Assembly: GCA_017991415.1 (NCBI GenBank)
Contig: JAGOQR010000001.1
Location: 173,385-212,489, forward strand
Direction of reading: 5' to 3'
Source of the DNA: Candidatus Magasanikiibacteriota bacterium
Lineage (GTDB): Bacteria > Patescibacteriota > Patescibacteriia > Magasanikbacterales > GWA2-37-8
DNA length: 39,105 nucleotides
Part shown: one piece after another, positions 1-39,105 of the stretch
Layout of the letters: each line of letters opens with the position of its first letter
Numbering within the stretch: the stretch's first letter is position 1
Translations under genes and position numbers: made by a program
The notes under the pieces: model-generated
What the model was told of the DNA's origin: nothing
The model's input: the letters and a program-made list of their open reading frames with translations, nothing else
The model's database searches: none

Positions 1-751
1 CACTCTCGACATCGGTAAATACACTAGAAGCCCAATCAATCACACTGCTGAAATACTTTTTTAATTCGGTAATATTTTTATCAAAACGATGACTACTCAT
101 ATAGTCTCCGATATTACCCTTACTTACCCAATCAAGCGCACATTCCAAAAAATCCTGCCTGTTAGCACTACCCGATAGGTATGCGCTCCATTTCTGGATG
201 TTTGAGTTTTGACTATTACTAAACTCCTCCTTGCCAAGCGTCACAAACGGTCCTGAATATACAGCATTAAGCAACTCTTGAGGTTTAAGTGGAACACCGG
301 CAATATTGATCGTTTTAAACCACTCTTTTATCTGACTTTCTGTTCCTTCACATTCATAAATAAGTAGTTTAGTCTCCAATATTTTGGCTTTCTTGTCTTT
401 TGCCATACCGCCATAATATTGCTCCATACCGTTTTCGTCTTTGATAGGAAATTTATCAGTCACAAAACGTCCAACACTTGTAATGCGCTGCTGACCATCC
501 AAAACTTCCAGATTTTTTTCAGAAATCTTATTAAAATAAATCAAGCCTATTGGATAGCCTTTGAGTATTGATTCAATAACGGCCGCCTCTCTTTTTCCGC
601 CATCCGAGGCATAGATGTAGTTGCGCTGATATTCCGGCTGAATAGTGAGCTTGCCCGATAAACCGAACAGTCCTTTGCCCTCCAGTTCATTATAGACGAA
701 CCCGTCGCAGATTTCTTTGACAGTTATATTAGTTTTTAAACTTGTTTTCAT
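1..751 (-). CDS. DUF262 (GmrS/ParB-like) domain protein, partial
   Basis: An open frame starts with ATG at 751 and runs without a stop off the left edge, giving about 250 residues of N-terminal part. I translated it by hand. The DGQQRITS motif near residues 83-90 is the hallmark of the DUF262/GmrS family, ParB-like NTPase/nuclease folds found in type IV restriction (GmrSD) and many defence islands. A conserved GxxREAxxIESILxGxPIG stretch lies just before it. The start is 4 nt after the methyltransferase stop, so it is the last visible gene of the operon and the likely restriction or effector partner. The C-terminal half, which would show whether an HNH (DUF1524/GmrD-like) nuclease domain is fused, is outside the window. 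The family call is firm; the nuclease role is inferred. Confidence 0.85.
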
Positions 752-755
752 ACTA

Positions 756-1892
756 TTATTTTTTCCTATGTTTTATTAAAATACGAGCATATTGTGGTTT
801 TCCGTTTATATAAGTACAATCCGTTGCGGATTTTACCTTGTTCATTAAATGCTCTCGTTCTCCTCGCACATTAGAATTTCCCAATATTTCAAATTGTTTA
901 GGATTATATTTATCAAGAAATGTAATCGGCACACCCATTACGCCTTTATAATCACTTGGAATTGCATCGGTAAAAGGTATTTCAATCGCATCATAATTAT
1001 CATATTTATCATACGCTTTTTTACCTTTAATTTCTTTATGTTTACTATACTTTAGATTTTCCGTCATTGTCATAAGTGGCAATGGTTGATGACGGCGACC
1101 GTGATCAAGATTAGTTAGCCATAAACAATTATTAGTGGCTACAATTCTGTTTCCATTCTCATCTATTCGAGCCTCTGATCCGTACAAGTCGTAGGATTCG
1201 GGAACAATAAATCCAGAAATCCATCTCCCCATTCCATTACCAAGCCATGCTATATTTTCTTTAATTTTTTGAAATATTTCTCTATAGGTTAGGCAGTTAA
1301 TATTACCGATAATCAAAAACTTTTTTTTATAATCAAAAAGTTGTCTAAAATATTCACGAAACAAACTGAAGGGTGGGTTGGTTACTACTATATCTGATTG
1401 CTTGAGTAGTTCGACACATTCATCACTACGAAAATCACCATCACTTTCTAACGGCGCCCATTCATTATTTTTGTTTACCTTTAACTGCTTGGCAACATCC
1501 TTCAAATTGAACTCACCATCGCCATCTATGTCTTTTACTTCGTTGATAATAAATTTGTTAGCCGTTATCTTCGGGCGTCCTTTTGTTTTTTCAAGTGTTT
1601 TGTCATCACCGAACAACCCTAGCTGCGTGTTGGCGACAGGTGATGGTTTATAACTTGTTGTGATAAGCTGTTTTAATCCAAGCTTGTTAAAATTGAGCAC
1701 GAAATAGCGAAAAAAATTACTTTCAAATGGATCGTCGCAATTACAATATACTGTCTTGTTGCGAAAAGTATCAAGATTATAATCTAGATACTTTTCAATC
1801 TCTTTTTGAATATCAATATACTGAGTATAAAACTCATCATTCTTTGCTTTTCTTGCTTTCTTAAGATTTTTGATTGAAGATATTCTGGCCAT
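756..1892 (-). CDS. EcoRI-family adenine-specific DNA methyltransferase
   Basis: A 378-residue protein resembling the EcoRI methylase family, which transfers a methyl group from S-adenosylmethionine to adenine N6 in DNA. The catalytic motif IV appears as NPPF near residues 172-175 ([15 protein letters not shown]). An early segment with KNDEFYTQY and [13 protein letters not shown] matches the usual family opening. The length is close to that of M.EcoRI-type enzymes. It is packed between the 77-residue membrane protein (3 nt upstream) and the DUF262 protein (4 nt downstream), so all appear co-transcribed. In this setting it most likely marks host DNA against the neighbouring effector, though it could also be an epigenetic or solitary enzyme. 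The target sequence cannot be read from the gene. Family call confident; pairing inferred. Confidence 0.88.
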
Positions 1893-1895
1893 AAA

Positions 1896-2129
1896 TTATT
1901 TAGTAACAAAAACTAAAGCGATGGTCGCAAGTGTTAAAATCGCTGTGATAATCGCTAAAGATCGCGACCAGAATAGCTGTTTATTATTGTATATATTTTG
2001 ATCCTCTAATAGTTTTTTCTGTAATTGACAGCTCAAAAAAACTGAGCCAACATGAATCTGACTATCGACACAATTATCCATTTTTTCTAAAATTTCTTGC
2101 GCGGTTTGTTTTGAATTAAAAATTCCCAT
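1896..2129 (-). CDS. small single-pass membrane protein in defence operon
   Basis: A 77-residue protein with no family I recognise. Residues 1-50 are polar and probably helical, with two cysteines (CVDSQ and LSCQLQ). Residues about 54-75 form one hydrophobic helix (LAIITAILTLATIALVFV) ending in a single lysine, so it looks tail-anchored with the bulk in the cytoplasm. The ATG is 6 nt after the controller gene and the stop is 3 nt before the methyltransferase start, which argues for a real co-transcribed gene. It may be a membrane-acting accessory of the defence operon, but no function can be read from sequence. Confidence 0.7.
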   Translation of the reverse strand: MGIFNSKQTAQEILEKMDNCVDSQIHVGSVFLSCQLQKKLLEDQNIYNNKQLFWSRSLAIITAILTLATIALVFVTK

Positions 2130-2135
2130 ATATTT

Positions 2136-2342
2136 TTATTTTAACAATTCATCTGGTTTTACACCCAACGCCTTTGCTATTTTTTCTAAATTAAGAATTG
2201 TCGGATTTTTTGATCCATTTTCAACTCTACTAATATAACCTCTGTCCATTCCGGTAATACGACATATATCGCCTTGAGACATACCTTTCTCTTCTCTAAT
2301 TCTAGCTATATTATCGCCTAATTTTTTTGAAATAGTATTCAT
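2136..2342 (-). CDS. XRE-family helix-turn-helix regulator (controller-like)
   Basis: A 68-residue protein made almost entirely of one Cro/C1-type helix-turn-helix domain: LGDNIARIREEKGMSQGDIC, then a recognition region with MDRGYISRVENGSKNPTI, then the terminal helix IAKALGVKPDELL. Size and layout match the C (controller) proteins of restriction-modification systems, which dimerise on tandem dyads upstream of their own gene and time the expression of methyltransferase and nuclease. It is the first gene of the four-gene operon, and two tandem dyads lie directly upstream. The HTH call is secure; the controller role is inferred from context. Confidence 0.88.
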   Translation of the reverse strand: MNTISKKLGDNIARIREEKGMSQGDICRITGMDRGYISRVENGSKNPTILNLEKIAKALGVKPDELLK

Positions 2343-2367
2343 ATAAGTTATTCACATTTTACCTTTA

Positions 2368-2402
2368 ATTGTATTTTCTTACAATCTTGTACTATAATAC
2401 AA
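2368..2402. promoter_or_regulatory. tandem TTGTA-N6-TACAA dyads, putative C-box operators
   Basis: Two inverted repeats of the same type sit in line: ATTGTA-N6-TACAAT at 2368-2385 and TTGTA-N6-TACAA at 2387-2402, with centres 18 nt apart. They lie 26-60 nt upstream of the controller start, the classic position for C-protein operator sites. The direct arrangement of two like dyads suggests two cooperating dimers. I could not fix a convincing -35/-10 pair, as expected for activator-dependent C promoters. Confidence 0.6.
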
Positions 2403-2615
2403 TATACTTCGGGGAGTTCCACACCCCTCCGCGTGCGCACGGGTGGGCGGGGCAAGCGCGGAGAAAAGAAAAGTTTGCTTTTGGCCACCGTAAAGTTCGA
2501 GCCTATTTTTTTAACAGGTTGTTTGGCAGTTTTTAAAAAGCACGCTGGTGGGCAGACGGAATTCCTCCCCCAACCCCTCCTTCCACCCGTCCTATTCCGC
2601 AAATTCCACTTAACA

Positions 2616-2648
2616 AAAGCAAAAACAGAGGGTTTATCCTCTGTCATT
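2616..2648 (-). terminator. intrinsic terminator after tRNA-Trp
   Basis: On the minus strand a stem ACAGAGG / CCTCTGT with a 6-nt loop is followed by TTTTTGC. It lies about 10 nt beyond the 3' end of tRNA-Trp and would end the tRNA/GIY-YIG transcript. Confidence 0.65.
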
Positions 2649-2657
2649 ACACATTTG

Positions 2658-2729
2658 CAGGCCCGCTCGGATTCGAACCGAGAACCTCGGTTTTGGAGAC
2701 CGATGTTTTACCATTGAAACTACAGGCCT
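2658..2729 (-). tRNA. tRNA-Trp(CCA)
   Basis: A full cloverleaf can be folded: acceptor AGGCCTG with CGGGCCT, D-arm with AATGGTAAAAC, anticodon loop CTCCAAA giving CCA, and T-arm CTCGGTTCGAATCCGAG. The discriminator is G and no 3' CCA is encoded, unlike the Thr and Tyr genes of the same cluster. A damaged second copy of the gene lies at 3012-3086. Confidence 0.93.
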
Positions 2730-2744
2730 AGATATTACTAGAAA

Positions 2745-3005
2745 CTATTTACCACTACTTTTTAAATGCAGCCGCTTTATTAATCCAGTATATGCCGAAC
2801 CAAACTCTTTTAATTTTCTTTCCCGTTCTCTTGCCAACTCTTCAGTAAGATACGCTTCATAATATACTAACTGCAATGGTCTTCTGTATATAGTTGACTC
2901 CACTTCTCCAGCACAGTGATTTTTAAATCTTTTCTGTAAATCATTTGAATAACCAATATAATACCCTTTATCTTTTTCACTAATTAATAAATACACATAA
3001 TACAT
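2745..3005 (-). CDS. GIY-YIG domain protein (YhbQ/UPF0213-like)
   Basis: An 86-residue single-domain GIY-YIG protein. The signature is split as YYVYLL (residues 2-7) and GYYIGYS (residues 14-20), followed by a conserved arginine (LQKRFKNH), the LVYYEAY strand with glutamate, and an ARERERKLK helix near the C-terminus. Free-standing proteins of this size are common in CPR and are usually annotated as putative endonucleases without a known target. It sits between the intact tRNA-Trp and a disrupted tRNA-Trp copy, which suggests it came in with the event that duplicated the tRNA. Family call firm; activity in this cell unknown. Confidence 0.9.
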   Translation of the reverse strand: MYYVYLLISEKDKGYYIGYSNDLQKRFKNHCAGEVESTIYRRPLQLVYYEAYLTEELARERERKLKEFGSAYTGLIKRLHLKSSGK

Positions 3006-3011
3006 AGAATG

Positions 3012-3086
3012 CAGGTCGGATTCGCCCCGCCCTTCGCGAAGGGCGGGGTTGGAGACCGATGTTTTACCATTGAAACTACAGGCCTA
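3012..3086 (-). pseudogene. disrupted tRNA-Trp copy carrying a 24-nt palindrome
   Basis: The 38 bases at 3049-3086 are identical to 2693-2730, the 5' half of the intact tRNA-Trp through the anticodon. Beyond the anticodon, the variable region and 5' side of the T-arm are replaced by a perfect 24-nt palindrome (3025-3048, CCCCGCCCTTCG then its mirror). The last 13 bases again match the tRNA 3' part (TCGGATTCG and GCAGG on the plus strand), with five bases missing in the acceptor. It cannot fold as a tRNA, so it is a relic. It lies next to rpmG, the usual bacterial neighbour of tRNA-Trp. Confidence 0.85.
3025..3048. repeat. perfect 24-nt GC-rich palindrome
   Basis: Twelve-base arms (CCCCGCCCTTCG and its exact reverse complement) meet with no loop. 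Its composition differs sharply from the surrounding AT-rich DNA. It sits inside the tRNA-Trp relic, so it looks inserted, perhaps as a mobile palindromic unit. Confidence 0.85.
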
Positions 3087-3090
3087 AGTA

Positions 3091-3126
3091 CAAACCCCGC
3101 CCGGAAATCTATCAGAGCGGGGTTTG
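3091..3126. repeat. inverted repeat downstream of rpmG, possible terminator
   Basis: A 10-bp stem, CAAACCCCGC and GCGGGGTTTG, encloses a 16-nt loop. It is placed where the rpmG transcript would end on the minus strand, but no U-tract follows on that strand, so termination is uncertain. Confidence 0.5.
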
Positions 3127-3151
3127 CTTGTTGTATAATTAAACTAGAATT

Positions 3152-3307
3152 TTATTTTGTCTCTTTGTGTTCGGTGTGCTTCTTGCAGAACTTACACATT
3201 TTTTTGAGCTCTAAGCGATTTTTTAAAGTCTTTTTGTTTTTACTTGTAAAGTAGTTTATGTTGTGGCACTCCTTACACTCCAATTTCACTAGATTATCTT
3301 GTGACAT
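3152..3307 (-). CDS. rpmG: 50S ribosomal protein L33
   Basis: A 51-residue protein starting at the ATG at 3307, with the typical L33 pattern: [19 protein letters not shown], then a basic loop, then [15 protein letters not shown]. Two CxxC pairs (CKEC and CKFC) make it the zinc-binding form. L33 binds near the E site of the large subunit. It sits between tRNA-Thr(GGU) and the tRNA-Trp relic, matching the classic tRNA/rpmG/tRNA-Trp order that precedes secE-nusG in many bacteria. Here secE and nusG do not follow. Confidence 0.93.
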
Positions 3308-3375
3308 ATTGTTATTTAAAATTTTTAATTTAATAAATATTCATGAATAATGTTCCTTATCTCACAACTCATGAT

Positions 3376-3451
3376 TGGAGCCGTTGTCGGGATTTGAACC
3401 CGAGACCTTTTCCTTACCATGGAAATGCTCTACCAACTGAGCTACAACGGC
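3376..3451 (-). tRNA. tRNA-Thr(GGU)
   Basis: Cloverleaf with acceptor GCCGTTG / CAACGGC, D-arm AGCTCAGTTGGTAGAGCA, anticodon loop ATGGTAA (GGT) and T-arm CGGGTTCAAATCCCG. Discriminator T and an encoded CCA end are included. Confidence 0.95.
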
Positions 3452-3453
3452 AG

Positions 3454-3538
3454 TGGTGGGCAGACTAGGATTCGAACCTAGGAAGGCGTAGCCAGCTGAT
3501 TTACAGTCAGCCCCGTTTGACCGCTTCGGTATCTGCCC
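3454..3538 (-). tRNA. tRNA-Tyr(GUA)
   Basis: Class II cloverleaf with a long variable arm. The acceptor is GGGCAGA / TCTGCCC, the anticodon loop CTGTAAA gives GTA, the T-arm is CTAGGTTCGAATCCTAG, the discriminator is A and CCA is encoded. Confidence 0.95.
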
Positions 3539-3563
3539 ATGATAGGGTTTGATTACTAACTAC

Positions 3564-3639
3564 TGGAGCCGTCTCAGGGGTTCGAACCCTGGACCTACAG
3601 TTTACAAAACTGTTGCTCTACCAGCTGAGCTAAGACGGC
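3564..3639 (-). tRNA. tRNA-Thr(UGU)
   Basis: Cloverleaf with acceptor GCCGTCT / AGACGGC, anticodon stem ACAGT/ACTGT with loop TTTGTAA (TGT), T-arm CAGGGTTCGAACCCCTG, discriminator T and encoded CCA. It is the first tRNA of the minus-strand cluster. Confidence 0.95.
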
Positions 3640-3660
3640 ATATCTGGTTGATAGGATATT

Positions 3661-3666
3661 ATTATA
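3661..3666 (-). promoter_or_regulatory. possible -10 box for the tRNA cluster
   Basis: TATAAT on the minus strand ends about 20 nt upstream of tRNA-Thr(UGU) and overlaps the last codons of the TPR gene. No good -35 box was found at 17 nt spacing, so this is tentative. Confidence 0.35.
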
Positions 3667-4570
3667 CTACACCTATCTTATAAATTCTATCCTTTAAAAT
3701 ACTTAACTTTTGATTTTCTGGATTTACTAAACGTAACTCTCCATAGCCTTTTAAAGCTAAAGCCTTGTCGCCGCATATTATAGCAATTTCAATCAAGAAG
3801 TCAAGATATTTTGGATTTTGAGGTTCTAGCTCCACTGCCTGCAGGATAGACTCCTTGGCTACCTCGGGCTGACCCACCTTTAAAAGCAGCTCAGCTAGGT
3901 GATAAAACCGCGGAGAGAGCGCATCATTTTGTAAAACAGCCTGTTGATAATATTCTATCGCCTCTTCTAAATTACCCTCATTTTCGGCTATTTCTGCTAG
4001 TTTTACTAGCACACTATCATCCTCTGGGGCAATCTTAAGTAAAAATTGATAGGTTTGCTGAGCCTCTTCTATATTGTCTTTTGCTAAATACGTATCGGCC
4101 AATCCCCTATAGGCATAGGTAGATTTTGGGGCAATTTTAATAGCGGTGATAAATCGATCTTCGGCCTGGTCGTAATTGCCTAATTTTAAAAGCTGCTCTC
4201 CATCAGCGATAAGCTGCGCTAATTTTTCTTCTCTATCTTTTTGACTCATCGTCTGGTTTTTTGATTTTACTCGCAATGTTTCTTCGTGGTACAACAATCG
4301 TTCAATTTTTCCTACATAGATTCTAAACTGCAACTGTAGTTTTCCCCATATTTTTCGCAATGGATAAAATACAGATCCCATTCTTTTTTTGAGCAAACTG
4401 CTTTTATCTTCAATCCGCTTGTTAATAATTTCTTTTTTCTTTTGATATATTTTTTCTTCGGGTAAATTGTGAATATCAAGATTAGTTAATTGTGGAAATT
4501 TACGCACAATAACAAAAATGATTGCCCCTAAAGAAACTAATATGATAAGTAAAAAAAGAATATTAATCAT
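3662..4570 (-). CDS. membrane-anchored TPR protein
   Basis: About 302 residues from the ATG at 4570; a longer TTG start at 4606 would run into tpiA and is unlikely. Residues 2-22 are one transmembrane helix (INILFLLIILVSLGAIIFVIV), followed by a basic, partly coiled linker to about residue 115. The rest consists of roughly five tetratricopeptide repeats, with clear units such as LGNYDQAEDRFITAIKIAP, NIEEAQQTYQFLLKIAP and NLEEAIEYYQQAV. TPR arrays bind other proteins, so this is probably a scaffold on the inner side of the membrane. It starts 5 nt after the tpiA stop and is likely co-transcribed. The partner is unknown. Confidence 0.82.
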   Translation of the reverse strand: MINILFLLIILVSLGAIIFVIVRKFPQLTNLDIHNLPEEKIYQKKKEIINKRIEDKSSLLKKRMGSVFYPLRKIWGKLQLQFRIYVGKIERLLYHEETLRVKSKNQTMSQKDREEKLAQLIADGEQLLKLGNYDQAEDRFITAIKIAPKSTYAYRGLADTYLAKDNIEEAQQTYQFLLKIAPEDDSVLVKLAEIAENEGNLEEAIEYYQQAVLQNDALSPRFYHLAELLLKVGQPEVAKESILQAVELEPQNPKYLDFLIEIAIICGDKALALKGYGELRLVNPENQKLSILKDRIYKIGVV

Positions 4571-4575
4571 AGATT

Positions 4576-5325
4576 CTATTTGAGAACATCGGCTATCGCA
4601 GACCAACTTTCTATATTTGCCGAAGCTCCTCCTACAAGCACACCGTCTATATTAGGATTATCTAAATAACTCTGTATATTTTCTGCTTTAACACTGCCGC
4701 CATACAAAATTACCGGCGTAGTATTTGTTAAAGATAAAACTTGTTTTTTAATTATCTCATGCACACGTTCGGCTTCAAGCGGATCGCAAGCTAGGCCTGT
4801 GCCAACCGCCCACACAGGTTCATACGCAATAATTAATTCTGTACCTTCTGGCCAGACAATATTATGGAAGGCAGATCTAATTTGCGTTTCAATAACTTCT
4901 TCGGTTTTGTTTTCTTGCTTTTCATGTTCGGTTTCTCCAACACAGATAACTGGCGTAAGCCCAGCAGACAAAATACCATCTACTCGTTGACGAACTTCGT
5001 GATTTGTTTCATGAAACAAATGGCGTCGTTCTGAATGGCCAGCCAAAACATATTCTGCGCCCACTGCTTTACACATAGCGGATGAAACTTCTCCTGTATA
5101 CCCGCCTTCTTCGATCCAATGCGCGTTCTGTGACCCAACACCAATTGGTGATCCTTGCAGCACCTGTGCAACTGCGCGCAACGCAAGCGCACTTGGAAAA
5201 ACAACCATTTTTATATGCTGACGAAGATTTTTTGAAGTATCAACCAAAGAATTGGCCAAAGCCAAGCTTTTATCAAAATCTAAATACATTTTCCAATTAC
5301 CAAATAAATATTTTGTATCTTTCAT
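4576..5325 (-). CDS. tpiA: triosephosphate isomerase
   Basis: A 249-residue TIM-barrel enzyme interconverting dihydroxyacetone phosphate and glyceraldehyde 3-phosphate in glycolysis. All catalytic elements are visible: N and K in FGNWKM (N10, K12), the electrophilic histidine in AGHSERR near residue 96, the base glutamate in AYEPVWAVGTG near residue 168, and the phosphate-binding LYGGSVKAENI and DGVLVGGAS loops. The length is normal. It begins 1 nt after the M16 peptidase stop, so the peptidase, tpiA and the TPR gene form one tight operon. Confidence 0.97.
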   Translation of the reverse strand: MKDTKYLFGNWKMYLDFDKSLALANSLVDTSKNLRQHIKMVVFPSALALRAVAQVLQGSPIGVGSQNAHWIEEGGYTGEVSSAMCKAVGAEYVLAGHSERRHLFHETNHEVRQRVDGILSAGLTPVICVGETEHEKQENKTEEVIETQIRSAFHNIVWPEGTELIIAYEPVWAVGTGLACDPLEAERVHEIIKKQVLSLTNTTPVILYGGSVKAENIQSYLDNPNIDGVLVGGASANIESWSAIADVLK

Positions 5326-5326
5326 A

Positions 5327-6622
5327 TTAGGCTAATAATTTTAAAACGTTGTCCTTACTCATAGGACCAATAACTGCAATGCGAATTTGGTCAAAATTAA
5401 ATATTTTGTTAGCTACCCTTTTTACATCAGCGGCTGTTACTTTTTTCATTTTTTTAGTTACCTCTTCATATGTTTGCATTTTATCGGCAAACCAAAATTG
5501 CTTAGCAAACCACTGCGCTTGCGCGCTCGAACTTTCCATAGATAGTTCCGTGCGTCCTGCAATATTATTTTTGGAATCAAGCAATTCTTTGGCCGAAACA
5601 GTTTCTTTTTTTATTTTTTCCAACTCAGTCTTTATTACCTTAATGGCAGCGCCTAATCGAGACGGATCAAGGCCAGCTTGAATAGTCGCTACCCCAACAT
5701 CTCTAAAAGCGCTTGCGCCAGCATTGACCATATACGCCAATCCTTGTTTTTCTCGCACTTCCACAAACAAACGAGAACTCATACCGCCGCCTAAAATATT
5801 AAGCAACACCGTAAGGGCATATCTGTCTTTATCAGTATAATGAAGACCTGGGAAACCAATAATCACTTGCGCTTGATCAATTTTTCGTTCGGACACAACG
5901 AGCCGCTGGTCCATTGGCAATACCGTATTATTCCACGCAAATTTTTCAAATCTATTTTTTAAGTCTTTACTATTTTTTCCTGCAAAAATCGAACCATCAA
6001 TTGCAGAAAAATGTTTTATCGCTTTGTTAAATTTGGTTTGACTAATATTGCCTGCTACCACAAGCACCATGTTGGCTGGGAAATAATGCTCTTTATAGTA
6101 TGCCCATAATTCTTCCTGACTCACGCCGCGCACTGTTTCTGGAGTTCCACCCACATCCCATCCAAGCGGACAATCACCAAACATAGCTCGCTCAAATAAA
6201 TTATCAACGGCCATGAGCGGGTTGTCTTCGTACATACGAAGCTCTTCTACAATTACTCCTTTTTCTTTTTCTACTTCTTCTTTTTCAAATTTGGAATTAA
6301 AAATAATGTCGGACAACCAGTCAAACGCTTTGTCCATATTTACTTCACCTGTTTTGATATAGTAGCCTGTATAATCTTTGGAAGTAAACGCATTATATTC
6401 TGCACCAAACGCATCGAGCTCACGGGATATTTCCAAATGAGTCGGACGTTTTTTAGTACCCTTAAACATCATATGCTCTACAAAATGAGAAGAGCCAGAC
6501 ATTTTTCTATTTTCATACCGAGACCCAACCGGAAACATAGCCATCACCGTAAGCGCTTTTACGCCCTTGACTGGCACCTTAACCAACGTAATTCCATTTT
6601 TTAATTTTGAAACCGTATACAT
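5327..6622 (-). CDS. M16 family zinc metallopeptidase
   Basis: A 431-residue M16B-type peptidase (insulinase/processing-peptidase superfamily). The inverted zinc motif HxxEH is present as HFVEH at residues 46-50, with the downstream zinc-ligand glutamate region VIVEELRMYEDNP about 75 residues later. The C-terminal half holds the second, inactive M16 fold (GGGMSSRLFVEVREKQGLAY). The length fits a single two-lobed subunit, which works as a dimer in bacterial relatives. No signal peptide is seen, so it probably acts in the cytoplasm on peptides. It is first in the operon with tpiA and the TPR gene. Confidence 0.93.
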   Translation of the reverse strand: MYTVSKLKNGITLVKVPVKGVKALTVMAMFPVGSRYENRKMSGSSHFVEHMMFKGTKKRPTHLEISRELDAFGAEYNAFTSKDYTGYYIKTGEVNMDKAFDWLSDIIFNSKFEKEEVEKEKGVIVEELRMYEDNPLMAVDNLFERAMFGDCPLGWDVGGTPETVRGVSQEELWAYYKEHYFPANMVLVVAGNISQTKFNKAIKHFSAIDGSIFAGKNSKDLKNRFEKFAWNNTVLPMDQRLVVSERKIDQAQVIIGFPGLHYTDKDRYALTVLLNILGGGMSSRLFVEVREKQGLAYMVNAGASAFRDVGVATIQAGLDPSRLGAAIKVIKTELEKIKKETVSAKELLDSKNNIAGRTELSMESSSAQAQWFAKQFWFADKMQTYEEVTKKMKKVTAADVKRVANKIFNFDQIRIAVIGPMSKDNVLKLLA

Positions 6623-6670
6623 AATTTTACTGTTAGTTTATTTTCTTAACTGTAGTATCTGTACCTGGGG

Positions 6671-6747
6671 TTTGGGGCGGTAATGTCTGAGCTAACCCTA
6701 GCTTGCAAAAACCAACCCATTCCTGAGGCGAGTTTTACCGCCCCAAA
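6671..6747. repeat. 77-bp element with 13-nt terminal inverted repeats
   Basis: TTTGGGGCGGTAA at 6671-6683 is exactly inverted at 6735-6747, with a small inner hairpin (AGCTA-ACCC-TAGCT). GC content is higher than the flanks. It lies between glyS and the M16 gene and could be a palindromic repeat unit. Confidence 0.7.
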
Positions 6748-6756
6748 ACTTTTTGT

Positions 6757-6780
6757 TACTTTTTGGTTACAAAAAGTAAA
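6757..6780. terminator. AT-rich hairpin after glyS
   Basis: TTACTTTTTG and CAAAAAGTAA form a 10-bp stem around a 4-nt loop, a few bases beyond the glyS stop. It may terminate the glyS transcript on the minus strand, although a clear U-tract is missing. Confidence 0.4.
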
Positions 6781-6785
6781 TACTA

Positions 6786-8168
6786 CTATCTGCCATACTT
6801 CTCTTTTAGATATCCCTTTAGTTGCTCCATCGGAATTCTCTCTTGCACCATAGTATCCCTATCTCGAACCGTAACTTTTTTATCTTCTAAAGATTCAAAA
6901 TCAACCGTCACGCAATACGGTGTACCAATTTCATCTTGACGGCGGTAGCGCTTACCGATACTCTGAGTTTCATCGTATTCCACACTAAAATCTTTACGCA
7001 ACATGGCTGCCAAATCTTTGGCCACACCAGAAAGCTCTTCTTTTTTTGATAATGGCAAAATAGCAACTTGGATAGGTGCTAAATGTTTTGGAAATTTCAT
7101 TACCACACGAGTTTCTGTTTCACCTTCTTCGGCAGTTGGGGCCGCTTCTTCGTGATATGACTCAAGCAGACAAACAAGCAACATGCGATCAATACCAAAA
7201 GTTGGTTCTATTACATGAGGGATAAACTTTTCGTTTGTTTCTGGATCAGTATAGTGTAAATCTTGGCCACTCACTGTTTCGTGTCTGGATAAATCAAAAT
7301 CTGTACGATATGCGATACCGTGCAATTCTTTTACGCCAAAAGGAAATTTATATTCAATATCAACGGTGCGCTTACTGTAGTGCGCACGTTCACCATCTGG
7401 AATTTCGTGCCACACCAAGTTATCCATATTTACCTGCATAACATCTTGCCACCAGCGCCTAATTTCTCCAAGCCACATTTCAAATACTTTTTCCCAATCT
7501 TTTGGATTGATAAAATATTCAAACTCACCAATTTCAAATTCACGAGTACGGAAAATAAAATTGCCTGGTGTAATTTCGTTACGGAAGTTTTTACCAATCT
7601 GGGCCATACCAAACGGCAAACGTCGACGAGTAACAGTAATAATATTTTTAAAATTAACAAACATACCACCAGCCGTCTCTGGGCGTAAATAAGCAGTGGT
7701 AGATGTATCTTCATTTACTCCTAAAAACGTTTTAAACATAAGATTAAACGCCTTTGGATCGGTAAGAGGGCCTTCACAATCTGGACATTTTATCTCAGAA
7801 ATAGTTTTTGGATTTTCTTTATCATACCCAGGCTCGGCACTGGCTGCTTCGAGCAGATGATCGCTGCGGAAACGGTGGTGACATTTTTTACATTCTACCA
7901 GTTCGTCACTAAAATTTTGCAAGTGACCAGATGCTTCCCAAACTCTTGGATTCATAATAATAGCCGTATCAAGCGGCACCATATCCGATCGTTCTTGGAC
8001 AAAGAACTTCCACCAAGCGCTTTTGATGTTTTGTTTTAGTAAATGGCCTAATGGACCATAGTCCCAGCTATTGGCCAAACCACCATAAATTTCACTGCCT
8101 GGAAACACAAAACCGCGCCGTTTGGCAAGAGAAATTATTTTATCCATTTTGTCATCATTACTTGTCAT
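6786..8168 (-). CDS. glyS: glycyl-tRNA synthetase (dimeric, eukaryote/archaeal-like class II type)
   Basis: A 460-residue class II aminoacyl-tRNA synthetase that charges tRNA-Gly. The opening RRGFVFPGSEIYGGLANSWDYGPLG is diagnostic for the alpha2 glycyl enzyme. Motif 2 appears in IGKNFRNEITPGNFIFRTREFE and motif 3 in EPTFGIDRMLLVCLLE. A zinc-ribbon-like CKKCHH...CPDC segment lies near residues 90-135, and the C-terminal anticodon-binding domain starts at about residue 365 (PIQVAILPL). A T-box leader lies between its promoter and start codon, so expression should rise when tRNA-Gly is uncharged. Confidence 0.97.
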   Translation of the reverse strand: MTSNDDKMDKIISLAKRRGFVFPGSEIYGGLANSWDYGPLGHLLKQNIKSAWWKFFVQERSDMVPLDTAIIMNPRVWEASGHLQNFSDELVECKKCHHRFRSDHLLEAASAEPGYDKENPKTISEIKCPDCEGPLTDPKAFNLMFKTFLGVNEDTSTTAYLRPETAGGMFVNFKNIITVTRRRLPFGMAQIGKNFRNEITPGNFIFRTREFEIGEFEYFINPKDWEKVFEMWLGEIRRWWQDVMQVNMDNLVWHEIPDGERAHYSKRTVDIEYKFPFGVKELHGIAYRTDFDLSRHETVSGQDLHYTDPETNEKFIPHVIEPTFGIDRMLLVCLLESYHEEAAPTAEEGETETRVVMKFPKHLAPIQVAILPLSKKEELSGVAKDLAAMLRKDFSVEYDETQSIGKRYRRQDEIGTPYCVTVDFESLEDKKVTVRDRDTMVQERIPMEQLKGYLKEKYGR

Positions 8169-8344
8169 ATTATCTAATTATAGCAAAAAATTAATAAACA
8201 AAAAAGGCCTTCTAAGGCCTTGGGGTCCCCTTTTACAGGGATGGTTCCACCCAAGTTTTTTTCGCTTAATTAGCGAAAAACACTCTTTTGAATTACAGAT
8301 TTACTCCAAAGGTGCCGACCTTCTTCATCGCAACTGTTATTCAC
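8169..8344 (-). promoter_or_regulatory. T-box riboswitch leader of glyS
   Basis: The minus-strand leader contains the T-box core TGGGTGGAACC (plus 8243-8253), close to the family consensus. Its UGGA would pair with the UCCA 3' end of uncharged tRNA-Gly. CTTGGG just before the bulge can pair with CCCAAG downstream (antiterminator). That CCCAAG overlaps the 5' arm of a terminator hairpin AAGGCC-TTAGAA-GGCCTT with following Ts (about 8199-8222), so the two folds exclude each other. A Stem I-like helix (GAAT/ATTC, ACAG/CTGT, AAGGT/ACCTT) spans about 8290-8342 and is unusually short. Glycine codons GGC (8314-8316, apical loop) and GGA (8305-8307, internal loop) are candidate specifiers. T-boxes on glycyl synthetase genes are well known in Firmicutes. 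Confidence 0.85.
8199..8222 (-). terminator. T-box-controlled terminator in glyS leader
   Basis: Hairpin AAGGCC / GGCCTT with a 6-nt loop and a following T-run, placed between the T-box sequence and the glyS start. Its 5' arm overlaps the antiterminator arm. Confidence 0.75.
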
Positions 8345-8349
8345 CAATA

Positions 8350-8378
8350 ACTATACTTAAATAGTTAGCACATGTCAA
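8350..8378 (-). promoter_or_regulatory. sigma70-type promoter of glyS
   Basis: TTGACA (plus 8373-8378) and TATAGT (plus 8350-8355) are separated by exactly 17 nt. The predicted start near 8344 is at the beginning of the T-box leader. Confidence 0.85.
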
Positions 8379-8381
8379 TTG

Positions 8382-8675
8382 TTAGCGACGAAATGATTGG
8401 GGCCTTTCTCCTGATTTAAATGGGAAACGAGGGTCAGAAAGTTCTGATTTTTTACGCTCAACACTAATGTCTTCTCCAGAGTCCACCTGAACATCAAGAT
8501 CGGTTGGTACTTCTTGCCTTGGAAACTGATGGGGTTCTTGATAATCAACAAACCCTTTCCGTGCGGGGTCTATTTTATCCAACTTAATCCCGGCAAGGAA
8601 TGCCAATTTAAGTAAACGACTGGTAAAGGTTCGTGATTTCTTCTTCCCATGTATATCCAAACTAGGCTGCGACAT
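8382..8675 (-). CDS. hypothetical protein, 97 residues
   Basis: I do not recognise a family. The protein is hydrophilic and has no membrane segment. The N-terminus is basic (HGKKKSRTFTSRLLKLAFLAGIKL), and the rest is proline- and charge-rich and probably disordered (RQEVPTDLDVQVDSGED, KKSELSDPRFPFKSGERP). It begins 8 nt after the frr stop and ends just before the glyS promoter, so it is probably the last gene of the holB-lipoprotein-frr transcript. The tight spacing supports a real gene, but homologues would be needed to be sure. Confidence 0.55.
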   Translation of the reverse strand: MSQPSLDIHGKKKSRTFTSRLLKLAFLAGIKLDKIDPARKGFVDYQEPHQFPRQEVPTDLDVQVDSGEDISVERKKSELSDPRFPFKSGERPQSFRR

Positions 8676-8683
8676 ATAAATAT

Positions 8684-9232
8684 TTAAATGGTATTTATCT
8701 CTCCTTCTTTCTTTTCAGCAATTCCCTTTATTACATCATTGTATTCTTTTACTGTTTTATCTAGGTCTTCTTCTAGCTTATACTTTTCATCTTCGGTAAC
8801 CTCGTTGTCCGCTTCTGCTTGTTTAACCATTTCTTTTATATCTTCACGTACTTTTCTAAGGGCAATGCGAGCAGCCTCTTCTTTTTGATGCAACACCTTT
8901 ATAAGCTCTTGGCGTCTTTCACTGGTAAGCTCTGGCAAAAATATACGCACCTGACTACCTGTATTTACAGGATTCAGCCCCAAACCACAATCACGCACAC
9001 CTTTTTCTACAGCTTGCAGAATACTTTTGTCCCATGGTTCGATATTTACTGTTTTGGCATCTGGAATACTAATGGAAGCAAGTGATTTGAGCGTTTGGTA
9101 CGTGCCATAAGCTTCAACCATAATATCTTCCACAATAGCAGAACTAGCTCGACCAGTGCGAAGCCCAGAGATATCTTCTTTAAAAAAAGTTACTGCTCCT
9201 TCAAAATCTGCTTTAAAATCATTAATATTCAT
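8684..9232 (-). CDS. frr: ribosome recycling factor
   Basis: A 182-residue all-standard RRF, which splits the post-termination ribosome together with EF-G. Typical signatures are LRTGRASSAIVEDIMVEAYG near residues 24-43, SISIPDAKTVNIEPWDKS, VRIFLPELTSERRQELIKV, and a long C-terminal helix rich in K/E (REDIKEMVKQAEADNEVTEDE). Length is normal. It lies downstream of an Asp-box lipoprotein gene instead of the more usual pyrH; pyrH is found about 12 kb away. Confidence 0.97.
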   Translation of the reverse strand: MNINDFKADFEGAVTFFKEDISGLRTGRASSAIVEDIMVEAYGTYQTLKSLASISIPDAKTVNIEPWDKSILQAVEKGVRDCGLGLNPVNTGSQVRIFLPELTSERRQELIKVLHQKEEAARIALRKVREDIKEMVKQAEADNEVTEDEKYKLEEDLDKTVKEYNDVIKGIAEKKEGEINTI

Positions 9233-9261
9233 ACATGTTTAATGGTGAATTAAATTATTAT

Positions 9262-10341
9262 TTAGAGCGTGGTGAATCCTAAAAATATATTCTTACCATT
9301 TTCTTTGTTTATCAGCAAGTCTACGGGAATAGTATTAGTTGGTAATTTTTTAGTTACCCAATTTACACCGCCATCTACTGTTTTGTATAAAGTCGATCGT
9401 ACGTTTTGGTTTTGGTCGCCCAAAATAGTACCTGTATAATACATTTCAGATAAATTTTTTGGATTTACTGCAAAGGCGTAAATATTAACACTACCTGGAG
9501 GTGTAAGCAATTTTATTTCCGACCAACTATTACCACCGTCATCGGAACGTAAAATACCATATTTGGAAATCCAGAATAAATTATTTTGTTGAACTGGGTT
9601 GAGCACCAAACGATAAAAACTAAGGCTGCCACTAAAATTTTCAAAACCACTATTGGCCGTTGCCCATGTTTCTCCCCCGTCATCAGAACGGTATAGGCCT
9701 TGACCATATGAAGCAAGGTAAAGACGGTTGGCATTAAACGGATCTACCACCAAATGACGCAATTCAAAATTGAAGCTTTTTATCGCTCGCCAACTCTGAC
9801 CAGCATCTTTACTCTTTAAGATATCTCCGCCAATTTCTGCAGCATAGATAATCTTGGAATCTTTAGGGTCACTGGCCAGTGCGGCAATTCGTTGCGCAGG
9901 CCTACCTTCATTAAATACAGGTTTCCAATTTCTTTGACAATCGGTAGTTTTATAAATAGTCGGCCCATCACTCGCATAGATTGTACATTTATCATTTGGA
10001 TCAACAGTTAATGCATAAATATATTTATTTACAAATGTTGGAGAGCTGTTCCAAGTCTCGGCATTATCATAACTATAATACAAACCCTGACCACGAGTGC
10101 CCATATAAAGCGCCTTTGAATCACTAGGATCTGTAAATATTTTATATACTTTTGCACCAGACAAATTTTTTAAACCTTGGGCAGTGAGCAAAACATTTTT
10201 TTGCTGCCATGTTTCTGCGCTATCTTGCGAAACAAAAATACCCATTGGACCTTGAGCGCTACCTGTAAATTGTATGCACCCAGCACCAGTTAGGACCACA
10301 CCTGCGAGTAGCACCAAGAAAATATAAACTTTTTTAGACAT
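9262..10341 (-). CDS. lipoprotein with Asp-box (sortilin/BNR-like) beta-propeller
   Basis: A 359-residue exported lipoprotein. Residues 1-21 are a lipoprotein signal and the lipobox LTGAGC puts the modified cysteine at position 22. The body contains repeated Asp-box motifs (QDSAETW, YDNAETW, KDAGQSW, DDGGETW, DDGGNSW, VDGGVNW), each preceding a propeller blade, as in Ycf48/sortilin-type or BNR-repeat proteins. It is expected on the outer face of the cytoplasmic membrane, where lgt (31403-32200) would attach its lipid. Ligand unknown. It lies between holB and frr in one apparent operon. Confidence 0.85.
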   Translation of the reverse strand: MSKKVYIFLVLLAGVVLTGAGCIQFTGSAQGPMGIFVSQDSAETWQQKNVLLTAQGLKNLSGAKVYKIFTDPSDSKALYMGTRGQGLYYSYDNAETWNSSPTFVNKYIYALTVDPNDKCTIYASDGPTIYKTTDCQRNWKPVFNEGRPAQRIAALASDPKDSKIIYAAEIGGDILKSKDAGQSWRAIKSFNFELRHLVVDPFNANRLYLASYGQGLYRSDDGGETWATANSGFENFSGSLSFYRLVLNPVQQNNLFWISKYGILRSDDGGNSWSEIKLLTPPGSVNIYAFAVNPKNLSEMYYTGTILGDQNQNVRSTLYKTVDGGVNWVTKKLPTNTIPVDLLINKENGKNIFLGFTTL

Positions 10342-10358
10342 ACGCGTGTTTGAGTTAA

Positions 10359-11318
10359 TTATGGTAATGATAATAATATTTGCTCTATCACGAGCTTAGG
10401 GTTAATATTTTGCCCAAGTAAGGCTTGTGATTTTTTAAAAACACTCATCAAACTAATAATTACTGGCATCGGCAGATTATGTTTGGCCAAAATTTTATTT
10501 TCTTTATTTTGTAACTTATCTAAAATCACCCTACGCCAAACTACCTGCCATGTTTCCAAAATATTTTGCAATTTTTCACCAGTACGAACACTGTCGCCCT
10601 TACCAGCATCTGTTGCGCTCGAATCTTTTAGTAAATCTTCCACTGCTATTAATTTTTTATACAATGGTTCATTAACTATGTTTTCCCAACGTGTAAGCTC
10701 GCTATAATAACCGGTTCGCAATTCTTCTTGAGCAGACAGTTCTATAGCCCTCCCCGGTCTGCCCCAGGCCATAACCGAGACTTCTTGTGCAATTTTTGTA
10801 TCATACCCTGCTTCTACCAAACCGTGCTCAATTTCTGTATCACTCGCCAAGCCAAAGTACACGACCTGGCAACGAGAACGAATCGTTTGAAGCAATTTAC
10901 TCTCATCACTAGTAAGTAAAAAAAACACTCTACGATCTGTTGGTTCTTCTAAAATTTTGAGCAATGCATTACCAGATTCTTCATTTAATAATTCTGCTTC
11001 ATCAATTATAACTGCTTGATAATTTCCAAACCAGGAACGGCTCCCTAATCGTTCTTTTATGGTACGTGCCTGAGCAATGGAAATTTCTTTTTTTAATTTT
11101 TCTGTTTTTTCATCAATTTGACGAGATAGATAATAAAAATCTGGATGCGTATCTAGTTTTGCCTCATCAATTTTTAATAATCGTGCCGACAAATACCTGG
11201 CGACGGTTCTTTTGCCCACCGTCTCTCTACCCACAAAACAATACGACTGAGACAAAGAATCATTTGCAATCAATGTGTTGAAAAAAGATAAAATTTTCTG
11301 ATGGCCGATAATAGACAT
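10359..11318 (-). CDS. holB: DNA polymerase III delta prime-type clamp loader subunit
   Basis: A 319-residue AAA+ clamp-loader protein. The N-terminal part reads IGHQKILSFFNTLIANDSLSQSYCFVG, followed by a P-loop-like GRETVGKRT (residues about 29-37). Walker B-like AVIIDEAELLNEESGNALLKILEEP, sensor 1 FFLLTSD and the SRC motif TIRSRCQVV are all present. No zinc-binding cysteine cluster is seen. The protein helps load the sliding clamp on DNA. It starts a transcript that continues into the lipoprotein and frr genes. Confidence 0.9.
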   Translation of the reverse strand: MSIIGHQKILSFFNTLIANDSLSQSYCFVGRETVGKRTVARYLSARLLKIDEAKLDTHPDFYYLSRQIDEKTEKLKKEISIAQARTIKERLGSRSWFGNYQAVIIDEAELLNEESGNALLKILEEPTDRRVFFLLTSDESKLLQTIRSRCQVVYFGLASDTEIEHGLVEAGYDTKIAQEVSVMAWGRPGRAIELSAQEELRTGYYSELTRWENIVNEPLYKKLIAVEDLLKDSSATDAGKGDSVRTGEKLQNILETWQVVWRRVILDKLQNKENKILAKHNLPMPVIISLMSVFKKSQALLGQNINPKLVIEQILLSLP

Positions 11319-11348
11319 AAAAATAGTAATCCCACGATCTTACCTTTC

Positions 11349-11357
11349 AGTATAGCA
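11349..11357 (-). promoter_or_regulatory. extended -10 promoter of holB
   Basis: On the minus strand TGCTATACT fits an extended -10 element (TGn-TATACT). It lies in the 62-nt gap between mreB and holB and gives a start about 25 nt before holB. The -35 is weak. Confidence 0.5.
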
Positions 11358-11380
11358 CAATTTACTCGGCCTTAATATCA

Positions 11381-12388
11381 TTATTTTGTTGCCAAGATAC
11401 TGCGCTTATAATTTTCCAGGTTATCCAAAGCTATGCCCGTACCTTTGGCCACACAGAGCAGAGGTTCTTCGGCTACATATGTTGCCACTCCCGTTGCTTG
11501 GGCAACAAGCTCATCTAAATTCCTAAGAAGTGCTGAGCCGCCCGACAAAATTATTCCTTTATCAATAACATCAGCCGAAAGTTCTGGTGGTGTTTTGTGC
11601 AAAACTTCCTTAATCGCTTCTACTAAATTTCCCAATTCATGCTGCAAGGCTTCGGTTGTATCATCCGAATTAACCGTAATAGTTTTTGGTAACCCAGTAA
11701 TCATATCTCGCCCTTTTACTTCCATAGTAAGTGGCTTATCCATATATAACGCCGAACCTACTTTTATTTTTATCTCTTCCGCAGATCGCTCTCCGACTGC
11801 TAAATTATATTTATGACGAACATATTCCATAATCGCATGGTCAAACTTATTACCACCAACCCGTGCCGATCCCCATGACACAATACCCCCTAAAGAAATC
11901 ACTGCAATTTCGGCTGTGCCGCCTCCGATATCTATAATCATATGACCAGATGCTGCGCCAATTGGAATATCAGCGCCAATCGCAGCCACCACAGGCTCTT
12001 TAATAATATAGGCAGCTCGAGCACCCGCAGCAATGGTCGCATCAATAACAGCTCTCCGTTCGGTAGAGGTAATTCCAGCAGGCACTGCCACCATAACTTC
12101 TGGACGAAATAATCGCACACCACCCAATGCTTTATTAATAAAATAACGAAGCATAGCCTCTGTTGTATGATAATTGGCAATCACACCATCTTTGAGAGGG
12201 CGTTGCGCAATAATCGCATCGGGGGCGCGACCAATCATATCTTTTGCTTCCAAACCAACTGCAAGCACCTTACCATCTGCCTTAGAAATTGCCACAACAC
12301 TTGGTTCATTAATCACAATCCCTTTTTTAGGGACATATACAAGTACATTAGCAGTACCAAGATCAATACCAATTTTTTTGATAAACAT
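11381..12388 (-). CDS. mreB: rod shape-determining protein MreB
   Basis: A 335-residue bacterial actin. The phosphate-1 loop GIDLGTANVLVYV is at residues 7-19, phosphate-2 at IDIGGGTAEIAVISLGG, the adenosine motif at GIILSGGSALLRNLDEL, and the conserved EPVVAAIGA segment is present. It polymerises under the membrane and guides cell-wall synthesis, which implies a rod-shaped, walled cell. It follows the DUF4012 gene by 3 nt and closes the envelope operon that begins at 16344. Confidence 0.97.
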   Translation of the reverse strand: MFIKKIGIDLGTANVLVYVPKKGIVINEPSVVAISKADGKVLAVGLEAKDMIGRAPDAIIAQRPLKDGVIANYHTTEAMLRYFINKALGGVRLFRPEVMVAVPAGITSTERRAVIDATIAAGARAAYIIKEPVVAAIGADIPIGAASGHMIIDIGGGTAEIAVISLGGIVSWGSARVGGNKFDHAIMEYVRHKYNLAVGERSAEEIKIKVGSALYMDKPLTMEVKGRDMITGLPKTITVNSDDTTEALQHELGNLVEAIKEVLHKTPPELSADVIDKGIILSGGSALLRNLDELVAQATGVATYVAEEPLLCVAKGTGIALDNLENYKRSILATK

Positions 12389-12391
12389 AGA

Positions 12392-13828
12392 TTAATTTGC
12401 AAACTGTAAATAAAAATCTCGATCAACCGTTAAATCTGTCCGATACGTATATTTTTGATCTCCAATATTTTTTTGCTCTTCGCTTGGAATAGCTGAAGAG
12501 ATATTTTTAGCAAAATTAAAATCCAAAGTCAACGCATGATTACGTGTTCCAAGTTGTTTTTGTATCAGCAAACTATAAGCATTATTTTTTATACTTGCTA
12601 CAACGCTTGGCGCAAGATAAAACTGCCATGCAAGCTCACCAGCTTTACCTGGCTCAATAGAAATAAAAGTACCAAACCATTGTCGCCCATTTTCTATACC
12701 CTGATCAACTATACCAACTTCTGGCGAGCGTTCAACTTTCATACTGCCAGAAACAGAAATAAACCGACTACCGAGGGGCAGATAAACTCGGGCATATGTT
12801 CGGTACCGTGAAGTAAATTTAGTAAAACTACCTGTATTAACATACTTCATTTTTACTGTACCCACATAACCACCAGTACTACTTGGAACAAATGAATATG
12901 ACAATTCCCTATTCATCACCTTATCCGTTTTTAGAGAAGCAAGATTGGCATCTGCCCACAAAACAAAATCACTCTGCGCATCTTTCATAATGCCGCCCCA
13001 ACCTCTCGCTAATAAAATTTTCTGCACCTCGGGATCCGAAGAGTACGCTAAAATATGTTTTTCTGAAAACATTCTCTGGCTTAAAGCCAAATATTTTGAC
13101 CAATGTTTAAATATATCACCCTTGAGACGCGCCAAAAAAGCATGGCTCAAATCGGCAAGTATCTTTTTGCGTTCATCAAAACTTTGCCCATTTTCCGCAA
13201 AACCAAATTCTACTTCATATTCCAATTTTTGCGTAAAATTATCAGCATTAAATTCTTCACCATTTACGGTAATTGGACCGCTGATTCGCAAAATTTCTTC
13301 AAGAAGCGTCGGTGTAATACCAATCACACCAGTGATTTCTTGTGCAGCCACGCCTTTTTCTTTTCTAAAAAGATCCAGGGACTGTAATGAAGAAACTGCA
13401 AAATCGGGAGACCAGTTACTATCTCTAAAGCCCCATCTTTTTACTGGTAAATATTTTTGGAGCGGTTCGGGAGGTATCGAAGGAAAATCTTGAGGCGCTA
13501 GATTATCCAAAATTTCTGTTCCTTCTACTTTTAAAATTTGCGGCACACCTTTATAAAACCGCACCACACTATATGCACCAATAAAACCACCGCCCGGACG
13601 AATTTCTGTATTATTTAAAAACAACACCAGATATGTTTGCGGTTTTTCAAAACCAAGAATTTTTGGAATAACACTACTTTCTTCAGCATTAGAAACAAGA
13701 TTTTCAGCAACTGTTTGCACAACGGCAGATTTTAACCCGCCTTTTGCATGCGCCCATCGCCAGACCAAAAAAACACCTGTCCCAAGTACAGCAGCTATCA
13801 CCAGTAATACTATAAATAATTTACGCAT
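12392..13828 (-). CDS. DUF4012 domain membrane-anchored protein
   Basis: A 478-residue protein with one N-terminal transmembrane helix (LFIVLLVIAAVLGTGVFLVW, residues about 3-22) and a large extracytoplasmic part. The segment YLVLFLNNTEIRPGGGFIGAYSVVRF near residues 66-90 is the signature of DUF4012, a family abundant in CPR and Gram-positive bacteria, often near polysaccharide and glycosyltransferase genes. Function is unestablished; a role in assembling or attaching envelope polymers is commonly suspected. It lies between a processive glycosyltransferase and mreB, consistent with cell-surface work. Confidence 0.87.
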   Translation of the reverse strand: MRKLFIVLLVIAAVLGTGVFLVWRWAHAKGGLKSAVVQTVAENLVSNAEESSVIPKILGFEKPQTYLVLFLNNTEIRPGGGFIGAYSVVRFYKGVPQILKVEGTEILDNLAPQDFPSIPPEPLQKYLPVKRWGFRDSNWSPDFAVSSLQSLDLFRKEKGVAAQEITGVIGITPTLLEEILRISGPITVNGEEFNADNFTQKLEYEVEFGFAENGQSFDERKKILADLSHAFLARLKGDIFKHWSKYLALSQRMFSEKHILAYSSDPEVQKILLARGWGGIMKDAQSDFVLWADANLASLKTDKVMNRELSYSFVPSSTGGYVGTVKMKYVNTGSFTKFTSRYRTYARVYLPLGSRFISVSGSMKVERSPEVGIVDQGIENGRQWFGTFISIEPGKAGELAWQFYLAPSVVASIKNNAYSLLIQKQLGTRNHALTLDFNFAKNISSAIPSEEQKNIGDQKYTYRTDLTVDRDFYLQFAN

Positions 13829-13853
13829 AATTAAAGTAAATTACAAACGAGAA

Positions 13854-15341
13854 TTATTTACCTCTTTTCTTTACCGAAACATTAAACCCGAGATATTTAC
13901 CAAACATTAAATGAGTTACGGCGTCAAGGCAAGGCAACGAGGAAAAGAAAATTAATGATATGGGCAACAAACACCACTGCAATAACATAAATAAATATCG
14001 ATGTCTTGGTTGATCACCTGGGCGACTTGGCAAAATAAGCATGCTCATCACCGCCGACACGAGCAAACCAAGCATGGCCATAGTCATTAGAATCTCTAGG
14101 ATGTTTGGTGCGTTAAAAAACAACGCACTTTGCCGCACTTCAGTGCCAGCTACCCATAATGGGAGGCGGCCAATAAGCGTAATCAAAATTGCCACAACTG
14201 CCCAGCTCCATTTTCCTTCCCATTCATGAAAAAGAACTGACGCTTTTTTTATCCAAGAAATTTTTTTATTTAAATGAAACTGCCATAATAAATATGGAAT
14301 ATGTTCTGTACCCCATGCCCAACGGCGTTGTTGAAAATATAAATTTTTTAAACTTTGCCACAAACTATCGTCTCGCACGGTATCCATAGATACGGGAATA
14401 TACATTGGGGTAACTTCATAGTCTCCATTATACCTCAACCAGCACTGATAGAAAATCCTTGAATCTTCGCTCACAATATCTTTACTGTGCCCCCCACAGT
14501 CCATTATCGCCTTAAAGCTCATGCTGTGAGAAGAAAAAGTTACCAACCTATCAAGCCGAGCCAAACTAAATAACATCCAAAAGCTGGTTCCAAAGGCCAT
14601 AATACGAATTATGGCTGGTGACTGCCACAAATTATTATTATACAAGGTAAGCGGCTGAAACGAACTGTGATCTGGACGAGGATGTTTGTTATAGAGATAT
14701 GCGAGGTGGGCAAAATATTCAGGATGCACAATAGTATCAATATCAAAAACAGAAGTTATAATATCAATATAGTTCCATTTTCTCGCATCTGCGTATTTCT
14801 TAAATTCCCATTCGGCAAAATGTATATTAGAACCTTTACCTGGAATTTCATCGGGTAAGTCTATGGGGTGCGTAGAAAAAATTAAATCTGCAAATTTGCC
14901 CTTATACTTTTCGGTGATACATTTTTGTATATACTGCCAATGCTCCATTTTTCTTGCTTCTCCCGCTATCACTAAATATGTTTTACTGGCTGGGTAACTC
15001 GAGTTTAAAAAACTCTGAATAGTCGGCTCTACCACTTCCCAACCCTCGTTATATACTGGTAAAAAAACAACATTTTTTCTACCTTCCCAATTAGGAAATT
15101 CGTTTCGCAACCGATCAAACCAGTTCACTCGTATAGCCTTTCGGAAACGACGCCAGGATAAAAATAGATAAAAAGAAAAATATACTACGCGTAACACCCA
15201 GTAAACATCAAAAACTAAAATAAAATAGATCATCCAGAGCGGTTTTAAAAATGATAAAACCAAGCTCACTATGAGTGTGAGCCAAATACTAAGCCCAGGC
15301 AATACTTCGTAGAAACGATAGCGATAATAGTTTGACAACAT
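13854..15341 (-). CDS. membrane-embedded family 2 glycosyltransferase
   Basis: 495 residues from the ATG at 15341; the longer open frame to 15455 would overlap tsaB heavily and I reject it. Two N-terminal membrane helices precede a cytoplasmic GT2 domain: NVVFLPVYNEGWEVVEPTIQ, a DID metal-binding motif (SVFDIDTIV), an SEDSRIFYQCW acceptor motif and FQQRRWAWG as the QxxRW motif. Four or so membrane helices follow. This is the layout of processive synthases such as cellulose or hyaluronan synthase, so it may polymerise and export a surface glycan. Substrate unknown. It neighbours DUF4012 and mreB. Confidence 0.88.
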   Translation of the reverse strand: MLSNYYRYRFYEVLPGLSIWLTLIVSLVLSFLKPLWMIYFILVFDVYWVLRVVYFSFYLFLSWRRFRKAIRVNWFDRLRNEFPNWEGRKNVVFLPVYNEGWEVVEPTIQSFLNSSYPASKTYLVIAGEARKMEHWQYIQKCITEKYKGKFADLIFSTHPIDLPDEIPGKGSNIHFAEWEFKKYADARKWNYIDIITSVFDIDTIVHPEYFAHLAYLYNKHPRPDHSSFQPLTLYNNNLWQSPAIIRIMAFGTSFWMLFSLARLDRLVTFSSHSMSFKAIMDCGGHSKDIVSEDSRIFYQCWLRYNGDYEVTPMYIPVSMDTVRDDSLWQSLKNLYFQQRRWAWGTEHIPYLLWQFHLNKKISWIKKASVLFHEWEGKWSWAVVAILITLIGRLPLWVAGTEVRQSALFFNAPNILEILMTMAMLGLLVSAVMSMLILPSRPGDQPRHRYLFMLLQWCLLPISLIFFSSLPCLDAVTHLMFGKYLGFNVSVKKRGK

Positions 15342-15363
15342 AACTTTTAGAAGAAACGCGGGA

Positions 15364-15735
15364 TTAACTCGTGCGGGCAGGACCACTGTACACAGGCATA
15401 ATATATGTGCCAACAGGAGCTGCTTTTGCCATCTCAAGAGCCAACTGTGTATCAAAATTTTTCTCCAAACTTATAATGGGTATTTTTAGGCTATAGGCCA
15501 AGGTATTAGCCATAGTAACTGCCAATCGCGTGCCCGTAAACTTGCCCGCACCAACAACAACTCCCAAAACGGTAATGGCAGATACAGATATTTTTAATTC
15601 TGATAAAAATATATCTAGAGAAACAAGCAAATCTTGATTATTTTTGACCTTAACCGTAGTTTGAGCAAACTTATTATCTAAAAAATAATAAAAGACAACC
15701 TGCTCATCTTCTGTGTTATCAATAAAGAGAATCAT
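15364..15735 (-). CDS. tsaB: TsaB-like t6A modification protein, short form
   Basis: 123 residues from the ATG at 15735 (a TTG two codons earlier is possible). It resembles the N-terminal actin-like lobe of TsaB: ILFIDNTEDEQ, then VLGVVVGAGKFTGTRLAVTMANTLAYSLKIP, the GPGSFTGxR-like motif of the family, here GAGKFTGTR. TsaB is the scaffold that activates TsaD in making N6-threonylcarbamoyladenosine on ANN-reading tRNAs. Usual length is about 220-230, so the second lobe is missing. tsaE, another t6A gene, is also in the window at 23993. The short form could be functional or degraded. Confidence 0.8.
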   Translation of the reverse strand: MILFIDNTEDEQVVFYYFLDNKFAQTTVKVKNNQDLLVSLDIFLSELKISVSAITVLGVVVGAGKFTGTRLAVTMANTLAYSLKIPIISLEKNFDTQLALEMAKAAPVGTYIMPVYSGPARTS

Positions 15736-15741
15736 AGACAA

Positions 15742-16344
15742 TTAGGCTACTTGGGTTAGCTCGTCCACAGCGCTTACGTGTTTACCTTCAAAAATACTAT
15801 ATAAAAACTTATCGCCAATTTCTCTGCGATCATTAAATTCTTTTTCACTCATAATAGTATATCGCAATGGTTTGCCCAATTTTTTTTCAAAATCCGCTAC
15901 TAGTTTGGAAACAAGCATTGGGCGAATTTCGCCTACTAACAAAATATCTGTTTCAGCATTTTTAGCGTCAGTAAAACAACCAGTAAATAAGAGCATTTTT
16001 ATCTTTCCTGCCTTTGCCTTTAGAACCTCAATAAGTTCTCGCTCGTATAATATTTGAGCTTTAAAAAGCAATGATTTTAATTCTGTATACAACAGACAAG
16101 AAGGATCAAGCTTGTAGTACTTAGAACGCCCCGTTCCAGCACTTTCAACTGCCTCAATAGCGTCAACCACAACAGGCATAATAATACCGACCTTTTGCAA
16201 ATTACCAAGCTCTCTGCGCACTGCATTGAGCTGAGATTCTGCTAGTCGGGCTAGCTCTCGAACGTAAAAAGGGCGTTCAGGTGAGTGAAAAAAAATATGA
16301 AGAAGCTTTACTCGGGTCTTTGAACCAAAAAGTTGTTCAAGCAT
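15742..16344 (-). CDS. winged-helix DNA-binding protein with nucleotidyltransferase-like domain
   Basis: A 200-residue protein. Residues 1-95 form an ArsR/MarR-like winged helix (KTRVKLLHIFFHSPERPFYVRELARLAESQLNAVRRELGNLQKVGII). Residues 110-185 resemble a minimal nucleotidyltransferase-type fold (IKMLLFTGCFTDAKNAETDILLVGEI) in which the usual GSxxxG...D motif is altered, so catalysis is doubtful. Similar two-domain proteins are common in CPR genomes, without known function. Its stop is 6 nt upstream of the tsaB ATG. Probably a transcriptional regulator. Confidence 0.7.
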   Translation of the reverse strand: MLEQLFGSKTRVKLLHIFFHSPERPFYVRELARLAESQLNAVRRELGNLQKVGIIMPVVVDAIEAVESAGTGRSKYYKLDPSCLLYTELKSLLFKAQILYERELIEVLKAKAGKIKMLLFTGCFTDAKNAETDILLVGEIRPMLVSKLVADFEKKLGKPLRYTIMSEKEFNDRREIGDKFLYSIFEGKHVSAVDELTQVA

Positions 16345-16439
16345 AATCTAGATAATAAACCGCTATAAGAGGTGCCGGGAGACTATATTCTTACCGTCTT
16401 ATACAGATATAATTTTAAGCAATCAGACTCTTCTGTTTA

Positions 16440-16468
16440 TGGACTATATTGATTGCGTATAGTATAAT
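16440..16468 (+). promoter_or_regulatory. putative promoter of the 762-residue protein gene
   Basis: TGGACT (16440-16445) and a perfect TATAAT (16463-16468) are separated by 17 nt on the plus strand, giving a 5' leader of about 60 nt. The surrounding gap (16345-16535) is the divergent promoter region between two transcripts. Confidence 0.55.
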
Positions 16469-16535
16469 AATTAATAAGTAAAAAGTCAAAAAGAGGCTTG
16501 TTCTACAAATAAAATTAAGTTACCCTCTATCTCCT

Positions 16536-18824
16536 ATGGATCAGACACTGCATTTACACGAATTCTTCGTGGAAGGAAATAACCCCGAGGAATCACATGT
16601 TTTATTAAACATTACCGAACCTTCTACCGATGCTGAAAAAAATAAGGGTTATTTTTTTGTAATCTGCGAAATTAACAATGGCGATACCCGCTATATCGCC
16701 AAAATGCAAAGTATTGTCGATGAAATCGAAAATAGCTATTACGAAATTCCAGACCAAGAAACACAGAGTGCTCTCGAAATAATCTTAAACAAAATCAACC
16801 AGGAAAACATGTCCATGATCCAAGAAAATGTTTCCCTGCATTGTATTATTGGTGCAATCCGAGAAAACGACATTATCTTTAGCTTCTACGGCCACCCACA
16901 AATGGTCCTCTTCTACAAAACCAAAGACGGCTTATTCAAAAAAATGGACCTAGTCGAAGAGAATAAAACGAACGAACAGGCAGAACATAACCAACTGTTC
17001 TCCCAAATCGTCCAGGGCAAAATAGGCCCAAATGATTTCTTTTTTGCTGGTACGCCAAATATTATCAGTTACTTTAATCACGATCGTCTCCAAAAAATTA
17101 TCACCACCAGGCCTCCCCGCCAAAGTTCTGAACATCTACAAAAAGTATTATCAGAACTACAAAATAACATATCTTTTGGCGGTATTATCATTAACCTGCA
17201 AAAAGGCACTGATGCTATTGCCACCACAAAAATTTCACCTACAAAAAAAGGTGGAGCAGGCAAATCTCTCAAAAATCTTTTTAGCACTGAAAAAAATACA
17301 GCCAGTATTTTGTCGCCTTCTTTTTTACCAAAGTTCCAAGACACAATAAATAACGCCCTTTCCGAACAAGAAGAGCCAGAAATGATGGGTGCTCACCGAA
17401 ACGGCTTACGTGCCAATACCGAAATCACCTCCTCTCACCTCCGTGCCCGACAAGACAGAGTAAAAACACCAACTGGACCAGATTACCAAGCCATCCTTAA
17501 AACTGTGCTTATTTTTATCTGGAGATGTCTCAAATTTAGTGCTCGCATTATTTTTTCCATACTACTCTTTATAGGCGCTATACTTTCAACGGTAGGGCGC
17601 AATATTATGCTGCTGTTTTTTGTAATTATCAATTACCAAAACAGGAGGCATAATATTATCTTAGAATGGAAAGCCTTGGGACGCAGCCTAAAAGAAAACC
17701 TGGAAAGACTGCCACTTATCACAAAAATCCTTCTCAGCACCTCTATAATTTTGGCTATATTATTTAGCGGCGGTATTATCTACGCAAAAGATAAACAGAA
17801 AAAAGCAGCACTTGCCCAAGAATACGCCCAGACTGAAAAACGTATAAAAAATAAACAGGCCGAGGCAGAAAGCTCTTTAGTATATGGCGACACCGACATG
17901 GCCTTAACCCAACTTGAAGAAGCAAGAAATATTATCAAAACACTTCCCTGCTCTACTACTGCCGAAAAAAATAAATGCGCTGCTCTCGAAGAACAATTAT
18001 CAACCTTACAAATGAAAGCAAGAAAAATAACACTCGCTGCTCCTCAATTACTAGCCGACTGGAGCACACTTGCACAAACCGACCCTGCCAACGATATATT
18101 TTTATTAAACAACAAAGTGTATGGCTTTGGTAAAAACTCTTCCAATATCATTACCTACGATGTTCTAACCAAAGAATCACAACTTATTACTCCTGGCCTT
18201 TCCGTAAAAAACTTTACTGCAGCTTCTGTACCAAAAGAAAATGATTATGCAGTCTTATTATATGACAATCAAAACATTGTTCAATTCCAACCTCAAGATA
18301 ACTCGTGGAAAAAAGTAGATATTGGCTACCCAAATCAAAATAGCAGCATCTCTAGTTTAGCTGTCTACAACCGCAGGCTCTATACACTTGATACTGCCAA
18401 TAATAAAATCTATCGACACGATAGTATAAAAAGTGGGTTTTCCATTGGCAAAGAATGGACACAAAATAACACTACAGATATAAAATCTGGAACATCTATG
18501 TCTATAGATGGGGATGTCTTTATACTGGGTGCAAATGGCACTATATTCAAATTCACCAAAGGACAGATACAAAACTTTACTACTTCAAAAATTGACCCAC
18601 CGCTTACTTCTGTCAATAAAATCTGGACATACAACGACCTCAATTATATTTATATCCTGGACAGCGCTGAAAAAAGAATTATAATTTTAGACAAAACAGG
18701 ACAAATAAAAAACCAAATTACAGCCAATGAATTTACAAACCCTACTGGCATGATAGTAGACGAAGCAAAACGCGCAGCCTATATCCTCGACAATAATAAG
18801 TTATACCAAATTAACTTACAATAA
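16536..18824 (+). CDS. large membrane protein: PP2C-like N-domain, transmembrane segments, propeller-like C-domain
   Basis: 762 residues. Residues 1-225 have the strand pattern of PP2C/SpoIIE phosphatases, including SFYGHPQMVLFYKTKDG and IGPNDFFFAGT, but the metal-binding aspartates of that family are not apparent, so it may be an inactive fold. Residues 230-320 are a charged linker. Hydrophobic segments lie at about 325-368 and 396-418. A lysine/glutamate-rich coiled coil spans 420-500 (EYAQTEKRIKNKQAEAESS). Residues 505-762 show repeated strands such as IYILDSAEKRIIILDKTGQI and AAYILDNNKLYQI, like an NHL/WD-type propeller outside the cell. I know no named family for the whole protein. A sensor or signalling role is a guess. 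Confidence 0.65.
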   Translation: MDQTLHLHEFFVEGNNPEESHVLLNITEPSTDAEKNKGYFFVICEINNGDTRYIAKMQSIVDEIENSYYEIPDQETQSALEIILNKINQENMSMIQENVSLHCIIGAIRENDIIFSFYGHPQMVLFYKTKDGLFKKMDLVEENKTNEQAEHNQLFSQIVQGKIGPNDFFFAGTPNIISYFNHDRLQKIITTRPPRQSSEHLQKVLSELQNNISFGGIIINLQKGTDAIATTKISPTKKGGAGKSLKNLFSTEKNTASILSPSFLPKFQDTINNALSEQEEPEMMGAHRNGLRANTEITSSHLRARQDRVKTPTGPDYQAILKTVLIFIWRCLKFSARIIFSILLFIGAILSTVGRNIMLLFFVIINYQNRRHNIILEWKALGRSLKENLERLPLITKILLSTSIILAILFSGGIIYAKDKQKKAALAQEYAQTEKRIKNKQAEAESSLVYGDTDMALTQLEEARNIIKTLPCSTTAEKNKCAALEEQLSTLQMKARKITLAAPQLLADWSTLAQTDPANDIFLLNNKVYGFGKNSSNIITYDVLTKESQLITPGLSVKNFTAASVPKENDYAVLLYDNQNIVQFQPQDNSWKKVDIGYPNQNSSISSLAVYNRRLYTLDTANNKIYRHDSIKSGFSIGKEWTQNNTTDIKSGTSMSIDGDVFILGANGTIFKFTKGQIQNFTTSKIDPPLTSVNKIWTYNDLNYIYILDSAEKRIIILDKTGQIKNQITANEFTNPTGMIVDEAKRAAYILDNNKLYQINLQ

Positions 18825-18834
18825 AATCACAATT

Positions 18835-18865
18835 AAAAAACGCTCCGTATATCGGAGCGTTTTTT
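18835..18865. terminator. bidirectional terminator between the 762-residue gene and rplL
   Basis: AAAAAACGCTCCG, a 5-nt loop and CGGAGCGTTTTTT form a stem with A- and T-tracts on opposite sides. It can therefore stop transcription from both converging genes. Confidence 0.9.
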
Positions 18866-18882
18866 AATTAATTGTGAAGTCC

Positions 18883-19287
18883 TTATTTTAAGGTTACTTT
18901 ACCACCAGCTTCTTCAATTTTCTTTTTCATTGCTTCTGCTTCTTCTTTCTTAACAGCTTCCTTAACTACCTTAGGAGCGCCGTCTACCAAAGCCTTAGCA
19001 TCTGCTAAGCCTAAACCAGTGATTTCTTTTACTACTTTAATAACATTGATTTTGCTTGCACCAGCATCAGTAAGCTCAACGTTAAATTCTGTTTTTTCTT
19101 CAGCAGCAGCGCCGCCAGCAGCTGGAGCAGCAGCCATCATCATAGCTGGAGCAGCAGCAGAAACACCAAATTTTTCTTCTAGAACCTTTACCAATTCGGA
19201 AAGGTCAAGTACGGACATTTTTTCGATTTCAGCTACCAAATCTTTGAATTTAGCAGGAACTTCGACAACTTTATTTTCTTCTGACAT
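18883..19287 (-). CDS. rplL: 50S ribosomal protein L7/L12
   Basis: A 134-residue stalk protein. The N-terminal dimerisation part ([29 protein letters not shown]) is followed by an alanine-rich hinge ([16 protein letters not shown]) and the conserved C-terminal domain ([40 protein letters not shown]). It recruits translation factors to the ribosome. It is the second gene of the rplJL operon, 39 nt after rplJ, and should share the L10 leader control. Confidence 0.98.
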
Positions 19288-19326
19288 AGTATTACATTAA
19301 ATTTATAAATCTAAATAAATAACAAG

Positions 19327-19851
19327 CTAAGCTTTTGCTTTGGCGATGTTGTTAAGAACACCTACCAAACCGCGCAAATTCCCAGCCAAAACATTAACGA
19401 ATCCAGAAACTGGGGCATTAAGAGTGCCAACCAATTTGCCAAGTAATTCTTGTTTGCCTGGCAAGCTAGCCAAACTCTTGACCATGGTCGCGTCAATAAA
19501 CTTTCCTTCTAAAACTCCACCAAATAATTGCATTACTTCGTGATTTTTAGAAAAATTTGCCACAATTTTAGCAGCAGAAAGCTCTTCACCCAAAGCCATA
19601 AAGGTAGCTACACCACCTGCAAATACTTTAGGATCAATATCTTTTAGTCCCATTTCTTCACAAGCACGTTTTACCAAGGTTTTCTTGGCAGCCACAACCT
19701 TAACGTCGTTTTTTCGACATTCACGGCGTAACTCTTCAGCTTCAGAAACTTTTAATCCTTGAAAATTGGCAAAAACTACGGCCTTAGCCGCTTTTAGACC
19801 ATCTTCCAAAGATTTAACTGTTTCTTGTTTTTGTAGTTTTGTTTTTGGCAT
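19327..19851 (-). CDS. rplJ: 50S ribosomal protein L10
   Basis: A 174-residue protein that anchors the L7/L12 dimers on the ribosome. Typical sections are KQETVKSLEDGLKAAKAVVF, VSEAEELRRECRKNDVKVVAAKKTLVKRA and a C-terminal helix that binds L7/L12 (GFVNVLAGNLRGLVGVLNNI). Its own promoter and L10 leader lie upstream, so L10 or the L10-L12 complex probably feeds back on the operon. The usual rplK-rplA genes are not upstream here. Confidence 0.97.
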   Translation of the reverse strand: MPKTKLQKQETVKSLEDGLKAAKAVVFANFQGLKVSEAEELRRECRKNDVKVVAAKKTLVKRACEEMGLKDIDPKVFAGGVATFMALGEELSAAKIVANFSKNHEVMQLFGGVLEGKFIDATMVKSLASLPGKQELLGKLVGTLNAPVSGFVNVLAGNLRGLVGVLNNIAKAKA

Positions 19852-19871
19852 AATATTTTTTATCTACTAAC

Positions 19872-19895
19872 AAAAAAATCTGTGTTTTCCACAGA
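19872..19895 (-). terminator. attenuator hairpin in rplJ leader
   Basis: On the minus strand TCTGTG-GAAAA-CACAGA is followed by seven Ts, a standard intrinsic terminator. It lies between the L10 leader and the rplJ start about 20 nt downstream, so it must be read through for expression. Confidence 0.8.
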
Positions 19896-20011
19896 CCTCT
19901 AGCACAAATCGACCTTACAGTTTTCGTTAAAACGAATGAAAACTGCACCTTTTGTACCTCGGCAGGTAATTAAGCGGCATTTTTGAATTGCCACACCTGC
20001 TGTCTATGGTT
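19896..20011 (-). promoter_or_regulatory. ribosomal protein L10 leader
   Basis: The minus-strand leader contains the L10-binding core ACAGCAGGTGTGG, then TTAATTACCTGCCGAGG, in which CAGGT pairs with ACCTG. This matches the L10_leader motif known upstream of rplJL in Firmicutes. It is followed by a long hairpin (CAGTTTTC / GAAAACTG) and the attenuator terminator. Confidence 0.85.
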
Positions 20012-20017
20012 AGAACC

Positions 20018-20046
20018 AGTATATAGAGAAACCCAAAAAAAGTCAA
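20018..20046 (-). promoter_or_regulatory. sigma70-type promoter of rplJL
   Basis: TTGACT (plus 20041-20046) and TATACT (plus 20018-20023) are 17 nt apart. The predicted start near 20011 begins the L10 leader. Confidence 0.85.
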
Positions 20047-20076
20047 GACTGATGGGGATAAGCCATCTTAATTAGC

Positions 20077-20832
20077 TTAGAACTTCCCCAAATCAAGCAA
20101 ACCGAGCTGTTTTACCATGGACATTAACTCCCTAGTACCTTCGATACCATATTGTTGTTCAAGATTAGCCTTAACTGCTTCGTCGCCATTTAAGGCCAGG
20201 CGCACCAAACCAATCATATGCACCCTCTCTTTTGATTCCTCAGAACCAGAAAGCCAAGTAGAAGAGCTATGATCATTATCATCCTCCAAACCAAGATCTA
20301 AAATTCCTTTTATCTCTTCTTCATCTGTTATTCCAAATATTCTGGATAATACCCTAAGCGATTGCTCCTTTTCCTTTGGCTTTCCATTTTTAACTTTTTC
20401 AGCCAATTTATTGCGATACGAAGCCCTCAAGAGATCAACAGCTCCTGAACGCGTCAAATCTATCTTTAATTTTTCACCTAACTTTCGTAGTGCCGCTTCG
20501 TATTGTCGCTGCCCCCTATCATTTATTTTTCTATTTTTAAAATCATCATTACTTTCTCCTGGCAATCGTTTTACCCGCTCTCCTTTTAACACAGTAAGGT
20601 ACAAGCTATTTTCGGCATTCTTCTTATCAGCAGCAGATTTTTCATCAGCATCCCTGCCAGACTGTTCTTTTGTAGTTTGTGCAGACTTTTTTGTTTCTAC
20701 AACCTTGGGAGCACGAACAGCCACTGGCTTTTCAGGAACAAATTTCTTTTGAAACAAATCCTTAGCAGAAGATTCATCATCAACTGCTTCTAAAAATTCT
20801 GACCAATTTTTTGATCCGCCTCTTTCTCCCAT
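20077..20832 (-). CDS. hypothetical protein, 251 residues
   Basis: No family recognised. There is no signal peptide or membrane helix. Residues 1-75 are charged and rich in lysine and alanine, probably disordered (VETKKSAQTTKEQSGRDADE). Residues 80-250 look helical, with segments such as YEAALRKLGEKLKIDL, YRNKLAEKVKNGK and a final MSMVKQLGLLDLGKF. It starts 12 nt after pyrH and is probably co-transcribed with it. Its stop lies 31 nt before the rplJ promoter. Long low-complexity N-termini of this kind are frequent in CPR proteins of unknown role. Confidence 0.65.
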   Translation of the reverse strand: MGERGGSKNWSEFLEAVDDESSAKDLFQKKFVPEKPVAVRAPKVVETKKSAQTTKEQSGRDADEKSAADKKNAENSLYLTVLKGERVKRLPGESNDDFKNRKINDRGQRQYEAALRKLGEKLKIDLTRSGAVDLLRASYRNKLAEKVKNGKPKEKEQSLRVLSRIFGITDEEEIKGILDLGLEDDNDHSSSTWLSGSEESKERVHMIGLVRLALNGDEAVKANLEQQYGIEGTRELMSMVKQLGLLDLGKF

Positions 20833-20844
20833 ACATTCATTGTC

Positions 20845-21528
20845 TTATTGAATAACACTTCCCGAAAATTTATCTCCCAATAATACGCTTCGTAACATAG
20901 CTAAATCTGTGCCTTTTATAAACCGTACTGTGAGGCCTAACCGAGCAGCTGTTTTAACTGCCTTAGGATCAAATGGCACATTAGCCCCTGGAGACCACGT
21001 ATCGCCAACTATTTTTTTCATTTCATTCCAAGTTAGATTTGGAAGTGGTTTGGCATTTACATCCTTTTTTGGATCAGCTGTATATACATAACTAATATTG
21101 GAAGCATTTACCACTTCTTTGGCACTGTATGTTTTGGCGAGCAGCACCGCGTCGTGATCGGTCGAACAACCAGGCTTCCAACCTGCTGCAATAATAATTG
21201 ATTTATTGGTTTTTATTTTTTTTGTCGGATTTGTAACAATCTCTGCATGAGCCAAGTCTTTAAATAGAGTTCGCACAAATTCTGCATTAAAGATAGTGGT
21301 TTTTATTCCTAACCAATCAAGGTCGTTGTTTGTCATAGGTACCACCTGCTTGGCGGCATCCTGATAAGCGCGACATGTTGCGCCTCCACCAACTACCAAA
21401 ATAAACTTATCTCCTTTTTTAACTCGTTCTACTATTAGATCTCTAAATTTTTTAAGAAAAGAAATATCAAAACCACTCGAAGGAATAATGATAGAACCAC
21501 CTAAGGAAATAATTTTGAACTTAGCCAT
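20845..21528 (-). CDS. pyrH: UMP kinase, archaeal-type
   Basis: A 227-residue amino acid kinase-fold protein phosphorylating UMP to UDP. The phosphate loop is ISLGGSIIIPSSG (residues 6-18), VVGGGATCRAYQDAA follows, and the UMP-site segment DLDWLGIKTTIFNAE and nucleotide-binding AAGWKPGCSTDHDAVLLAK are visible. The sequence is closer to the archaeal pyrH form than to the bacterial hexameric one, which has an allosteric GTP site. Such genes are typical of several CPR lineages. Here it lies apart from frr. Confidence 0.88.
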   Translation of the reverse strand: MAKFKIISLGGSIIIPSSGFDISFLKKFRDLIVERVKKGDKFILVVGGGATCRAYQDAAKQVVPMTNNDLDWLGIKTTIFNAEFVRTLFKDLAHAEIVTNPTKKIKTNKSIIIAAGWKPGCSTDHDAVLLAKTYSAKEVVNASNISYVYTADPKKDVNAKPLPNLTWNEMKKIVGDTWSPGANVPFDPKAVKTAARLGLTVRFIKGTDLAMLRSVLLGDKFSGSVIQ

Positions 21529-21555
21529 AAAAATTGACTATTACCATCTTTCAAA

Positions 21556-21903
21556 TTATTGATTTTCTTTAGCGAACAAAGAATTTGCCGCAACCGAGAC
21601 AAGCCACATAATAAGCGCTCCCCAAAATGCTGCCCAAAATCCTGACACATAGAACCCTTTAACAACCGAAGAAGCTAACCAGAACATAAGGGCGTTAACA
21701 ACAAAAGTAAACAAGCCAATGGTCAGCAGATTGACAGGCAGTGTGAGCAATAAAATTACAGGACGAATAAGAGCGTTAATAAGCCCTAAAATGAGGGCTG
21801 CCACCAAAGCAGCATAGAAACCTGACACCATTACCCCTGGCACTAAATATGCAACTAAAAGGAGAGCAGCAGCGCTTACTAACCAACGGAAAATAAGTTT
21901 CAT
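21556..21903 (-). CDS. phage holin family 4 (PF04020-type) membrane protein
   Basis: A 115-residue very hydrophobic protein with four transmembrane segments (about 5-20, 27-48, 55-80, 88-108). The sequence ALVAALILGLINALIRPVILLLTLPVNLLTIGLFTFVVNALMFWLA is characteristic of this family, named for similarity to a mycobacteriophage holin but widespread in chromosomes. No phage genes are nearby, so holin activity is not implied. It lies between pyrH and the M50 protease gene on the same strand. Confidence 0.85.
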   Translation of the reverse strand: MKLIFRWLVSAAALLLVAYLVPGVMVSGFYAALVAALILGLINALIRPVILLLTLPVNLLTIGLFTFVVNALMFWLASSVVKGFYVSGFWAAFWGALIMWLVSVAANSLFAKENQ

Positions 21904-21921
21904 ATCATTGTATATAATTAA

Positions 21922-22515
21922 TTAAGCCACTAATAAGCTGTATAAGCCATTTATAATCGGAGAAATGAGTTCAAACAAAAAGAAAATGAACAATAAGAGC
22001 ACTATAAACCCATACTTATCCAAAAAATCCTTTATTTTATAGGCTGAACTTGGCAACAAGGCATACAAAACCTTTGAGCCATCAAGAGGTGGAATAGGAA
22101 CTAGGTTAAAGATTGTGAGCATTACATTGGCATACACTATCACTGCTAACACCGAGGTAAAATTAGACAGTGGCAACACTCGAATGATAATAGCAAAAAC
22201 TACGGCTAACAGAAGATTTGCGACAGGACCAGCAAGTGCCACCATAGACGGCCCCCATTTTTGATTTTTTAGGTTATATGGATTATATGGCACTGGTTTT
22301 GCATATGCGAACATAAAAGCCCCTCCTGTAGCAAGTGACAAAAAAATAGGCATTAAAATAGTACCCCAGAGATCTACATGGGCAACAGGGTTTATGGTCA
22401 ACCGACCAGCATAACGGGCTGTGGGATCTCCCAGCATATCTGCCACCCAGCCATGGGCATATTCATGAATAATGGCAGACGGCACAATGACTAAAAAGTA
22501 AAATATAAAATCCAT
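21922..22515 (-). CDS. M50 family site-2-type intramembrane metalloprotease
   Basis: A 197-residue membrane protease. The zinc motif HExxH is present as HEYAH at residues 17-21 in the first helix, and the third ligand lies in NLVPIPPLDGSKVLYAL. Five to six hydrophobic helices are visible. Short forms without PDZ domains belong to the group with B. subtilis YwhC-like and Methanocaldococcus S2P proteases. These enzymes cut membrane-bound substrates; the target here is unknown. Confidence 0.92.
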   Translation of the reverse strand: MDFIFYFLVIVPSAIIHEYAHGWVADMLGDPTARYAGRLTINPVAHVDLWGTILMPIFLSLATGGAFMFAYAKPVPYNPYNLKNQKWGPSMVALAGPVANLLLAVVFAIIIRVLPLSNFTSVLAVIVYANVMLTIFNLVPIPPLDGSKVLYALLPSSAYKIKDFLDKYGFIVLLLFIFFLFELISPIINGLYSLLVA

Positions 22516-22531
22516 AGATTTTGCGGTATTC

Positions 22532-22560
22532 TTGACAAAAACTTAAAATTACAGTACACT
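22532..22560 (+). promoter_or_regulatory. sigma70-type promoter of rpmB
   Basis: TTGACA (22532-22537) and TACACT (22555-22560) are spaced by 17 nt. The implied 5' leader of rpmB is about 115 nt and holds a 15-codon open frame at 22619-22666. Confidence 0.7.
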
Positions 22561-22680
22561 ATAAAACGTTATTCTAATTATACTTAGAATCCAATAAATT
22601 TTCAACCCTATAATCGAAATGAGCCAAGAGGACATTACCCCCTCCCCAGTGAATGAGATTATATAAAATAATATAATTAT

Positions 22681-22857
22681 ATGTCTAGAGCCTGTGATAT
22701 TTGTGAAAAATCAGCCGCTCGCGCCAACCATGTGAGCCACTCTAATGTTAAAGTTCCTCGTCGTCAAAATCCAAACTTACAACTTGTAACTGTAGATGGA
22801 AAAAGCATCAAAGCTTGCTCTACATGCCGCCGCACTATGGTTAAAAAAATGGCATAA
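22681..22857 (+). CDS. rpmB: 50S ribosomal protein L28
   Basis: A 58-residue protein found by reading the plus strand: it starts MSRACDICEKSAARANHVSH, continues SNVKVPRRQNPNLQLV, and ends KACSTCRRTMVKKMA. The order matches L28, and two CxxC pairs (CDIC, CSTC) indicate the zinc-binding form. No Shine-Dalgarno sequence is visible in the AT-only stretch before the ATG. It is monocistronic, with its own promoter and a strong terminator. Confidence 0.95.
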   Translation: MSRACDICEKSAARANHVSHSNVKVPRRQNPNLQLVTVDGKSIKACSTCRRTMVKKMA

Positions 22858-22875
22858 TACCTTTTTCTTCAATTC

Positions 22876-22916
22876 TCAAAACAAAAAATAGTCTTAATGA
22901 CTATTTTTTGTTTTGA
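22876..22916. terminator. strong bidirectional terminator after rpmB
   Basis: A perfect 18-bp stem (TCAAAACAAAAAATAGTC and its complement) with a 5-nt loop. Its last bases overlap the -35 box of the next promoter (22913-22918). Confidence 0.9.
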
Positions 22917-22942
22917 CAAAATTTTTAATCTACTATTATATA
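22913..22942 (+). promoter_or_regulatory. promoter of the 60-residue membrane protein cassette
   Basis: TTGACA at 22913-22918 is followed by TTATAT at 22936-22941 (17 nt) or TATATA one base later. It reads into a structured leader of about 85 nt before the small gene. Confidence 0.7.
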
Positions 22943-23032
22943 CATAGTACTGGCAGATAAACTAGGCTGCGAGAAGTCGCGGACAAGTTTTTAGCCTACA
23001 CACCAAAGACAAGACACCAACTTGGAGGCAGT

Positions 23033-23215
23033 ATGGCACAAAACGAAACGCCGACATTCCGATTCGGCACCAGGCTCATCTTTTGCCTTATCTACCCCAC
23101 CATTGCTGTAACACTCTTTGGACTACAGCTCTGGGTCTTGGGCGCCTCCCTTCTTGTAGCCTTTCTTCACTTCGCGCTGTGCGAAGCTCTCCTGTCCCAA
23201 GGAGAACGCCAGTGA
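23033..23215 (+). CDS. small two-helix membrane protein, GC-rich
   Basis: A 60-residue protein of no known family. It has a short polar start (MAQNETPTFRFGTR), then hydrophobic stretches at about 15-33 (LIFCLIYPTIAVTLFGLQL) and 34-53 (WVLGASLLVAFLHFALCEAL), ending with charged SQGERQ. The GGAGG at 23024-23028 is one of the best Shine-Dalgarno sequences in the window. Codons are clearly more GC-rich than in the neighbours. It stands alone with its own promoter, leader hairpin (CTGCGA/TCGCGG, 22967-22982) and a terminator, which supports it as real. It may be a small membrane peptide or a toxin-like product. Confidence 0.65.
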   Translation: MAQNETPTFRFGTRLIFCLIYPTIAVTLFGLQLWVLGASLLVAFLHFALCEALLSQGERQ

Positions 23216-23237
23216 AAACCTGGACCCTCTTCGACCT

Positions 23238-23266
23238 GCCGACATATCAATGTCGGCTTTGCATTT
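23238..23266 (+). terminator. terminator after the 60-residue membrane protein gene
   Basis: GCCGACAT, a 4-nt loop and ATGTCGGC form an 8-bp stem followed by TTTGCATTTTG. It closes the small cassette before the DUF1361 gene. Confidence 0.65.
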
Positions 23267-23341
23267 TGTCCAATTGATTTTTTATGTACTAGTGGATATA
23301 ATTAAGCACATCTAAATAAAAAATATTAACGCCTGCACCAC

Positions 23342-23983
23342 ATGAAAAAAATTCATACGGCTATTCTATTTTTTTCATTATTTTGTCTTATTTTAAATAT
23401 ATACACTGTTTTTATTTTTGAAAATTTTTACCCGACCTACCTGGTATGGAATTTATTTTTAGCGTTTGTCCCCTATTTACTTTCTATAGAACTCACAAGC
23501 CTGGTTAAAAATAAACAACCTGTATGGATGCAAATAGCTATACTGCTCACCTGGTTAATTTTCTTCCCCAATGCCATGTATGTGGTTACAGACTTCATTC
23601 ACTTATACGAACAGACATACCTGCCTGTATGGTTTGATATAGCTCAAATATTTTCATACACCTGGATCGCTTTCTTTTTTGGCTTTCTTTCGTTATATAA
23701 AATTGAAAAGATTATAACTAAAAAATATAATTCTAAAACGAGTCTTATTTTTATAACAGGCTCTACTTTTCTTGCTAGTATTGGTGTGTATCTTGGCCGA
23801 CAGCTCCGCTGGAATAGCTGGGACCTATTTATCCATCCCTGGCAGGTTATCATAAACCTCATTGACATACTTTCTAATTTGGAAAACTTTTTAGGCTTTA
23901 TCGCCATGACCGTTACGTTTACCGCAATGTTTACTGGTGTATATTTCTCACTTCGAGCGCTGCTTCAAAGCAAAGATAAATAA
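23342..23983 (+). CDS. DUF1361 membrane protein
   Basis: A 213-residue integral membrane protein with about six or seven hydrophobic helices. The family signatures are YLVWNLFLAFVPYLLS near residues 33-48, LIFFPNAMYVVTDFIHL near 72-88 and GRQLRWNSWDLFIHP near 151-165. Proteins of this family are widespread and uncharacterised. The gene is followed by tsaE 9 nt downstream, so they are probably co-transcribed, but no link to tRNA modification is known. Confidence 0.88.
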   Translation: MKKIHTAILFFSLFCLILNIYTVFIFENFYPTYLVWNLFLAFVPYLLSIELTSLVKNKQPVWMQIAILLTWLIFFPNAMYVVTDFIHLYEQTYLPVWFDIAQIFSYTWIAFFFGFLSLYKIEKIITKKYNSKTSLIFITGSTFLASIGVYLGRQLRWNSWDLFIHPWQVIINLIDILSNLENFLGFIAMTVTFTAMFTGVYFSLRALLQSKDK

Positions 23984-23992
23984 TTACTCTAT

Positions 23993-24442
23993 ATGCAAAT
24001 AATCACAAACTCCCCTCAAGAAACACAACAATTTGGCGCCGAGCTTGCACAACAGTTGCACGGCGGCAGCATTGTACTACTCTCTGGAAATTTGGGTGCA
24101 GGTAAAACTGCTATGGTAAAAGGTATTGCTGTAGGTTTTGGCATAGAAAACGAAATCACCAGCCCAACATTTACCCTTATGAATCTCTATGAAATTAACA
24201 AAAGTAACAGCACAGCAAAGACACTCATACATATTGATACCTACCGTCTCAAAAGCGCACAGGACCTTATCGAAATTGGAGTAGAAGATTATTTAGGCAA
24301 CACTAACACCGTATGCATTATAGAGTGGCCCGAAAAAATTAATGACTTATTAAAAAAATTACCTCATGATGCGCATAAGGTAATTTCTATTTCTATAGAA
24401 CAAATGGAGGGTGCCAAACAAAGAAAAATCTTAATTTCTTAA
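23993..24442 (+). CDS. tsaE: tRNA threonylcarbamoyladenosine biosynthesis ATPase TsaE
   Basis: A 149-residue P-loop ATPase that works with TsaB and TsaD on t6A formation. Walker A is GNLGAGKT at residues 32-39. The conserved EITSPTFTLMNLYE follows at about 56-69, and the acidic HIDTYRL and CIIEWPEK motifs come later. Length is normal. Its 3' end overlaps the convergent DoxX gene by 12 nt, a sign of tight packing. Confidence 0.95.
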   Translation: MQIITNSPQETQQFGAELAQQLHGGSIVLLSGNLGAGKTAMVKGIAVGFGIENEITSPTFTLMNLYEINKSNSTAKTLIHIDTYRLKSAQDLIEIGVEDYLGNTNTVCIIEWPEKINDLLKKLPHDAHKVISISIEQMEGAKQRKILIS

Positions 24443-24868
24443 TGAAACCCATCTATCAAGGCCCCAGATACGACCTGCTTGCAAATGAGCCAAAACAAGC
24501 AAGGCAGCGATATAGATAATATGTTCGTCAATTATATACGAATGCTCACCGACAATTGGAAAATGCAAAATAGGTATATAAAATAAAAGCATTAATAAAC
24601 TTCCTAAATACGAACTAAGACGAACAAACAAACCTGCCATCAAGGAGATTCCCAAAAGTACCAATCCCCACTTCACCATAAAATTTATAACAAGTAATAC
24701 TTGCGGATTAAGCATTAGCTGATAGAAACTGCCCATTGTAGCAGCTCCTTTGATATACCCTGCAGCAGACCAACCTGGATTTAGCACCTTGGTAATGCCC
24801 GCATAAAAATAAAACCACCCCATTACAACTCGTAATAAAAACAGTGAGGCGGCCTGTAACTTTGACAT
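24431..24868 (-). CDS. DoxX family membrane protein
   Basis: A 145-residue protein with four hydrophobic helices. The start LRVVMGWFYFYAGITKVLNPGW is typical of DoxX/DoxD (quinol oxidase subunit-like) proteins, and GLVLLGISLMAGLFVRLSSYLGSLLMLLFY forms the middle pair. Family members occur with oxidoreductases or thiosulfate:quinone oxidoreductase, but many have unknown roles. It heads downstream of the DUF1295 and DUF2177 genes on the same strand, 22 nt apart. Confidence 0.87.
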   Translation of the reverse strand: MSKLQAASLFLLRVVMGWFYFYAGITKVLNPGWSAAGYIKGAATMGSFYQLMLNPQVLLVINFMVKWGLVLLGISLMAGLFVRLSSYLGSLLMLLFYIPILHFPIVGEHSYIIDEHIIYIAALLVLAHLQAGRIWGLDRWVSLRN

Positions 24869-24890
24869 AAAATTTAATTAAAAATTAAAA

Positions 24891-25655
24891 TTACTTTTTA
24901 ACAAACCAGGGAAAAAAGACACTGGTTCTTTTTTTATAATTTTCAAAATCTGCATTACCTATATATTTTTTTTCAAGCAATGGAATGCCTGATACAAATA
25001 AAATTAATATAGAGATAGTAAGCGGTCCAATTATCGTTACAAAACTACCTGCTGCACAGAGAGCTATGATAAATATACCCCACCACTGCGCCACTTCGCC
25101 AAAATAATTTGGATGCCTCGTATAGTGCCAAAGGCCACCTTGCATTATCTTGCCTTTATTATCTGGGTTTCCAATAAACCGAGACAATTGATAATCGCCG
25201 ACTGCTTCAAAGAAAAAACCGACTAGCCATATCAGCAAACCTATTATACCAAATACCCAAGAAAAAGTTGAATGTAAATTTAAAAAAATTGCTGGCAAGG
25301 CAATCAAAAATAAAAATACTCCTTGTAATATAAAGACCTGAAAATAGGATCGAACAAAAAACCATTTACCCCACTGCTTTCTCCATTCCAAATACCGATA
25401 GTCCTCTTGCCTTCCTCGATGACGAGCATAAATATGAAGCGCCAAACGAAAACCCCAAATAGTAATAAGAATATTTACTAACACCGACTGCCACGAAACA
25501 GTTTTCGATAGAAAAAAAGAAGCCCATGCCAACACCACAAAACCCCAACCCCAGGCAATATCAGCAACATCGTTTCTTTTTTTAATTAAAGAAACTATAA
25601 ACCATACATTCATGTAAGCAAACAAGATAAGGCCAAGGATTAGATAATTATTCAT
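24891..25655 (-). CDS. DUF1295 / steroid 5-alpha-reductase-like membrane protein
   Basis: A 254-residue membrane protein with about seven helices. The C-terminal signature GGLWHYTRHPNYFGEVAQWWGIF near residues 167-190 is shared by DUF1295, isoprenylcysteine methyltransferases and 5-alpha reductases. The middle RLALHIYARHRGRQEDYRYLEWRKQWG is typical of DUF1295. These enzymes reduce or modify membrane lipids, but the exact reaction for DUF1295 is not settled. It overlaps the DUF2177 gene by 4 nt, a clear sign of joint translation. Confidence 0.88.
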   Translation of the reverse strand: MNNYLILGLILFAYMNVWFIVSLIKKRNDVADIAWGWGFVVLAWASFFLSKTVSWQSVLVNILITIWGFRLALHIYARHRGRQEDYRYLEWRKQWGKWFFVRSYFQVFILQGVFLFLIALPAIFLNLHSTFSWVFGIIGLLIWLVGFFFEAVGDYQLSRFIGNPDNKGKIMQGGLWHYTRHPNYFGEVAQWWGIFIIALCAAGSFVTIIGPLTISILILFVSGIPLLEKKYIGNADFENYKKRTSVFFPWFVKK

Positions 25656-26050
25656 AGACCAATTTTAGTAGCTATACCATATACAGAAATCGAAACTGCC
25701 GCAGATAAAAACATTCCCCATGCTAAATCTACTGCTGTAACAAGAAATGGCCAATCTTTAGTCATAGCAAGGTTAGTCAAGTCATATGTGGCATATGTTA
25801 CTAACCCAAAAAAAGCACCAAATAACAGAGCGTGTATCCAGGAATTTTTTTCTAACGCAGGAGAAATAACAAACGCAACCAGACCAGCAATAAAGATGAG
25901 ATAAAAAACTATAGCGGCATACCAATTTACCTGCGGTTTAATAAGAAACCCTATTTGCTCTTTATAAAAATTTTTAGAAATAAGACCAAGCCAAACCATA
26001 TCTAATGCAAAAAATATAGGCAGTGCCGCTATATACAATTTAAAAAACAT
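25652..26050 (-). CDS. DUF2177 membrane protein
   Basis: A 132-residue protein with four transmembrane helices. ALDMVWLGLISKNFYKEQIGFLI near residues 15-37 and GLVTYATYDLTNLAMTKDWP near 80-99 are hallmark segments of DUF2177. In other bacteria DUF2177 genes sit beside DUF1295 and lipid-modifying genes, and that neighbour relation is preserved here. Function is unknown; a part in membrane lipid modification is a reasonable inference. Confidence 0.88.
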   Translation of the reverse strand: MFFKLYIAALPIFFALDMVWLGLISKNFYKEQIGFLIKPQVNWYAAIVFYLIFIAGLVAFVISPALEKNSWIHALLFGAFFGLVTYATYDLTNLAMTKDWPFLVTAVDLAWGMFLSAAVSISVYGIATKIGL

Positions 26051-26068
26051 ATCATGTTATTAATATAT

Positions 26069-26539
26069 CTAATGAGCTAATTTTTTGAGCGCTTGCAAAG
26101 CATGAAACTGGACTTTTTCAGAAATTCCACAATCATTTTTTATAAGCTCTTCTTTGGTAAACCAACGACAATCTTCGGTAACCTCTGTCTCAGACAATAC
26201 CAACTGATCTGTTGTAGAAGCACCAAAATAAACAAACACTACATGTGAATGTTTTTCGTTTATTGGATGGAAGAGCATAAACTGAGGTGGGATAAGCGAC
26301 CTATCTGTTTCGTGTAAAAAACTTGGTACCGTATTTTCATCTGCATACAACACCACATCGAGCCCAACCTCTTCTTTAACTTCTCGGATGGCTGCAGCAT
26401 TAGGATCTTCATCAAGCTCAATATGACCTCCTACACTAAGCCAAATCTTAAACTTGTCATGCTTTCGGAGCAGCACTTTATTTTTAAATACCACAAAAAC
26501 CTCTGAACAAAAATCAATCTTTTCATTAATATGTGGCAT
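26069..26539 (-). CDS. Nudix hydrolase
   Basis: A 156-residue Nudix protein. The box GX5EX7REVXEEXGL is complete at residues 38-60 (GHIELDEDPNAAAIREVKEE). Such enzymes cleave nucleoside diphosphates linked to another group; the substrate cannot be told here. It lies between DUF2177 and mscL on the same strand. A second Nudix protein lies at 29561. Confidence 0.93.
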   Translation of the reverse strand: MPHINEKIDFCSEVFVVFKNKVLLRKHDKFKIWLSVGGHIELDEDPNAAAIREVKEEVGLDVVLYADENTVPSFLHETDRSLIPPQFMLFHPINEKHSHVVFVYFGASTTDQLVLSETEVTEDCRWFTKEELIKNDCGISEKVQFHALQALKKLAH

Positions 26540-26546
26540 AGTATAT

Positions 26547-26939
26547 TTACTTCTTGAGCAAATCTCGAATCTCAGTAAGGAGCACTATATCTTGGGCTGG
26601 CGCAACAGAAGGCTTCTCTGCTTCTTTTTTTTGCAACCTACTCAACACTTTGATCATCATAAAAACAGCAAACGCAATAATCACAAACTCAAAAACAGTT
26701 TGCAAAAAATTACCATAACCAAATGTAGCTGCTGGAGCACCACTCGCAGTACGTGACAAAACAATTTTTAAATCTTTAAAATTTATTCCACCTATTAGCA
26801 AACCAATTGGCGGCATGATAATATCATTTACAATAGAGGTAACAATTTTTCCAAAGGCACCCCCAATCACTACACCCACGGCCAAATCCACCACATTGCC
26901 TTTCATGGCGAACGATTTAAATTCTTGAAGAATAGGCAT
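26547..26939 (-). CDS. mscL: large-conductance mechanosensitive channel
   Basis: A 130-residue MscL. The N-terminal amphipathic helix and first membrane helix are clear (EFKSFAMKGNVVDLAVGVVIGGAFGKIVTSIVNDIIMPPIG). The second helix is FVIIAFAVFMMIKVL and the C-terminal bundle helix is DIVLLTEIRDLLKK. It opens under membrane tension and releases solutes during osmotic downshock. Confidence 0.97.
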   Translation of the reverse strand: MPILQEFKSFAMKGNVVDLAVGVVIGGAFGKIVTSIVNDIIMPPIGLLIGGINFKDLKIVLSRTASGAPAATFGYGNFLQTVFEFVIIAFAVFMMIKVLSRLQKKEAEKPSVAPAQDIVLLTEIRDLLKK

Positions 26940-26957
26940 ACGAAAGATAGGGAAAAA

Positions 26958-27413
26958 TTATTTTAATTTAATATAAAATCCTGCATTACCATAGAGCGTG
27001 TAAGTACCATCACCTTTGTCTTGAGCGTATACCTCGACATCCTGACCAATATGACTTTCTAAATCACCAAAACCCTCTACCCCTTGCACCGAACCAACGA
27101 CTGCCTGGCTCCACCCCATGATAGCGGTAACATGTTTACCATCAACTTCTACATAACATTCTCCATCTGCAAAACAACCAGTGTCAACTTTTTGCAATTT
27201 TCCCGAAAAGTTAGCTACCTTTAATTTCCCAACAGGCTCTTCCTCGGTGGTAGAAGGGGCCATCAAGCGGCCATTTTCAGTAGTCGCACTATTAGCATCT
27301 GTATTAACAGGAGAACTTTCCTGCTCTTTAAAACCTTGAGTAGTAAACAAATATACTACCACACCAACAATAACTACCACGAGCGCTGCCGAAAGTATTT
27401 TTTTATTATTCAT
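26958..27413 (-). CDS. membrane-anchored hypothetical protein
   Basis: A 151-residue protein with an N-terminal signal anchor (ILSAALVVVIVGVVVYLF, residues 5-22), a low-complexity linker rich in S, T and E (residues 30-60), and a small extracytoplasmic domain from about 65. The pair CFADGEC could form a disulfide. The domain (VEVDGKHVTAIMGW, GQDVEVYAQDKGDGTYTLYGN) looks like a small beta-barrel. I recognise no family. Confidence 0.6.
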   Translation of the reverse strand: MNNKKILSAALVVVIVGVVVYLFTTQGFKEQESSPVNTDANSATTENGRLMAPSTTEEEPVGKLKVANFSGKLQKVDTGCFADGECYVEVDGKHVTAIMGWSQAVVGSVQGVEGFGDLESHIGQDVEVYAQDKGDGTYTLYGNAGFYIKLK

Positions 27414-27526
27414 ATAGAAAAATTAGTGCATTAATATATAGTATAGCACCCTCTTATGCTTTAAGAAAGCTCTATATATTATAATACAAAATAGATACAA
27501 ACGTTACATTATTTCTTAATTTCTAG

Positions 27527-27916
27527 TTAATGCGGGCCAATATAAAGATATATGTTCGGCATATCGTCCAAAAAACAATAGAATACGCTTTTAGCAGCAA
27601 ACAAATAAAGTCCCACGCCTAAAATAAGAAAAATAACTACAGCTACAATTAAATGCCGCCAATGCTTTCTACTTGCAGAAGCAACAGCTATATAAAAAAA
27701 TAATGGCATTATAAATAAGCCGCCTAAAAAAGCCGCTTTCTCTGCAACTTGATACAAAACTGCATTATACGCCTGGCAACTTATCCGTACAAAAAATAGA
27801 GCTGTGATTATATACAATTCCAATCCAGCCACAACACCAGAGATGATATAAAAAAATGACCGAACAAGACGGTATGTGCTATCCCGAGCAATCAGGGCAC
27901 TTAATTTCTGAATCAT
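27527..27916 (-). CDS. hypothetical three-helix membrane protein
   Basis: A 129-residue integral membrane protein with hydrophobic helices at about 20-44, 63-82 and 89-112. There are several cysteines and aromatic residues, and the short C-terminal tail ends IYLYIGPH. No family recognised. It is flanked by a 22-nt gap to the DUF1801 gene and by about 110 nt of AT-rich DNA on the other side. Confidence 0.6.
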   Translation of the reverse strand: MIQKLSALIARDSTYRLVRSFFYIISGVVAGLELYIITALFFVRISCQAYNAVLYQVAEKAAFLGGLFIMPLFFYIAVASASRKHWRHLIVAVVIFLILGVGLYLFAAKSVFYCFLDDMPNIYLYIGPH

Positions 27917-27938
27917 ACTATTACAATTAGAATAAATA

Positions 27939-28328
27939 CTATGTTAAACGCACCAATTCACCTTTTCGTTTAACAATATTTTTATAATCCCATTGGATTT
28001 TTTTAGCTTTTCCAAGCCAACGACGCAGATCTTTAGTATTTATCTCACTGGCGTTGGTATACCGAATTTCAGCAGCTTTAAAACTTCCTTCTGGCTGCAA
28101 ACTTTCTTCATCAAACGACTGCCCACTCCAAAAAATCATCCGAACATTGCCCTTAAGATTACTATAACCAACAACTGGATTACCCTCCAGAAACCAAACA
28201 GGATGCCCATGCCAGATTTTACTTTCGGCCATAGAAAGATTTTTATCAATCTCTTTCATTAAGAGATTGCATATTTTCTTTTCTGCTGCAGTTTGCAGTG
28301 CATTATACGCCCGTATATCTTTATTCAT
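27939..28328 (-). CDS. DUF1801 domain protein
   Basis: A 129-residue protein of the DUF1801 (YdhG/YjbR-like) superfamily. Typical are ESKIWHGHPVWFLEGNPVVGYSNLKGNVRMIFWSGQSF (residues 35-72) and a C-terminal KKIQWDYKNIVKRK. The fold is known from structures, but no catalytic function has been assigned. It is a frequent stand-alone accessory gene. Confidence 0.82.
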   Translation of the reverse strand: MNKDIRAYNALQTAAEKKICNLLMKEIDKNLSMAESKIWHGHPVWFLEGNPVVGYSNLKGNVRMIFWSGQSFDEESLQPEGSFKAAEIRYTNASEINTKDLRRWLGKAKKIQWDYKNIVKRKGELVRLT

Positions 28329-28454
28329 AAGAAAACAATTATTTTTATACCACCAGTTTATGATAAAGGTTTTTAGTGTCCCTGTCCAGAATTACTAAAC
28401 TTAAAACAATCTGCAAAACGCTAGAATATTAGCCTCGTGATATTTTGGAAAATA

Positions 28455-28487
28455 AAAAAGAGCAAAGGCTCGAAAACCCTTGCTCTT
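28455..28487 (-). terminator. terminator of the DUF1428 gene
   Basis: AAGAGCAA / TTGCTCTT with an 8-bp stem, extra GG/CC pairing and a following T-run on the minus strand, starting 7 nt beyond the DUF1428 stop. Confidence 0.85.
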
Positions 28488-28493
28488 ACGTTA

Positions 28494-28874
28494 TTATCCT
28501 TCAACCTCAGTTCTAAAACCACCATAAGCCATACGCTTCATATCAACAGGCATCGACATATCTTGATGTTCTTTATACTTTTCACTCATTTCTTCCATTA
28601 CTTTTTTGTTTACCTCATCTCGATGCTCTTTAGAACTGAACACAATGAAAGAAAACCACACATTCTCATCATCTTTTGCTCCTGCCATTTCACCAAACGC
28701 ACGTGTTTTTTCTTCACCCATTTGATTCTGAGTAAGATCATCACCTATACACTCATAATATTCGAGCGCGCCGTATTTCATCCACATATCTCGGCCTTCG
28801 CTTGCCATTCTTTTATATTCTTCAGTTTTATCTTTTGGCACTATCAACACAAAACCATCTACATATTTTGCCAT
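28494..28874 (-). CDS. DUF1428 (YbaA-like) protein
   Basis: A 126-residue protein with the family pattern YVDGFVLIVPKDKTEEYKRMA at residues 4-24, then WMKYGALEYYECIGDD, VWFSFIVFSSKEHRDEVNKKVM and DMKRMAYGGFRT at the end. The family has a ferredoxin-like (dimeric alpha/beta barrel) fold and no established function. It is monocistronic with its own terminator and a likely extended -10 promoter. Confidence 0.93.
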   Translation of the reverse strand: MAKYVDGFVLIVPKDKTEEYKRMASEGRDMWMKYGALEYYECIGDDLTQNQMGEEKTRAFGEMAGAKDDENVWFSFIVFSSKEHRDEVNKKVMEEMSEKYKEHQDMSMPVDMKRMAYGGFRTEVEG

Positions 28875-28940
28875 ATAATTTATTATATTCCTTAATAAAT
28901 TTATTAATACTATTTTTTCTATTTCTTATCGCTGCTTAAG

Positions 28941-28949
28941 ATTATACCA
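28941..28949 (-). promoter_or_regulatory. extended -10 promoter of the DUF1428 gene
   Basis: TGGTATAAT on the minus strand fits TGn-TATAAT. It would start transcription near 28934, about 60 nt before the gene. No good -35 box was found. Confidence 0.5.
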
Positions 28950-29060
28950 TGACTTGCTGGCGGAGAGTAACCAGCAGCATTCGAACTAATTGTTACTTAA
29001 TTTTGAGCAAATCAGATTGTGAGCGGCCAGGGCTTTAATCTTGTATTTTTTTATAATATT

Positions 29061-29090
29061 TTGTACAATGCCTCATATATTAATTATAAT
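29061..29090 (+). promoter_or_regulatory. promoter of the YjdM-type gene
   Basis: TTGTAC (29061-29066) and a perfect TATAAT (29085-29090) with 18-nt spacing. The transcript would begin only a few bases before the ATG at 29101. Confidence 0.6.
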
Positions 29091-29100
29091 GCTATCATAT

Positions 29101-29460
29101 ATGTCTGAAATGGCACAACAATGCCCACAATGCACGTCGCCGTATGCATACCTCATCCACACAACCTTATATTCATGTCCTGAATGTGGGCATAAATGGA
29201 ATAGTGCGGAAACATCAGAAAAAAAAGAGCAGGAGGAGGAATTGGTCGTAAGGGATATGAATGGGAATATTTTGCATAATGGAGATACCGTGCTTTTTAT
29301 GAAAGATATGCCGGTCAAAGGATACCCAAAACCTTTGAAATCTGGCACAAAAGTAAAAAACATCCGCCTCACTACTGGTGATCATAATATTGATTGTAAA
29401 ATTCCTGGTTTTGGTGCGATGCAGCTCAAGTCTGAACTGGTAAAAAAGGTGGAGCTATAA
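29101..29460 (+). CDS. YjdM/PhnA-type zinc-ribbon protein
   Basis: 119 residues from the ATG at 29101; a longer open frame to 29041 is rejected because the promoter lies inside it. A zinc ribbon (CPQC near residue 7 and CPEC near residue 26, followed by GHKWN) precedes the KOW-like domain VRDMNGNILHNGDTVLFMKDMPVKGY...GTKVKNIRL. The C-terminus DHNIDCKIPGFGAMQLKSELVKKV is typical of YjdM (once named PhnA). Its role is not settled, and the old link to phosphonate use is doubtful. No Shine-Dalgarno is seen. Confidence 0.92.
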   Translation: MSEMAQQCPQCTSPYAYLIHTTLYSCPECGHKWNSAETSEKKEQEEELVVRDMNGNILHNGDTVLFMKDMPVKGYPKPLKSGTKVKNIRLTTGDHNIDCKIPGFGAMQLKSELVKKVEL

Positions 29461-29465
29461 AGAAT

Positions 29466-29495
29466 AAAAAACAAGGCAATTATGCCTTGTTTTTT
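29466..29495. terminator. terminator after the YjdM-type gene
   Basis: AAAAAACAAGGCA, a 4-nt loop region and TGCCTTGTTTTTT form a stem with T-tract on the plus strand; the A-tract would also serve the opposite strand. Confidence 0.9.
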
Positions 29496-29560
29496 ATTGC
29501 GGAAGGGGTGGGACGATGTTGGGATATATTTAACAAGTCATCGTTTACCTCAATACTCTG

Positions 29561-29977
29561 TTAATTATTAAGTTTATCTTTAACGCTTAACCAAAATTCC
29601 TTATCTTTTAAAGCAGTCAACAAATCTGCCACATCTTCTTTATTTACCCACTTAGCAACAGGATTTTCAGGATCAATAGGCTTTAAATTTTCCTCTGGAG
29701 TATCAAATAAAAACATCGTAATAGTTTTAAACTCTGATAAGTCTTCTGTTCCATCTTTAGCAATCTTATATCTTTGATAAGTACCTAATTCCTTTATGTG
29801 TTCTAACTCACTTACACCAGACTCTTCTTTAATTTCTCTTTTTGCAGCTTCAACAGTATTTTCATTGTCTTCGATGTGTCCTTTGGGTAATGACCAAGAT
29901 GTGCCATGTTGACTAACAACTAATATTTTGCCTTTGGTATTTTTGACGACACCACCAGCACTTTTTGTTTGTTTCAT
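29561..29977 (-). CDS. Nudix hydrolase
   Basis: 138 residues from the ATG at 29977. A TTG start at 30034 would add residues that belong to the upstream histidine-phosphatase remnant in another frame, so I reject it. The Nudix box GX5EX7REIXEESGV is complete at residues 33-55 (GHIEDNENTVEAAKREIKEE), preceded by SWSLPKGH as in diadenosine polyphosphate hydrolase-like members. It starts 5 nt after the remnant's stop, so the two genes once formed an operon. Substrate unknown. Confidence 0.92.
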   Translation of the reverse strand: MKQTKSAGGVVKNTKGKILVVSQHGTSWSLPKGHIEDNENTVEAAKREIKEESGVSELEHIKELGTYQRYKIAKDGTEDLSEFKTITMFLFDTPEENLKPIDPENPVAKWVNKEDVADLLTALKDKEFWLSVKDKLNN

Positions 29978-29982
29978 ATAAC

Positions 29983-30172
29983 TTAATTTATTTGATAAAC
30001 CCAGCCAGGTTGCCACGCTTTCTTTTTTCGCCAATCCTCGTCAATAGCTTGCTCCCAAGTTTTACCATTCAAAATTACATCTGGGGCTAATTGAGGGGCT
30101 TGATGAGCGACAATAGCCATTTTCATTATCTTTTGTGGTGCCGTGGACAAAATATGTTATTTTTGTACTCAT
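29983..30172 (-). pseudogene. histidine phosphatase (phosphoglycerate mutase-like) remnant
   Basis: Two pieces in different frames abut. From the ATG at 30172, MSTKITYFVHGTTKDNENG resembles the start of a CPR-type histidine phosphatase, where the HG motif is the modified RHG. From about 30120 in another frame, IVAHQAPQLAPDVILNGKTW then AWQPGWVYQIN up to the stop at 29983 resembles the family C-terminus, with the second catalytic histidine in the AHQAP motif. The middle of roughly 100 or more residues is missing and the frame is shifted at the junction. The family identity comes from memory, without a database search. Confidence 0.6.
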
Positions 30173-30173
30173 A

Positions 30174-30845
30174 TTATTGCTCTCTCTCAAAATTAATACT
30201 TATGCTAGAATCACAATTTTTTTGCAGCCATATGTTGATACTTTCAATGACACTGGCCCAAAGATTAACATAATCCCCCAATTTAATAATCTTATTATTT
30301 AGCACGCCAAAATTTTGTTGCTCTTCTTCTTTGTGATAACCAGGAACGATTAATTTCATTTGATATTCAGTTTCTTCTTTGGTCAGATGTGTTATCATTG
30401 ATATTTTTAATGGATTGATTTTACTGGCTATTGCTTTTGGTAGAAAAATATTTTCTGAAAGTTCCCAAATCAAATTTAATCCTTCAGCGTAACCAAAACT
30501 AAAAATAATTTCTTTATCTTTATAATCTTTCCAATAATCATTTTTTAAATCATTCAGGAATAATTGCAACATATTGCCTTTGCCCCATTGGAAGAGAAAT
30601 CTAGTTTTCTTAATTTCGCCCAACAAAAGAAAGACGACGTCTGTTTGTTTCTGAACTAAAGATTTTTCAACCCCATATTTACTATATAACTGGACTGCAA
30701 TAATTAATGTTATTAAAGAAGCTAAAGAACTAACAAGATTAGACCCGACGGAAATTAACTGGGTAGTCTCTGAAGCCAAAAAGAATGGCACTACAATTAG
30801 TGCACTTGCCAATATTATTATAAATATTAATATGGTCTTTTTCAT
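30174..30845 (-). CDS. hypothetical two-helix membrane protein
   Basis: About 223 residues from the ATG at 30845, or 227 from 30857. Two N-terminal membrane helices (about 3-22 and 34-55) are followed by a cytoplasmic domain of about 165 residues with no family I know. It is rich in K, E and N (FLFQWGKGNMLQLFLNDLK, MKLIVPGYHKEEEQQNFG). Low GC and the adjoining pseudogene suggest an accessory region. Its stop lies 1 nt before the start of the histidine-phosphatase remnant. Confidence 0.6.
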   Translation of the reverse strand: MKKTILIFIIILASALIVVPFFLASETTQLISVGSNLVSSLASLITLIIAVQLYSKYGVEKSLVQKQTDVVFLLLGEIKKTRFLFQWGKGNMLQLFLNDLKNDYWKDYKDKEIIFSFGYAEGLNLIWELSENIFLPKAIASKINPLKISMITHLTKEETEYQMKLIVPGYHKEEEQQNFGVLNNKIIKLGDYVNLWASVIESINIWLQKNCDSSISINFEREQ

Positions 30846-31076
30846 AAGCTGCAACATGTCTAATTGTATGCTTTTTGGCCTTATTGGTCAATGAAAATAG
30901 CTGTTTTTTGACATAGCCAAAAAAATGAGATACGATATTTATATTCCGATGAGAAACCATTATATAACGCTCGGAACATGTTTCTGAGTTTGTGCTCGAG
31001 AAGGACTGCACCCCCTACTAAGGGAGGTGTTTTGTTTTATATCTACTTTCTTCCTTTGGGTACAGTGCAGATCAGT

Positions 31077-31106
31077 TTTTTCGGGCGTTTGCCCCGCCCG
31101 AAAAAC
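31077..31106. repeat. GC-rich inverted repeat
   Basis: TTTTTCGGGC and GCCCGAAAAA form a 10-bp stem around a 9-nt loop. The T and A tracts on both sides would suit a bidirectional terminator, but no gene ends directly next to it. Confidence 0.6.
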
Positions 31107-31295
31107 TGCCTGCCTGCCAAAGAGAAAAGAGAAAACAAAGATTCCCGTTGTTAGTGTATCAGGCCTGTGCACCGACATAAACCTGTTTAACCTTATTAAC
31201 TAAAAAATAAGCATGTTGCAACAAAAGAAAAGAATAAAACCGCTTGAACAGAAATTTACAAGGTTTGAACTGGACAAATTACCGTTAAATAAAGC

Positions 31296-31321
31296 AAAAA
31301 GTGAGCGGCTAAACTCACTTT
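31296..31321 (-). terminator. terminator after lgt/tRNA-Ser
   Basis: AAAGTGAG, an 8-nt loop and CTCACTTT followed by TTGC on the minus strand, 12 nt beyond the tRNA 3' end. It would end the shared lgt-tRNA-Ser transcript. Confidence 0.7.
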
Positions 31322-31332
31322 GTTGCGAACTG

Positions 31333-31417
31333 CGGAGAGGGAGGGATTTGAACCCTCGATACCTTTCGGTATACCGCCTTTCCAAGGCGGCGCACTAGGC
31401 CACTATGCGACCTCTCC
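31333..31417 (-). tRNA. tRNA-Ser(GGA)
   Basis: Class II cloverleaf with acceptor GGAGAGG / CCTCTCC, anticodon stem CCGCC / GGCGG with loop TTGGAAA (GGA), a variable arm (TATACCGAAAGGTAT) and T-arm GAGGGTTCAAATCCCTC. Discriminator G; no CCA encoded. Its first 15 bases are also the last codons and stop of lgt. Confidence 0.94.
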
Positions 31418-32200
31418 ATTAGTTTTTTGTCGCTTCATCTTAGCTAAAATTAAATATAAAGTCAATCCAACAAGAATTGCTATCATCCCCCATTGAGCTG
31501 GTGTTAAGCTTGCATACCGAGTATCAGCTCCAGAAAAATTATCAGAGATCCTTAAAAAGTCTAGAAAAAATCTGGCTACCGCATATAAACCAATGGATAA
31601 AATTGCAACCAGGCCCCAGCTCATTTTAATTAATTTTTTAAATAGCAAATAAAAAATAATAAATAATATAAATCCCAAAATTGACTCCATTAAACCAAGG
31701 TCAAATCGAGTACCGCCTGGATAATTAACTCCTAATATAAAATCTGTGAGAGCGCCCGGATGATCATGAATCAAAAAACAGCCGATACGACCTATACCCC
31801 AACCTAACCAAAGACTCAAAATACCAATATCAAAATATGGCAAAAGTTCTTTGAGTACAAAGCGTCTTTTTTTAGCAAAAAGCCAAACACTGAGAGCTGC
31901 TCCAACAAACCCACCCAAAGATGATGCGCCACCATGCCACACCTTAAATACTTCGGTTGGATTTTCTACAAAATATACTGGATTATAAAAAACAACATGG
32001 AAAATTCTGGCCATTAATAGCCCTCCAATTAAAGCCCAAATAGATATATCAAGAATTAATTCTCCTGAAAGGAGATATTTCTTGCACAAGAAATATGCAA
32101 ATACGATAGCTGCCAGTATACCAAGTGCTACAAAAAGCCCCCAAACTTGTATCGTAATGGGGCCTAGTTCGAGTGTATGCAATTGAAAAAACGGAATCAC
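31403..32200 (-). CDS. lgt: prolipoprotein diacylglyceryl transferase
   Basis: A 265-residue polytopic membrane enzyme that moves diacylglyceryl from phosphatidylglycerol to the lipobox cysteine of prolipoproteins. Conserved parts visible are the N-terminal WGLFVALGILAAI, the catalytic-region HGGASSLGGFVGA near residues 89-101 and the signature GWGIGRIGCFLIHDHPG near 134-150. The start codon is GTG. The last codons and stop lie inside tRNA-Ser, which forces the C-terminal residues GEVA. A likely substrate, the Asp-box lipoprotein, is in this window. Confidence 0.95.
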   Translation of the reverse strand: MIPFFQLHTLELGPITIQVWGLFVALGILAAIVFAYFLCKKYLLSGELILDISIWALIGGLLMARIFHVVFYNPVYFVENPTEVFKVWHGGASSLGGFVGAALSVWLFAKKRRFVLKELLPYFDIGILSLWLGWGIGRIGCFLIHDHPGALTDFILGVNYPGGTRFDLGLMESILGFILFIIFYLLFKKLIKMSWGLVAILSIGLYAVARFFLDFLRISDNFSGADTRYASLTPAQWGMIAILVGLTLYLILAKMKRQKTNGEVA

Positions 32201-32206
32201 AAAAAA

Positions 32207-33559
32207 CTATTTATTTAGATATTGAAGCACATCTTTAGGATCATCAATAACTTTCAAAAAATCCTCGTCCATTTGAGTAATTGTTTTAAATTCATAATGC
32301 AGATTATGAATAATGTCGAGTAGCGGCTGCCAAAATTCTTTGCCATACAAAAGAGTTGGCATTTGCGCGATCTTTCCTGTTTCCTGAAGTGTAAGCATCT
32401 CAAATAATTGATGCAGCGTACCAAAACCACCTGGAAAATAAACAAAAGCTTTGGATGGAGTTGTAATAATAAGTTTGCGAACAAATGGAAAATAGAAACC
32501 GATTGATTTGGTAATGTAGTTGTTAATTCGCTCTCCTGTTTCTACACGCATATTTATACCAACACTTACCCCGCCTTTTTCAAAGGCACCCTTATTGGCA
32601 GCCTCCATAATACCCGGACCACCACCAGTTACAGTCACATACTGATTTTGCGCCAAAGTCTTTCCCATTTCATACGCAGCATTATAGTAGGCCGTGCCCG
32701 GCAATAAACTTTTTGTCCCTAGTACTGTAACGGCATTAGAAATTTTTGTTAAAAACTCAAATCCATCGACCAGCTCGGCCATGATGCGAAAAATACTCCA
32801 GTCCTTACCTCCCTGACAATACAAATTATTTGGGTCAACATCACAGACTGGAACATCGGTAATATCCTTAATAAAATCAAAGGCCTCTTTGGCAGTATCT
32901 ACCATATGCCACCTATCCACCTCGGCCTCATCTACAGAATGTACCTCACGAGATGATTTTGCTTTTAAGAACGCAACTATTGGACCCCAAAATTCTTTCC
33001 CTACCAAAATTACTGGCACTTTCTGCATATTCCCCATTTCTATATTATCTACAACTTCAAAAAATTCATCGAGCGTACCAAAACCTCCAGGGAAAAAAAC
33101 AAAGGCATTGGCTGGACCCGTAAGCATTACTTTGCGACTAAAAAAATAATAAAAAGCAGTATATTTTTTTACATACGGATTAATACGCTGCTCAAAAGGA
33201 AGTTGAATATTTAAACCAACAGAATCTCCACCCGCTTCATACGCACCCCTATTGGCAGCTTCCATAATACCTGGACCGCCGCCGGTAATAGTAGTAAAGC
33301 CATTTTTTCCAAGAAGTTTACCCAACTCCTGGGCTATCTTATAGTATTTATTATTTACAGGCAGCCGAGCAGAGCCCATAACCGTAACTTCTCTTTTTAA
33401 CTCACTCAAAAACTGAAAACCTTCTACAAATTCAGTAATGATTCTAAAAATTCTCCAACTATCACGATAGTTAACTACCTCACCAGCAAAAACAGGAGCA
33501 GATTCTTTTTCTAAGGCAGGTTTTTCGGGTATAGAAAAATTATCAGAAGAGTTAGTCAT
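32207..33559 (-). CDS. tandem LOG-family protein (two lysine decarboxylase-like domains)
   Basis: 450 residues forming two copies of a LOG (cytokinin riboside 5'-monophosphate phosphoribohydrolase-like) domain. Copy 1 has SWRIFRIITEFVEGFQFL at 34-51, GGGPGIMEA at 93-101 and PGGFGTLDE at 157-165. Copy 2 has WSIFRIMAELVDGFEFL at 254-270, GGGPGIMEA at 312-320 and PGGFGTLHQ at 376-384, so the family's catalytic glutamate (E165) is glutamine (Q384) in copy 2. The family cleaves the N-glycosidic bond of nucleotide monophosphates. Usual length is about 190-240, so this is a fused duplication. It starts 30 nt after gatA and leads into lgt. Confidence 0.9.
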   Translation of the reverse strand: MTNSSDNFSIPEKPALEKESAPVFAGEVVNYRDSWRIFRIITEFVEGFQFLSELKREVTVMGSARLPVNNKYYKIAQELGKLLGKNGFTTITGGGPGIMEAANRGAYEAGGDSVGLNIQLPFEQRINPYVKKYTAFYYFFSRKVMLTGPANAFVFFPGGFGTLDEFFEVVDNIEMGNMQKVPVILVGKEFWGPIVAFLKAKSSREVHSVDEAEVDRWHMVDTAKEAFDFIKDITDVPVCDVDPNNLYCQGGKDWSIFRIMAELVDGFEFLTKISNAVTVLGTKSLLPGTAYYNAAYEMGKTLAQNQYVTVTGGGPGIMEAANKGAFEKGGVSVGINMRVETGERINNYITKSIGFYFPFVRKLIITTPSKAFVYFPGGFGTLHQLFEMLTLQETGKIAQMPTLLYGKEFWQPLLDIIHNLHYEFKTITQMDEDFLKVIDDPKDVLQYLNK

Positions 33560-33589
33560 ATGCGTACTTGTTATAAATAATAACGAATT

Positions 33590-35014
33590 TTATTTTTCGA
33601 TCTTATCCCCCACTTTAAAGACAAGTTCTTCAGAAGCTCGAGAGGTTATAATCTGAACGCCTACTGGCAAACCAGCGCTTGTTTTTCCAGACGGAATAGA
33701 GAGAGCTGGCACACCAGCGATAGAAGCTGGAGCAACCATAACGTCTGCCATATACAAAGCGAGAGGATCATTATTTTTTTCTCCCACTCCAAAAGCTGGA
33801 AATGGTGAAGTTGGCGTAATAAGCACATCTACTTTTTTAAAAGCATCTTCAAAATCTTTTTTTATAAGCGTTCGCACTGTCTGCGCTTTTTTATAATACG
33901 CATCATAATAACCCGCAGAGAGCGCGTAGGTACCAATTAAAATTCGGCGTTTTACTTCTTCTGGAAAACCATCGGCCCTGGAACTTGCATACAAATCATA
34001 TAAATTGCCTCCAGTTGCTCGTACACCATATCTAATACCATCTAATCTTCCTAAATTAGAACTATCTTCGCTTGGAACCAAAATATAATAAACAGCTACA
34101 GCATACTTGGTATGCGGCAAACTTACCTGTTCAATGACACAGCCCAAATCTTTTAATTTTTCTATTTGATTTTCGGTAATTTTTTTAACCTCAGGATCTA
34201 ATCCTTCTAATTCAAAGTATTCTTTAGGAACACCAACTCGCAAACCGTTTAAATCTTTTTCAATACTGCCTAGATAATTAGGAACTGCATCGTACAGAGT
34301 TGTTGCATCCAACGGATCCTGACCTGCAATTTGCTGCATAACCAAAGCACTATCGTATACAGTTTTGGTAATAGGCCCTACAACATCGAGCGAAGAAGCC
34401 ATAGGCATAATTCCGAAACGAGAATTGCGACCATAACTAGGACGAAAACCTGCTACACCACACAAGCTAGCTGGTTGACGAATAGAGCCACCCGTATCTT
34501 CGGCAATAGAAAAAATGGACATATTATCAGCCACCGCTGCCGCCGAACCGCCAGATGAGCCTCCCGCAACTTTTGATAGATTGTGAGGATTTTTTACAGA
34601 CCCATACATGCTATTTTCGTTACTCGCACCATGACCAAAGGCATCACAATTATTTTTACCTAGCAAAACAGCACCTTGTTTTCGTATTTTAGAAATAACC
34701 GTAGCATCAAACGGGGGCACATAATTATCCAAAATTTTCGCCGCACCCGTAGAATGCACACCAGCAGTGCAAATTGCATCTTTGACAGAAAAAGGAATAC
34801 CAGTAAGTGGCGCTTCTTGACCTGTCTTAAACAGAGCATCCGCGATACGCGCTTCTTCCAAAGCACTTTCTTCACAAACCGTAATAAACGCATTAATTTC
34901 TTTATTTTTTTCTTTAATTCTCGCTAAACAAGCCTGGGTTAATTCCAAACTTGTAAATTTTTTACTTCGCAAACCTTCTTGCGCTTCTTTGATTGTAAGA
35001 TCATTTAAACCCAT
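33590..35014 (-). CDS. gatA: Asp-tRNA(Asn)/Glu-tRNA(Gln) amidotransferase subunit A
   Basis: A 474-residue amidase-signature protein. It releases ammonia from glutamine for GatB, which corrects mischarged Glu-tRNA-Gln or Asp-tRNA-Asn. The Ser-cisSer-Lys triad is visible: K78 in PFSVKDAI, S153 in GGSSGGSAAAVA (residues 151-162) and S177 in DTGGSIRQPAS. Length is normal. gatC lies 10 nt upstream; gatB is not in the window. It implies that glutaminyl- and/or asparaginyl-tRNA is made indirectly. Confidence 0.97.
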   Translation of the reverse strand: MGLNDLTIKEAQEGLRSKKFTSLELTQACLARIKEKNKEINAFITVCEESALEEARIADALFKTGQEAPLTGIPFSVKDAICTAGVHSTGAAKILDNYVPPFDATVISKIRKQGAVLLGKNNCDAFGHGASNENSMYGSVKNPHNLSKVAGGSSGGSAAAVADNMSIFSIAEDTGGSIRQPASLCGVAGFRPSYGRNSRFGIMPMASSLDVVGPITKTVYDSALVMQQIAGQDPLDATTLYDAVPNYLGSIEKDLNGLRVGVPKEYFELEGLDPEVKKITENQIEKLKDLGCVIEQVSLPHTKYAVAVYYILVPSEDSSNLGRLDGIRYGVRATGGNLYDLYASSRADGFPEEVKRRILIGTYALSAGYYDAYYKKAQTVRTLIKKDFEDAFKKVDVLITPTSPFPAFGVGEKNNDPLALYMADVMVAPASIAGVPALSIPSGKTSAGLPVGVQIITSRASEELVFKVGDKIEK

Positions 35015-35024
35015 ACCAAATATA

Positions 35025-35327
35025 TTATGAATTTTCTACATCAGCAAATACGGCTGGTACTACCAACTCATTATTCTCAACCTGTGGCATTTGGTCTAAC
35101 AACTCTTTTACGAATACTGATTCTTTTACTAAATCTTCACGAACTATATTTTCTAAGCCAGTTACCTGAAGTGTCGGAGGGACACCCTTTGTATCAACTT
35201 CATTCAAGATTTTCATATACTCCAAGACTGCCGAGATAGTTTCGGCATAACGAGATTCTTCTTCTGGCTTTAATTTGATTCTAGCCAGCTGAGCAATTTT
35301 TCTAACTTCCTCTATAGATAAAGACAT
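35025..35327 (-). CDS. gatC: Asp/Glu amidotransferase subunit C
   Basis: A 100-residue GatC, a belt that wraps and stabilises GatA-GatB. Typical segments are SIEEVRKIAQLARIKLKPEE at residues 3-22, ISAVLEYMKILNEVDTKGVPPT in the middle, and REDLVKESVF with LDQMPQVENNELVVPAV at the end. It is directly followed by gatA. Confidence 0.95.
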   Translation of the reverse strand: MSLSIEEVRKIAQLARIKLKPEEESRYAETISAVLEYMKILNEVDTKGVPPTLQVTGLENIVREDLVKESVFVKELLDQMPQVENNELVVPAVFADVENS

Positions 35328-35373
35328 AATGCAATAATTTTACTAAAAATAAACAGATTTGGCAAATCTCTAA

Positions 35374-35411
35374 AAATCAAAAACAGCTTTACTTAGAGCT
35401 GTTTTTGATTT
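35374..35411. terminator. terminator between the gatCA operon and the downstream small gene
   Basis: A 15-bp stem (AAATCAAAAACAGCT and its complement) with an 8-nt loop, 18 nt beyond the stop of the cupredoxin-like gene on the minus strand. The T-tract is interrupted, so strength is uncertain. Confidence 0.65.
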
Positions 35412-35428
35412 AGGTATCTTGGTAATAA

Positions 35429-35959
35429 TTACGGCTGAACTAGAATAGAAGCCGCACCTCCACCGTCACATGTTATATAATGAGTACCTGCTTTTGACGG
35501 CGCTGTAGCAATAGCAAAATTATATGCACCGATGGTAAAGCTTTGCCCACCAACGATAGCAATTTTACGGGATTTATTATCACGATTATCGAGCATGAAT
35601 TTCTTGCCTTTCTTGAGAGTAAGAGAACCAGGCAATCCGTGGCAATCTACGAATTGGAAATAATAACCGACATTTTTATAAATACGAATTGCGTCTAGGT
35701 ATCGCTGAGTGGCAGAAAGAGGTGCTGGCGGTGTTTTAACTGGCACAGTGGTTTTTTTGGTAGTTGTAGCTGTAGATGTTGCAGTGTCTGTTCCTGATAC
35801 TACTTCTTCAAGAACAGGGTCAGCAAGATCTGCTTCACTGTCTTTGTTTTCAGAATCTCCTCTACCGAGGACTACTACCAAAAGTAATACCAACAAAACA
35901 ACTCCCAAAGCGCCGTGAAGATATTTTCTTGGCATGTTTTTTATTTTTTCAGATAACAT
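35429..35959 (-). CDS. membrane-anchored, possibly cupredoxin-like protein
   Basis: 176 residues from the ATG at 35959; the ATG at 35935 (residue 9) is an alternative start. A membrane anchor (LHGALGVVLLVLLLVVVLG, residues 14-32) is followed by a Thr/Pro-rich linker (residues 55-85) and a small extracytoplasmic domain. That domain (FQFVDCHGLPGSLTLKKGKKFMLDNRD, then SKAGTHYITCDGGGAASILVQP) has the strand rhythm of cupredoxins and a C...C pair that could be a disulfide. The usual copper ligands (two His, Cys, Met) are not clearly present, so no metal function is claimed. Confidence 0.6.
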   Translation of the reverse strand: MLSEKIKNMPRKYLHGALGVVLLVLLLVVVLGRGDSENKDSEADLADPVLEEVVSGTDTATSTATTTKKTTVPVKTPPAPLSATQRYLDAIRIYKNVGYYFQFVDCHGLPGSLTLKKGKKFMLDNRDNKSRKIAIVGGQSFTIGAYNFAIATAPSKAGTHYITCDGGGAASILVQP

Positions 35960-35994
35960 ATATAAATTATTTTTATTTAAAAATAGTATATTTT

Positions 35995-36300
35995 TTATTT
36001 TCCAGTTCTATGCTCACTAAAAGCAGATGAACTTTGAGCTCCTCGTTTTATTTGCCCATACTTCTCTCTTCCAACCTCTGCTATCGTCTCACTTCTAAAC
36101 AATGCTGCCAGGACCGCTTCTTTATAGGCATTAATTGCGTCTTCTGTGGCTTCTGCTTTGAGCATCTTCTCAACGACCTCTCGAATTAGCACGTCTTTAC
36201 TTTGAGGATCTTTCATATCTACCTCTTCTGCAACCGATCGAAGCATGATTTCTTCAAACATGTCGTCGAGTAAACCCTCGCTTAATTCTGGTGTAGACAT
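35995..36300 (-). CDS. hypothetical protein, 101 residues
   Basis: No family recognised. The protein is soluble, acidic and helical (LDDMFEEIMLRSVAEEVDM, LIREVVEKMLKAEATEDAINAYKEAVLAALF), with a polar serine-rich tail. No metal or nucleotide motif is seen. It sits 35 nt upstream of the anchored protein gene on the same strand. Confidence 0.6.
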   Translation of the reverse strand: MSTPELSEGLLDDMFEEIMLRSVAEEVDMKDPQSKDVLIREVVEKMLKAEATEDAINAYKEAVLAALFRSETIAEVGREKYGQIKRGAQSSSAFSEHRTGK

Positions 36301-36383
36301 ACTCTAGTGTAGCCATTAAAAAATTACTAGCTAAATCATAGCACAAACACAAAAAACTCGCAATTTTATTTGAGCTAAGACTA

Positions 36384-36412
36384 TTGACAAAAAGGCTAAA
36401 ATATGCTATACT
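36384..36412 (+). promoter_or_regulatory. strong sigma70-type promoter of the small GC-rich cassette
   Basis: TTGACA (36384-36389) and TATACT (36407-36412) with exactly 17-nt spacing on the plus strand. It reads into a leader with a hairpin (TCGCTGA / TCAGCGA, 36435-36452) followed by five Ts, a possible attenuator. Confidence 0.85.
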
Positions 36413-36434
36413 TAGCCTAAGTTTTTCATGAATT

Positions 36435-36457
36435 TCGCTGATATTTCAGCGATTTTT
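36435..36457 (+). terminator. possible attenuator in the leader of the 38-residue gene
   Basis: TCGCTGA-TATT-TCAGCGA followed by TTTTT on the plus strand, about 20 nt downstream of the transcription start and 30 nt before the small gene's start codon. Confidence 0.6.
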
Positions 36458-36486
36458 ACAGAGTCAACCAGAGGGAGAAACCACTC

Positions 36487-36603
36487 GTGGAACTTCTCGC
36501 AATACTCTTTGTCGGCGGCCCGATTTTCTACTTCTTCTTCGGATACATCGAAGGAATCCAGAGGGAGATTTGCAAAGAACGCCGCAAGTCCAAAGAGGGC
36601 TAA
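36487..36603 (+). CDS. 38-residue membrane peptide, GTG start
   Basis: A GTG at 36487 follows GAGGGAG at 36471-36477 with 9-nt spacing, one of the clearest ribosome sites in the window. The product (start MELLAILFVGGPIFYFFFGY, then IEGIQREICKERRKSKEG) has one membrane helix over residues 2-20 and a basic tail. It is much more GC-rich than its neighbours. Its own promoter, leader hairpin and terminator (36684-36712) support it. It shares this layout with the 60-residue cassette at 23033. No family recognised. Confidence 0.6.
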   Translation: MELLAILFVGGPIFYFFFGYIEGIQREICKERRKSKEG

Positions 36604-36683
36604 GAATAGCCCCTGCCCTTTCCTCAACAACAAGAGTCCAACCCTGAACCCTGCAACCCACCAAGGAGACCGACCACCGCGTT

Positions 36684-36712
36684 GAGCCCGGATAAAGGCT
36701 CTTCTTTTTTTT
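36684..36712 (+). terminator. terminator of the 38-residue peptide cassette
   Basis: GAGCC, an 8-nt loop and GGCTC are followed by TTCTTTTTTTT on the plus strand. The 80 nt between gene and terminator are CA-rich (AACCCTGAACCCTGCAACCC) and hold no other clear gene. Confidence 0.75.
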
Positions 36713-36716
36713 AAAT

Positions 36717-37160
36717 TTAAAATCTAAAGGTAGAACTGCCGTTAAGTTGAACAGATTTACCTGTAAAACTACCATCCTGGTTAGCGCTACCATTTACCAT
36801 AATAGTTTCTCCAATTTTAATATCATCAATCGAGCCATTAACTGATTTCATAACCTGGGTAGTTGAGGCAGAAAAAAAGACAATTCTTGACCCACCATCG
36901 CGAAGCTTGATCGTAATGCTTTTATCATCCTTAGACACCACTTCTCCACTGACAAATGCTGCCCCTTCGGCACCAGCGCCAACCCTTCTCATACCACCCG
37001 ACAAATTTCCACCAACTCCGTTTTGAAAATTGCCCATACCGTTTCGATTGGCTGCAAAATTAGACTGCCTTGTCTTACTGCCATACTTCATGCCACCATA
37101 AAAAAAACTGCCGCCGACTAAAACTAACAAAACTACAAAAATTGGTATTATTTTTTTCAT
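36717..37160 (-). CDS. membrane-anchored DUF5666-like protein
   Basis: A 147-residue protein with an N-terminal anchor (IIPIFVVLLVLVGGSFFYGGM, residues 4-24), a Gly/Asn-rich linker (NRNGMGNFQNGVGGNLSGGM) and a beta-rich domain from about residue 68 (FVSGEVVSKDDKSITIKLRDGGSRIVFFSASTTQV, then IGETIMVNGSANQDGSFTGKSVQL). This OB-like repeat pattern is that of DUF5666. It starts 47 nt after the MacB-like permease stop on the same strand, so it probably belongs with the exporter. Confidence 0.75.
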   Translation of the reverse strand: MKKIIPIFVVLLVLVGGSFFYGGMKYGSKTRQSNFAANRNGMGNFQNGVGGNLSGGMRRVGAGAEGAAFVSGEVVSKDDKSITIKLRDGGSRIVFFSASTTQVMKSVNGSIDDIKIGETIMVNGSANQDGSFTGKSVQLNGSSTFRF

Positions 37161-37206
37161 ATTATATTTATTAAATTAAAAATTAAATTTAGAAAATATT
37201 ATAGAC

Positions 37207-38430
37207 TTACTCATATCGTAATGCTTCTATCGGATTGAGCCTGGACGCTCTGCGTGCGGGATAATATCCGAACACAATGCCAATAATTGCCGATACACCG
37301 AAAGCTAGTAAAACTGAAAAGAGAGATACCTGTGTCTGCAAAATACCAAGATAAGAGATGCCAAAAGAAATAGACCAGCCTAAGATAACACCTGTTAAAC
37401 CGCCAATAAATGTCAACACTACGGCTTCTACCAAGAATTGTAAATTTATTTCCATACGCTTGGCTCCAATAGCTTTGCGCAGACCAATTTCTTTTGTTCT
37501 TTCTGTAACGGTCGTAAGCATCATATTCATGATACCAATACCACCGACCACGAGCGATATACCCGCTACGGCTGCAAGCAGAATCGTAAATGTCTGCGTA
37601 ACACTAGAAGCTGCGGCCACAATATCAGCCTGGTTGAGCGTACTAAAATCTGCAAGCTGCGGATCAGAAATATGATGGCGAGATAATAACAAGTCTGTAA
37701 TCTCTTGCTGCATTGCCGTCATAGATTCTGCATCTTGGGCCTGAACACTAATAGTAGTTACATAGCTATCACCAGCCAAAAATCGCTGAGCAGTAGTTAG
37801 TGGAATAAAAATCATATCATCTTGACTACCAAAACCAGTTCCTCCCTTGGCTTTCGTAACACCAATAACTTTAAATTCAATGCTTTTTATACGCACCGTC
37901 TGACCTACAGCTTCCACACCTTCACCAAAAAGATCGTCTCGAACTGTTGGGCCCAACACCACTACCTTGGATAGACTTTTTAAATTTTGTTCAGAAATAA
38001 AAGACCCGCTTTCTATTTCTATATTTTTTACTATTGGATATGTCTGAGAAACTCCCACAACCGAAGTGTTAGTATTTTTTCCTTTACTGGTAACCTGGTA
38101 CCGACCAGAAATTTCTGGAGCCACATATTTTACCAAAGAAACACTACTTGCAATCGCATCTGCATCCTCTTGGGTTAATGTTCGTGCTGAGCCACGCCCC
38201 GCGCTTACTTGAACACCCGCACCCCTTTGGGCGCCTGGCATTACCATAATCAAATTAGATCCAATAGATTGAATACTACTTTCAATAGAATTTTGAGCAC
38301 CCTGCCCGATTGAAATCATGGCAATCACAGAACTAATCCCAATAACAATGCCTAAAATAGTCAAAAAAGACCTGGCTTTATTAGCCGAAAGCGCCATATG
38401 TGTTTCTTCCAAAATATCGGCTATATGCAT
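37207..38430 (-). CDS. MacB/FtsX-type ABC transporter permease
   Basis: A 407-residue permease. The N-terminal helix (ANKARSFLTILGIVIGISSVIAM) is followed by a large periplasmic MacB_PCD domain (residues about 45-270), then three C-terminal helices with the FtsX signature (GIGIMNMMLTTVTERTKEIGLRKAIGAKRMEI). Such proteins act as mechanotransmission exporters and work with an ATPase of the LolD/MacB type. The ATPase gene lies 3 nt upstream. The substrate is unknown. Confidence 0.93.
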   Translation of the reverse strand: MHIADILEETHMALSANKARSFLTILGIVIGISSVIAMISIGQGAQNSIESSIQSIGSNLIMVMPGAQRGAGVQVSAGRGSARTLTQEDADAIASSVSLVKYVAPEISGRYQVTSKGKNTNTSVVGVSQTYPIVKNIEIESGSFISEQNLKSLSKVVVLGPTVRDDLFGEGVEAVGQTVRIKSIEFKVIGVTKAKGGTGFGSQDDMIFIPLTTAQRFLAGDSYVTTISVQAQDAESMTAMQQEITDLLLSRHHISDPQLADFSTLNQADIVAAASSVTQTFTILLAAVAGISLVVGGIGIMNMMLTTVTERTKEIGLRKAIGAKRMEINLQFLVEAVVLTFIGGLTGVILGWSISFGISYLGILQTQVSLFSVLLAFGVSAIIGIVFGYYPARRASRLNPIEALRYE

Positions 38431-38433
38431 ACG

Positions 38434-39105
38434 TTACGTATTGTGAATAAATTTTTGATTAGGGTTTTTAGCATCACTGAGTATTAAACCATCTTTTATA
38501 AAAATAATCCTCTGGGCATGCTGCGCCACATCTTGCTCATGGGTAATCAGAACAATAGTACGACCTTGTTCACGGTTAAGTTTTTGAAAAGTACCAAGTA
38601 CTATTTCTCCTGTTTTTGAATCCAAATTACCTGTAGGCTCATCTGCCAAAATAAGAGAAGGATTGTTGACTAGGGCACGAGCAATAGCCACTCTTTGAAT
38701 TTGCCCACCCGAAAGTTGATTGGACAAATGATAGAACCGAGATTCATCAAGCCCCGCTGCTTTGAGCGCTGCAGCTGCCTGACTTTTTCTTTTTTCCCTT
38801 TCAACGCCTGCGTATATGAGCGGCAGCATGGCATTGCGAATTACCGTAGCCCGAGGAAGTAAATTAAATGCCTGAAAAACAAACCCTATTTTTTCTTTAC
38901 GAATATCGGCCAGCTCGTCATCAGAAAATTTTGAGACATCTTTGCCATCCAAAAAATAAGATCCACTTGTTGGCGTATCAAGCGCTCCCAAAATATGCAT
39001 GAGAGTAGATTTACCAGATCCACTTGGACCCATAATCGCAACAAACTCGCCATCTTCAATTTTAAAACTAACATTTTTTAAGGCTTGGAACTCGCTCCCA
39101 TCACC
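38434..39105 (-). CDS. ABC transporter ATP-binding protein (MacB/LolD type), partial
   Basis: The frame continues off the right edge, so the N-terminus is missing; 223 residues are visible. Walker A is GPSGSGKST, the Q-loop is [13 protein letters not shown], the signature is [15 protein letters not shown], Walker B is [19 protein letters not shown], and the H-loop histidine is in LITHEQD. The sequence before Walker A ([20 protein letters not shown]) is typical of the family. It is the ATPase partner of the adjoining permease. Confidence 0.94.

What the first reader, a model, noticed from the sequence alone, without database searches (positions are those of the whole stretch)
8169..8378. T-box leader on glyS with an unusually short Stem I
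A near-consensus promoter, a T-box core (TGGGTGGAACC), and mutually exclusive antiterminator and terminator hairpins precede glyS. T-boxes are best known from Firmicutes and a few other phyla. Here Stem I seems to be only about 50 nt, with a GGC in the apical loop or a GGA in the internal loop as specifier, which would be a reduced form.
Basis: partly seen in the sequence, partly recalled or inferred. Interest (0 to 1): 0.65.

Follow-up and report, generated by a model that had tools for sequence, protein, structure and literature searches.

The report
Minimal glycine T-box before glyS
In a tiny uncultured bacterium (a Candidatus Magasanikbacteria relative), the glycyl-tRNA synthetase gene is preceded by an RNA switch that should read uncharged glycine tRNA directly; it is a stripped-down T-box that lacks both extra tRNA-gripping modules thought to be needed, and the same short form recurs in many related genomes.

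Summary
The finding holds up. On the minus strand, 8378-8199 carries a promoter (TTGACA-17-TATAGT), a 55-nt Stem I, Stem III, a T-box (UGGGUGGAACC), competing antiterminator and terminator hairpins, then glyS (NF003211). Rfam's T-box model finds it, but far below its cut-off (31.8 against 93 bits, E 1.7e-4). My own model finds relatives in 100 of 381 genomes of the class. All 90 hits I read lie upstream of an aminoacyl-tRNA synthetase gene: glyS (19), thrS (68), valS (2) or ileS (1).

Stem I is ultrashort: a K-turn and a 5-bp stem, with the specifier codon in the apical loop. The codon follows the gene: GGC or GGA in glyS leaders, ACC in thrS leaders. Stem I pairs covary (74 of 76 against 52 shuffled). 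The genome's tRNA-Gly(GCC) ends in UCCA, matching GGC and UGGA.

What is new is the combination: a terminator-type T-box with neither the tRNA-elbow module (IDTM) nor Stem II. The literature I could read treats IDTM as essential for transcriptional T-boxes, and Stem II as essential when IDTM is missing. The same form occurs in uncultured Bacilli; none tested reaches Rfam's cut-off. Function is inferred; nothing was measured.

The parts
8350..8378 (-). Promoter P1: -35 TTGACA (8378-8373), 17-nt spacer, -10 TATAGT (8355-8350)
   Evidence: consensus scan, 11 of 12 matches; sequence
8289..8343 (-). Ultrashort Stem I: basal stem (UGAAU 8343-8339 with AUUCA 8293-8289; ACAG 8337-8334 with CUGU 8298-8295), inner stem UUGC 8333-8330 with GUAA 8304-8301, kink-turn, specifier stem and loop
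   Evidence: MFE fold; specifier stem covaries in relatives
8304..8330 (-). Kink-turn (GA motif): C[GAU]GA on the 5' side (8330-8325), GGA on the 3' side (8307-8305)
   Evidence: aligned to the same motif of RF00230; GAUGA/GGAG recurs in relatives
8308..8323 (-). Specifier hairpin: GAAGG 8323-8319 / CCUUU 8312-8308, apical loop UCGGCA 8318-8313
   Evidence: 74 of 76 pairs in 19 leaders against 52.1 (sd 3.3) in shuffles; 11 different stems
8314..8316 (-). Specifier codon GGC (Gly), read by the tRNA-Gly(GCC) anticodon
   Evidence: GGC/GGA at this place in glyS leaders, ACC in thrS leaders; tRNA-Gly(GCC) in the genome
8256..8285 (-). Stem III with purine-string motif: GAGUG (8285-8281, RRRNG), stem UUUUUCGCU 8280-8272 / AGCGAAAAA 8266-8258, then AA
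   Evidence: Stem III: 9 pairs, 96.7% paired, all 9 with changes on both sides in 21 leaders
8219..8255 (-). Antiterminator: A1 CUUGGG 8255-8250 / CCCAAG 8224-8219; A2 UCCC 8241-8238 / GGGA 8229-8226
   Evidence: helices 3 and 4 of A3, 96.8% and 89.8% paired, with double changes; fold
8243..8249 (-). T-box bulge UGGAACC; UGGA (8249-8246) pairs with the tRNA-Gly 3' end UCCA
   Evidence: core invariant in the four aligned glyS leaders; tRNA-Gly discriminator U
8200..8221 (-). Intrinsic terminator AAGGCCU 8221-8215 / AGGCCUU 8210-8204 plus U-run; shares AAG (8221-8219) with antiterminator A1, so the two exclude each other
   Evidence: terminator scan; folds; changed on both sides in relatives, AAGACCU/AGGUCUU
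8177..8185 (-). Possible second promoter P2: extended -10 TGCTATAAT just after the terminator, 8 nt before the start codon
   Evidence: same motif in this interval in 5 of 21 glyS loci, shuffled mean 0.14
6786..8168 (-). glyS, glycine--tRNA ligase (alpha2 type), 460 aa: the regulated gene
   Evidence: NF003211.1 E 9.4e-192, TIGR00389 E 2.1e-156

Best explanation
A transcription-attenuating glycine T-box. The leader RNA is made from promoter P1. The GGC in the apical loop of an ultrashort, kink-turned Stem I pairs with the anticodon of tRNA-Gly(GCC). If that tRNA is uncharged, its UCCA end pairs with UGGA of the T-box bulge, holds the antiterminator (CUUGGG/CCCAAG), and RNA polymerase reads through into glyS. 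If the tRNA is charged, the glycine on its 3' end blocks this, the AAGGCCU terminator forms and glyS is not made. Specificity rests on these two contacts, since neither the elbow-binding IDTM nor Stem II is present. Shown: the parts, their covariation, the codon-gene match, the tRNA match and the competing hairpins. Inferred: tRNA binding, aminoacylation sensing and tRNA-dependent readthrough.
For: RF00230 match E 1.7e-4 with the Stem I and Stem II parts missing. Custom model: 100 of 381 genomes of the class with a match; all 90 hits read lie upstream of glyS, thrS, valS or ileS, three of them with thrS as a later gene. Specifier loop: GGC in 15 of 21 glyS leaders (3.7 in shuffles) and ACC in 1; ACC in 48 of 67 thrS leaders (9.5 in shuffles) and GGC in 8 (6.7 in shuffles). 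Covariation: 92.9% of cells paired against 68.6% shuffled, 22 of 25 pairs changed on both sides; Stem I 74 of 76 pairs. tRNA-Gly(GCC) ends ...CUGCUCCA, discriminator U. Switch between antiterminator and terminator as the transcript grows.
Against: The score is far below Rfam's gathering cut-off. Review PMC7583486 states that transcriptional T-boxes generally require a long Stem I with IDTM, and that Stem II becomes essential when IDTM is lacking, so a form with neither may bind tRNA weakly or need a helper. The G-U pair that ends helix A2, described there as the primary steric sensor, is an A-C mismatch in the window. The leader is patchy: 5 of 22 glyS genes of the family have it. No RNA or binding data.
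Confidence: 0.9

Rival explanations
1. A decaying T-box: Stem I has been eroded, the leader no longer senses tRNA, and only a constitutive partial terminator remains.
For: Patchy presence in the family; the closest relative G021 keeps promoter and terminator but has lost the whole sensor; G002 has lost the kink-turn flanks. A possible bypass promoter P2 lies downstream of the terminator.
Against: In the window and in the other glyS leaders Stem I is intact and covaries; specifier, T-box core and helices A1 and A2 are kept across distant families. The codon-to-gene match holds in thrS leaders too.
Confidence: 0.05
2. Leader-peptide attenuation: a ribosome translating the short ORF ATGAAGAAGGTCGGCACCTTTGGAGTAAATCTGTAA (MKKVGTFGVNL) stalls at Gly codons and blocks the terminator.
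For: The ORF exists in the window and contains GGC and GGA in frame.
Against: It is not conserved: in G022 the frame runs on without that stop, in G012 and G013 GGC is out of frame, and many leaders have no ATG there. The ATG is part of the kink-turn GAUGA. The T-box core would be unexplained.
Confidence: 0.02
3. A T-box that needs a protein partner: a kink-turn-binding protein of the L7Ae/YbxF kind clamps Stem I and makes up for the missing IDTM and Stem II. This is an extension of the main explanation and can be true together with it.
For: The kink-turn is kept although almost all else of Stem I is gone. Kink-turn proteins YbxF and YlxQ are named as partners of T-box Stem I in PMC7583486.
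Against: No such protein was looked for here.
Confidence: 0.25

Closest known systems
Translational ileS T-boxes of Actinobacteria with ultrashort Stem I (Mycobacterium, Nocardia; PDB 6UFG, 6UFM as cited in PMC7583486)
   Same: Short Stem I with kink-turn, no IDTM, same discriminator core with UGGN and Stem III.
   Different: Those control translation and depend on Stem II with its S-turn and the Stem IIA/B pseudoknot (PMC10651847, PMC7583486). Here there is a terminator, no Stem II, and the gene is glyS.
glyQS/glyQ transcriptional T-boxes of Firmicutes (B. subtilis, Geobacillus, Oceanobacillus)
   Same: Glycine specifier GGC, UGGA bulge, terminator/antiterminator control, no Stem II (specifier, bulge and lack of Stem II from my own knowledge).
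   Different: Those have a long Stem I with specifier internal loop, S-turn and IDTM that grips the tRNA elbow. Here RF00230 aligns 76 Stem I positions to 8 nt and the specifier is in the apical loop.
thrS leaders of the same bacterial class (this study, L057-L136)
   Same: Ultrashort Stem I, specifier (ACC) in the apical loop, same T-box core.
   Different: Most have an extra hairpin and a conserved CUAA stretch between Stem I and Stem III, which looks like Stem II and IIA/B.

Membership tests
T-box riboswitch (RF00230 kind) | Match to the Rfam T-box covariance model | tested here: inconclusive
   E 1.7e-4 but 31.8 bits against a gathering score of 93
T-box riboswitch (RF00230 kind) | T-box bulge UGGNACC between helices A1 and A2 | tested here: met
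   UGGAACC 8249-8243; A1 and A2 covary
T-box riboswitch (RF00230 kind) | Bulge N complementary to the discriminator base of the cognate tRNA | tested here: met
   UGGA against UCCA of tRNA-Gly(GCC); also U in tRNA-Gly(TCC) and (CCC)
T-box riboswitch (RF00230 kind) | Stem I specifier codon matching the regulated gene | tested here: met
   GGC in the loop, glyS downstream; ACC with thrS in relatives
T-box riboswitch (RF00230 kind) | RRRNG-Stem III-AA purine string | tested here: met
   GAGUG-Stem III-AA at 8285-8256; Stem III 96.7% paired in 21 leaders
T-box riboswitch (RF00230 kind) | Competing terminator (transcriptional class) | tested here: met
   shared AAG 8221-8219, folds and scan
T-box riboswitch (RF00230 kind) | Response to uncharged tRNA | not testable with these tools
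   needs in vitro transcription or reporter assay
canonical transcriptional T-box, long Stem I | IDTM (double T-loop) on a long Stem I; specifier in an internal loop with S-turn | tested here: not met
   fewer than 25 nt between the kink-turn strands; specifier in the apical loop
ultrashort Stem I T-box of Actinobacteria (ileS) | Kink-turned short Stem I without IDTM | tested here: met
ultrashort Stem I T-box of Actinobacteria (ileS) | Stem II with S-turn and Stem IIA/B pseudoknot | tested here: not met
   only a short linker between Stem I and Stem III in the window; likewise in most glyS leaders, G366 being a possible exception
ultrashort Stem I T-box of Actinobacteria (ileS) | Translational control by Shine-Dalgarno sequestration | tested here: not met
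   intrinsic terminator present; no Shine-Dalgarno-like sequence seen before the ATG

The most novel reading that the evidence does not exclude
This is the smallest natural T-box layout: uncharged tRNA is sensed through only two contacts (codon-anticodon in an apical loop, and UGGN-NCCA), with no elbow grip and no Stem II, and fast enough to decide transcription termination. It is a widespread class of its own in Patescibacteria and uncultured Bacilli that Rfam-based surveys miss.
Probability: 0.6. Interest if true: 0.75.

Novelty: new variant of a known kind. Interest (0 to 1): 0.6.

Why it matters
Work on T-boxes holds that terminator-type T-boxes need the elbow-binding IDTM to catch tRNA in time, and that those without IDTM need Stem II. 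A natural, widely conserved T-box with neither makes that rule directly testable and gives a roughly 140-nt tRNA sensor for study or design. It also extends tRNA-sensing riboswitches to Patescibacteria, a group whose gene regulation is little known. The Rfam cut-off explains why they would have been missed.

Tried and rejected
1) GGA in the internal loop as specifier: rejected, it is the kink-turn 3' strand. 2) Leader peptide with Gly codons: frame not conserved. 3) Promoter plus plain terminator without sensor: rejected by covariation and the codon-gene match. 4) Recent transfer of glyS between the window's lineage and the Bacilli that share the leader: the GlyRS tree puts the Bacilli in one separate, fully supported clade (100/100), so no recent transfer of the gene is seen; T-box presence needs about 10 changes on the tree, probably in part losses within the family. 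5) MAFFT alignment of gly and thr leaders together put Stem I out of register and was not used. 6) Choosing the single most stable hairpin per leader gave a noisier version of the codon test. 8) L147 (Lactiplantibacillus) matched the DNA pattern but does not form the short hairpin; read as a canonical long Stem I. 9) Many other pattern hits (Actinobacteria, Cyanobacteria and others) look like chance matches without a T-box leader.

Full report
What was checked. The stretch 8169-8378 was read on both strands. The features lie on the minus strand, in front of the ORF 6786-8168, which is glycine--tRNA ligase by two curated models (NF003211.1, E 9.4e-192; TIGR00389, E 2.1e-156). The promoter TTGACA-17-TATAGT is at 8378-8350 and the terminator hairpin at 8221-8204. 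Rfam's T-box model matches 8337-8218 with E 1.7e-4 and 31.8 bits; the family's cut-off is 93 bits, so the leader is invisible to standard annotation. In the alignment, 76 consensus positions of Stem I correspond to 8 nt, and two further blocks of 27 and 13 positions to 3 and 2 nt. The leader folds better than all 200 dinucleotide shuffles (z -3.4).

Anatomy of the window leader. The transcript should start near 8343. Stem I is a basal stem (UGAAU/AUUCA, ACAG/CUGU, UUGC/GUAA), a kink-turn (GAUGA against GGA), a 5-bp stem (GAAGG/CCUUU) and a 6-nt loop UCGGCA with GGC at 8316-8314. A short linker leads to GAGUG, Stem III and AA, the purine-string arrangement described for T-boxes in PMC7583486. 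Then come helix A1 (CUUGGG/CCCAAG), the bulge UGGAACC and helix A2 (UCCC/GGGA). The terminator AAGGCCU/AGGCCUU reuses AAG of A1. Folding of the growing transcript gives the antiterminator as optimum at 131-137 nt and the terminator by 143 nt (-46.0 against -43.1 kcal/mol for the full length).

tRNA. The genome has tRNA-Gly(GCC), (TCC) and (CCC), all with discriminator U. The GCC isoacceptor (L041:202-276) ends CUGCUCCA, so GCC can pair with GGC and UCCA with UGGA.

Relatives. RF00230 at E <= 0.01 found T-box-like hits in 7 of 25 genomes of the family. Four glyS leaders (window, G022, G012, G013) were aligned and made into a covariance model, R1. R1 matches 100 of 381 genomes of the class at E <= 0.01 and 39 of 380 genomes drawn across the phylum at E <= 0.001. 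I read 90 of the class hits with their downstream DNA. By sequence motif, the longest downstream ORF is glyS in 19, thrS in 65, valS in 2 and ileS in 1; in the other 3, thrS follows as a later gene. Random hairpins would not sit before synthetase genes every time. The model contains the window sequence, so its score on the window itself (134.6 bits) is by construction and is not evidence.

The specifier. In glyS leaders GG[C/A] stands at one fixed place: one loop base, then a 5-nt stem arm, then usually GGA. 19 of 21 leaders fit this rule; G195 and G240 differ by a base of stem or flank but also hold GGC in the loop. The stems differ widely (11 kinds of the inner 4 bp), yet 74 of 76 pairs form; re-dealing the 3' arms gives 52.1 (sd 3.3, highest of 10,000: 65). 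In thrS leaders the equivalent loop reads CUACCAA, CCACCAA and the like. Counting any hairpin with at least 5 pairs and a 5-9 nt loop: GGC in 15 of 21 glyS leaders (3.7 in shuffles) and ACC in 1; ACC in 48 of 67 thrS leaders (9.5 in shuffles) and GGC in 8 (6.7 in shuffles). One ileS leader (L008) holds AUC in the loop of CCCGG-CAUCA-CCGGG. The loop codon therefore follows the amino acid of the gene.

Covariation of the rest. On 21 glyS leaders aligned to R1, 92.9% of cells pair against 68.6% in shuffles, 22 of 25 pairs have changes on both sides, and the covariation score is 0.572 against 0.194 (0 of 500 shuffles). Sliding the partners by 1-3 columns drops the score to at most 0.170. The alignment was fitted to the model's structure, which favours it somewhat; the Stem I count does not depend on that alignment.

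What is missing. Between Stem I and Stem III the window has only a short linker with no predicted Stem II. From the specifier to the T-box core is 39-64 nt in 15 of 19 glyS leaders, which leaves room for Stem III and a linker only; the four longer ones mostly have a larger Stem III, while G366 has room for an extra hairpin. There is no room for an IDTM. [quoted passage not shown] PMC10651847 shows Stem II and the IIA/B pseudoknot to be critical for the ultrashort ileS T-box. The glyS leaders here lack both. In addition, the G-U pair that ends helix A2 and is called the primary steric sensor in PMC7583486 is an A-C mismatch in the window and G022, and U-A, C-G or G-U in other glyS leaders.

Where it occurs. 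An exact DNA pattern for the short glyS form, run over a collection of 84,980 named species genomes, found it in several Candidatus Magasanikbacteria or other Patescibacteria (L137, L139, L144, L178; L148 and L149 match the contigs of G012 and G013 by length) and in uncultured Bacilli, Mycoplasmatota and Christensenella bins (for instance L142, L145, L160, L163, L164, L170). Many other hits look like chance. R1 also matches the Bacilli and Christensenella leaders (E 6e-11 to 8e-8) and 6 of 60 genomes of one such order. None of 16 such loci, Patescibacteria and Bacilli together, reaches the Rfam T-box cut-off. The window's lineage is inferred from G022, same genus, whose contig length equals that of L144 (Candidatus Magasanikbacteria). 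In the GlyRS tree the Bacilli form one separate clade, so recent transfer of glyS is not seen; T-box presence needs about 10 changes.

Loss in relatives. Of 22 glyS genes of the family with upstream DNA, 5 have the leader; in many others glyS follows directly on another gene, which by its end sequence looks like the ribosome recycling factor gene frr, the gene that also lies upstream in the window (8684-9232). In G021, of the same genus, the promoter and the terminator hairpin remain but the sensor is gone.

Mechanism. The best explanation is tRNA-Gly-dependent antitermination. Steps shown: the parts, covariation, codon-gene match, tRNA complementarity and mutually exclusive hairpins. Steps inferred: tRNA binding, rejection of charged tRNA, and readthrough. 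A possible second promoter (TGCTATAAT, 8185-8177) lies between the terminator and the start codon; the same extended -10 is found in that interval in 5 of 21 glyS loci against 0.14 in shuffles. It could give T-box-independent, leaderless basal expression.

Novelty. The kind (T-box) and the trait (ultrashort Stem I) are known. The combination of terminator control, apical-loop specifier, no IDTM and no Stem II, on glyS, was not found in the papers I could read. A search of the held library for T-box together with riboswitch and Candidate Phyla Radiation gave no paper. TBDB was built from Rfam-type sources plus a class II search of Actinobacteria, and it mentions truncated Stem I among class I hits without details in the main text, so some members may already be listed there. 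Subscription papers, including the 2015 description of ultrashort Stem I, could not be read.

Noticed in passing
L057-L136 (for example L057, L065, L066, L070): About 68 thrS leaders in the class have the same ultrashort Stem I type with ACC in the apical loop of most, many with an extra hairpin and a CUAA stretch that look like Stem II and IIA/B.
   Followed up: partly
L008, match 1420-1573 (minus): ileS leader of G019 with AUC in an apical loop (CCCGG-CAUCA-CCGGG) and core GGGATGGTACC.
   Followed up: partly
L138, L142, L145, L160, L163, L164, L170, L174, L177, L188: Uncultured Bacilli and Christensenella bins carry the same short glycine T-box before glyS; none tested reaches the Rfam cut-off.
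   Followed up: partly
window 8185-8177 (minus); L216 upstream of glyS: Extended -10 TGNTATAAT just downstream of the terminator and before the glyS start in 5 of 21 loci (0.14 in shuffles), with a near match in G021: a possible bypass promoter giving leaderless mRNA.
   Followed up: partly
L216 (G021, same genus), just upstream of glyS: Promoter and terminator hairpin remain but the whole T-box sensor between them is missing: a natural deletion.
   Followed up: no
L227 (G002), upstream of glyS: T-box leader with the specifier hairpin GAAGG-GUUUGGCU-CCUUC but without the kink-turn flanks GAUGA/GGAG.
   Followed up: no
L003, match 1431-1719 (minus): A longer T-box-like element (62 bits, E 1.4e-13) in G012; a GNAT-like acetyltransferase ORF follows. 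Specifier not worked out.
   Followed up: no
window 8327-8292 (minus): A short ORF ATGAAGAAGGTCGGCACCTTTGGAGTAAATCTGTAA with two Gly codons overlaps Stem I; not conserved in frame, so probably chance from the GAUGA kink-turn.
   Followed up: yes
window 2657-3639 (minus): Cluster of tRNA genes Trp, Thr(GGT), Tyr, Thr(TGT).
   Followed up: no
window 8242 and 8225 (minus): The pair that closes helix A2 next to the T-box bulge is A-C, where the classical steric sensor is G-U; other glyS leaders have U-A, C-G or G-U.
   Followed up: partly
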